In this document: positions 1-39,320 of the stretch, in pieces
How the letters are laid out: each line of letters opens with the position of its first letter
Numbering within the stretch: the first letter of the stretch is position 1
Source: a virus
DNA length: 39,320 bases
IMG/VR virus record: IMGVR_UViG_3300020169_000039
Coordinates: 1-39,320 of that record
Strand: one strand, 5' to 3'
Made by a program: the position numbers and the translations under genes
The notes under the pieces: generated by a model
The model's database searches: none
What the model saw: only the letters and a program-made list of their open reading frames with translations
What the model was told of the DNA's origin: nothing

Positions 1-90
1 TCGGTACCCACCGAGGCATCATTGGAAAATGGTGATTTGATAGCCATACCTATCAATCTGGGAAAAACTTTGGCTGTTTTAGGATTGTAA
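1..90 (+). CDS. 3' end of an upstream gene, product unknown (partial)
   Basis: Frame 1 is open from the first base to a TAA at 88-90 and gives 29 residues ending in ...NLGKTLAVLGL. The next gene starts one base after the stop, the tight spacing seen throughout the window, so this is probably the tail of a real gene in the same operon. Too little is visible for a function. A neighbouring virion or tail gene is likely from position only. Confidence 0.6.
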   Translation, partial: SVPTEASLENGDLIAIPINLGKTLAVLGL

Positions 91-91
91 A

Positions 92-3000
92 ATGAGCGAT
101 ACTGATTTTATAAACTGGGAAATGCCCTCGGGAGACGATGCCTTCTTGGGGCAATTTCTTGCAGACTTTCATACGAATTTTGCACTAGCGTTCGAATACT
201 ACCTTCAGCAAGGTGCTGCTGAGCTGGGTGGGTACCTGATGCCCGGCGATTTAGAGCCTGTGTCTTTGGCGGAGCCCTATACAATTCAGGAGCTATCAGA
301 TCAACTGGCGATGGAGCCCCGATATGAGAAAGCATCGGAAGCAGTTAACAACATTAACTTGGTGGCAACTGAAACCACTACCGAACAGATGCGGGAGTTA
401 ATGGCGCCATATTCTACGATCGGAGAATTGGCAGAAGCCTACTACAGAACATTCATCGAGGAAAAATTAGTTGACGAAGCTGCAGCTACGCGAAACCCAG
501 CAAACGTTGGCGGCGCTGCAGACGAGGTGGATCCGTCAGAAATAGAAGAGGGAGAAACAGATCTCTTTGTCGAGGACGAAGAAGCTAAGGCGGCAGAGGA
601 TCTGGCACGACAAAAAGCCGAGCAAGAAGCACAGCAGATTGTAGGTACTATTGACGATCTTCAGTCCGCAGTGTTTAACGAAAACATTTTCGTGCAATCT
701 AGTCTAATAAACCTAATTGACTTAAAGTTAAATGTTGTAGATTTTTACGAACCGAAAGCATATGCATATACCGCAGGCTCACCGAACGCGTGTATTATGG
801 TTACAGGAGATCCATTTAATTTTCAAAATCGTTTAGCGGTATATCCAGACAATGATTTATATTTTAATCTATCCTCCGCAGAGTTAGGGAACTTACAGCC
901 TAAGATTCGCCTCTATAAGACAATACAAGATCCAGAGACGAAGGAAATAGTAAATGTTCCCATACACTTTGATACTTCATTTACTGAAAGAGATTTGGAA
1001 TCACTGCTAGTAAATAAACAACGTCGCGCCGTCGGAGCCGGTATTAAGAGCTTTTCCGTTGATTTTACAGGCGTCGACGAGTTTTCCATGCATAAGTCCT
1101 TTTCAGCGAAGCTAAAAATATATGCGGCAAGTATGTCCGAACTCATCAAGCCACGATTAGACGCCAGAACAGGTGTTACATATAGCTACATCGAACTGGC
1201 TCTTGCTGCCAAGCCGGGAATGAAAAAACCCGGCCGCAACATAAGAGATCTAGAGAATCAAATGCTAGATACAGATAACGGAATTTTCGAAATTAAAGCT
1301 CAAATTGGAATTAGTCAGATGAGCGCAGTCTCTGCCGCGAACACGGACTATGCGAATGCTCTAATGCACAACTCAGTCACATTTACGATGAATGCAGTTA
1401 AATATAATATAAATTACTTAAGTGCCAATGGCGCTGTTGAGCTGGAGATTGAGTACCTGCCGTATATAGAAACTAAATTTGCTACAGATGATTTTAATGT
1501 TCTTACTGACAGGAAACTAATAGAACACAGGATCACTACGGAGATGGCAGAGATCTGGGAGCGCACCACTTGTTCAGACGCTAAGAAGAAAACAATTAAA
1601 AAACGTATTGAGACAGAGAAAAAGCTAGTTAAGCGCGCCGCGGCAGATCTGATCCGAGAGCTTGGTGCTGCCAAAAAAATTAGATACCTGCCTTTAGATG
1701 CCTCAATCGTCCAACAGTGGATGGAGCTAGGTCCAGCATTAGATTGGGGAAAGCTTACCAAACTAGCGCCCTATGCTGCGTTTGTGGGTAAAGAGGGAAA
1801 TCAGGAAGCTCTGAAGAAAGACATTGAAAAGGCGGCTACAGACGAAAGTAAAGAATACCGCGGCCCGATTAAAAACAGCTTTACCACTCCGCTTACTCAG
1901 GCGGCAAGATTTGTCTATTTGGCTGATTTGGTAGATATGCTGTTAGCTAAAATGACAAAAGCAAACGCCATGAGCCAGATTAAGCCAATCATCGAGAAGA
2001 TCACTAGCGCAAAAATGGCAGATATTAAAAAACAGGAACAAATCGCAGAACAAGCTGCCTCCAGAGGCCACGTGTATCGAGCGGCCGCCAGCAACCCCGC
2101 CAATCAAGGCTTACAGTCGCAATTAGAAGCCGATGAACAGGAGTTGCTGGACAAGTACCGTGCTGCAATGCGCTTGAGCGAACAGTCGGGCGATAATTCT
2201 CTTTTCGAGACTTTTACCACCGAAGAGCGCGCCCGGGCAATGGAGCTATGGGTAAGATCTGGCAGTGGGGCAAATGATGCTGCGGATGAATTGGCTGAGA
2301 GACAGGCACAACGCGCCGAGGGGCTCGCATCAGACGCAGCTCATGCAGCACAGTATCCAGACGATGATTTTGAGCCCAGTAAGTTAATGCAGGATTACCC
2401 AGCAGCAATTGATCAGATGCTAGCGCGCTATAAGCGCTCAAGCGACGATTTCTCGAATATGAGGGTAGTTTTCGGTCCGATTGAGATTATAGATCCTGCC
2501 GATCCTAACGGAAACGTTCGCATTGTAAGCATAGGAGACTTGCCTATTCCAATACCTCTTTTGTTGGAGTACATGGTAAAAATGGCAGCCGAGCGCGGCA
2601 TCCGAATTTTTGACTTCTCGCGATTTATAAAAGACTTAGTGACAAACACGATTAATAACTGGCTGAACGATGATCTTGCTTTTAATGGAGCCTTAAGGCA
2701 GGGAACGAGAATTGACTCAACCGAAATTCGAGCTTATGATAGTCACTTTAAAACGGATGACTTGACGGCGTTACTTGTGAAAACGAATGAAAAGCTGAAA
2801 CGTGCATCCCCGGGAATGGCTGTACGACAATCAGGCGATGCTGCACCCTCGGTATCGAATATCAAAACGATATCGGCTCACCGCCTCTATACAGATGACT
2901 TGCCGCAACCGGCAGTTGTGACTGCCACGTCAAAGGGGCTTGAAGATACAAGTACTGCTGATGAAACTTCATTTCTTGTATTTTTTAGCAAGCCAGCTTG

Positions 3001-3661
3001 CCCTGTCCGAAAAGGTTTCGGCGACATATTTACCGACGGTCAAAATGGAATACATCACTACATTTTAGGAAAAGACAAGGGAATTGTTAAAGATATCAAG
3101 TTGGAAGCGGCTAAAGATGCCGGCGGTATAAAAGCAACTAGATTTCACCAATCTGGTGACGCCGGCGCAGCAGCACTGAAAGAAGTATTTAACGCAAGGA
3201 TAAGGACTTACGCAAATTTAAATCTCTGGCCAGGCACTATGCTATATATCGATCCTCGCGGGTGGGTGCCTGATATGGATCCCGAAACAAGAGACATCTA
3301 TGGGAGTGTTAATGCTCTCGATGATCTTGGGCTTGGCGGCTACTATGTTGTCAACAATCTCAGTCATGTATTTGAGAGTGGGAGATTCGAAACGGAGATC
3401 TTCGCCAGATGGGAATGGAATGTCGAAGAGACTCCCCTGCACGAAGACGAAGCTGAACAATCACCGTCAGCCAAGCCTCTGAGTAAGTGCGGCGGGGAAG
3501 ACTCCAAGCCAAAGAAAAAGAAGGGGCCGTGTCATGGCGGCTCAGAAGCTCGAATGAAAGCGCTCGATGGCTTATATGGCATCGAAAAAGTAGCTCGCTC
3601 CATCCTACAAGAAAATGGAGATTTTGGAGATGAGCCCAACCCAAGCAGCAATCCCGATTAA
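92..3661 (+). CDS. Large probable virion protein, baseplate/tail-hub-like C-terminus
   Basis: A 1189-residue soluble protein with no signal peptide or obvious membrane segment. The N-terminal 200 residues are acidic, with a Glu/Ala-rich helix near 150-190. The middle mixes beta-rich stretches (about 210-500) with charged helical stretches (about 500-800). Near residues 1050-1120 a beta-rich segment reads 'PGTMLYIDPRGW' then 'GGYYVVNNLSHVFESGRFET' and 'ARWEW'. This Y-V-V-N...H-x-F-x-x-G-x-F-x-T layout resembles baseplate hub and late-control D-type tail proteins. A Lys/Cys/Gly-rich linker and a short helical tail follow. Size and position beside another probable structural gene support a tail or baseplate role. 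I do not recognise the whole protein. Virion role is inference; the hub resemblance rests on pattern only. Confidence 0.6.
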   Translation: MSDTDFINWEMPSGDDAFLGQFLADFHTNFALAFEYYLQQGAAELGGYLMPGDLEPVSLAEPYTIQELSDQLAMEPRYEKASEAVNNINLVATETTTEQMRELMAPYSTIGELAEAYYRTFIEEKLVDEAAATRNPANVGGAADEVDPSEIEEGETDLFVEDEEAKAAEDLARQKAEQEAQQIVGTIDDLQSAVFNENIFVQSSLINLIDLKLNVVDFYEPKAYAYTAGSPNACIMVTGDPFNFQNRLAVYPDNDLYFNLSSAELGNLQPKIRLYKTIQDPETKEIVNVPIHFDTSFTERDLESLLVNKQRRAVGAGIKSFSVDFTGVDEFSMHKSFSAKLKIYAASMSELIKPRLDARTGVTYSYIELALAAKPGMKKPGRNIRDLENQMLDTDNGIFEIKAQIGISQMSAVSAANTDYANALMHNSVTFTMNAVKYNINYLSANGAVELEIEYLPYIETKFATDDFNVLTDRKLIEHRITTEMAEIWERTTCSDAKKKTIKKRIETEKKLVKRAAADLIRELGAAKKIRYLPLDASIVQQWMELGPALDWGKLTKLAPYAAFVGKEGNQEALKKDIEKAATDESKEYRGPIKNSFTTPLTQAARFVYLADLVDMLLAKMTKANAMSQIKPIIEKITSAKMADIKKQEQIAEQAASRGHVYRAAASNPANQGLQSQLEADEQELLDKYRAAMRLSEQSGDNSLFETFTTEERARAMELWVRSGSGANDAADELAERQAQRAEGLASDAAHAAQYPDDDFEPSKLMQDYPAAIDQMLARYKRSSDDFSNMRVVFGPIEIIDPADPNGNVRIVSIGDLPIPIPLLLEYMVKMAAERGIRIFDFSRFIKDLVTNTINNWLNDDLAFNGALRQGTRIDSTEIRAYDSHFKTDDLTALLVKTNEKLKRASPGMAVRQSGDAAPSVSNIKTISAHRLYTDDLPQPAVVTATSKGLEDTSTADETSFLVFFSKPACPVRKGFGDIFTDGQNGIHHYILGKDKGIVKDIKLEAAKDAGGIKATRFHQSGDAGAAALKEVFNARIRTYANLNLWPGTMLYIDPRGWVPDMDPETRDIYGSVNALDDLGLGGYYVVNNLSHVFESGRFETEIFARWEWNVEETPLHEDEAEQSPSAKPLSKCGGEDSKPKKKKGPCHGGSEARMKALDGLYGIEKVARSILQENGDFGDEPNPSSNPD

Positions 3662-3675
3662 GGTAAGGTTTTAAT

Positions 3676-4869
3676 ATGGCATATTTTTTTAGAGAAGACA
3701 ACAGCGAAAGCACAATTGATTTATACAACAAGAAGCGTGTGTATGACAGTATAACCCGAGACGATTCTCCGAATCTGGTAAACTTCCAGTTTGCAGAAAA
3801 AGCATTATATGGCAGAGTAGATCGTTTTTATCGCCCGATGGTACTAAAAAATACAGGGTTATTGACGCTCTCCGGCTTCGGCGCTACAGGCACGCAGGCT
3901 CAAACAGCCATGGCATTAAACTTTGTAACAGACGCATTCGCTGATTTGAGAAATCAATTTTTGAAAAAAACACTCACAAACGAGATTTCTCCTAATGAAG
4001 ACTTCTTAACAAGTCCCATTGCGTACAAGGGGTACATAAGTCCTAAGCAATCCTACGACAGGTACATTCAGTTGTATTTGGAAGCATTTGAGAATGTGGC
4101 AGTCTCCAGAAATTTATTATTTGGGAACTTTCAACAGTTTATAAATACAATAATGCCATTTTTGATGAAAACCATCCGCAAGAAGCCGTTCACCTATTCG
4201 GCTTTTGTGAAGAGTACATTTTGTCCGATCAATGCGTCAGGATTGGTAGTGGAGATAGCTGATATTGATCCAGTCAATGACGCTAAAAAAGTAGAACAGT
4301 TCATTGAGAGTCCTAATTGGGACTTCTACCTCACTGTTTGTGGAAATTTTGGCTTTATGGTGGATCGCAACAATCCATGGCGATTGGTGGCTGATATTGG
4401 ATCCGCAAATATGCTAGTATATGCTGAGCGCTATGGGGTACACTCAACTGATGGAGTACTTATCGGGGGTTACACAAAAGCGTACACAAGCGCTTTACAA
4501 ACCCTGCGCGCAGTGTTATATAATATGTACATGAAGTTAAAACAGCCGAAGTACTCTCGATACATCGATGTGGATTCCAACGGAGGCAAGTTATTGCTAG
4601 TAACTCCGAGAGTGTACACCCCGGAGGACTACTTAGAGGAGTTTCCGGATTCTTACTTTCTCGAACTTTATTGCAAAATGAGACTTGAGGAAGAGGAATC
4701 GCGATTTTCGGAAGCCCAAAGATACCAGCTGATCGACAACACGCTTGAGTTGGCACAGGTTGATCATCGCCTAGCTATGGAAACTTTTGAAACTATTGTA
4801 AATAAAACATTTGACTATAAAGGATCTTTAAGCTATATTAACGATACATTAAACAAAATGAGAGAGTAA
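3676..4869 (+). CDS. Hypothetical protein, probable virion/tail component
   Basis: A 397-residue protein starting at an ATG 14 bases after the previous stop, behind AAGGTAAGG. It is rich in aromatic residues and mixed alpha/beta, with no signal peptide and no catalytic motif that I recognise. Near residue 236-250 it reads 'PWRLVADIGSANMLVYAERYGV', a stretch that suggests an ordered core, and the C-terminus is helical and charged. It ends in a one-base overlap with the polymerase gene (TAATG). Pairing with the large tail-like gene upstream suggests a structural or assembly role; I cannot assign one. Confidence 0.55.
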   Translation: MAYFFREDNSESTIDLYNKKRVYDSITRDDSPNLVNFQFAEKALYGRVDRFYRPMVLKNTGLLTLSGFGATGTQAQTAMALNFVTDAFADLRNQFLKKTLTNEISPNEDFLTSPIAYKGYISPKQSYDRYIQLYLEAFENVAVSRNLLFGNFQQFINTIMPFLMKTIRKKPFTYSAFVKSTFCPINASGLVVEIADIDPVNDAKKVEQFIESPNWDFYLTVCGNFGFMVDRNNPWRLVADIGSANMLVYAERYGVHSTDGVLIGGYTKAYTSALQTLRAVLYNMYMKLKQPKYSRYIDVDSNGGKLLLVTPRVYTPEDYLEEFPDSYFLELYCKMRLEEEESRFSEAQRYQLIDNTLELAQVDHRLAMETFETIVNKTFDYKGSLSYINDTLNKMRE

Positions 4870-6071
4870 TGTATTTTCAGTCTATTGATGATAAAGAGCA
4901 ATGCATCGGAATTTATCGCGACGGCGTGTTAGAATTCGACAAGGATAAAATGCCGGCAGATTTTTCGGGAATGAGAACGTGGAAGTATTCCGGTTCTATT
5001 TTGGATGAAGACGTGCAATACGGCTGGTTGTGGGCATCTGGAGCCACCTTGCTTGATGTGTGTCCACCGGAATTACAACCTGAACTATCGCGCATGCACA
5101 AAAAGATGAATGCGTTTAGGAAATCTTTTGAGATTGCTAAAATCGATTTTCGGCAGCACTGCTTTTTTGATTTAGTGCCTCATGATTTCCTGACAGCGTT
5201 TTTGGAGGTTAAAAATAAAATAACCCAACATGCTTTTGAAACAGTAGAAAAACCAGCAACATATGAGCATTTGTGTGCGCTAGAGAGATTGCTGTATAAA
5301 ATAAGATATCAAGAGTTGAATATCAGTACGTCAGATTGCCGGCATCTTTTTAGCAGATCAGTGCACCGAGCAAGGGCAAACAAAATCACATCCGGCGCTC
5401 CATTTATTGACTATAATATTTTTGGAACAAAAACTGGCAGGCTGTCGACATATCCTGGCTCGTTCCCTCTTCTCACGATGCAAAAAGAATTACGTGCCCT
5501 AATAAAGCCGCGTAATGACTGGTTTATCTCTCTTGACTATAACGCCGCCGAAGCCCGCACAGTGATTGCGCTGCTTAATGAGAGACAGCCAGAGGGCGAT
5601 GTACACCAGTGGCACATGGACACTATTTTTCAAAACAAGGGAATCACTGATCGCGAGACTGCTAAAACAACCTTCTTCTCATGGCTCTATAACCCAGCAT
5701 CTAGTCAATTTGTTGAGGCACCCTACGACAGAGGCGCACTACTGGACAATCACTATAAAGATGGCAACATAGAAACGCCTTTTGGGCGCTCGATTGAGGT
5801 AGTAGAGTTCAAAGCTCTTAATTATCTCATTCAAAGCACGACAGCCGATTTAGTAAACGATCGAGCAGTGGCTTTAGATGAGTTCTTGCAGGGAACTAAG
5901 AGCTTTGTGTCACATATTGTACACGATGAGGTGGTGCTGGACATGCATGACGAGGATCGCCAACTATTGCCTGAGATTAAAGAGATTTTTGCTCAAAACA
6001 AACTGGCAAAATTTGAAGTTAACTTTAACGCCGGCAAGGATTATTACAATCTGGAGAGATTGAACGTATGA
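4869..6071 (+). CDS. Short family-A DNA polymerase (palm/fingers only)
   Basis: A 400-residue protein holding the family-A polymerase core without a 3'-5' exonuclease or 5' nuclease domain. Visible motifs are 'KTGRLST' (T189-G190-R191), motif A 'DYNAAEAR' with D223, the fingers O-helix pattern R262-x3-K266-x3-F270-x3-Y274, and motif C 'VHDEV' with H352-D353-E354. Both metal-binding acids (D223, D353) are present. Motif A departs from the usual DYSQIELR, and the O-helix lacks the usual Gly after the Tyr. It lies in a replication block with SSB and recombinase. A 5' nuclease that PolI would carry is encoded separately at 10684. Since the window also encodes DnaE, this may be a gap-filling or repair enzyme. 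Family assignment is firm, role is inferred. Confidence 0.85.
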   Translation: MYFQSIDDKEQCIGIYRDGVLEFDKDKMPADFSGMRTWKYSGSILDEDVQYGWLWASGATLLDVCPPELQPELSRMHKKMNAFRKSFEIAKIDFRQHCFFDLVPHDFLTAFLEVKNKITQHAFETVEKPATYEHLCALERLLYKIRYQELNISTSDCRHLFSRSVHRARANKITSGAPFIDYNIFGTKTGRLSTYPGSFPLLTMQKELRALIKPRNDWFISLDYNAAEARTVIALLNERQPEGDVHQWHMDTIFQNKGITDRETAKTTFFSWLYNPASSQFVEAPYDRGALLDNHYKDGNIETPFGRSIEVVEFKALNYLIQSTTADLVNDRAVALDEFLQGTKSFVSHIVHDEVVLDMHDEDRQLLPEIKEIFAQNKLAKFEVNFNAGKDYYNLERLNV

Positions 6072-6928
6072 TTTCGATTGTAGGCATTGGCAATGCTGGT
6101 TCTGCGATCGCCGAAAAGTTCAAGTCGCAGAGTGGAAACTATAAGATATACCAACTTAACAACAAGTGCGGTAAGTCTAAATATTGTTATAAGTTAAAAG
6201 AATTTGACACACCCGAAGAATACGAAAAGAACATCCCGGATCTCACGACTTTCTTTAAAGACATCACAGACAAGGTTCAAGTGTTCATAGTTGGCTCGTC
6301 GAAGAGTTCGAATTATGCTTTGGGCATCTTGGAGCAAATAAGAGATAAAGAGTTAGAAATATTTTATGTGAAACCGGATACCGAACTGCTAACAGGGGTA
6401 CCCAAGTTACTGGAAAATATGACTTATGGCGTCTTGCAACAATATGCCAGATCGGCACTTTTTGCTTCGCTGACTATATTTTCGAACTATGATATAGAGA
6501 AAAACATGCCCAATATCTCAATTAAGAATTACTTTGATACTCTTAACCAGACTATTTTCTCTTCTGTACATTATCTCAATTTTTTCACCCATACGGAGCC
6601 AGAGATAGGACAAGTTTCGCGCCCCTCACCGGTGAATAGGATCCGCACTATTGGTATGCTAGATTTAAAAAATATGTCAGAAAAGTGGCTCTTCAGCCTT
6701 GACAGCCCGCGAGAAACATGCTATTATATATGCATAAATCAAGAAAGACTAGAGAAAGAGTCGGGGCTGCATAAACAATTGGTGGATATGCTCAAGGAGA
6801 AGCCTCGCAATGCTTATAGAAAAATCTCATATGGTATATGGGAGACACATTTACAAGACTTTGGGTTCTGCGTTACCCACACCAACGCAATACAACAAAA
6901 TACCCTTGACAAGCTAGAGCAAGGGTGA
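6068..6928 (+). CDS. Rossmann-like protein, possibly a divergent tubulin/FtsZ relative
   Basis: A 286-residue protein overlapping the polymerase gene by 4 bases (ATGA). It begins with a beta strand and Gly-rich turn, 'SIVGIGNAGSAIAEKF', which fits a nucleotide-binding fold. The order of elements is FtsZ-like: the first Gly loop, a strand plus loop near residues 75-85 ('VFIVGSSKSSN') where FtsZ has its GGGTGTG signature, then 'YVKP' where FtsZ has V-x-K-P, a strand 'LTIFSNYD' where FtsZ has 'IVIPND', and a helix 'YFDTLNQTIF'. The tubulin signature itself is missing, so GTP binding is doubtful. The alternative is an unrelated dinucleotide-binding protein. The family call is inference from layout only. 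Confidence 0.45.
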   Translation: MISIVGIGNAGSAIAEKFKSQSGNYKIYQLNNKCGKSKYCYKLKEFDTPEEYEKNIPDLTTFFKDITDKVQVFIVGSSKSSNYALGILEQIRDKELEIFYVKPDTELLTGVPKLLENMTYGVLQQYARSALFASLTIFSNYDIEKNMPNISIKNYFDTLNQTIFSSVHYLNFFTHTEPEIGQVSRPSPVNRIRTIGMLDLKNMSEKWLFSLDSPRETCYYICINQERLEKESGLHKQLVDMLKEKPRNAYRKISYGIWETHLQDFGFCVTHTNAIQQNTLDKLEQG

Positions 6929-6934
6929 TACATT
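6906..6934 (+). promoter_or_regulatory. Sigma70-type promoter for the SSB gene
   Basis: TTGACA (6906-6911), a 17-base spacer and TACATT (6929-6934). It lies in the last codons of the preceding gene, and the start point would be near 6941, about 50 bases before the SSB start. The -35 is perfect and the -10 is one base off at two positions. Confidence 0.6.
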
Positions 6935-6936
6935 AG

Positions 6937-6957
6937 ATATCGAGGAAAGCTCGATAT
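6937..6957 (+). promoter_or_regulatory. Hairpin in the SSB leader, overlapping the start point
   Basis: ATATCGAG (6937-6944) and CTCGATAT (6950-6957) form a perfect 8-bp inverted repeat with loop GAAAG. It has no following T-run, so it is not a standard terminator. It lies just after the -10 box of the SSB promoter. Read-through RNA would carry the full stem, whereas RNA started near 6941 would lack half of its left arm. It could also be a protein-binding operator. Confidence 0.5.
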
Positions 6958-6990
6958 ACTTTACAACAACAAAACAAGGAGAAAAAACTA

Positions 6991-7758
6991 ATGTCAATCA
7001 ATATGGAACTAATGAGAAAGAAGCTGGCTTCACTTCGCGGTGAGGGAGGCAATGAAAACTCAGTGTGGTTTAAGCCACAAGAAGGCGAACAAGTGGTTCG
7101 CATCGTCCCCACTGCAGATGGGGATCCGCTTAAGGAAATGTTTTTCCACTATAATGTGGGAGATCACAAGGGCGGCATCGTATGCCCCAAGCGTAACTTC
7201 GGTGAACGCTGCCCTGTCTGCGAATTCGCATCCTCCGTGTGGAAGGATGGAGTAGAAACTAACGACGAGGAAGCAAAGAAGCTTGCCAAGTCATTGTTTG
7301 TGCGCGCTCGATACTTCTCGCCCGTAGTACTACGTGGCTCAGAAGAGGAAGGAATTAAATTTTATGGCTACGGAAAGCGCGCCTATGAACTTCTTTTGGG
7401 ATACATTTTGGATCCCGAATACGGTGACATCACCGACACCTTGGAAGGTACCGATATTACCTTAGTGTATACTAAGCCCACATCCCCCGGTGCCTATCCT
7501 CAAACAAGCCTTAAGATGAGAAGGAATACTTCGACTCTACTTGAGGATCAGGAAGCTATCCCCGCCCTCCTTGATCGTATGCCCGATTTTGATAGCCTCT
7601 TTGAGCGACTTTCCCCCGAGGAAATTGACGCGATTCTTGATGAGCAACTTGCTGGTGATCTTAGTGCGGAAACACGATCATCGGAGACTGGGCGTTATAA
7701 TGTTGACACTCAAAACCCAGTCGACAAGGCATTTGATGAGCTGATGGCCACCAAGTAG
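6991..7758 (+). CDS. Single-stranded DNA-binding protein, T4 gp32-like
   Basis: A 255-residue protein of the size and layout of phage T4 gp32. It coats ssDNA during replication and recombination. The zinc site is visible as H53-x11-C65-x8-C74-x2-C77, matching the T4 gp32 ligands H64, C77, C87 and C90 in order and near spacing. The N-terminal 20 residues are basic and helical, as expected for the cooperativity arm, and the C-terminal third is acidic ('SPEEIDAILDEQ'), as expected for the partner-binding tail. The start ATG has a good AAGGAG site 9 bases upstream. It has its own promoter and a leader hairpin. UvsX and helicase genes follow, as expected for a T4-like replisome. Confidence 0.88.
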   Translation: MSINMELMRKKLASLRGEGGNENSVWFKPQEGEQVVRIVPTADGDPLKEMFFHYNVGDHKGGIVCPKRNFGERCPVCEFASSVWKDGVETNDEEAKKLAKSLFVRARYFSPVVLRGSEEEGIKFYGYGKRAYELLLGYILDPEYGDITDTLEGTDITLVYTKPTSPGAYPQTSLKMRRNTSTLLEDQEAIPALLDRMPDFDSLFERLSPEEIDAILDEQLAGDLSAETRSSETGRYNVDTQNPVDKAFDELMATK

Positions 7759-7771
7759 CGGGCTTGTTTAA

Positions 7772-7809
7772 GCCGCTGGCAGATCGGCTGTAAGTAAATA
7801 GTCTGCCGC
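7772..7809 (+). promoter_or_regulatory. Pseudoknot-like leader RNA element, copy 1
   Basis: First of three related elements. GCCG (7772-7775) can pair with CGGC (7785-7788), and GGCAGA (7778-7783) with TCTGCC (7802-7807). The two stems interleave, which is an H-type pseudoknot, with a 13-nt A-rich third loop. A competing hairpin (GGCTT 7761-7765 with AAGCC 7770-7774) would use up the first GCC, so two folds are possible. It sits between the SSB stop and the ribosome site of the Thr-rich gene. Confidence 0.65.
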
Positions 7810-7838
7810 AATTTTCTATAAACAAAAAGGAGAATGTT

Positions 7839-8126
7839 ATGGAATGGTTAAAATCCCTATGGGCTAAATGGAAGGTTCAAGTAAGCGTAGTAGGAGGCGT
7901 TCTCGTTATCGCTACTGCATACGGTACCTGCAATGTAGATCCCACTACGGTTTCTGACAACAGCGACAACACTACCAGCACAATTGTGACTGAGACAGTA
8001 GAGGTGTCTGCTACCACGACAGAGACAACTGGAGAGACAACAACCACCGGTGATACAACTACTGGCGACACCACTACAACTGGTGACACCACGGAAACTA
8101 CCACCACAACGACTACAACTGAGTAG
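7839..8126 (+). CDS. Small membrane-anchored Thr-rich protein
   Basis: A 95-residue protein with a good AAGGAG site. Residues 1-12 are Trp/Lys-rich, residues about 13-30 form one hydrophobic segment ('VQVSVVGGVLVIATAY') followed by a Cys, and the rest is low-complexity Thr/Glu/Gly/Asp with 'TTTGDTTTGDTT' repeats. It is most likely an inner-membrane protein with an extended tail outside the cytoplasm. The Cys context (Y-G-T-C) is a poor lipobox. Its leader carries pseudoknot copy 1 and its trailer copy 2. The repeat makes long antisense frames that are not genes. Function unknown. A cell-surface or superinfection role is only a guess. Confidence 0.7.
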   Translation: MEWLKSLWAKWKVQVSVVGGVLVIATAYGTCNVDPTTVSDNSDNTTSTIVTETVEVSATTTETTGETTTTGDTTTGDTTTTGDTTETTTTTTTTE

Positions 8127-8134
8127 CAAAAAAA

Positions 8135-8165
8135 GCCGCTGGCACACCGGTAAAAAGTGTGCCGC
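8135..8165 (+). promoter_or_regulatory. Pseudoknot-like leader RNA element, copy 2
   Basis: GCCG (8135-8138) can pair with CGGT (8148-8151, one G-U), interleaved with a perfect 7-bp stem GGCACAC (8141-8147) and GTGTGCC (8157-8163), third loop AAAAA. It ends a few bases before AAGGAG (8170-8175) of the lipoprotein gene. A 32-base stretch (8134-8165) is identical to copy 3. Confidence 0.7.
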
Positions 8166-8180
8166 ATTTAAGGAGACAAA

Positions 8181-8291
8181 ATGAGACTCGTTCTACCAGT
8201 CCTTGCCGCGACCCTATTAATGGGTTGTGGGGATAAGGATGAAGACACGGCGGCGGATACCGCTAACTCTGCAGACACAGCAGCAGAGTAA
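8181..8291 (+). CDS. Tiny lipoprotein (36 residues)
   Basis: ATG with AAGGAG 6 bases upstream. The protein begins 'MRLVLPVLAATLLMGCGDKD', a short signal peptide ending in the lipobox L-M-G-C, so C16 should be lipidated by the host pathway. The remaining 20 residues are Asp/Thr/Ala repeats ('DTAADTANSADTAAE'). A Gly-Asp after the Cys is compatible with inner-membrane retention in Gram-negatives if Asp at +2 applies, but here +2 is Gly. The DT-rich tail resembles the linker of many deltaproteobacterial lipoproteins. It lies between pseudoknot copies 2 and 3. Possible roles are superinfection exclusion or a spanin-like part; neither is shown. Confidence 0.72.
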   Translation: MRLVLPVLAATLLMGCGDKDEDTAADTANSADTAAE

Positions 8292-8299
8292 TAAAACCA

Positions 8300-8330
8300 G
8301 CCGCTGGCACACCGGTAAAAAGTGTGCCGC
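8300..8330 (+). promoter_or_regulatory. Pseudoknot-like leader RNA element, copy 3
   Basis: GCCG (8300-8303) can pair with CGGT (8313-8316), interleaved with GGCACAC (8306-8312) and GTGTGCC (8322-8328), third loop AAAAA. It is identical to copy 2 over 32 bases and lies just before the AAGGAGG site of the recombinase gene. Confidence 0.7.
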
Positions 8331-8353
8331 TATTTACGCCTTAAGGAGGGCAC

Positions 8354-9502
8354 ATGGCAAAAAAAGCCACAAACAAAGCGGGTCGCGTAGCGATGCAAGA
8401 TTTGCTAAAACTAGTTAACAAGAAAGCCGGCAGAAATGTCGCACATAATCTCACAGGAGATAACCCCACATCCGTTAAGGAGTGGATTCCCACTGGCTCG
8501 CGATGGCTAGACTCAATTATCTGCAAAGGACAAGTGGCAGGAATTCCAGTAGGAAAGGTAACTGAGATCGCCGGACTGGAATCAACCGGCAAGTCGTACA
8601 TGGCTGCGCAAATCGCCGCCAATGCCCAAAAACAAGGCAAGCTGGTAGTTTATTTCGATTCGGAATCTGCCATTGATCCCACCTTTTTAGAGCGGACTGG
8701 CTGCGACTTAGATCGCCTAATGTATGTTCAGGCATCCTCTGTAGAGTTTGTTTTAGAAACAATTGAGGAGTTACTTGGCGCCGCTGAAGATCAGATGGTA
8801 TTTGTCTGGGACTCCCTCGCCTTCACGCCCTCGGTATCTGATGTTGAGGGCGACTTCAATCCGCAGTCGTCAATGGCAGTAAAAGCCCGTATTCTTGCAA
8901 AGGGAATGTCGAAGCTGACAATCCCCATTGCGGATCGACAAGCAACCCTGATTGTTTTGAACCAGCTTAAGACTAATATCCCTCAAGGGCCGAACGCTAG
9001 AATTGTAGCAATGACAACGCCATATACTACCCCTGGTGGCAAAGCGATGCACTACTCTTATTCGCTGAGAATTTGGCTGACAGGTAGAAAGGCTAAGTCA
9101 TCTTTTATTGAAGATAACAAAGGTTTCCGTATTGGCTCTGAAGTTAAGGTGAAGCTGGAGAAATCTCGTTTCGGAACTCAGGGAAGATCATGCGCATTCC
9201 GAATTCTATGGGGTACTGAAGAGATTGGTATCCGTGATGAGGAGAGTTGGTTTGATGCAATCAAAGGTTGCGAAAGTCTCACTTCTGCCGGTGCATGGTA
9301 TACTTTGACAACGCCAGACGGGTACACAAAGAAATTTCAGCCATCAAAATGGACTGATCTGGTGACGTCTGATGAAGAGTTCCGTTCGAAAGTGATTAAA
9401 ATCATGGACGAGGAGATTGTTCAGAAGTTTGAAAAGAGAGAGGGGGATGCCTCCAGTTTCTATGAAGATCAAGAGGACTTGACTGTCCCAGTAAAAGAAT
9501 GA
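8354..9502 (+). CDS. uvsX: UvsX/RecA-family recombinase
   Basis: A 382-residue strand-exchange ATPase that forms filaments on ssDNA and pairs it with homologous duplex. Walker A is 'GLESTGKS' (residues 74-81), Walker B is 'MVFVWDSLAF' with D153, and a later 'VLNQLKTNI' fits the loop region of the family. 'IPTGSRWLDSII' before Walker A is the usual RecA/UvsX opening. The length is close to T4 UvsX (about 390). The start has a strong AAGGAGG site and pseudoknot copy 3 directly upstream, so translation may be controlled. The pairing with gp32-like SSB is typical of T4-like recombination-dependent replication. Confidence 0.9.
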   Translation: MAKKATNKAGRVAMQDLLKLVNKKAGRNVAHNLTGDNPTSVKEWIPTGSRWLDSIICKGQVAGIPVGKVTEIAGLESTGKSYMAAQIAANAQKQGKLVVYFDSESAIDPTFLERTGCDLDRLMYVQASSVEFVLETIEELLGAAEDQMVFVWDSLAFTPSVSDVEGDFNPQSSMAVKARILAKGMSKLTIPIADRQATLIVLNQLKTNIPQGPNARIVAMTTPYTTPGGKAMHYSYSLRIWLTGRKAKSSFIEDNKGFRIGSEVKVKLEKSRFGTQGRSCAFRILWGTEEIGIRDEESWFDAIKGCESLTSAGAWYTLTTPDGYTKKFQPSKWTDLVTSDEEFRSKVIKIMDEEIVQKFEKREGDASSFYEDQEDLTVPVKE

Positions 9503-9699
9503 GCAAGACACATCATGATATGTGCGGTGCCTGTGAAAAAGTCCCTCTGGAATATACCCCGGAGGGATTCCCACAGCCGGGAGAAATAGCAGAAAGAATT
9601 TTGTCCAAGAATCCGGATTGGGCAAGGCTCCACAACATGATATCTGTAGCAATCTCGCGAAGAGATAAAATGTGGCACGAACTTAGACAAAACGCTTGA
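9499..9699 (+). CDS. Small CxxC protein, unknown
   Basis: A 66-residue protein overlapping the recombinase gene by 4 bases (ATGA), so probably translationally coupled. It has 'MCGACEKVP' near the N-terminus (one CxxC) and a basic helical C-terminus with 'SRRDKMWHELRQ'. One CxxC alone could be half of a metal site in a dimer. The family is not recognised. Its position suggests an accessory to recombination or replication, but nothing in the sequence proves it. Confidence 0.6.
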   Translation: MSKTHHDMCGACEKVPLEYTPEGFPQPGEIAERILSKNPDWARLHNMISVAISRRDKMWHELRQNA

Positions 9700-9724
9700 C
9701 TCCAAGTATTAGATCGGTTATAAT
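9696..9724 (+). promoter_or_regulatory. Sigma70-type promoter for the uvsE-FEN pair
   Basis: TTGACT (9696-9701), 17-base spacer, TATAAT (9719-9724), 28 bases before the UvsE start codon, with TAGGAGGG in between. Confidence 0.8.
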
Positions 9725-9751
9725 ATATATGTACTTGTAGGAGGGTATAAC

Positions 9752-10687
9752 ATGAACCATTTAGGCTACGCCTGTATCAATCAGGGCTTTTCCACGCTGC
9801 CAAAGTCGCAGCGCATCACAACTAACCGCACCATGATCAAGCGGACATTCCACGATCGTGGTATTGAGTATGCTTCCGAGCTAGCTCTGCAAAATCTACG
9901 CGATTTGCACACTATTCTTGAGTGGAATCTTGCCAATGATATTTACTTTTATCGGCTTTCTTCCGATATTATTCCCTGGGCTTCCGAGTATAACCTCATA
10001 GACATGCCTAATTTCGGCGCTATACATGCCGCGGCTCTCAAGGCGGGCAACTTTGCCCGTAAGCACGGAATGCGGCTCACATCGCATCCTGGGCCGTTTA
10101 ACAAACTAGCATCACCCAAGGAACGCGTGTTCCAACTCACCAAGACTGATTTGTCTGTGCATGCAGAATTATTCGATCTTATTGGCTTGCCTCGCACCCC
10201 ATATGCCAAGCTCAATATTCACGTTGGCGCTGCATACGGTGACAAGCCCTTTGCTCTCGACAACTTCTGTCGCAACTTCGAACGCCTGCCCGACAATGTT
10301 CGTGCACGTCTTACCGTCGAGAACGACGACAAGGCTTCACTATACTGCACACAAGAACTATACGACGGTGTATACAAGCGCATTGGTATTCCTATTGTGT
10401 TTGATTACCACCACCATATGCTGCATCCTGGAGATCAGTCAGAGCAAGAAGCGCTTGAGCTGGCACTATCTACATGGGGTGACATCAAGCCTGTTGTGCA
10501 CTACGCAGAGTCTCGCTCGCTTGAGCACAACAATCCTAAAATCAAGCCGCAAGCACATTCGGATTTGGTTTACAACACACTTAACGACTATGGCAATGTT
10601 TTCGATATTATGATCGAAGCCAAGCACAAAGAGCTTGCGTTATTGCGATATCGTGATATACTTTCAGAACAAGGAGAAGCAAAATGA
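9752..10687 (+). CDS. uvsE: UV damage endonuclease UvsE/UvdE
   Basis: A 311-residue TIM-barrel endonuclease that nicks DNA 5' to UV photoproducts and some other lesions. Family landmarks run in order: 'LGYACIN' at the start, 'YFYRLSSDIIPW', 'RLTSHPG', 'NIHVGAAYGDK', 'TVENDD' (metal-binding Glu), 'FDYHHHML' (Asp and His ligands), 'VHYAES' and 'DIMIEAKHKELAL'. All the metal-binding positions expected for UvsE seem present. The length is close to the bacterial enzymes (about 300). It has its own promoter and a good GGAGGG site. A repair enzyme of this kind fits a phage exposed to sunlight, which is inference about habitat. Confidence 0.9.
   Translation: MNHLGYACINQGFSTLPKSQRITTNRTMIKRTFHDRGIEYASELALQNLRDLHTILEWNLANDIYFYRLSSDIIPWASEYNLIDMPNFGAIHAAALKAGNFARKHGMRLTSHPGPFNKLASPKERVFQLTKTDLSVHAELFDLIGLPRTPYAKLNIHVGAAYGDKPFALDNFCRNFERLPDNVRARLTVENDDKASLYCTQELYDGVYKRIGIPIVFDYHHHMLHPGDQSEQEALELALSTWGDIKPVVHYAESRSLEHNNPKIKPQAHSDLVYNTLNDYGNVFDIMIEAKHKELALLRYRDILSEQGEAK
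10635..10662 (+). promoter_or_regulatory. Possible weak promoter before the FEN gene
   Basis: TTGCGT (10635-10640), 16-base spacer, TATACT (10657-10662), inside the end of uvsE and 22 bases before the next start. The -35 is poor. Confidence 0.3.
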
Positions 10688-11640
10688 AGCGTGTTATTAT
10701 TATTGACGCTCTTAATATGTTTTTAAGAGCCTACATTGTAGATCCCTCTCTTTCATCCAATGGACAGCCAATTGGAGGACTAAAGGGTTCTATAAAGATT
10801 CTACAAAAGCTGGTAAGAATTAGCCAGCCTGATTCCATTGTTATCGTTTGGGATGGACCCAACGGCTCGCAAAAGCGCAAGTCAATGAATAAAGATTACA
10901 AGGCAGGACGCAAGCCGATCCGCCTCAATCGAGCATTTCACAATCTAACAGACAATGAAGAGCTGCATAACAAGATTTGGCAACAAACTAGGTTGATTGA
11001 ATACTTGAATGAAATGCCCATAGTCCAAATTATGCTTCCGGAAATTGAAGCCGACGATGTTATCTCTCACGTGACTCATCTTAAACACTACGATGGCTGG
11101 CAAAAAGTGATCATATCCAATGATAAGGACTTTCTGCAGCTGTGTGATGATGAAACGGTAGTATATCGCCCCACCGCAGATACGCTCTTGAATAAGAAGA
11201 GAATTGTGGAGGAATACGGTATCCACCCCACCAATATGGCACTAGCCCGAGCAATTGCGGGAGATGCTTCCGACAACCTTCCGGGGATCAAGGGAGCCGG
11301 CTTGACTACGATCAAAAAAAGGTTACCCTTTCTTGCATCTGAAAAAGATTATACAATTCAAGAGGTTATAGAATTCTGCGAAAATTCAGCGAATAAATTA
11401 AAGTTTTTTACGAACATTGTTGAGGGAAGAGAGAAAATACAACATAATTATACAATGATGCAATTGTACTCTCCGCTGCTCTCAATCAACTCAAAAGATT
11501 TTGTAAAAACAGCCGTGTCAGATTTTGAATGTAACTTCAATAAGACAGCAGTTATCAAGAAAATGCACGAAGATGGCTTCGGGGAACTAAACTGGGAAGA
11601 ATTAAGAACTCGTCTCAATAACATCGCAGTAAGTTGCTAA
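10684..11640 (+). CDS. 5'-3' exonuclease / flap endonuclease (T4 RNase H-like)
   Basis: A 318-residue FEN-family nuclease that removes RNA primers and 5' flaps. Landmarks are 'IIIDALNMFLRAY' (metal-binding Asp), 'VWDGPNGSQKRKSMNKDYKAGR' split as D-G-x-x-S..R..Y-K-x-x-R, 'EIEADDVIS', 'ISNDKDFLQL', then 'GDASDNLPGIKGAGLTTI', the helix-3-turn-helix DNA-binding element. Size matches T4 RNase H (305) and the N-terminal domain of PolI. It overlaps uvsE by 4 bases. It supplies the 5' nuclease that the short family-A polymerase at 4869 lacks. Confidence 0.9.
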   Translation: MKRVIIIDALNMFLRAYIVDPSLSSNGQPIGGLKGSIKILQKLVRISQPDSIVIVWDGPNGSQKRKSMNKDYKAGRKPIRLNRAFHNLTDNEELHNKIWQQTRLIEYLNEMPIVQIMLPEIEADDVISHVTHLKHYDGWQKVIISNDKDFLQLCDDETVVYRPTADTLLNKKRIVEEYGIHPTNMALARAIAGDASDNLPGIKGAGLTTIKKRLPFLASEKDYTIQEVIEFCENSANKLKFFTNIVEGREKIQHNYTMMQLYSPLLSINSKDFVKTAVSDFECNFNKTAVIKKMHEDGFGELNWEELRTRLNNIAVSC

Positions 11641-11646
11641 ATATGC

Positions 11647-11674
11647 TTGACATGCTGCTTGAATATGTTATAAT
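11647..11674 (+). promoter_or_regulatory. Sigma70-type promoter for the helicase operon
   Basis: TTGACA (11647-11652), 16-base spacer, TATAAT (11669-11674). The start codon follows 22 bases later behind GAGGGGTG. Confidence 0.8.
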
Positions 11675-11695
11675 TATCACCATGAGGGGTGTACT

Positions 11696-13066
11696 TTGAG
11701 CGATAAAGTCGGTTTTGCGAAATATGGAAAAACCTTCCAAGAAGGTTTGGTACAGCTTATCTTAGACGATCGCCCCTTTGCCGATCAGATTTCAGAAGTG
11801 TTAGACATCTCGTTCCTAGAGTTGGAATATCTCAGGGTATTCGCACGCAAGATTATCAATTATCGGAATCGATATTCTAAGCACCCATCTCACGACGCTG
11901 TTATAACCATGTTGCGGACAGAGTTGGATGCCGAAGACGAAGTGATTAGGCAGCAAGTAAAAGAGTACTTTGCCAAAATTCACGAATCAGAGATCCAAGA
12001 TGGAGAATACATCAAGGAGCAATCCTTAGATTTCTGTCGAAAGCAAAATCTTAAAGAGGCTATGCTGAAATCAGTAGAGTTGTTGCAAAATAGCTCATTT
12101 GATGAGATTTCAAAAGTTATTAATGAATCTTTAAAACTTGGATCCGAAACCAACTTTGGTTATGATTACTTGGCAGACTTCGAAGAGAGATACAAGCCGA
12201 AGTTCCGCAACCCTGTCACCACCGGATGGCAAGATCTGGACGGCATCACCGGTGGCGGACTTGGAAAAAGTGAACTTGGTGTCGTGATCGCTCCCACTGG
12301 GGCAGGAAAGTCAATGGTGCTTGTGCACTTGGGCGCGCAAGCAGTCATACAGGGACAGGTTGTGGTTCATTATACTTTAGAGCTGCAAGATACCGTCATT
12401 GCAAAACGCTATGATAGCTGCATCACTGGGTACCCTCTTTCCGAGTTGACTTCTTTTAAAGAAGAAGTGTTTGAGGAGATTGGAGATATCGAAGGAAGGC
12501 TAATCGTTAAAGAATACCCCACCAAGTCAGCTAGCACTGAGACAATTAGAAACCACCTGAGTCGGTTACACAAGAGGGGAATCACGCCCGGACTGATAAT
12601 TGTAGACTACGCGGATCTCCTCAAGCCAGTTGTTATTCGCAAAGAGAAGAGAGACGAACTTGGCTCTATTTACGAAGAGTTACGCGCAATATCCACTGAG
12701 TATTCTTGTCCCATATGGACTGCCTCTCAGACAAACAGATCTGGTTTGAGCGCCGAAGTGATCACGATGGAACAAATCTCCGAAGCCTTTAATAAATGCT
12801 TTGTTGCAGACTTTATTATCTCCGTGTCACGCACGATTGAAGACAAACAAAATAATCAAGGTAAGATTTTTATTGCAAAAAATAGAAACGGTCCGGACGG
12901 AATGGTGTATGATATATTCATGGATACATCTAATGTCAAAATAAGAGTATTACCCAGGGTAACGCATCCTAGTGCAAACTCTGTAGCAACTAGCCCGGTT
13001 GTATTAACTCCCGGCATGCAACAGAACTTGTTAAAAAGCAAATATGAAAAATACAGAAGGAAATAA
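11696..13066 (+). CDS. DnaB/gp41-type replicative DNA helicase
   Basis: A 456-residue hexameric helicase that unwinds DNA at the fork. The N-terminal 150 residues are helical, as in the DnaB N-terminal domain. The RecA-like motor has Walker A 'APTGAGKS' (199-206), Walker B 'LIIVDYADLL' and a downstream 'WTASQTNRSGL' sensor region, with 'SRTIEDKQNNQGKIFIAKNRNGP' split as the DnaB arginine-finger region (K-N-R-N-G). The start is TTG: the ATG at 11682 is out of frame and soon stops, no in-frame ATG exists nearby, and GAGGGG lies 7 bases before the TTG. No separate primase is visible in the window. Confidence 0.9.
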   Translation: MSDKVGFAKYGKTFQEGLVQLILDDRPFADQISEVLDISFLELEYLRVFARKIINYRNRYSKHPSHDAVITMLRTELDAEDEVIRQQVKEYFAKIHESEIQDGEYIKEQSLDFCRKQNLKEAMLKSVELLQNSSFDEISKVINESLKLGSETNFGYDYLADFEERYKPKFRNPVTTGWQDLDGITGGGLGKSELGVVIAPTGAGKSMVLVHLGAQAVIQGQVVVHYTLELQDTVIAKRYDSCITGYPLSELTSFKEEVFEEIGDIEGRLIVKEYPTKSASTETIRNHLSRLHKRGITPGLIIVDYADLLKPVVIRKEKRDELGSIYEELRAISTEYSCPIWTASQTNRSGLSAEVITMEQISEAFNKCFVADFIISVSRTIEDKQNNQGKIFIAKNRNGPDGMVYDIFMDTSNVKIRVLPRVTHPSANSVATSPVVLTPGMQQNLLKSKYEKYRRK

Positions 13067-13072
13067 AATATC

Positions 13073-15040
13073 ATGAGAACAATTGAGAACATTCGCAGAT
13101 TCAGGTTATCCGACACATTTATTGAGCCATACAAAGGGGCTGAAGTACCATGGGGGCCGCTGGGTTATGTAACCTATAAGCGCACATACTCACGGCGCTT
13201 GAGTGAGTTCGATCCAGACGCCACAGGCTCAGAAGAGTGGTGGCAAACTTGCCGCCGTGTTGTTGAGGGTATGTTTAATATGCAAAAGCAGCACGTGTTC
13301 CAGCTTGGGCTGGAATGGAACGACAACAAGGCTCAAAAAACAGCAAAAGACGCGTACGACAGACTTTTTAATTTGAAATGGACACCGCCCGGGCGTGGTT
13401 TGTGGATGATGGGAACAAAGTTCATCGAAGAACGTACAGCGGCTGGGCTTTTTAACTGCGCTTTTCGCTCCACGCGCGATTTAGCTACAAAAGGTGGATA
13501 CTTGTTTGCCTGGATGATGGACGCGCTAATGGTTGGTATCGGTGTTGGGTTTGACACCGAAGGCGCTGGCACGCTCTCTATCAAGGAGCCACAATATACA
13601 AATGACACCCTTGTGATCGATGACTCACGAGAAGGCTGGGTGGACTCTGTTCACATGCTGCTAGATGGGTTCTTTTTTGGTTCCAAGGTACCTAAGTTTG
13701 ATTACTCCGCAATTCGTAAATTCGGAGCACACATCAAAGGATTTGGAGGAACATCCTCCGGCCCAGATCCTCTTATCGAGTTACATGAGAGCTTGAGGGA
13801 GTTGTTTTCCGACAAGATCGGTGAGAACATAACCTCAGTCGACATCGTAGATACAGAGAATCTTATCGGACGCTGCGTTGTTTCAGGTAATGTCCGACGC
13901 TCCGCGGCTCTGGCTATGGGTAGGTATGATGATACTCCTTATTTAGAGATGAAGAACGATCAAGAAAAGCTTTACCACCATCGTTGGGGTTCAAATAACT
14001 CCTTCAATGCAGAAGTGGGAATGGATTATACATGGCACGCGGAACAGTCGCAGAAGAATGGTGAGCCGGGCTATATCTGGCTAAACAACGCGCGTACCCG
14101 CGGAAGATTTAAAGATGATTTACGCTATGATGATATTAATGTAGCCGGCTTCAACCCCTGCGTAGAACAGCAACTAGAAGACGCAGAGCTGTGCTGCTTG
14201 GTGGAAACATACCCAGCTAAGCATGAGGATCTGGAAGATTATTTAAAAACGTTAAAGATTGCTTACTTGTACGGCAAGACAATCACCCTTTCTAACACGC
14301 ACTGGCCGGAGACGAACGCAAAGATGCTTAAGAACCGGCGTATTGGGCTTTCACAGTCAGGAGTTGTACAAGCATTTAATAAGCACGGCAGAAGAGAGAT
14401 GTATAGTTGGTGCGACAAGGCATATGAACATGTTAAAGAACTTGACGAAGAGTACTCTAACTGGCTTTGTATCCCCAAGTCTGTCCGCATGACATCAATC
14501 AAGCCTTCTGGCACCGTGTCTCTGCTTAACGGCAGTACTCCCGGGATACACTTCCCAGAGGATGAATACTACATCAGACGAATTAGATTCTCGACTGACA
14601 ATAAAATGCTTGAAGCTTTGAAGGAATGCGGTTATACTATTGAAGATGACAAATATTCTCCGAATACTGTTTGTGTTGAGTTTCCTGTACATGAGCCCTA
14701 TTTTTCGAAAGGAAAGAGATCTATTTCGATGTGGGAACAGCTTGAAATTGCAGCCCAATATCAATATTACTGGGCAGATAACTCAGTGTCTATTACAGTC
14801 ACTTTCAAACCTGACGAAGCAAGTCAGATTAAAAGTGCCTTGGAGTTATATGAAACTCGCCTTAAGGCAGTCTCCTTCTTGAGATTCGAAGAAACCGGAT
14901 ATGAGCAGGCTCCCTACGAGCCGATTACGGAAAAAGAATATAAAAAGCTGTCAGCAAAAATTTCCCCACTTAGCAGAATAATTAACGAAGATGGTGGAAG
15001 TGGTACAAAATTCTGTACCAATGATACATGTACAATTTAG
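13073..15040 (+). CDS. Class II (B12-dependent) ribonucleoside-triphosphate reductase, monomeric RTPR type
   Basis: A 655-residue oxygen-independent enzyme making dNTPs from NTPs with adenosylcobalamin. Residues map onto Lactobacillus leichmannii RTPR: C129 (C119), N361-P-C363-V-E365 (N406, C408, E410) and C374 (C419). The 11-residue C363-C374 spacing is exact. The C-terminal shuttle pair C648-x4-C653 matches C731/C736. It is about 85 residues shorter than RTPR (739), with 55 of the difference between C129 and C363, where RTPR carries its allosteric insertion, so effector control may be reduced (inference). A thioredoxin at 27654 could re-reduce it. A B12-making or B12-importing host is implied. 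Confidence 0.9.
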   Translation: MRTIENIRRFRLSDTFIEPYKGAEVPWGPLGYVTYKRTYSRRLSEFDPDATGSEEWWQTCRRVVEGMFNMQKQHVFQLGLEWNDNKAQKTAKDAYDRLFNLKWTPPGRGLWMMGTKFIEERTAAGLFNCAFRSTRDLATKGGYLFAWMMDALMVGIGVGFDTEGAGTLSIKEPQYTNDTLVIDDSREGWVDSVHMLLDGFFFGSKVPKFDYSAIRKFGAHIKGFGGTSSGPDPLIELHESLRELFSDKIGENITSVDIVDTENLIGRCVVSGNVRRSAALAMGRYDDTPYLEMKNDQEKLYHHRWGSNNSFNAEVGMDYTWHAEQSQKNGEPGYIWLNNARTRGRFKDDLRYDDINVAGFNPCVEQQLEDAELCCLVETYPAKHEDLEDYLKTLKIAYLYGKTITLSNTHWPETNAKMLKNRRIGLSQSGVVQAFNKHGRREMYSWCDKAYEHVKELDEEYSNWLCIPKSVRMTSIKPSGTVSLLNGSTPGIHFPEDEYYIRRIRFSTDNKMLEALKECGYTIEDDKYSPNTVCVEFPVHEPYFSKGKRSISMWEQLEIAAQYQYYWADNSVSITVTFKPDEASQIKSALELYETRLKAVSFLRFEETGYEQAPYEPITEKEYKKLSAKISPLSRIINEDGGSGTKFCTNDTCTI

Positions 15041-15047
15041 GAGAAAA

Positions 15048-15317
15048 ATGTTCAAACCAGTAAATCGCCACATCTTAATTGAGTTAGTGAACGGCGAAGA
15101 GTCCTCAGCACCATTGATAGTACTTCCAGAAGACTTTAAACCAACTATGGAAAAGTACGCAGTAGTAAAGGTTGTCAATTTCGCTGACGATATTCGCTTT
15201 GAGCTAAAGAGCGCCCCCCGTATAGTTGTGGATCAGTCAATGATAGAGGAGATTGTCGTCAATAAGACTACTTATAACGTGATCCAAGACAATTATGTCG
15301 TTGGGATTGTCACTTAA
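15048..15317 (+). CDS. GroES-like co-chaperonin (Cpn10)
   Basis: An 89-residue protein. The start is the ATG at 15048, with TTAGGAG 5 bases upstream; a longer frame beginning at 14991 lies inside the RNR gene and has no such site. The layout is that of GroES: 'FKPVNRHILIEL' (like I-K-P-L-x-D-R-V-L-V-E), a mobile-loop-like 'GEESSAPLIVLPED' (like the loop ending G-I-V-L-P-D), 'YAVVKVVNF', an acidic/basic middle, and a closing strand 'YNVIQDNYVVGIV' (like Y-L-I-x-x-x-D-I-L-A-V). Length is near the usual 95. It would cap the phage GroEL encoded at 33144, as T4 gp31 caps host GroEL. The assignment is from pattern, and the identity is low. Confidence 0.65.
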   Translation: MFKPVNRHILIELVNGEESSAPLIVLPEDFKPTMEKYAVVKVVNFADDIRFELKSAPRIVVDQSMIEEIVVNKTTYNVIQDNYVVGIVT

Positions 15318-15325
15318 CCGACACT

Positions 15326-16243
15326 GTGGGGGTGGTTCTGGACAAGAACTTTTATAACGAAGCGTCAGCTAGAAAGCTGGGCTGGGCACCAAGCTGGTTT
15401 GGAGAGAGGTACTTCGACGACAAACTTGTGCGCGCTATTAAAAAATGGCAGCGCGCTCGACATCTAGCGGCAGATGGACTGTGCGGACCGATGACTTTTC
15501 GCAGACTCTGGACTGAACGCCAAGAGGTAGTGGGAGACTATTGCCCTAACGAAGACTTATCCTATTCCAACTACATTGTGTACAACGGAGAGTTCCACCC
15601 CATTCAGTGGGACAAGTTTGTGTTGTGGTCCGATGATGGAGCGCTTGTTTCAAAGCCCGGGCATTATTATGACTACTCAGGACGCCCAAAACGAAAAATT
15701 AGATATTTTGTCAATCATTGGGATGTTTGCTTGAGTTCTACTTCTTGTCAAAACGTTTTAGATAAGAGGGGAATCTCGGTACATTTTCTTATCGATAACG
15801 ACGGAACCATCTATCAAACTTTAGATATGCAACATGCTGCGTGGCACGCAGGATCAGCGCGCGCTAATCGAGCCTCGGTAGGAGTTGAGATATCCAATGC
15901 ATATTATCCCAAATATCAAGATTGGTATAAGAAAAATGGTTATGGCGAGCGTGCTTTGATCGATGACGCATGGGTGCACGGCTCAAGGTTGGAGCCATTT
16001 ATGGATTTCTATCCGCAACAGATTGATGCCTTAAAGGCTCTCTGGAAGGCTATCAATGGGGCTACTGGAATACCATATGAATGTCCCATTAACCAGTTTG
16101 GAAGCACCTCTACCAAATATGAGCAAGATGTCACATATGGCAAATTTACCGGCTTTGTAAGTCACTACCATGTGAGCAAAGCCAAAATCGATTGCGCAGG
16201 CTTGGATATCAAGCAACTGCTGCAGGATATAAAAGAAGAATAA
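15326..16243 (+). CDS. N-acetylmuramoyl-L-alanine amidase with peptidoglycan-binding domain (endolysin candidate)
   Basis: A 305-residue enzyme that cleaves the amide bond between N-acetylmuramic acid and the peptide stem. Residues about 10-65 look like a peptidoglycan-binding repeat ('LVRAIKKWQRARHLAADGLCGPMTFRRL'-type, here in shortened form A-I-K-K-W-Q...D-G-x-x-G-P-x-T). The amidase_2 domain has zinc ligands H131 ('VNHWD'), H282 and C290 with an 8-residue H-to-C spacing, the same as T7 lysozyme H122 and C130. No signal peptide is visible, so a holin or other route would be needed. The start is unclear: GTG at 15326 or 15332, both with weak ribosome sites and no early ATG. Its neighbours are not classic lysis genes. 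Confidence 0.85.
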   Translation: MGVVLDKNFYNEASARKLGWAPSWFGERYFDDKLVRAIKKWQRARHLAADGLCGPMTFRRLWTERQEVVGDYCPNEDLSYSNYIVYNGEFHPIQWDKFVLWSDDGALVSKPGHYYDYSGRPKRKIRYFVNHWDVCLSSTSCQNVLDKRGISVHFLIDNDGTIYQTLDMQHAAWHAGSARANRASVGVEISNAYYPKYQDWYKKNGYGERALIDDAWVHGSRLEPFMDFYPQQIDALKALWKAINGATGIPYECPINQFGSTSTKYEQDVTYGKFTGFVSHYHVSKAKIDCAGLDIKQLLQDIKEE

Positions 16244-16270
16244 AGTTATTTTAATCCACTACTTAGGGGT

Positions 16271-16813
16271 ATGGGGTGGCTTTTATATTTGATTCTGGGG
16301 CACGGAAGTGTGTCTCCGGATGGTGCCTTGCCTGAGAACTCTCAGAACGTAGCTCATGTGCAAGAGGCGATGGTTATAGGGAAGCCTAAGCAATCGGCAG
16401 AGTGGAGGGTGACACCTACAGTCCGAATCTGTGAATCCTCAGAAGTCACCGTCAGTCGAACCGCCCGAGCAATACGGTATTGGGAAGCTCGCGGCTACAA
16501 ATTCGATGGGGTTTTTGTAGACTCGATTACTCCATGCATCTCGCCACGCTACGGAGAAATTATGATAACGATACCGATGGGTGGGTTTGATGATCGCCAC
16601 ATGGCATCTACCAAGTTATATACCTCTAAGAAGACTGGAGAGATACTTAAAGCTAAGATACATATTCTACCATCTAATTCTAGAAAAGATAGAGTGCTTG
16701 AGCATGAGATCGGGCATGCCCTGGGGTGGAGTCACTATCCGCAACGTTATCACATTATGCATCCCACATGGAAGCACGGTGGCTATGACTCATATGGGAT
16801 TCATAAAAAGTAG
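16271..16813 (+). CDS. Metzincin-type zinc metalloprotease
   Basis: A 180-residue protein with the full metzincin zinc motif 'HEIGHALGWSH' (H145, E146, H149, G152, H155) and a Met-turn 'HIMHP' with M163, 8 residues after the last His. The set is as in matrixins and related proteases that cut extracellular proteins. The N-terminus 'MGWLLYLILGHG' is hydrophobic but has no positive charge, so export is possible but unproven. A start ATG follows 'TAGGGGT'. It lies between the amidase and a gene for a secreted protein that has its own promoter. A role in host-surface or capsule processing, or in release, is inference. Confidence 0.82.
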   Translation: MGWLLYLILGHGSVSPDGALPENSQNVAHVQEAMVIGKPKQSAEWRVTPTVRICESSEVTVSRTARAIRYWEARGYKFDGVFVDSITPCISPRYGEIMITIPMGGFDDRHMASTKLYTSKKTGEILKAKIHILPSNSRKDRVLEHEIGHALGWSHYPQRYHIMHPTWKHGGYDSYGIHKK

Positions 16814-16842
16814 TTGACACTTTAGCTGAATTCAGTTATAAT
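16814..16842 (+). promoter_or_regulatory. Consensus sigma70 promoter for the secreted-protein gene
   Basis: TTGACA (16814-16819), 17-base spacer, TATAAT (16837-16842), a perfect match right after the metzincin stop. TTAGGAG and the ATG at 16865 follow. Confidence 0.88.
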
Positions 16843-16864
16843 CTATCAAACATTTAGGAGAAAC

Positions 16865-18058
16865 ATGTTTACAAACTTATTGTTATCGCTATGCCTTATG
16901 GGCACTGCAAACGCTGGAGCATTGAGCGACAGCGAGACGTCTTATTCAGGCGCATCTATCTTAGAAGGAGACTGGGACGTATCGTTTGAAACCGCTACCG
17001 ACATCGCTGGCAGTGAGGGCCGATTTCCGTACGCCTTTTTTGAGGGGAATACCCTTTACGTGGGGAATTCGGACGTTTATGATAACACCATTGATGCCAT
17101 TGTGGAATTTTTCTGGTTCCAATCGTCGATTGATAGGGGTACAGATTTTTATGTTGCCGTCATTAAAACGCGAGTTACCCCAGGGCATGACTGCCACTAC
17201 GCACCTTGGGACTGGGCTAGAGGAGCACAATGCAAGCTCTGGGCTGATGAATGGAGTGATTGGGGTGAACATCCAGTTTTAAGTGTGGAGGCTATGACTG
17301 ATGTGGCACGCGAACAAGGTGCTTTCCGCTGGGATTGGTCTGTTCCGTTTGAGTCATATGGCATTGATGCTTATGGACAAGTAACATTTCAGAACGCATA
17401 TGGCATTGGCTCTGATTCCGAGGGTGCTGTGATGGCTCACGGAGAATATAAGATCGAGGAAGAAGGCACTGAGATGCAAGCTGCCGGTAACGTACAAGTA
17501 AAAGGGTTCCACTCATCAGAATACTCGGTGCAGACACAATACGAAGTCACTCTCTATGAGTGGGATGTGTTTGTCGATGGACGCGCCGATCTCATGGCGT
17601 GGGATATGTACTTAAACCTTGGCGCGAGAGAAACTCAGTCAGCTTATCACGAATACTTTTTGAGCGTTCAGGTTGAGGAAGGCATGCCTTTCAGGATCGA
17701 TGAGTTAAACTTTGTAGGTAACTTTGATACCGGTTGGTATGATCCCTTTCATCATGAACTGGGAGTTAGCCTAGCTGACTTGATTATCTCACAGCCATAC
17801 TTTATCCCTGCTGATGAACCTGATGATGAAGAGGAACCAGTCGTTACCGACTCGGGAGAGCCCCTAGAAGTGGAAGACACAGGCACAGAACACGAACAGA
17901 ATTCAGATACTGGAGACTCATTTGAGTTTGCTGAGAATGCGAAAAGTCCAAGCCCCAAGAATCCCGCGGGCTGCAATAGTGTGTTAGCTAGCCGCGGCAG
18001 CTTGTACGTCATCTTTATGGCTGCACTAATGACATTTGGACTCAGAAGGAAAGATTGA
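16865..18058 (+). CDS. Secreted protein with MYXO-CTERM-like C-terminal sorting signal
   Basis: A 397-residue protein with a Sec-type signal peptide (hydrophobic to A-N-A at residue 17). The body is Trp/Tyr-rich and beta-like, with 'DWDVSFETATDIAG' at the start and no catalytic motif seen. Residues about 320-365 are a Glu/Asp/Thr linker with 'TDSGEP', 'EDTGTEHE' and 'SDTGDS'. The last 30 residues are 'GCNSVLASRG', a hydrophobic segment 'LYVIFMAALMTFGL' and R-R-K-D. This Gly-Cys, membrane span and Arg cluster is the layout of MYXO-CTERM signals, cut by rhombosortase or myxosortase-type enzymes in Myxococcota. It has its own consensus promoter. It could alter the host surface or be a transferred host protein; the function is unknown. 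Confidence 0.72.
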   Translation: MFTNLLLSLCLMGTANAGALSDSETSYSGASILEGDWDVSFETATDIAGSEGRFPYAFFEGNTLYVGNSDVYDNTIDAIVEFFWFQSSIDRGTDFYVAVIKTRVTPGHDCHYAPWDWARGAQCKLWADEWSDWGEHPVLSVEAMTDVAREQGAFRWDWSVPFESYGIDAYGQVTFQNAYGIGSDSEGAVMAHGEYKIEEEGTEMQAAGNVQVKGFHSSEYSVQTQYEVTLYEWDVFVDGRADLMAWDMYLNLGARETQSAYHEYFLSVQVEEGMPFRIDELNFVGNFDTGWYDPFHHELGVSLADLIISQPYFIPADEPDDEEEPVVTDSGEPLEVEDTGTEHEQNSDTGDSFEFAENAKSPSPKNPAGCNSVLASRGSLYVIFMAALMTFGLRRKD

Positions 18059-18951
18059 GAATAGAGCGATCACATATTGTGGTGGGAAGTTCGCTAAGTG
18101 CACTTCTCTTTGCCTACGTTAACAATTATCCTACTCTGTTTACCAAGCCTATACCACCATTTAGGTTCGATTATTTGAGTACTAAATTAGATCTCTCAAG
18201 GCTCAAAATACCTTTTAATAATTTAACGCTTAAAAGTTTCGACGCTAAAATGCAAGTTGGTACACAAAAGGTGTTATTATGGGAACGTCTCTTGTTTCTG
18301 CAGTCACTAAAGGGTAATTTAATATCGACTAGGGACACCCACAGTCTACGATTCTCAGATGATAAGATAATAGTGTCCAATGAATATTCTAAAATAATGG
18401 ATTTGGCTTTTGAAAGGTGTTATTATTATGGTGATATTGGGGCTGTAGGATTTGTTGAAAAAACAAATGTTGACGCATCGACATATATATGTTATGATCA
18501 TATAGCATTCAACAGCGGAGGTAAGCATGAAATTGATTACATTAGAACAGGTGAAGATTTTGTCAGCGAGATATGGTTTTATAGTTCCGACCGTATTGAT
18601 GGAAATACTCCTGTTAGAGATGCTTGTGCGGTATCAGAGCTAACCAGACAGCAGCTACAGGACTTTGATTATTCAGAGACAATGGCGAGATTTAAGACAC
18701 TTAAAGTCATGAAAGACAATGGAATGAGAGGAAAACAAAATGGATACACAAAAAAAGGAACGCCTAGGCACTATGATTTTAGAACAACTAGCATTGAGCG
18801 CCAAACGCACCGCAAATACGATGAATCGAGAGCGCTCTCCTCTCGTATCGAGGTTAAAACCCCCGATGAAGAGGGTTTACTTAAATCTTTGCTCGATGCT
18901 CCAGGCACCTCCTGTAGACTTTTAGAGAGACTGGATGAAAACTCATCTTAG
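18055..18951 (+). CDS. FAD/NAD-binding-like protein, unknown
   Basis: A 298-residue protein starting at a TTG that overlaps the previous stop by 4 bases, with AAGGA 5 bases before it. The N-terminus 'RSHIVVGSSLSALLFAYV' has the beta strand, Gly-Ser turn and helix of flavin or dinucleotide enzymes, although the usual GxGxxG is only partly kept (G-S-S-L-S-A). A long helical basic region lies in the C-terminal third. It resembles the N-terminal part of flavin-dependent sugar mutases or oxidoreductases but is too short for a full one. It overlaps the nucleotidyltransferase-like gene by 17 bases, so the two may act together, perhaps on sugars. Low certainty. Confidence 0.5.
   Translation: MRIERSHIVVGSSLSALLFAYVNNYPTLFTKPIPPFRFDYLSTKLDLSRLKIPFNNLTLKSFDAKMQVGTQKVLLWERLLFLQSLKGNLISTRDTHSLRFSDDKIIVSNEYSKIMDLAFERCYYYGDIGAVGFVEKTNVDASTYICYDHIAFNSGGKHEIDYIRTGEDFVSEIWFYSSDRIDGNTPVRDACAVSELTRQQLQDFDYSETMARFKTLKVMKDNGMRGKQNGYTKKGTPRHYDFRTTSIERQTHRKYDESRALSSRIEVKTPDEEGLLKSLLDAPGTSCRLLERLDENSS
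18470..18498 (+). promoter_or_regulatory. Possible internal promoter
   Basis: TTGACG (18470-18475), 17-base spacer, TATGAT (18493-18498), inside the FAD-like gene. It could feed the nucleotidyltransferase-like, dnaE and clpP genes. The match is good but chance cannot be excluded. Confidence 0.4.
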
Positions 18952-19819
18952 TGGTATAATTCCGCTGGCAAATTATGAAAGCGATTTAGCTATTAATTTT
19001 CCTGCGCCTTTGATTCCCGTCGAACAGGATTTTTGTGCAGTGCAGAAATCTGTGTTTGAATGCGCCATGGCAGGTTGTGACACTATCTGGATTGTGGCGA
19101 ATGAAGATCTCTCCCCATCTGTGAGAGCAGTTGTGGGGGATTGGGTATATGATCCAGTCTATTTTAAAAGAGACATGGCAAGTAAATATTATTCCGAACT
19201 TAGGAAAGAAGTGCCTATTTACTATGTTGCAATCAATCCCAAAGATCGCAACCGGCGCGATTCATATGGCTGGTCGGTGCTTCACGGCATTCACACAGCA
19301 TACATGACGTCTTACAAGATCTCTAAGTGGATAGTGCCAGAAAAATACTTTATTTCTTTTCCTTTTGGAGTCTACGATCCTTCTCTCTTGAGAGAGTATC
19401 GCAAAATAATCCGAGATAAGAATAATAATTTTTTCTTAAAACATAACAAAAACTATATAAAAGATAACGTGCCATTAGCATGCACAATGACAGGAGAAGA
19501 CTTTAAATTATGTCGAAGAGCGATAAACAAAAAGACAACAAGGGAATATTTACCCCCTTTACCCGGCCAGCAATACCCCAGCCAGAAACTGCCGCTGCAC
19601 GAAAGGTGGTCAGCCCGGAACTTCAACTTAAAAGAAATTTTTAACAGCATCGACGAAACAGGCGCTGAATATTTAGATCTGCCGTGGTATCACGACATAT
19701 CGAGTTGGAATGGGTACGTTGAGTACCTGGGATCTGAAAATAAAATAAAAAAGCCCATAGAGGCATTGACAAAGCCACACAAACACGTTAAGATACCATA
19801 TGATTCGGAGGGATTATGA
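18935..19819 (+). CDS. Nucleotidyltransferase-like protein (GT-A/NTP-transferase fold)
   Basis: A 294-residue protein. The N-terminal 70 residues follow the nucleotidyltransferase pattern: 'SGIIPLANYESDLAINFPAP' (like P-L-A-G...F-P-K-x-L), 'LIPVEQ', 'SVFECAMAGCDTIWIVANED' (like S-V-x-x-x-x-x-A-G-x-x-x-I-x-I-V). Sugar-nucleotide pyrophosphorylases use this fold. The G-x-G-x-R loop is not well kept, so activity is uncertain. The middle has 'YYVAINPKDRNRRDSYGWSV' and the C-terminus is basic. It overlaps the FAD-like gene and is followed by dnaE with a 4-base overlap. With the phosphomannomutase at 36678 it may belong to sugar metabolism, but this is inference. Confidence 0.55.
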   Translation: MKTHLSGIIPLANYESDLAINFPAPLIPVEQDFCAVQKSVFECAMAGCDTIWIVANEDLSPSVRAVVGDWVYDPVYFKRDMASKYYSELRKEVPIYYVAINPKDRNRRDSYGWSVLHGIHTAYMTSYKISKWIVPEKYFISFPFGVYDPSLLREYRKIIRDKNNNFFLKHNKNYIKDNVPLACTMTGEDFKLCRRAINKKTTREYLPPLPGQQYPSQKLPLHERWSARNFNLKEIFNSIDETGAEYLDLPWYHDISSWNGYVEYLGSENKIKKPIEALTKPHKHVKIPYDSEGL

Positions 19820-22800
19820 ATCGTATAAATTCAAAAATTAAGTTCGTTGGACTCCATGCACATTCTGTAGCTGGTTCCATCTTTGATGCCATTGGGTATC
19901 CGCAAGATCACATGGATTTTGCATATGAAAATGGGTGTGATGCCCTAGCGCTAACTGATCATGGAAACATGAACGGGTTGGCATATCAGGTATTGCATGC
20001 TAAGAAAATGCAGGAGGCTGGAAAAGAATTCAAGCCCATCTTCGGATGTGAAGCTTACTTCACGCCGTCGATTGCAGAGTGGCATGATGCATACAACAAG
20101 GCGATGGAAGATAAGAAGCGCGCCCGCTCCATTAAGAAGGATGAACAATCTGGCGCCACGGTAGAAGACGAAGGCGACAGCAAGAAGACACAGGGCATCC
20201 TAAAGCGCCGCCGTCACCTTGTCCTGCTGGCTCAGAATCAGACAGGGCTTAACAACTTGTTCAAGCTTGTCTCCGAGTCCTACCAGCCAGAAAACTTCTA
20301 TCGCTATCCGCGTATTGACTACGCTCTCTTGAAGAAGTATAATGAGGGCATTATTGCATCGTCAGCATGCCTAGGTGGTGTTTACGCTGGTAACTACTGG
20401 GAACACCGAGAGGAGGGCGCCGAAGCCGTCCTAGAAGCCATGAGAGAGTCTACACGACAGATGGTGGATATCTTCGGGGATCGCTGGTACGCCGAGATTC
20501 AGTGGAACAATATTAAAGAACAGCACGAACTAAATCAATATGTTATTCAGGTTGCCAAAGAGTTTGGTGTTGAGTTGGTGACGACAGCCGACAGTCATTA
20601 TCCCAACCCTGACGCCTGGAAGGACAGGGAGCTTTACAAGCGTCTTGGCTGGCTTGGGAAGGGGCGCCCATCGTGGGCAGACGAAGAGTCACAACTGCCT
20701 GAAGGTGTTGAAGAAATAGGATACGAGCTGTATCCGAAGAACGGCGATCAGATGTGGCAAAGTTACAAGCAGTACTCTGAAGAGCAGGGCTTCAACTATG
20801 ATGACGACTTAGTTATGAGGAGTATTGAAGAAACACACAGGATTGCGTTTGATCGTATTGAAAAGTTTCTTCCTGACAACACTGTCCGACTCCCTGAGTT
20901 TGTGGTACCAGCAGGCTTCACGGCAACGCAAGCCTTGGTAAACTTTGCACTAGAGGGACTCAAAGACAAGGGGCTGCATACGAATAAAGAATACACAGAT
21001 CGCCTCAAGCATGAGCTTCATGTGATCGATGATAGAGGGTTCTCTAAATATTTCCTTACTATGAAATCGATTGTAGATGTGGCATCGCAACTGATGCTCC
21101 CCGGCCCCGGTAGAGGCTCTGCAGCCGGCTCGCTGGTAGCATATGCGCTCGACATTACACAGGTTGATCCAATCAAGCACGGACTTCTGTTCTCTCGCTT
21201 CCTGCGCTCTGATGCTACTGACTATCCAGACATCGACTATGATGTATCAGACAGCATGGCGTTGAAGGAGAAGCTTGTAGAGATGTGGGGAGCCGATTGC
21301 GTTGCTCCAATCTCTAACTGGAACACACTACAGCTTAAGTCTTTAATCAAAGACATCTCAAAATTATATGATATTCCGTTCACCGAGGTTAATACAGTCA
21401 CCTCTATTATGATCCGGGAGGCGACTCCCGAAGCCAAGCGAAAGCATGGTATCAAGGCGGGAGTCTATGCTCCAACGTGGGAAGAGGTGATCGAGTTTTC
21501 TCCGTCATTGCAGACATATCTTGCGAAACATCCAGCAGTTAGAACTCACGTAGAGGGACTTGTTGGGCAGGTGCGCTCTTGTTCACGCCACGCCGGCGGT
21601 GTTGTGATTGCTGAGAATCTAGATGAGAACATGCCACTGATCAATTCAGGTGGTGTACGGCAGGCTCCGTGGGCTGAAGGGCAGAACGTCCGTCACCTTG
21701 AGCCGATGGGCTTCATTAAGTTCGATTTGCTTGGATTGTCCACTCTCAAGATGATGGAGGGCTGCATCGAGCACATTCTCCAACGCCATCACGGAGTAGA
21801 AGAGCCGACATTCGCACAAGTGAGGGAGTATTATGATAAAAACTTACACCCGGACGTCATCGACACAGACAACCAAGAGGTTTATGAGAATGTTTTCCAC
21901 AAAGGGAAGTGGGCTGGAATCTTTCAGTTTACCGAGCAAGGTGCCCAGAAGTTCTGTGTCCGAGCTAAGCCCCGCAACATTATTGATGTATCTGCTATCA
22001 CTTCCATCTATCGCCCCGGCCCACTAGCTGCAAATGTACATGATGAGTACGTAGAGGCTAAGGAAAGCCCGCACCATATTAAGTACCTTAACGATGATGC
22101 GCACGACATTACACAGGAGACGTTCGGGTTCCTGATCTTTCAAGAGCAGATTGCGTTGCTAGCTCACAAGCTGGGAGGCTTGACACTTGACGAAGGCAAC
22201 ATGCTGCGTAAGGTTCTCACGAAGAAGGGTACCGGTAAGGGATCCGTAAAGGGTAAACTGCACGACAAGTTTATCACAGGATGCCTATCTAACAAGATTG
22301 GCAGAGATGAGGCACAAGCCCTGTGGGACAAGTTCGAATACTTCTCCGGCTACGGCTTCAACAAGTCGCATGCAGTATCTTACAGTATCATCTCATTCCA
22401 GTGCGCGTGGTTGTGGAACTACTACCCGGCAGAGTGGATGGCTGCATTCTTGGACAAAGAGCCTGAGAGCCGCAAGGAGAAGGCAATTAACATTGCCAAG
22501 CAGTATGGTTTCGATATTGCTCCTCTTGATGTTAACAAGTCTGGTACTGTTTGGGAGATTAGTGATGATGGCGCGATACTGATTCAACCTCTCACCTCGA
22601 TTAAGGGACTTGGCATGTCTGCCATTGATCAAATTCTAGCTAATCGTCCGTTTATGAATGCAGAGGACTTATTGTTTCGCGAAGGGGTATCCTATAGCAA
22701 GCTCAACAAGAAGGCACTTGATGCCCTTTGTCGCGGCGGCGCCCTTGACAACATCGTTGATGATAGGTTTACTGGACGCAAACACTTCTGGTCGACATGT

Positions 22801-23247
22801 GTTGTCGATAGACCAAAAAGCCTTAAGAAATTTGCTGCCAACATGGAAACATATGCCCCAGAGGGAGACTTCAGTGAGGAAGAGATAATTCAATTCAAGA
22901 CTGATCTTACTGGGGTGTTCCCACTCAACTTGGTAATCAGCACTGAAATGATCAAGCTGCTTCAAGACAGGCTCATTCCCCCCATCTCCGAGTTTGATCA
23001 GGAGCTGCAAGTCTGCTGGTTTATCCCGCGTCAAATTACAGCACGAAAAACTAAGAATGGAAAACTTTATTGGATTCTAGATGTAGTTGACTCCAACAAC
23101 GAACTAACTAGAATTAGATGCTGGGGAGTAAAGCCTGAAAAAGATCGTTTACATTTGAATCGTGCCTACATGGCAAGATTGAATTACGATCCAAACTGGG
23201 GCTTTAGTACCTACGCTATCGGGAAGACATTCAAACTATTGGGGTAA
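19816..23247 (+). CDS. dnaE: DNA polymerase III alpha subunit (DnaE-type, family C)
   Basis: A 1143-residue replicative polymerase, close to E. coli DnaE (1160). An N-terminal PHP domain has 'GLHAHSVAGS', 'LTDHGNMNG', 'GCEAYF' and 'ADSHYPN', so the metal-binding His/Asp/Glu set seems intact, which in some DnaE proteins gives 3'-5' proofreading. The catalytic site reads 'GPGRGSAAGS' then 'DYPDIDYD' with D472 and D474, and 'KFDLLGL' with D637, matching E. coli D401, D403 and D555. The C-terminus has an OB-like segment ('ARKTKNGKLYWILDVV'). No clear clamp-binding motif or clamp-loader gene is visible. It starts at ATG behind CGGAGGG, overlapping the previous gene by 4 bases. Confidence 0.93.
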   Translation: MNRINSKIKFVGLHAHSVAGSIFDAIGYPQDHMDFAYENGCDALALTDHGNMNGLAYQVLHAKKMQEAGKEFKPIFGCEAYFTPSIAEWHDAYNKAMEDKKRARSIKKDEQSGATVEDEGDSKKTQGILKRRRHLVLLAQNQTGLNNLFKLVSESYQPENFYRYPRIDYALLKKYNEGIIASSACLGGVYAGNYWEHREEGAEAVLEAMRESTRQMVDIFGDRWYAEIQWNNIKEQHELNQYVIQVAKEFGVELVTTADSHYPNPDAWKDRELYKRLGWLGKGRPSWADEESQLPEGVEEIGYELYPKNGDQMWQSYKQYSEEQGFNYDDDLVMRSIEETHRIAFDRIEKFLPDNTVRLPEFVVPAGFTATQALVNFALEGLKDKGLHTNKEYTDRLKHELHVIDDRGFSKYFLTMKSIVDVASQLMLPGPGRGSAAGSLVAYALDITQVDPIKHGLLFSRFLRSDATDYPDIDYDVSDSMALKEKLVEMWGADCVAPISNWNTLQLKSLIKDISKLYDIPFTEVNTVTSIMIREATPEAKRKHGIKAGVYAPTWEEVIEFSPSLQTYLAKHPAVRTHVEGLVGQVRSCSRHAGGVVIAENLDENMPLINSGGVRQAPWAEGQNVRHLEPMGFIKFDLLGLSTLKMMEGCIEHILQRHHGVEEPTFAQVREYYDKNLHPDVIDTDNQEVYENVFHKGKWAGIFQFTEQGAQKFCVRAKPRNIIDVSAITSIYRPGPLAANVHDEYVEAKESPHHIKYLNDDAHDITQETFGFLIFQEQIALLAHKLGGLTLDEGNMLRKVLTKKGTGKGSVKGKLHDKFITGCLSNKIGRDEAQALWDKFEYFSGYGFNKSHAVSYSIISFQCAWLWNYYPAEWMAAFLDKEPESRKEKAINIAKQYGFDIAPLDVNKSGTVWEISDDGAILIQPLTSIKGLGMSAIDQILANRPFMNAEDLLFREGVSYSKLNKKALDALCRGGALDNIVDDRFTGRKHFWSTCVVDRPKSLKKFAANMETYAPEGDFSEEEIIQFKTDLTGVFPLNLVISTEMIKLLQDRLIPPISEFDQELQVCWFIPRQITARKTKNGKLYWILDVVDSNNELTRIRCWGVKPEKDRLHLNRAYMARLNYDPNWGFSTYAIGKTFKLLG

Positions 23248-23249
23248 AA

Positions 23250-23855
23250 ATGAACGTACTTAAAAACTTTAGTCCGCTTTTAAAAGAGCCGAAACTTATT
23301 GATGACTTGCCAGTCATTATCAGGTTGACAAAATTTGATGAAGCAACAGCGAAGGGCTTTTCTGCCGCTGTCATGAAGGCACAGAATACCGGACAGCCTG
23401 TGCTTCCGGTGATAATTGACAGTTACGGAGGACAGGTTTACAGTCTAATGTCGATGATATCAGACATTAAGCACAGCAGGATCCCCGTCGCAACAATCGT
23501 TCAAGGTAAGGCAATGTCTTGTGGTGCCATCCTGTTTAGTTTTGGCGCGGAAGGTATGAGGTACATGGATCCAGACGCAACGGTGATGATCCACGACGTA
23601 AGTTCGATGGAGCACGGAAAAGTAGAAGAGATTAAGGCTTCCGCGGAAGAGACTGAGCGCCTTAATCAAAAAATATATGGGATGATGGCAGAGAATTGCG
23701 GTAAACATAAAGATTATTTTCTGGATATCGTGCACGAAAAGGGGCATGCTGACTGGTTTTTAGAGGTTGATGACTGTAAAAAGCACAATCTTGCCAACCA
23801 CACACACGTACCTGAGTTAAAAATTGAAACAAAGGTTAAGTTCACTTTCGAATGA
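23250..23855 (+). CDS. ClpP-like serine protease 1 (intact S-H-D triad)
   Basis: A 201-residue ClpP-family protease subunit. 'IIDSYGG' is the family oxyanion loop, 'KAMSCGA' holds nucleophile S90, 'VMIHDV' holds H115 and 'HADWFL' holds D168. S-to-H spacing is 25 residues, as in E. coli ClpP (S97, H122), and D168 fits D171. It lies 2 bases after dnaE, so it is in the same operon. The usual first ~20 N-terminal residues that face the unfoldase are not obvious. No ClpX or ClpA is in the window, so it may use a host unfoldase or act as a prohead-type protease. A second ClpP lies at 30789. Confidence 0.88.
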   Translation: MNVLKNFSPLLKEPKLIDDLPVIIRLTKFDEATAKGFSAAVMKAQNTGQPVLPVIIDSYGGQVYSLMSMISDIKHSRIPVATIVQGKAMSCGAILFSFGAEGMRYMDPDATVMIHDVSSMEHGKVEEIKASAEETERLNQKIYGMMAENCGKHKDYFLDIVHEKGHADWFLEVDDCKKHNLANHTHVPELKIETKVKFTFE

Positions 23856-23868
23856 AGCTAATTAGTGT

Positions 23869-24573
23869 GTGATTAAAACTGAAAAGATAAAATTACGCCG
23901 CATTATGAATGAGTTGCAGTTTCTCTACGAAGAAATGGATCTCATAAGTGATCTTTGTGGCACGGCATCTGCAGATTTTGAAAGTCATTACAGAGTCTTT
24001 TGTGCTGAGAACGATATCGATTTAAAGAAATTGAATCAAGATAACTCAGATCAATTAAAGGAAGTTTACGGAGTCAAAGACTTGGAAGAAGACGAGGTTC
24101 CCTCAGAGCTGCCCTACTCTGGCTCTGCAGAGTTGACATTCTGGGAGGGGGAGGAATCAGATGATGAACAATTCACTCCTGACGATGACGTTATATACAA
24201 AGATCTACACTCGATGTTTAATAAGATCTTTAAAAAGCTGGCGATGAAGCTGCATCCCGATCGCATAGAAAACCATATTCTTGATAATGACGAGAAGTTT
24301 AAGTTACGTAACGATTTTACAAAAGCGCGAACATCTCTAGAGAAAAAGAAGTATTTCCATTTGGTTGAAATAGCACAAAAGCACGGAATCCACGTAACAG
24401 AGAGATATGGATTACAGCTTAGGTGGTTTAAAAAAGAGCGCGACAATGTGCGCAAACATGTAACACGCGAAAAGTGTACATACAATTATAAGTTTAGTGA
24501 ATGCGAGACAGATGAGCAAAAAGACAACCTCATCCGAGAATTTCTCCAACAACTTTTTGGGATTTTGGCGTAA
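23869..24573 (+). CDS. J-domain protein (DnaJ-like co-chaperone)
   Basis: A 234-residue protein. Residues about 110-160 look like a J domain: 'LHSMFNKIFKKLAMKLHPDR' carries the H129-P130-D131 motif that stimulates DnaK-type ATPases, followed by 'FKLRNDFTKARTSL', like the end of a J domain. The first 60 residues are helical and acidic, and the C-terminus is basic. No zinc finger is seen. The GTG start at 23869 has a weak site (GAAGCTAAT), and the ATG at 23905 is an alternative. It follows ClpP by 13 bases, which suggests a protein-quality role using host DnaK. Confidence 0.72.
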   Translation: MIKTEKIKLRRIMNELQFLYEEMDLISDLCGTASADFESHYRVFCAENDIDLKKLNQDNSDQLKEVYGVKDLEEDEVPSELPYSGSAELTFWEGEESDDEQFTPDDDVIYKDLHSMFNKIFKKLAMKLHPDRIENHILDNDEKFKLRNDFTKARTSLEKKKYFHLVEIAQKHGIHVTERYGLQLRWFKKERDNVRKHVTREKCTYNYKFSECETDEQKDNLIREFLQQLFGILA

Positions 24574-24590
24574 ATAACAACCAAAAACAG

Positions 24591-24619
24591 TTGACAGCGC
24601 ATTCCTGGGCTGTTATACT
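24591..24619 (+). promoter_or_regulatory. Sigma70-type promoter for the modification operon
   Basis: TTGACA (24591-24596), 17-base spacer, TATACT (24614-24619), followed by AAGGAGG and the ATG at 24647. It heads the run of overlapping genes that holds the candidate nuclease and methyltransferases. Confidence 0.85.
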
Positions 24620-24628
24620 ATTAGTATA
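24614..24628. promoter_or_regulatory. Palindrome overlapping the -10 box (operator candidate)
   Basis: TATACTA (24614-24620), one central T and TAGTATA (24622-24628) form a 7-bp-arm palindrome over the -10 box and start point of the preceding promoter. A repressor bound here would block RNA polymerase. No repressor gene is identified. Confidence 0.5.
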
Positions 24629-24646
24629 GTCACCAAGGAGGCAACA

Positions 24647-24901
24647 ATGGCTAATACACACGACGAGAAGAAGCAATATGTTAAGGAGTATATCCGCTCA
24701 CTAGCAGCAATTGAAGAGTGCATCGAACCCTATCAGGAACAAAAGCGCGAACTGCGCACTGAGTTCCGGGAGAATGGATGGCTCAACACGGATGAGATCC
24801 GAGCAGCAGTAAAGGCATATCGCCTTTTCAAGCAAAAGTACAATATCGATGAGGTTGTGGACAACTTTACATTGATTTCAGGAGAAGGAGAAGAACAATG
24901 A
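24647..24901 (+). CDS. Small charged helical protein, unknown
   Basis: An 84-residue protein with a strong CAAGGAGG site. It is almost wholly helical and charged, with 'EPYQEQKRELRTEFRENGWL' then 'DEIRAAVKAYRLFKQKYNID'. It has some similarity of layout to short DNA-binding GapR-like proteins but no clear match. It is first in the operon with the nuclease and methyltransferase genes, so a regulatory role is possible. No helix-turn-helix of C-protein type is seen. Confidence 0.62.
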   Translation: MANTHDEKKQYVKEYIRSLAAIEECIEPYQEQKRELRTEFRENGWLNTDEIRAAVKAYRLFKQKYNIDEVVDNFTLISGEGEEQ

Positions 24902-25011
24902 TTCAGAGAATGATGAAGACGATCGCTACGTGGCTGTGGAATACAGCATTTATTCAATCTCTTGTGGCTAGCGAGTTGCAAGAGTCACATCAGCCGGAAG
25001 GTGAGGCGTGA
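24898..25011 (+). CDS. Short peptide gene (37 residues), unknown
   Basis: ATG overlaps the previous stop by 4 bases (ATGA) behind GGAGAAGGAG, and its stop overlaps the next GTG start (GTGA). It begins 'MIQRMMKTIATWLWNTAFI', an amphipathic, Trp-containing helix, and ends in an acidic tail. Coupling on both sides argues that it is translated. It may be mainly a coupling peptide or a small membrane-associated peptide. Confidence 0.5.
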   Translation: MIQRMMKTIATWLWNTAFIQSLVASELQESHQPEGEA

Positions 25012-25736
25012 GAACCAATATATCACCAATGACTAAGAAACAGGTGTTTGCAGTTCTACGTAGCAAACAGTTTTGGCTTGAGGTTGTAGACGCTGTAGAG
25101 AGCATGGCAATGTGCCACTTTAAGAGCCAAGCTGCAGCCGATCCGTCGATTAATACTCTTGGTGCGTGGGCACTTGCAATCGAGGAAGATAAGCGACAGC
25201 AAACCTCCGCACTTACGGTGAGGTTTGCATATGACTTTGAAGCGTGGATTCGAAAAGTGGCAATGGATAACTTTGGAATGGACATTTTGCCGAAAGACGA
25301 ATCAATCAAAGGCAATGACTTCAGGGTTAGGACTATCGATCAGGGAATTCTTCCCTTTGAGGTGAAAACAACTCAGAATATAAGCGGGTGGACAGGATCT
25401 ACCCACTCAGAAGGAAGAGGGAAGGCTGATAATTATGTCTTAGCTAGCTTTAGTCTTGATTTGGGTTACCCGATTGACTCTGATCCGTCGAGCCTTTCAA
25501 TGCGCGGTGTCATTACTCATCTACACTCATCAGTGCTTGGCGATGATATTGCTGTTAGTTGGAATGGAAAGGCAACTGATAGTAATAGTAGTACGACAGG
25601 CAAGATTCCAAGCGCTGCCCATGATTCATATTTGTCGGCTATTGCGTTCGGAACTGTAAAACAAAATAAAGTCTGGTGCAGGTGCGATCGCGAAAGCTTG
25701 GATGAGTACCGACAATTCATGATGGTGGCAGCATGA
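25008..25736 (+). CDS. PD-(D/E)xK nuclease-like protein, candidate restriction endonuclease
   Basis: A 242-residue protein starting at GTG (GTGA overlap) and overlapping the methyltransferase gene by 4 bases. 'GNDFRV' with D104 followed by 'LPFEVKTTQN' with E118-V-K120 gives D-x13-E-x-K, the PD-(D/E)xK nuclease pattern of type II restriction enzymes. A helix with 'AYDFEAWIRKVAMDNFGMD' precedes it and 'GKADNYVLASFSLDLG' follows, typical of the fold. Direct linkage to a site-specific DNA methyltransferase suggests a restriction-modification pair. It could alternatively be a phage nuclease that degrades unmodified host DNA. No sequence match is claimed. Confidence 0.6.
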   Translation: MRTNISPMTKKQVFAVLRSKQFWLEVVDAVESMAMCHFKSQAAADPSINTLGAWALAIEEDKRQQTSALTVRFAYDFEAWIRKVAMDNFGMDILPKDESIKGNDFRVRTIDQGILPFEVKTTQNISGWTGSTHSEGRGKADNYVLASFSLDLGYPIDSDPSSLSMRGVITHLHSSVLGDDIAVSWNGKATDSNSSTTGKIPSAAHDSYLSAIAFGTVKQNKVWCRCDRESLDEYRQFMMVAA

Positions 25737-26575
25737 GTTATATTAATAAAATTATCAACGAAGATAGTGTAACTGCGCTGCGGGAACTTCCAGAGAACTC
25801 AATTGATATGGTGGTGACATCACCGCCTTATGATAATCTGCGAGCATACCAGGGATTAATCGATGATATGAAGGAGGAGTACAATGGCTACTCTTTCCCA
25901 TTTGAACAAATTGCAACCGAACTATCTCGCGTCGTGAAGAAGGGTGGTGTAGTTGTATGGGTAGTCGGAGATGCCGTCATGAAGGGGGGCGAAACGGGTT
26001 CATCCTTTCGACAAGCACTCTATTTTATGGAGAAAGGGTTCAAGCTTCACGATACTATGATCTATGAAAAGAACGGAAGCTCCTTTCCAGCCAGACGAGA
26101 CGGCAACAGATACTCCCAACTATTTGAATACATGTTCGTGTTCAGCAAGGGGGGGAAACCCAAGACATCAAATCTTATTTGTGATAAACCTAACCGATGG
26201 GCAGGCTACACACACTTTGGAAAGGGAACAATTAGAAACAAGGCTGGAGAGCTAGTAGAAAGAAATATTAAGCCCATCCCTGAATTTTCTCCCCGAAATA
26301 ATATTTGGAAATATAACACTGGAAAGAATTATTCTACCAAAGACGCAATAGCCTTTGGGCATCCTGCCATTTTTCCCGAACAATTGGCAGAAGATCACAT
26401 TCTAACATGGAGCACTCCCGGTGATGTAGTTTTGGATCCTTTTAATGGATCTGGCACTACTACCAAAATGGCAGCGCTACACGATAGAAATTATGTGGGC
26501 ATTGACATCTCAGACAAGTACTGCGATATCGCCCGCGAACGTTTGGAAATTATAAAAAAAAAGAGAGCAAGTTAA
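25733..26575 (+). CDS. Site-specific DNA methyltransferase, beta class (N4-C or N6-A)
   Basis: A 280-residue methyltransferase. The catalytic motif 'TSPPYDNL' (S30-P-P-Y33) comes first and the AdoMet motif 'LDPFNGSGTT' (D235 to G241) comes last, the beta-class order. SPPY is more common in N4-cytosine and some N6-adenine enzymes. 'NYVGIDISDKYC' after motif I binds AdoMet. The middle 'KNGSSFPARRDGNRYSQLFEYMFVF' region is the variable recognition part, here with K-N-G-S-S-F-P. It overlaps the nuclease-like gene upstream by 4 bases and directly abuts the Dam gene downstream, so one operon carries all three. Confidence 0.9.
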   Translation: MSYINKIINEDSVTALRELPENSIDMVVTSPPYDNLRAYQGLIDDMKEEYNGYSFPFEQIATELSRVVKKGGVVVWVVGDAVMKGGETGSSFRQALYFMEKGFKLHDTMIYEKNGSSFPARRDGNRYSQLFEYMFVFSKGGKPKTSNLICDKPNRWAGYTHFGKGTIRNKAGELVERNIKPIPEFSPRNNIWKYNTGKNYSTKDAIAFGHPAIFPEQLAEDHILTWSTPGDVVLDPFNGSGTTTKMAALHDRNYVGIDISDKYCDIARERLEIIKKKRAS

Positions 26576-27049
26576 ATGAATAAAAACACACAAGTAGTAA
26601 TGTTCTCGTCTAAGACGGGAGATTGGGCAACGCCCAAGGAATTTTTTGATAAATTGGACTGGAGGTTCGGACCGTTTGATTTGGATCCATGCGCAAGCCC
26701 AGCCAATACAAAATGTGCCAACTTCTTCACAGAGGCGGAGAACGGCTTAACGAAGGACTGGGAAGGGTTTACAACTTTTGTCAATCCTCCGTATGGAAGA
26801 GGGATAGACGCCTGGATCAAGAAGGCGTATGAAGAGTCTAAAAAAGAAAACACAAAGGTGGTAATGCTGATCCCTGCGCGAACTGACACGAAGTATTGGC
26901 ACCAATATGTTATGAAGGCAGACGAAGTACATTTTGTAAAAGGGCGATTGAAGTTTGGCGACAGCGACAACAGCGCGCCATTCCCCTCCGCAGTGATTGT
27001 GTTTGATGGAAGCAACAGACAACAAATAATGGGAGCGATCAACCGATGA
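26576..27049 (+). CDS. Phage-type DNA N6-adenine methyltransferase (Dam family)
   Basis: A 157-residue protein of the short phage Dam family. 'DWATPKEFFDKLDWRFGPFD' opens with the W-x-T-P and F-G-x-F-D-L-D patterns, 'DPCASPANTKC' follows, and the catalytic 'NPPYG' is N70-P-P-Y73. The length is normal for the family (about 150-180). ATG follows directly on the previous TAA. It could protect phage DNA from restriction or from the candidate nuclease at 25008. The target sequence cannot be read from the gene. Confidence 0.85.
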   Translation: MNKNTQVVMFSSKTGDWATPKEFFDKLDWRFGPFDLDPCASPANTKCANFFTEAENGLTKDWEGFTTFVNPPYGRGIDAWIKKAYEESKKENTKVVMLIPARTDTKYWHQYVMKADEVHFVKGRLKFGDSDNSAPFPSAVIVFDGSNRQQIMGAINR

Positions 27050-27432
27050 ACAAGAACATACTCCAAGCTGCAATATTGAGGTTACAGAGTTCTGTGATGG
27101 AAACGTATGAAGCTATCAAGGACGCATATAGCGCACCTTCCGATGAAAAGACTGTCGATACTATCGCGCAGTTAGCTATGAGGTTGGCAAATCTTGAGGG
27201 TGCTTTAATAACGCTGCAGCAGTATGCTAGCAAGATTCATTCCGAGGCACAGGCAGACGCATTAGAGGTGGCGATCATCGCCGCTCGACAAGTGCAAGAA
27301 GAGATCGATGCCGGCACGACGCCCGCTAAGGAAAACAGAGTTGTTACTGAGGAGATGTCGCCTACCCTAAGACGCTCCCAGGCAACACGCAAGAAGAAGC
27401 CAAAGCCAAAGGCAAAAAAGAATGAATCGTAA
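27046..27432 (+). CDS. Helical protein with basic Lys-rich tail, unknown
   Basis: A 128-residue protein overlapping Dam by 4 bases. Residues 1-95 are helical, with coiled-coil-like heptads ('LAMRLANLEGALITLQQYASKI'), and the last 30 residues are Lys/Pro-rich ('KKKPKPKAKK'), which could bind nucleic acid. The family is not recognised. Its 3' end overlaps the next gene by 11 bases. Confidence 0.6.
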   Translation: MNKNILQAAILRLQSSVMETYEAIKDAYSAPSDEKTVDTIAQLAMRLANLEGALITLQQYASKIHSEAQADALEVAIIAARQVQEEIDAGTTPAKENRVVTEEMSPTLRRSQATRKKKPKPKAKKNES

Positions 27433-27679
27433 ACAGCGCCGAGCAGCACAAAAACATTCTTCTTCTCCAGCTGAGAAGAAAATGGCAGAGCAGGTGACTC
27501 AGTTCGGGAAAATGCCTGAGCAGTGTAGCGCCTGTGAAAAGGCGTTTGACAAAAAAGATCGTTCTATGGTAGAATCATGGAACGTGGTGGTGAGACAGGA
27601 GGTAGTAAGATTGTTCTGTCCAGAATGCATTAACAAAACTAAGGAGGTTATAGATGCCAGTCACACGAATATCGAATGA
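27422..27679 (+). CDS. Small zinc-ribbon-like protein, unknown
   Basis: An 85-residue protein beginning 'MNRKQRRAAQ', an opening seen in many phage small proteins. Two CxxC pairs ('CSACEKAF' and 'CPECINK') are separated by about 30 residues, which suits a zinc ribbon. It overlaps both neighbours, so it is in a coupled chain. It could bind nucleic acid or a protein partner. Function unknown. Confidence 0.62.
   Translation: MNRKQRRAAQKHSSSPAEKKMAEQVTQFGKMPEQCSACEKAFDKKDRSMVESWNVVVRQEVVRLFCPECINKTKEVIDASHTNIE
27546..27575 (+). promoter_or_regulatory. Possible internal promoter before thioredoxin and IMPDH
   Basis: TTGACA (27546-27551), 18-base spacer, TAGAAT (27570-27575), inside the zinc-ribbon gene, about 80 bases before the thioredoxin start. 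Confidence 0.42.
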
Positions 27680-28028
27680 ATCTTTGGACATGTTGCTCCA
27701 AGGAAAAGTAAAAGAAGAAGCAACTAGCGTTCTTAAGTTTTACTCTAACGGGTGTCATATGTGTCACGCTTTGAGTGATTACTATAAGCAGATTTCTCAA
27801 GAAGAGAAGTACAAAGACTTACATTTCTTTGCAGTAAACATTGATGATTATCCAGAGATTGAACGTAAGTTAAACTTTAAAGGAGTCCCCACTATTTTTG
27901 TTGTCCACTCCAATATAGGAAATCGTGCGCCGATTATTCGCGTTATCGAAGAACCCGAGAAACCTAACGACAAGACGTGGTACAAGGTAACTGATATTAA
28001 GAAGTTTATCGACAAGGAGGCGTTGTGA
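27654..28028 (+). CDS. Thioredoxin-like protein
   Basis: A 124-residue protein with thioredoxin landmarks: 'LKFYSNGCHMCHAL' with the redox pair C34-H-M-C37, and 'FKGVPTIFVV' with the cis-Pro. Length is near the usual 105-125, with an extra loop after the cis-Pro strand. The active site is C-H-M-C instead of C-G-P-C, which may shift its redox potential. ATG follows AAGGAGG within the previous gene. It may re-reduce the RNR at 13073, since class II RTPR depends on thioredoxin. Confidence 0.82.
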   Translation: MPVTRISNESLDMLLQGKVKEEATSVLKFYSNGCHMCHALSDYYKQISQEEKYKDLHFFAVNIDDYPEIERKLNFKGVPTIFVVHSNIGNRAPIIRVIEEPEKPNDKTWYKVTDIKKFIDKEAL

Positions 28029-29065
28029 AAAAATCTTTATCCTATGACGATGTTCTGCTAACGCCGCAGTATTCTGATATTCGAAGTCGCCGTGAAGTAT
28101 CAACTGAAGTTGACTTGGGGAATGGTTTAAAACTGGGGCTCCCAGTCTTGGCGTCTCCGATGGATACTATTTCTGAAGCACCAATGGCTATTGCGATTGG
28201 AGGGGCTGGTGGAGCCGCCATCATCCACCGATACAACTCGGTGCAAGAACAATGCAAAATGGTAGGCTGGGCTAGAGAAGCTGGCATTCGGAACTTTAAA
28301 ACTGAAATAAATGTTGGAGCAGCAGTGGGAGTTACTGAGGGCTATCTTTTGCGTGCTACGATGCTTTTAAACGCCGGCGCCACCTTTCTGTGTGTAGACG
28401 TAGCGCACGGACACCACATCTTAATGAAAGAAGCAATATCTAGTATTCGTCAAGAAATTGGCAGCGACATCCACATCATGGCAGGCAACGTAGCCACTTT
28501 GAGTGGAATTAATGATCTTGCCGAGTGGGGTGCCGATAGTGTGCGGTGTAACATTGGCGGGGGATCAATTTGCTCAACGCGCATTGAAACAGGACATGGC
28601 GTTCCAGGACTTCAGACAATATTTGATTGCGCCGAGACAACACGTGATGTAACAATTATAGCTGATGGTGGCTTGCGAAACTCTGGAGACATAGTGAAGA
28701 GTCTTGCCGCCGGCGCTGATGCTGTTATGTGCGGCTCCCTATTCTCAGGAACAGACGAGACACCTGGAAAGGTTATAGAAGAGCCTGATGGCACTCGCTG
28801 GAAAATGTATCGAGGGATGGCATCTAAAGAGGCGCAAGTAGATTGGCGAGGGAAGTATGCATCAGCCGAAGGAATCTCCGCGCGAGTACCTTATCGCGGC
28901 TCAGTAAGGAAGATCATAGAGAATCTAGACAGAGGAATCCGTTCGGGCTTATCTTATAGTGGTTGTCGTACGGTTGCCGAGCTTCAAGCCCGGGCAGACT
29001 TTACCCTACAGACTGCTGCTGGAATGGGAGAAAGCAGAACGCACATCCTAAATAGGAAGTGGTAA
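28025..29065 (+). CDS. guaB: IMP dehydrogenase lacking CBS domains
   Basis: A 346-residue (beta/alpha)8 enzyme that converts IMP to XMP with NAD, the committed step to GMP. '[13 protein letters not shown]' opens the protein, '[11 protein letters not shown]' holds catalytic C183, and '[13 protein letters not shown]' and '[11 protein letters not shown]' bind phosphate. The end, '[11 protein letters not shown]...[17 protein letters not shown]...[11 protein letters not shown]', is IMPDH-like and not GMP reductase-like. The usual ~120-residue CBS pair is missing, so nucleotide feedback should be lost. The start is GTG (overlap GTGA) with AAGGAGG. It could boost GTP and dGTP supply together with RNR. 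GMP reductase is the main alternative. Confidence 0.85.
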
Positions 29066-29388
29066 TGACTGATACTACCCCAGGACAAAATACCAAAAGG
29101 ATTGTCTTCACAGAGAGCGATCACAGGCACGCGCAGTTGATTGTAAAACTTAAAATGGACGGAATGACTCAGGCAAAATTCTTTCGACAAATGATTACAG
29201 GATACCTGGAGGACGATCATCGCGTGCGAGACTATGTGCTAGATCATTCTTCGTTATCCAAAGTAAAAGTTGCAAAAAGCAGAAAACTAATGCAGCAAGG
29301 GAAAGAGACTGCCGCCAATCTAGGACTAAACGACGATCAAGTCGAGAATATATTTGACATGATTGCCGAGGAGTTCCCAGACTTATGA
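29065..29388 (+). CDS. Ribbon-helix-helix-like small protein, unknown
   Basis: A 107-residue protein. I prefer ATG 29065 (TAATG overlap, AGGAAG 8 bases upstream) over a GTG two codons earlier. The first 60 residues, 'KRIVFTESDHRHAQLIVKLK' then 'MTQAKFFRQMITGYLEDD', have the strand-helix-helix pattern of RHH DNA-binding proteins. The rest is helical and charged. It overlaps the sigma-like gene by 4 bases, so the pair may both act in transcription. Family not firmly recognised. Confidence 0.55.
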   Translation: MTDTTPGQNTKRIVFTESDHRHAQLIVKLKMDGMTQAKFFRQMITGYLEDDHRVRDYVLDHSSLSKVKVAKSRKLMQQGKETAANLGLNDDQVENIFDMIAEEFPDL

Positions 29389-29639
29389 AAAATGGTTTAC
29401 GTCAGTGTAGCATGCAGTGTATGAAGGCAAACAAGCCCTGCAAGCAAATAGAGTGTCGACACTATATCGAGTATGAAGAAGAGTATAATTGTACTTTAGT
29501 GTCTATATATGAAAACGGACCCATGACTCTGCGTCAAGTAGGCGATAGACTAGGGGTTTCATTTGCCAGAATTAAACAGATTGAAGCAAAAGCTTTGAAG
29601 AAGATAAAATCCAGTAGCCTAATTTCTTTTCTAAATTAG
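29385..29639 (+). CDS. Cys-rich protein with sigma70 region-4-like HTH
   Basis: An 84-residue protein. Residues about 47-76, 'GPMTLRQVGDRLGVSFARIK' and 'QIEAKALKKIK', are the helix-turn-helix of sigma70 region 4, including the Q-I-E-x-x-A-L pattern that reads -35 boxes. The N-terminal half has at least five Cys in 'CSMQCMKANKPCKQIECRHY' and 'YNCTL', which could bind zinc. There is no region 2, so it cannot melt DNA on its own. It may appropriate RNA polymerase, as phage co-activators do, or replace region 4 of a host sigma. An 8-bp hairpin overlaps its stop. Confidence 0.72.
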   Translation: MKNGLRQCSMQCMKANKPCKQIECRHYIEYEEEYNCTLVSIYENGPMTLRQVGDRLGVSFARIKQIEAKALKKIKSSSLISFLN

Positions 29640-29640
29640 G
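29618..29640. other. Inverted repeat at the end of the sigma-like gene
   Basis: CCTAATTT (29618-29625) and AAATTAGG (29633-29640), loop CTTTTCT. An 8-bp AT-rich hairpin overlapping the stop codon. No T-run follows on either strand, so it is at best a weak terminator; an mRNA-end stabiliser is possible. Confidence 0.4.
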
Positions 29641-29657
29641 ATATTGAAAAACATAAT

Positions 29658-29667
29658 ACTATTTATA
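29658..29667. promoter_or_regulatory. ACTATTTATA box upstream of the scaffold-like gene
   Basis: ACTATTTATA occurs 29 bases before the start at 29696 and again at 37452-37461 before the gene at 37480. It contains the reverse complement of TATAAATA, the T4 late-promoter box. No matching -35 is present. The match may be chance. Confidence 0.25.
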
Positions 29668-29695
29668 CTAGGAACTCACGTAAGGAGAAATGTAG

Positions 29696-30343
29696 ATGTC
29701 CCGTAAAACTTTATTAACCGAAACTGAGATTAGACAGTTTCTTAAGCTTGCCAACCTAGGTGGTGTGGGCGATACACGAATTCAAGAAATGGGCGGGTAT
29801 GATATGCCCGGCGATCGCGATGAAGAAGAACTTGAGGAAGAAGAAGCCGGCCCAGAAGAGCTGGAGAAATTCGCTGCCGACGACATGGAAGATGATACCA
29901 TGATGGGTGATGCCGAGGCTGCTGACGATGAGCTTGAAGCGGACGCCGAATTGGACATGGGCGATGACGCAATGGACATGGACGCCGGCGGTGCTGGTGG
30001 ACAGATGGTGTCTGTTGATGATTTCATGTCAGCTTTAGAGGGCGCCCTTGAAGACGCTCTCGGCGAGCCAGTTGAAGTCGACATGGACGAAGAGCCTGCT
30101 GGCGACGATGACGAGATGGAAATGGACATGGAAATGGGTGCTGTCGATGATGGCGGCGAAATGGAAATGGATATGGACGTCGAGGAAGAGCCCGGCATGC
30201 GAAACCCAAACATGTACGAGAACCAAGACGATCTTGTTCAAGAAGTTGCAAAGCGTGTCGCTGCACGACTTCAAGCAAAAAACGATAAAGCTGAGATGGT
30301 TGACGCTCTTGCCGAGCGAATCATGAAAAGACTCACCAAATAG
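29696..30343 (+). CDS. Acidic Met/Asp/Glu-rich protein, scaffold-like
   Basis: A 215-residue protein with AAGGAG upstream. Residues 1-30 form a polar helix with 'TETEIRQFLKLANLGG', residues about 40-165 are strongly acidic and Met-rich ('DDEMEMDMEM', 'GGEMEMDMDVEEE'), and the C-terminal 45 residues are an amphipathic helix ('DDLVQEVAKRVAARLQAKND'). An acidic, low-complexity helical protein with a helical end fits phage prohead core or scaffold proteins, but other roles (metal or histone-like mimic) are possible. It is followed at once by a promoter-terminator element. No strong promoter of its own is seen apart from the box at 29658. Confidence 0.6.
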   Translation: MSRKTLLTETEIRQFLKLANLGGVGDTRIQEMGGYDMPGDRDEEELEEEEAGPEELEKFAADDMEDDTMMGDAEAADDELEADAELDMGDDAMDMDAGGAGGQMVSVDDFMSALEGALEDALGEPVEVDMDEEPAGDDDEMEMDMEMGAVDDGGEMEMDMDVEEEPGMRNPNMYENQDDLVQEVAKRVAARLQAKNDKAEMVDALAERIMKRLTK

Positions 30344-30344
30344 G

Positions 30345-30373
30345 TTGACATTAGCTTTATAATGAGATATAAT
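30345..30373 (+). promoter_or_regulatory. Consensus sigma70 promoter, interlocked with a terminator
   Basis: TTGACA (30345-30350), 17-base spacer, TATAAT (30368-30373), directly after the stop of the acidic protein gene. The expected start point, about 30380, falls at the loop of the terminator hairpin that follows. Confidence 0.88.
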
Positions 30374-30399
30374 AACCACCTTACGGTGGTTATTTTTTT
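30371..30399 (+). terminator. Rho-independent terminator overlapping the promoter
   Basis: AATAACCACC (30371-30380), loop TTAC and GGTGGTTATT (30385-30394) form a perfect 10-bp stem, followed by a T-run (30393-30399). It should end transcription from the upstream gene. RNA started at the overlapping promoter would lack the left arm and should not be terminated. Confidence 0.88.
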
Positions 30400-30408
30400 A
30401 AGGTAGAT

Positions 30409-30792
30409 ATGCAATATATTTTATATGCTCTGTTGTTTATTTTTGGTTATGTCACGTGTCGTACATTTTACTTTCTTCGTTCGGCGAGACTGAGCCTGTC
30501 CCTTATTATGTCTGGACACCTTGTGTATCTATCAGCGGTAGAGGCTATAATAAATAAATGGAAGCAAAACATTAAAGTCCTTAATTTAGAAAAAAACGAT
30601 AGAATAAAGCAGGAAAATGAGCTTCAGCGACAGATAGAAGTTCTCCAATCCAACTCTGTTGACTACTTATTAAAGCTACATCCCAGTTTCTATCGAGATG
30701 CTCTAAAGTTCCATGATTGGCAAAGTGCCATGAAACACTTAGAGGAGAATAGAAATTTGATGAACGAATTTTGGCAGGAGGGAAAATCGTGA
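30409..30792 (+). CDS. Membrane protein with coiled-coil tail, unknown
   Basis: A 127-residue protein, AAGGTAG upstream. Residues 1-24 are a hydrophobic span with Tyr/Phe/Leu ('YILYALLFIFGYVTC'), a second weaker one may lie at 28-45, and residues 55-85 form a charged coiled coil ('NLEKNDRIKQENELQRQIEVL'-like). The C-terminus is helical. It overlaps ClpP-2 by 4 bases. Function unknown; a membrane-bound adaptor for the protease is only a guess. Confidence 0.65.
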   Translation: MQYILYALLFIFGYVTCRTFYFLRSARLSLSLIMSGHLVYLSAVEAIINKWKQNIKVLNLEKNDRIKQENELQRQIEVLQSNSVDYLLKLHPSFYRDALKFHDWQSAMKHLEENRNLMNEFWQEGKS

Positions 30793-31430
30793 TTAAAAGG
30801 ATAAAAGAACTTGTAGAAGGGAAGACTAGAGAAGAGCCAGTAGAGCTGACAGCAGAGTTGTTAGAGGAGTTAGCCGCGGCACTCCCACCTAAAGAGCCAG
30901 ATATGAGAACTATCGGCATATTTACCGAGGTAGCAGAAGAGAAGTGCGCCGAATTAGTGCATGCGATGCTTTATCTAGACGAATTGAACGGCTTAGATCA
31001 CACAGGTAAAAACCAACACCCCATCCAGTTCTATATCTCTACCTATGGAGGCTCAGCAGACGATATGTTTGGGCTCTATGACGTTATGAGGCAAATCAAA
31101 AAGAGAACAGAGATTCACACCATTGGTGTGGGCAAGGTAATGTCGGCGGGTGTTTTGCTACTAGCGGCAGGAACCAACGGTACACGTAAGATCGGCAAAA
31201 ACTGCCGCGTCATGATCCATTCAGTTATTGGTGGAAATCACGGTTCTCTCCACAATATGGTAAATGAGATGGAAGCCATTGAACAATTGCAAGAGATGTA
31301 TTGCGATGCTTTAATCTCTGAGACAAAGATGACGAGAAAGCAACTGAAGAGCATGCTTGAGCGCAAAGTAAATGTATATTTATCAGCCGAGGAAGCAGTC
31401 GAATTGGGAATTGCTGACATAATTATTTAA
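30789..31430 (+). CDS. ClpP-like protease 2 (catalytic Asp replaced by Asn)
   Basis: A 213-residue ClpP homolog. The start is the GTG at 30789 (GTGA overlap; CAGGAGGG 6 bases upstream); a TTG at 30771 would be in the previous gene. 'YISTYGG' is the oxyanion loop, 'KVMSAGV' holds S119 and 'VMIHSV' holds H144, again 25 apart. In 'RKVNVYLSAEEAVELGIAD', the position of the catalytic Asp (D-R-F-L-S in E. coli) is N195. Listeria ClpP1 also has Asn here and works in a mixed ring with ClpP2. The 50-residue N-terminal extension is acidic and helical. Together with ClpP-1 at 23250 this suggests a mixed phage ClpP ring. Confidence 0.85.
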   Translation: MIKRIKELVEGKTREEPVELTAELLEELAAALPPKEPDMRTIGIFTEVAEEKCAELVHAMLYLDELNGLDHTGKNQHPIQFYISTYGGSADDMFGLYDVMRQIKKRTEIHTIGVGKVMSAGVLLLAAGTNGTRKIGKNCRVMIHSVIGGNHGSLHNMVNEMEAIEQLQEMYCDALISETKMTRKQLKSMLERKVNVYLSAEEAVELGIADIII

Positions 31431-31440
31431 AGGAAAGAGA

Positions 31441-33090
31441 ATGTCAAATTATTTGAAAGATATGTTTATTGAAGTTAGGGACAACGCACCCGAGGTAGTC
31501 CCGCAGATAGATACTCTAATATCAGAAGTATATTCACTGCTGGAGCAATCGCTCACAATTAACGAGAGGGACGCCAACCAAGGGAGCATGTTCCCCCAGA
31601 AAAAGACATATCCCTACAAGGCAATTCCGGCACCCAGCGTGTCAGAGCTGGGTTGGGCATCTCTCAATAGTAATGACGACGGCGCCGCAGCAAAGAGAGA
31701 AGAGTTAGAACAATATATTGGACGCATCCCTGGTTCTGATTTAAGAGTCAAGCTAAAGAATGTCTCCAGGCTATTAAATGATCCAAATTATGCAAAATCA
31801 TTAGCAGGCTTTGGCGATAGCCAAGGTGAAAGAATCGCATCTACGTTGTCCTATCTTGTATTTCTCAAGACGCTGACAACGGTGATCACCAACTTTAATG
31901 CATCCTCTGCCGGCTTCAACTTTGAGGCTTTTCTTGCGGTATTGCTCGGCGGCTCTCAAATCCCCGCCTCTGGCGCCACTACAATTGCAGATCTAACAAC
32001 CTCCGACGGCACGCCTATCAGCCTCAAGTTGTATAACGAAAAGACTGTTAAGGCTGGTGGCAGCTACAATGATCTAATTAGTGACTTAACTCGCTCTCCC
32101 TACATGATGAGATATGTAGTTGCAACTAAGACACTCTCTGGAAAAGATCTCCAACGAAAGGGAAAGATTGAAGTCTATCAGTATGACTTGAATTCTGATA
32201 ATCTCCCAGAGATTTTGTACTCCAGCGCCTCCGGCGAAAATAGTGAACTTATCCGCTTGCCAAGATCGGTGGTGGCGCGCGAAAGAAAACTAAACTTTAA
32301 AGTACCAAAGATGCCAACCCTCGATGACATTGAAACCAAATTTTATGAGATACTTAATAGTGAAATAGGCTCGGAACCCTGGTTTGAGGACTTGAGAACA
32401 GCCATGGATTATCAAAATAATCGAAATCTATTTGTCAAGAAAAAACCAGGCTATCAACCGTTCACCGCTGGCACTTGGTATGGGCGCAAGGGGATCCCAA
32501 GCGCCAAAGCCCCTCTTTTTCTGTTGTTAAACAATTTCATTCAAGAACGGGAGTTGGATATTGAGCCAGTAAAGCTTTTCAACCTGCTTTACGTAGCTCA
32601 AGAGAGAGCAAAGGAATCATACTATAAGGCTGTAAAAAAATTAGATGCCATAGGTTCAGGCTTGGGGGCGTATGCTTCTGCCCGAGACTCTATTGATTTT
32701 TTCAATGATCTATCGAGAGCAGAAAAACGGAAAGCTCTTATGCTTACACTTGGCGCCATTCGTTACGGAAACCAATATGAGCTTCGTCGAAATGATATCT
32801 ATGGAATTGCGCGCTTGGCAAAGCCTTATAACGTATATGCACCCGGACAGAAGGACGTTAAAATTGGAGAGATCGAGATTGGGAGAGAAAGTGTTCAAGA
32901 GGTATTTAACTCACTCGTCGATGATGTTAACCGAACGGTGTTTGAGATTTTTGAAGAACTATCCGTTTTAAGCGAGAATCTTCAAGGGTTTTTTGCCGGA
33001 GGGCTGCAGGATACTGGAAAAGCCGACGCCGCCATTGGATCTGCAAAGAATATCGGAACGAAAACTAAGCAAACAAAAGATATAAAATAG
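31441..33090 (+). CDS. Hypothetical protein, possible nuclease-like core
   Basis: A 549-residue soluble protein, AAGGAAAGAG upstream. Residues about 158-200 read 'GFNFEAFLAVLLGG', 'TIADLTTSDGTPISLKLY' and 'EKTVKAGGSYNDLI'. The E162, D184 and S-L-K196 order is like a PD-(D/E)xK nuclease fold, with the second acid replaced. The rest is helical and charged, and the C-terminal tail is Lys-rich ('KTKQTKDIK'). It could be a nuclease, a virion protein or part of packaging. It is separated from GroEL by a consensus promoter. The family is not recognised and the nuclease idea is weak. Confidence 0.5.
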   Translation: MSNYLKDMFIEVRDNAPEVVPQIDTLISEVYSLLEQSLTINERDANQGSMFPQKKTYPYKAIPAPSVSELGWASLNSNDDGAAAKREELEQYIGRIPGSDLRVKLKNVSRLLNDPNYAKSLAGFGDSQGERIASTLSYLVFLKTLTTVITNFNASSAGFNFEAFLAVLLGGSQIPASGATTIADLTTSDGTPISLKLYNEKTVKAGGSYNDLISDLTRSPYMMRYVVATKTLSGKDLQRKGKIEVYQYDLNSDNLPEILYSSASGENSELIRLPRSVVARERKLNFKVPKMPTLDDIETKFYEILNSEIGSEPWFEDLRTAMDYQNNRNLFVKKKPGYQPFTAGTWYGRKGIPSAKAPLFLLLNNFIQERELDIEPVKLFNLLYVAQERAKESYYKAVKKLDAIGSGLGAYASARDSIDFFNDLSRAEKRKALMLTLGAIRYGNQYELRRNDIYGIARLAKPYNVYAPGQKDVKIGEIEIGRESVQEVFNSLVDDVNRTVFEIFEELSVLSENLQGFFAGGLQDTGKADAAIGSAKNIGTKTKQTKDIK

Positions 33091-33091
33091 C

Positions 33092-33120
33092 TTGACATTT
33101 CTTTGATATGCGATTATAAT
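33092..33120 (+). promoter_or_regulatory. Consensus sigma70 promoter for groEL
   Basis: TTGACA (33092-33097), 17-base spacer, TATAAT (33115-33120). The ATG at 33144 follows 23 bases later with a CTGAGGT ribosome site. The chaperonin gene is thus separately transcribed. Confidence 0.9.
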
Positions 33121-33143
33121 ACTAACATAACACTGAGGTATTA

Positions 33144-34727
33144 ATGAGTCGAGAGTACGACGATAATCAATCACTACAACAAAAAATAATGAAGGGCGTG
33201 AATGTGCTAGCGGACAATGTAGCATCAACGCTTGGGCCGCGTGGTAGAAATGTACTGCTACAGGAAAAGAATAAAGATCCTTTTATTACAAAGGATGGAG
33301 TTACTGTCGCTCACTTTGTGGCACTAGACGATCCCATGGAGAATGCTGCAGCACAAATTATAAAGCAGGCTGCAGTTGAGACGAACAATAATGCCGGCGA
33401 TGGCACAACAACAGCTACTGTTCTTGCGCGCGCTATTTTATCGGAAGCGCAAAGATATATTGCTTCGGGGATTTCGCCCATTGAGCTGCAACGCGGCATC
33501 CTTTCGACAGTCAAGGAGATTACCAATAATCTGTCAGAGCTTTCGCTCCCTGTAACTAGTTTGGATGATATCCGCCACATTGCCACCATCAGTGCCAACA
33601 ACGATCCTTCTATCGGTAGGTTGATATCAATGGCGATCGATAGAGTAGGACAGGATGGCTCAATCACCATTGAGGAATCACGTTCGGTTGAAACGAGTAT
33701 TGATATAGAAGAGGGATTTAAATTAAAATCTGGATATTGTGCCGGCGCTTTCGTTACCGATGAAAGGCGTTCGCTGATGTATCACGATGAGCCTCTGTTA
33801 CTTATTACCGATCAGAAAGTGGACGCAGTTGAGCCTATCATTCCTATTCTAGAGATGGTGGCACGAGAGTCGCGCCCTCTGATTGTTGTAGCTGAAGAAA
33901 TTGAGGGACAGGCTTTGGCAGCTCTCATTATGAACGCAATGCGCGGAACCCTAAAGGTTGCAGCTATCAAGGCTCCCAACTATGGAGATGAGCGTAGAGA
34001 TGCTCTAAGTGATCTGGCGATGTCCACGGGAGCAACATTCGTTTCGCGCTCATCCGGCATGAAGCTATCAGAAGTAAAGCTTGCCGATCTGGGGAGTGCC
34101 AAGTTTATCGAAAGCAACAGGTACGCTACTACCATTGTTGGCGGCGCCGCAAACCATGAAGAATTAGAGACGAGACTTGAATCGCTTAAGAGCGATATCG
34201 AGAACACGGATAATCTATCTGAAGCAGAAAAGATTCAAGATAGAATCACCCGCCTAGTATCGGGAGTGGCAGTTATCAGGGTTGGTGGAACTACGGAAGT
34301 TGAGATGACAGAGAAGAAGCATCGAATTGAAGATGCTCTAGAAGCTGTCCGCGCAGCACAGGATGAGGGTGTTGTGCCAGGAGGGGGCTCTGCACTACTC
34401 CGCGCCGCCCAAAAGATTATAATTGTCACACAGGAAGGGCACGCTGATCAGGTTCATGGCGCCTCCATTGTCAGAAATGCATGTTACGCGCCGGCTCGAC
34501 AAATGGCAGTAAACGCTGGCATATCTCCCGACTTGGTTATTAAACAGATTTTAGATGCTGACGCCGGATTTGGGTGGGATTTCCGAAACGATCGATTGAC
34601 AGATCTTGTTGAGAATGGTATAATAGATCCAGTTAAGGTTACTAAGACAGCATTGCAAAATGCCGCATCTGCAGCAGGAACCCTGATGACGACTAATTAT
34701 GGAATTATTCAAACGGGAGATAAGTAA
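33144..34727 (+). CDS. groEL: GroEL-type chaperonin (Cpn60)
   Basis: A 527-residue group I chaperonin that folds proteins in a double ring with ATP. 'TLGPRGRNVLL' and 'TKDGVTVA' open it, 'AGDGTTTATVLAR' is the ATP site (including the catalytic Asp), 'EEGFKLKSGY' starts the apical domain and 'EGVVPGGGSALLRA' the C-terminal equatorial part. It is near the usual 545 but lacks the flexible GGM tail. Its own sigma70 promoter gives independent control. With the GroES-like protein at 15048 it could form a phage-specific folding chamber, perhaps for virion proteins; whether it mixes with host GroEL is unknown. Confidence 0.93.
   Translation: MSREYDDNQSLQQKIMKGVNVLADNVASTLGPRGRNVLLQEKNKDPFITKDGVTVAHFVALDDPMENAAAQIIKQAAVETNNNAGDGTTTATVLARAILSEAQRYIASGISPIELQRGILSTVKEITNNLSELSLPVTSLDDIRHIATISANNDPSIGRLISMAIDRVGQDGSITIEESRSVETSIDIEEGFKLKSGYCAGAFVTDERRSLMYHDEPLLLITDQKVDAVEPIIPILEMVARESRPLIVVAEEIEGQALAALIMNAMRGTLKVAAIKAPNYGDERRDALSDLAMSTGATFVSRSSGMKLSEVKLADLGSAKFIESNRYATTIVGGAANHEELETRLESLKSDIENTDNLSEAEKIQDRITRLVSGVAVIRVGGTTEVEMTEKKHRIEDALEAVRAAQDEGVVPGGGSALLRAAQKIIIVTQEGHADQVHGASIVRNACYAPARQMAVNAGISPDLVIKQILDADAGFGWDFRNDRLTDLVENGIIDPVKVTKTALQNAASAAGTLMTTNYGIIQTGDK
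34596..34624 (+). promoter_or_regulatory. Consensus sigma70 promoter inside the end of groEL
   Basis: TTGACA (34596-34601), 17-base spacer, TATAAT (34619-34624), within the last 45 codons of groEL. It could drive the small-gene operon starting at 34729. Confidence 0.75.
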
Positions 34728-34728
34728 C

Positions 34729-34941
34729 ATGCAAGAAGGAGATTTGGTACATATTCCACAGGGAGTCGAACTGTGGCTTGACACCAAAAAAGGAATGCGG
34801 CTTCGAATGACTGAAAAGCCCATAGCCGGTGTTTATTTGAGTACACGAAGTCAATACATATATCGCGTCTACGCAAATGGTGATTGGAATGTTAAGAAGA
34901 GCGATGTATACCCAATGGGAGAAGATAATGGGATTAGTTAA
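34729..34941 (+). CDS. Small beta-rich protein, unknown
   Basis: A 70-residue protein. I chose ATG 34729 (GGGAGATAA upstream, one base after the groEL stop) over an earlier in-frame ATG at 34699 that lies inside groEL. It reads 'MQEGDLVHIPQGVELWLD' then 'KPIAGVYLSTRSQYIYRVYAN', strand-rich like a small SH3- or Tudor-like barrel. It overlaps the next gene by 14 bases. Function unknown. Confidence 0.6.
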   Translation: MQEGDLVHIPQGVELWLDTKKGMRLRMTEKPIAGVYLSTRSQYIYRVYANGDWNVKKSDVYPMGEDNGIS

Positions 34942-35221
34942 ACTAACAGAGGTGTGTCACAATAGCACACTCACGACACAGCAGGACTACACGCTGAGAG
35001 AAGTGTACGTAAACCCTGAACACGTTGTTATGATTAGAGAAGAAGCGCGCATGCAAAAGCTTAATGAGCAGGGAGCATTGCCCACCGAACTGAAGCCTTC
35101 ACATCAGTTTACGAAGCTGACTATAAACCGAGGGCACACCGGCACAGAAATTGTTGTAGTTGGCGCACCACATATTATTGAGAGCACCCTCAATTCAAAA
35201 AGAAAATTAATTAAAGGATAA
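34928..35221 (+). CDS. Small protein with FlbD-like layout, unknown
   Basis: A 97-residue protein. ATG 34928 with GGGAGAAG upstream is preferred over an in-frame ATG at 34877 that lacks a site. 'GLVKLTEV', 'REVYVNPEHVVMIREEA', 'KLTINRGHTGTEIVVVGAPHII' give a strand-loop-strand pattern like the small FlbD family (N-P-x-x-I/V-x-x-I). The match is weak. It lies in a run of small, co-directional genes after groEL. Confidence 0.55.
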   Translation: MGLVKLTEVCHNSTLTTQQDYTLREVYVNPEHVVMIREEARMQKLNEQGALPTELKPSHQFTKLTINRGHTGTEIVVVGAPHIIESTLNSKRKLIKG

Positions 35222-35223
35222 AA

Positions 35224-35565
35224 ATGACAGAAGAAAACAAAAGAATTACCATTCAGTACTCGATTAAATTAGGCGACTTAGCTGGAGAGGTAGATCGACT
35301 TTACAGTCAAGCTGCCGACAAACTAAAAGCGCTATCCCTGGACAACATGGAGACAGCATCAGTGCTAGATTCTTCGGTAGTTAAAAAGATTGACGAGATA
35401 AGACAAGAGCTTTCGGCAACAGACATGATGCTTCTGGACATTCAGTCTATTGTGGGTTCATATATCCAATACGAAGTATCGCTTAATACTCCTGATGCTC
35501 CCGAAGTGCAGGGTACACAAGGTGTCGAACAACACATGGTGACTAATGTTGTTGAGCCCGCTTAA
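35224..35565 (+). CDS. Small helical protein, unknown
   Basis: A 113-residue protein with AAAGGA upstream, 2 bases after the previous gene. It is helical, with 'EVDRLYSQAADKLKALSLD' and 'KKIDEIRQELSATDMMLLDI', and a flexible Pro/Gln/Val-rich tail. No catalytic or membrane pattern. It overlaps the next gene by 20 bases. Function unknown. Confidence 0.55.
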   Translation: MTEENKRITIQYSIKLGDLAGEVDRLYSQAADKLKALSLDNMETASVLDSSVVKKIDEIRQELSATDMMLLDIQSIVGSYIQYEVSLNTPDAPEVQGTQGVEQHMVTNVVEPA

Positions 35566-36337
35566 GAGTCCTCACTCATTTAATTGCTCCGAGTATTTAA
35601 AAAAACTAATCAACCCTGCGCAGGCAATTAGAACGTTTCTCCCCTTTAGTGCGGAGATAGAGCTGTCTTTGCTAGCAGACAATCGGGATGTCATTATTCA
35701 TACGAACAATTATGTGATATATGAGTTTTGGTCATGCTTTAGGGTGGATCCTTTCCGAATCGCAGATCAAGCAGAATCACTTCACACTCGCACAATGCCC
35801 GGGATGATTAAAACTTATCAGAAAGAGTGGCCGGCATTTAGGGATCCATATTTGAGATCTGCTATTTTCTTTTTATTGAATCGATATTCAAAGCAAGGTA
35901 CATTATCTTATGGTGAAGCTAGTCTTGACAATTATACGCCAATGTGTCTAAATAATTTGCGACGATGCAACGAAAGCGTAACAAAAATTAAAATCGTTTA
36001 TCACAAGTCAGACGACTATCTGGAAGGTATCAGCGAGAGTCCCGATAACGGAGTCGCTATACTTCCTGTTGGTAAATTTCATGGCGGTCCTTTGGGTAGA
36101 CAGCTGAATAGTGGATACGAGACTTATAGCATAAATCACAGAAATTTAAAAAAGAGATTAGCACAATCGGGCAAAGACTTTGTATTAATCTATAAGAGTC
36201 ACCAGGGGCTGACGCAGTTATATAAAGACTATAATATAGTGATGTTAAATAAGTTTGGGAAAGTAACAAAAAGAGCTGATTTGGCAGAGGATACAGTTGT
36301 GACGAGCTTAGAGGTGCCAACAAATTATGACGTATAA
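35546..36337 (+). CDS. Degenerate D12-type DNA methyltransferase-like protein
   Basis: A 263-residue protein starting at ATG 35546 within the previous gene. The middle follows the D12 (Dam-type) methyltransferase layout: 'NYVIYEFWSCFRVDPFRIAD', 'YLRSAIFFLLNRYSKQGTLS' then 'YGEAS' (like Y-F-x-L-N-x-x-x-F-x-G-x-x-Y-G). Where a D-P-P-Y catalytic motif is expected, it reads 'AILPVGKF', and no F-x-G-x-G AdoMet motif is seen. If the relation is right, it is catalytically dead and may bind DNA or act as a structural copy. The alternative is an unrelated protein; I am not sure. Confidence 0.42.
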   Translation: MLLSPLKSPHSFNCSEYLKKLINPAQAIRTFLPFSAEIELSLLADNRDVIIHTNNYVIYEFWSCFRVDPFRIADQAESLHTRTMPGMIKTYQKEWPAFRDPYLRSAIFFLLNRYSKQGTLSYGEASLDNYTPMCLNNLRRCNESVTKIKIVYHKSDDYLEGISESPDNGVAILPVGKFHGGPLGRQLNSGYETYSINHRNLKKRLAQSGKDFVLIYKSHQGLTQLYKDYNIVMLNKFGKVTKRADLAEDTVVTSLEVPTNYDV

Positions 36338-36674
36338 TCTGCTATTTGCATGCTTTTTATTCGCAGTTGGGCAAACCTTGGGCTGGTTCCAGTTAAACTC
36401 TCAGTTTGTGTGGGAGTGGTGGAAGGATAAGCCGCTTGTGGCGGCTATCGTCTTCTCTGTTCCAACAGGCATATGTTTTTGGTATGGAATAAAAATAGCA
36501 TATGCGGACATGGGGCAAGTTTGGGGTCCACGATTTTTGATTTTTGCAATGTCGTACCTCACTTTCCCAATCCTTACGTGGTATTTTTTGAATGAAAGTA
36601 TGTTCACTGCGCGCACTCTGGTGTGCATCGCCCTTTCTGCTATGATCGTCGCAGTGCAATTGTTTTGGAGATAG
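36327..36674 (+). CDS. Small multi-span membrane protein
   Basis: A 115-residue protein overlapping the previous gene by 11 bases. Four hydrophobic spans are visible at about 3-20, 35-55, 68-88 and 94-113 ('RTLVCIALSAMIVAVQLF'). The size and four-helix layout resemble small drug/metabolite transporters (EmrE-like), without the key Glu in the first span. 'YLTFPILTWYFLNE' in span 3 resembles the DMT family. Inner-membrane location is expected. Function unknown; a holin is possible but not indicated by charge. Confidence 0.65.
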   Translation: MTYNLLFACFLFAVGQTLGWFQLNSQFVWEWWKDKPLVAAIVFSVPTGICFWYGIKIAYADMGQVWGPRFLIFAMSYLTFPILTWYFLNESMFTARTLVCIALSAMIVAVQLFWR

Positions 36675-36677
36675 AAC

Positions 36678-37436
36678 ATGAGTAATATATATTTGTTCGA
36701 TGTGGACGGAACCCTCACACCAGCAAAATCTAAAATCAACGCAGGGTTTGAGAAGCAATTTAAGAACTGGAGTCGAACCAGGGAAGTATACATTGTTTCG
36801 GGAGGCTCCTTTGTACGCTTGATAGATCAATTGGGGATGGGTATCGTTGAGCAGATGGGTGGGATATTTCCCTGCATGGGAAACATATTCTATCAAAAGA
36901 GGGAGCAGATCAATGAAAATGGATATAGCGAGTGGGATATAATTTATGAAAACAAGTTTGTTTCCCCGCGCAACCTTAAACGCTCCTTGAATTCTATAGT
37001 GGCTAAATCTGATTTTTCAATTAAGACGGGAAACCATCACGAAGAGCGTGTAGGGATGATGAATTTTTCCATTGTTGGCAGAAACGCGAATAAGGCAGAG
37101 AGAAAGTCTTACGAACATTGGGATGCTGAGAATCATGAAAGAAGAGCAATAGTTCAAAAATTGCAAGAAAAATATCCGAGTCTTGATTTTGTAATCGGCG
37201 GCGCCGTCAGCATTGACATCTTTAACAAAGGCAACGATAAAGCACAGGTAATACCTCGGTACTTCGCAGAAGCATTGGAACATAACCAGATTCATTTTGT
37301 AGGCGATAGGATCCCTTTTCCAGGCAACGACTACTCTCTGGCTGAAGTATTGCGTGAGCACCCAAATGGCGCTGCACACGAGGTAGAGAGCTGGAAGGAT
37401 ACAACAGAACTATTAAAGACTGAGCCTTTTGCGTAG
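36678..37436 (+). CDS. Eukaryotic-type phosphomannomutase (HAD-IIB family)
   Basis: A 252-residue enzyme like human PMM2 (246). HAD motif 1 is 'YLFDVDGTLTPAKSKI' with D8 and D10, motif 2 'YIVSGGSF', the cap has 'NFSIVGRNANKAER', and 'GGAVSIDIFNKGNDKAQVI' and 'HFVGDRIPFPGNDY' are motifs 3 and 4. The cap and the G-G-x-x-S-x-D-x-F pattern are specific to the PMM group, which converts mannose-6-phosphate to mannose-1-phosphate on the way to GDP-mannose. Bacteria normally use an unrelated alpha-PGM-type enzyme. It may alter glycans, or dephosphorylate another sugar phosphate. Start ATG follows the previous gene by 3 bases. Confidence 0.82.
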   Translation: MSNIYLFDVDGTLTPAKSKINAGFEKQFKNWSRTREVYIVSGGSFVRLIDQLGMGIVEQMGGIFPCMGNIFYQKREQINENGYSEWDIIYENKFVSPRNLKRSLNSIVAKSDFSIKTGNHHEERVGMMNFSIVGRNANKAERKSYEHWDAENHERRAIVQKLQEKYPSLDFVIGGAVSIDIFNKGNDKAQVIPRYFAEALEHNQIHFVGDRIPFPGNDYSLAEVLREHPNGAAHEVESWKDTTELLKTEPFA

Positions 37437-37451
37437 ATACCTCTAAAAACA

Positions 37452-37461
37452 ACTATTTATA
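37452..37461. promoter_or_regulatory. Second ACTATTTATA box
   Basis: The same 10-base string as at 29658-29667, 19 bases before the start at 37480. It overlaps a TATAAT-like hexamer (37458-37463) with no -35. Low confidence. Confidence 0.25.
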
Positions 37462-37479
37462 ATGATGGAGTTTGAATAA

Positions 37480-39320
37480 ATGGACATTTCTACAGGCAAT
37501 TGGTTCGAGTATCTTCGAGAAGAAGTTTTAACAGAGGGGCTACGAGACATCGGCTTGCCCGAGATCATCGTTGATTTTATCGAGGAAGGCATGCCGAATG
37601 CTCCCGAGAAGTCAAAGACGTACGCCGGCAATAACTGGAAAGAACACAAGCTGGGTAACCCCGGTTACATTGATAGCGTCCAACAGAACTGGTTGAACCA
37701 GATGGAGCGGATGTTCCCAGACGAGATACAGCTTCCACGCGCAACACATAACCCAGTGCAAGCACGCACAATCACCCCCTATACTATTGATGGAATGGTT
37801 CGCGAACCAACAACTCGCGTGCAATACGACGACGAAACCATCGAGCAAAACAAGAAGATCGCATTCGTCGCAGACAATATAAAGCAAGCGTGGGCAAAGC
37901 CCGCCGGCACTTGGCGCAAGACATTTATGAAAGCACTGAAGGCACTGAGCAAAGCAGGTGTGCCTTCCGAGAAGGTTGAGGTTGTAAAAGAATATATCAA
38001 TGAGCAGATGCTTGGCGAGTGGAGAACATACTGGGGCAGGTATAACGAGTTGTTCTCTTGGCTCAACGACGAGCCAACGAACTATGAAATGATCAAGGGC
38101 GATGATATTGACAACGCCTACAATACCGCCATGCAGGACTTGGAGAACCAAGAAGACCCAGAACAGATCCTGCATAAATTTGAAGACGGCTCGTACTGGT
38201 ATAACTTACAGGTGTCTAACTGCTCCGTAGAAGGCGAGCGAATGGGACACTGTGGCTCTGACTCTCGCGGTGTGCTAGTCTCGCTCCGCAAGCGCCAAAG
38301 CAAGCGCAAGGCATCCTCGTCCTATGTGACGATGACTTGGGATAGCGATACTCTTTACCAGATCAAAGGACGCTCTAACGATGCACCTCCAATGGAAATG
38401 TGGGATCACATTGAGTGGTTCATCAGAAATTTTGACATCAGCAGCGTCCAAGAAACAGGTGAACACTCTAACGATGAAGAAGGCTTCCGAGAGATGAATG
38501 AATATCTCCAAAGCCGCAACCGCGATGTGAACTTCACAGGCACAGTTGACGAAGGCGCAATCCAAGAAGCGATAGACGAGGCAGTACGAGGCTATAACGA
38601 TAATGCGGAGAACTCAAGCATCTACGGAGAGCTACAAGGACCAGACGATCACGGCGGCGATTACTATTCCGTACAAATGAACGGTGATGGTAGCTTGGAG
38701 ATTAACTTGGGGTGGAAGGGATTTGAGCTTAGAAACAATGAGTACACGCCTACGATAATGGCAAATGACACCACGCAGGACGACAGATACGAAACGATAC
38801 CCGAGAACACTTGGGTAGGCACAGCAAGAGACTTTACGAGTGAACTAGATCTAGACGAGATTGGTTATAATCTCCCCGGAGAAACCGAGGTTGAGTGGGA
38901 AGTTAAAATGCTCACAGGCGCTCAGCCAGAGGGCGAAGACATTGACCCAGACTATCCGGCAACCGCACACCTTATAGTTAGCTTCCGCTGTTACGAATAC
39001 GAGAGCGTGGAAGACGAAGATGATGCTGGTCGCGTAGCAGACAACTTTGCCTCAGAAGTACAATCGGGATTTGAAGAGAAGTACGACGAGATCAAAGAAG
39101 AGATAAGAACCAAACTTGCACAAGAAGGCTACTCTGTCAAGACAGCCTATGATCGTGATCGCGGTGAGATGAGTGAGTATGATTTAGATCACTGGAACAT
39201 ATATGCAGACAAGTCAGGATTAGAGTTTTGGTTCCGTCCTGAGAGCAGCGCCGACACGCTTGTTGAATACGGCGATATGCCGATGATATTGAAGATGTGG
39301 GGGCAGCAATTGCTGTCTGG
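37480..39320 (+). CDS. Large unknown phage protein with HCG motif (5' part, runs off the window)
   Basis: ATG 37480 opens a frame that continues without a stop to the last base, giving 613 complete codons. It starts 'MDISTGNWFEYLREEVLTE', continues with 'AGNNWKEHKLGNPGYID', and around residues 242-257 reads 'NCSVEGERMGHCGSDSRGVL', an E-G-x-x-M-G-H-C-G pattern recalling the 'HC' core of PcfJ-type mobile-element proteins. The rest is acidic, Trp/Tyr-rich and mostly helical. There is no signal peptide. The true 3' end is outside the window and the function is unknown. A TATAAT-like box and a GATGGAG-like site precede the start. Confidence 0.65.
   Translation, partial: MDISTGNWFEYLREEVLTEGLRDIGLPEIIVDFIEEGMPNAPEKSKTYAGNNWKEHKLGNPGYIDSVQQNWLNQMERMFPDEIQLPRATHNPVQARTITPYTIDGMVREPTTRVQYDDETIEQNKKIAFVADNIKQAWAKPAGTWRKTFMKALKALSKAGVPSEKVEVVKEYINEQMLGEWRTYWGRYNELFSWLNDEPTNYEMIKGDDIDNAYNTAMQDLENQEDPEQILHKFEDGSYWYNLQVSNCSVEGERMGHCGSDSRGVLVSLRKRQSKRKASSSYVTMTWDSDTLYQIKGRSNDAPPMEMWDHIEWFIRNFDISSVQETGEHSNDEEGFREMNEYLQSRNRDVNFTGTVDEGAIQEAIDEAVRGYNDNAENSSIYGELQGPDDHGGDYYSVQMNGDGSLEINLGWKGFELRNNEYTPTIMANDTTQDDRYETIPENTWVGTARDFTSELDLDEIGYNLPGETEVEWEVKMLTGAQPEGEDIDPDYPATAHLIVSFRCYEYESVEDEDDAGRVADNFASEVQSGFEEKYDEIKEEIRTKLAQEGYSVKTAYDRDRGEMSEYDLDHWNIYADKSGLEFWFRPESSADTLVEYGDMPMILKMWGQQLLS

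Follow-up and report, generated by a model that had tools for sequence, protein, structure and literature searches.

A predicted H-type pseudoknot RNA family 3' of single-stranded DNA-binding protein and capsid genes in phage genomes

Our analysis of a 39,320-nt viral sequence (IMG/VR record IMGVR_UViG_3300020169_000039, hereafter the window) confirmed that three genuine H-type pseudoknots lie in the gaps separating the genes for a gp32-like single-stranded DNA-binding protein (SSB), a Thr-rich small protein, a lipoprotein, and a UvsX-like recombinase, and comparative searches indicate that they belong to a real, conserved family of sense-strand RNA pseudoknots found in hundreds of phage sequences, mostly just past the stop of an SSB gene. 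Judged from sequence, a role of this knot as a 3'-end element, acting as a pseudoknotted leaky terminator and/or as a 3' stabilizer of the mRNA of the preceding gene, has a little better than an even chance of being correct. As a structured RNA, the knot appears to be common in tailed-phage genomes, and its consensus is simple enough for searches of any virome. Its association with capsid genes and with SSB families unrelated to one another makes testable the old question of how phages fix very high SSB and capsid amounts relative to neighboring genes without separate promoters, and also whether a pseudoknot can be a bacterial 3'-end signal.

Three pseudoknots between the SSB and UvsX genes

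An earlier note on this DNA had described three elements on the + strand, one in each of these gaps and each ahead of a ribosome site, folding as an H-type pseudoknot with interleaved stems and an A-rich third loop; our searches bear out both the places and the fold (Table 1). The knot pattern gave exactly three matches in the 39-kb window against 0.00 in 100 dinucleotide-preserving shuffles, and a covariance model trained on 83 copies (two of them from the window, almost all from other viruses) picked the same three, the next-best match having an E-value of 0.08; neither search of the 39 kb gave a fourth copy. Our coordinates run from S1a to the end of S2b; those of the earlier note add the following GC. 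An AGGAG ribosome site precedes each gene downstream of a knot.

Table 1. Positions of the pseudoknots, their parts, and the neighboring genes and promoter in the window
Feature	Positions	Strand	Remarks
Sigma70-like promoter ahead of SSB	6906..6934	+	TTGACA-17-TACATT; 10/12, TG before -10; consensus match only
gp32-like SSB gene	6991..7758	+	phrog_1192, E 1.6e-24; stop 13 nt before copy 1
Pseudoknot copy 1	7772..7807	+	position read; pattern match; covariance model E 5e-10 (5.1e-10)
Copy 1 S1	7772-7775/7785-7788	+	GCCG/CGGC; extendable to AGCCG/CGGCU with 7771/7789
Copy 1 L1	7776-7777	+	CU
Copy 1 S2	7778-7784/7801-7807	+	GGCAGAU/GUCUGCC
Copy 1 L3	7790-7800	+	A-rich
U-tract 3' of copy 1	7808..7817	+	GCAATTTTCT
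Thr-rich membrane-anchored small protein	7839..8126	+	stop 8 nt before copy 2
Pseudoknot copy 2	8135..8163	+	pattern match; covariance model E 2.6e-11
Copy 2 S1	8135-8138/8148-8151	+	GCCG/CGGU
Copy 2 L1	8139-8140	+	
Copy 2 S2	8141-8147/8157-8163	+	GGCACAC/GUGUGCC
Copy 2 L3	8152-8156	+	AAAAA
Short U-tract 3' of copy 2	8164..8169	+	GCATTT
36-aa lipoprotein	8181..8291	+	lipobox LMGC; stop 8 nt before copy 3
Pseudoknot copy 3	8300..8328	+	core identical to copy 2; covariance model E 3.4e-11
Copy 3 S1	8300-8303/8313-8316	+	
Copy 3 S2	8306-8312/8322-8328	+	
Copy 3 L3	8317-8321	+	
Short U-rich tract 3' of copy 3	8329..8336	+	GCTATTTA
UvsX-like recombinase	8354..9502	+	phrog_97, E 2e-62; first large gene past copy 3

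Folded as nested structures, the copies form the S2 hairpin with GC/GC below a bulged U and nothing more (-12.4 to -13.4 kcal/mol); at 7 bp plus GC/GC, this is a GC-rich hairpin of the kind expected in an intrinsic terminator, and support for S1 in the window copies rests on comparative evidence. The covariation that the earlier note had read between copy 1 and copies 2 and 3 holds for S2 pair 5 (G-C to C-G) and fails for pair 6, which is the same in all copies, and for pair 7, which passes from U.G to C-G; with only one S2 pair differing on both sides, covariation within the window is therefore weak. Copies 2 and 3 share 88% identity over 50 nt. Regarding the genes themselves, a close relative of the window SSB (L030) matches the Pfam gp32 family (PF08804), the Thr-rich ORF gave no PHROG match and comes after the SSB in many relatives, and a lipoprotein gene of identical length (111 nt) is present in relatives.

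Comparative evidence for a pseudoknot family

The consensus consists of an S1 of 4-7 bp, CU, an S2 of GGCANAC/GUNUGCC, and an A-rich loop, and our collection holds at least 318 viral elements, most of them carried by uncultivated viruses. A scan of SSB relatives listed 80 loci with 49 distinct SSB 3' contexts from the window's clade, and the knot is present in all 49, always 3' of the SSB, which upholds the proposed link of the element to SSB genes. Within the clade, S2 occurs as GGCAGAC/GUCUGCC, GGCACCC/GGGUGCC, GGCACAC/GUGUGCC, and GGCAUCC/GGAUGCC, and S1 grows to 5-6 bp with both sides changing (AGCCG/CGGCU, GACCG/CGGUC, UGCCG/CGGCA, AUGCCG/CGGCAU, GGCCG/CGGCC). Pattern scans of IMG/VR recovered the knot also in many viruses lacking a gp32-like SSB. 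These homologs with compensatory changes in many viruses give the earlier note's statement that the changes keep pairing a much stronger basis than the window copies do, and they clearly contradict the refuting outcome that it had named, a lack of such homologs elsewhere.

The tests that do not presuppose pairing are the scans with S2 fixed and the count of free S2 pairs in viral and bacterial matches. A search that held S2 constant and required a base other than G after CGCUGGCAGACC gave two matches in the whole viral collection, with S1 pairing in neither, whereas leaving the partner base free gave 24 matches; in 16 of these (13 distinct), S1 reaches 4 bp or more through novel sequences, among them CUG/CAG, GGG/CCC, and CGG/CCG. 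When S2 was fixed as GGCAUAC/GUAUGCC and S1 left free, an S1 of at least 4 bp formed in 44 of the 72 distinct matches listed, the chance of three further S1 pairs being about 5% by our own arithmetic. When two S2 pairs were left free, they were complementary in 199 of 202 viral matches versus 19 of 83 bacterial ones (Fisher p 2e-42); pattern matches in bacterial chromosomes are thus mostly chance, with a few strong ones. One of these, in the Methylocaldum sp. 14B chromosome (L266, 1186-1222, - strand), matches the model at 37.7 bits and sits between a sulfate-binding-protein-like gene and another ORF.

Both stems covary in the unbiased scans, S1 passing from CCG/CGG to CUG/CAG, GGG/CCC, or ACG/CGU and S2 changing at three pairs. 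An alignment of 83 sequences shows double changes at seven of seven variable pairs and a covariation score of 0.41, against 0.09 when shuffled and at most 0.07 when slid, counts that lean toward structure because the members were picked as already pairing. The compensatory changes show selection on RNA pairing, and the G.U pairs frequent in both stems, lying on the strand of the genes, indicate that the element acts as RNA rather than DNA. The flanking GC pairs that would prolong S2 toward the U-tract as a conserved terminator stem showed no covariation.

A BLAST search with three consensus sequences yielded few cultured relatives, most clearly Luteibacter phage vB_LflM-Pluto and two records of fecal phages; a further candidate (H62/L368) proved not to be a knot, and pelagiphage and other capsid or SSB homologs (L371-L374, L288) carried none. 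An S1 variant with a bulged A occurs in L399, L401, L406, L430, L436, and their relatives; a tRNA precedes it by about 55 nt, and its AGTTAG/CTAACT flanks might pair as an outer stem. In another virus group (L310, L311, L312, L317, L319, L325, L331, L349, L351), an ordinary terminator-like hairpin, CCTCTTAG..CTAAGAGG, stands about 50 nt before the knot, ahead of an ORF of about 477 aa.

Genomic position and candidate roles

The earlier note had proposed that the element controls the three genes after it, a claim that its genomic position does not support, since the element tracks the stop codon on its upstream side. Across the collection of at least 318 elements, the distance from the upstream stop codon to the knot has its mode at 5-14 nt, whereas what lies downstream varies: a start codon 20-35 nt away with its Shine-Dalgarno sequence and ATG, a tRNA (L002, L124, L139), a promoter, or more than 100 nt without a gene. 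Knots of capsid loci often have no gene start near and can be followed by more than 100 nt without a gene; 75 of 318 collected elements have an upstream gene neighbor only and 21 of 318 have none on either side, genes being called automatically so that downstream distances include some chance ORFs. A tRNA can also lie upstream (L399, L335). A pyrimidine-rich spacer is seen in L397, L377, L335, L352, L424, L483, and L490, where the start codon stands 7-14 nt past the knot with no Shine-Dalgarno sequence.

Our survey of upstream proteins, with one representative for each of 58 clusters, brought up several mutually unrelated ssDNA-binding families, namely gp32 (PF08804), Gp2.5-like/Enc34 (PF10991), bacterial SSB (PF00436), phrog_9002, phrog_44, and phrog_6015, as well as RecT-like annealing proteins; the non-SSB upstream genes encode major capsid proteins (PF19821, phrog_3437), a 156-aa virion protein, and a tail tube protein, and downstream representatives include DNA polymerase, primase, helicase, exonuclease, ligase, and UvsX. 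Acidic-tailed, unclassified proteins of 174-185 aa encoded ahead of the knot (L323, L342, L048, L011) are perhaps a further SSB-like family; the SSB or SSB-like proteins of L302 and L323 had no protein relatives in the phage collection. Contigs of 18-395 kb usually carry one knot outside the window's clade, and inside it one to four clustered 3' of the SSB. In the 80 SSB-UvsX loci, the gap ranges from about 66 nt (knot alone) to more than 4 kb with zero to seven genes, the shortest relatives having a single knot in about 66-73 nt; at least one knot is present in 79 of the 80 gaps, and small genes (Thr-rich, lipoprotein) usually have their own knot, large cargo genes often none. This interval is an insertion hot spot for zero to seven variable genes (e.g. 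L121, L130, L132, L151, L164), with cargo that includes a Dam-like methylase, nuclease-like proteins, and tRNAs.

A U-tract, scored as four or more T within any 6 nt of positions +1 to +14 after the knot, follows all 52 distinct SSB tails (100%) versus 17% of 2127 control gene ends, and is found in 83% of Thr-rich/cargo, 82% of capsid, and 100% of 156-aa virion gene knots. Sigma70-like promoters matching at least 11 of 12 positions within 150 nt downstream occur after 8 of 60 knots without a close gene start, 0 of 92 with one, and 3 of 588 controls. Position, U-tract, and restart promoters together argue for the leaky terminator or 3' stabilizer, for which intergenic stem-loops acting as leaky terminators after a gene needed in excess provide a precedent (PMC9045158). 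Those internal intrinsic terminators, which set operon stoichiometry (PMC9045158), resemble the knot in being intergenic stem-loops with a U-poor tail behind such a gene, although they are ordinary hairpins from Clostridia, whereas the phage element is a conserved, fixed-sequence pseudoknot whose terminating activity is predicted. The U-tract begins about 4 nt past S2, which is late for a textbook terminator; it is short after copies 2 and 3 of the window, and roughly half of the knots outside the clade classed as having gene neighbors on both sides ('other both') lack it. The knot itself may therefore serve stability or binding instead of termination. In the clade, U-tracts of knots without a close gene start are no stronger than those of the others (5.1 vs 5.6 T in 12 nt).

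Under the 3'-end reading, RNA polymerase would transcribe the knot a few nucleotides past the stop codon, the S2 hairpin and U-tract would cause partial termination, and the knotted 3' end would withstand 3'-to-5' decay, S1 and the A-rich L3 probably adding decay resistance or faster folding. The upstream mRNA would thereby be abundant and the downstream genes expressed via readthrough, and three knots in series, behind the SSB, Thr-rich, and lipoprotein genes ahead of UvsX, would produce a stepwise drop in output from an SSB needed in large amounts to a recombinase needed in small amounts. A terminator-only reading leaves one knot per genome and the strong conservation of S1 unexplained. It is possible, if a good deal less probable than the 3'-end role as such, that the knot is a phage-wide module, usually one per genome, which unrelated phages place behind non-homologous ssDNA-binding or capsid genes because a factor conserved in bacteria, be it RNA polymerase, the ribosome, or an exonuclease, recognizes it, either as a cis-acting pseudoknot 3'-end signal or as a trans-acting decoy RNA.

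The autogenous operator suggested in the earlier note, in which the SSB (or a capsid protein) would bind the knot and repress translation as T4 gp32 does, appears unlikely. It would account for the strong link to ssDNA-binding-protein genes and for the A/U-rich stretch often found between the knot and the next ribosome site, and the gross topology is that of the T4 operator (PMC535899). However, the latter sits on the 5' side of gene 32, and UUAAA repeats and the ribosome site of that gene come after it (PMC535899), whereas the knot is 3' of the SSB in every clade member, shows one consensus across non-homologous SSB families and capsid genes, which a gp32-like protein could not specifically account for, and has downstream targets that vary or are missing. 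The analogy is thus weak. Like the T4/RB69 operator, the knot is an H-type pseudoknot carried by the mRNA of an SSB of the gp32 family, but it has its own conserved sequence; where the T4 operator would be, the SSB leader of the window's clade has a simple hairpin. Slightly less probable again is a 3'-UTR-derived small RNA, freed from an abundant phage transcript and titrating a host factor in trans, as the usual single copy per genome, the location on transcripts expected to be abundant, the nearly fixed primary sequence (G-CU-GGCANAC-C), and the U-tract end might suggest; in the window's clade, however, one to four copies are each bound to one gene end, and a cis role accounts better for the position.

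Quite improbable is an element for translation initiation at the downstream gene that replaces or precedes the Shine-Dalgarno sequence: in more than 10 distant loci (including L397, L377, L335, L352, L424), no such sequence precedes a start codon that stands 7-14 nt past the knot, but compact gaps alone explain these short distances, many copies have no nearby gene start (the upstream-only and neither-side elements above), some knots precede a tRNA or promoter, and every downstream gene in the window has its own AGGAG. We give marginally less weight to a recombination boundary, the knots being homology islands that bring gene-plus-knot cassettes into the SSB-UvsX gap. The zero to seven genes of this gap, a knot number equal to genes + 1 in 30 of 80 loci, and the identity of copies 2 and 3 fit such exchange, whereas the compensatory changes indicate selection on RNA pairing and single-copy genomes offer no recombination partner; recombination could be a secondary effect. 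A stimulator of stop-codon readthrough or frameshifting is very improbable, because although a pseudoknot 5-14 nt past a stop resembles viral readthrough signals, the spacing modulo 3 is uniform (75/71/70), the stops are mixed (TAA 100, TAG 85, TGA 31), and the reading frame extends beyond the knot in about half of the cases (103 vs 113).

Known RNAs and promoters

The Mu-gpT-DE RNA is located behind the major head gene of a phage, and the capsid-gene knots are like it in lying past a head gene. PeSL elements of T4-type phages are mobile regulatory cassettes that pair an early promoter with a stem-loop; the knot resembles them as a regulatory stem-loop repeated beside small variable genes, whereas its unit has no promoter and the pseudoknot is under selection. 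The Mu-gpT-DE model (RF03012; catalogued in PMC7657543) gave no match in the window or in 15 knot loci, the control genomes giving none either. STAXI pseudoknots (RF01728) are associated with single-stranded DNA-binding protein and antirestriction genes (PMC2864571) and so share with the knot a link to ssDNA-binding-protein genes; on the other hand, STAXI is a tandem array of two to three pseudoknots over 153 positions with UUCG loops, whereas the window copies are separated by genes and lack UUCG. The Rfam covariance model of STAXI had no match in the window (method control, E 4e-27 in a bacterial genome), and three true STAXI copies (L515, L517, L518) were not matched by the knot's model. 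With Rfam 15 at the gathering threshold, the window and 27 loci gave tRNA matches alone; relaxing the cutoff to E 10 for window positions 7700-8400 brought nothing relevant. The knot thus appears to be absent from the RNA catalogues searched, without an Rfam match, the literature covered being open-access papers.

The SSB leader hairpin (window 6937-6957, ATATCGAG-GAAAG-CTCGATAT) is kept in relatives with five of its eight pairs changed on both sides in a compensatory manner, and may represent either a 5' mRNA hairpin or an operator dyad that overlaps a promoter; L180 and L194 have TTGACT-17-TATACT at its position instead. Perfect TTGACA/TATAAT promoters are also predicted across the window at 11647-11674, 16814-16842, 33092-33120, and 34596-34624, so the virus seems to rely on host sigma70 transcription in many short units. 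At 30345-30394, a further perfect sigma70-like promoter (12/12) abuts a 10-bp hairpin with a T-run (30371-30394), a possible attenuator or dyad operator.
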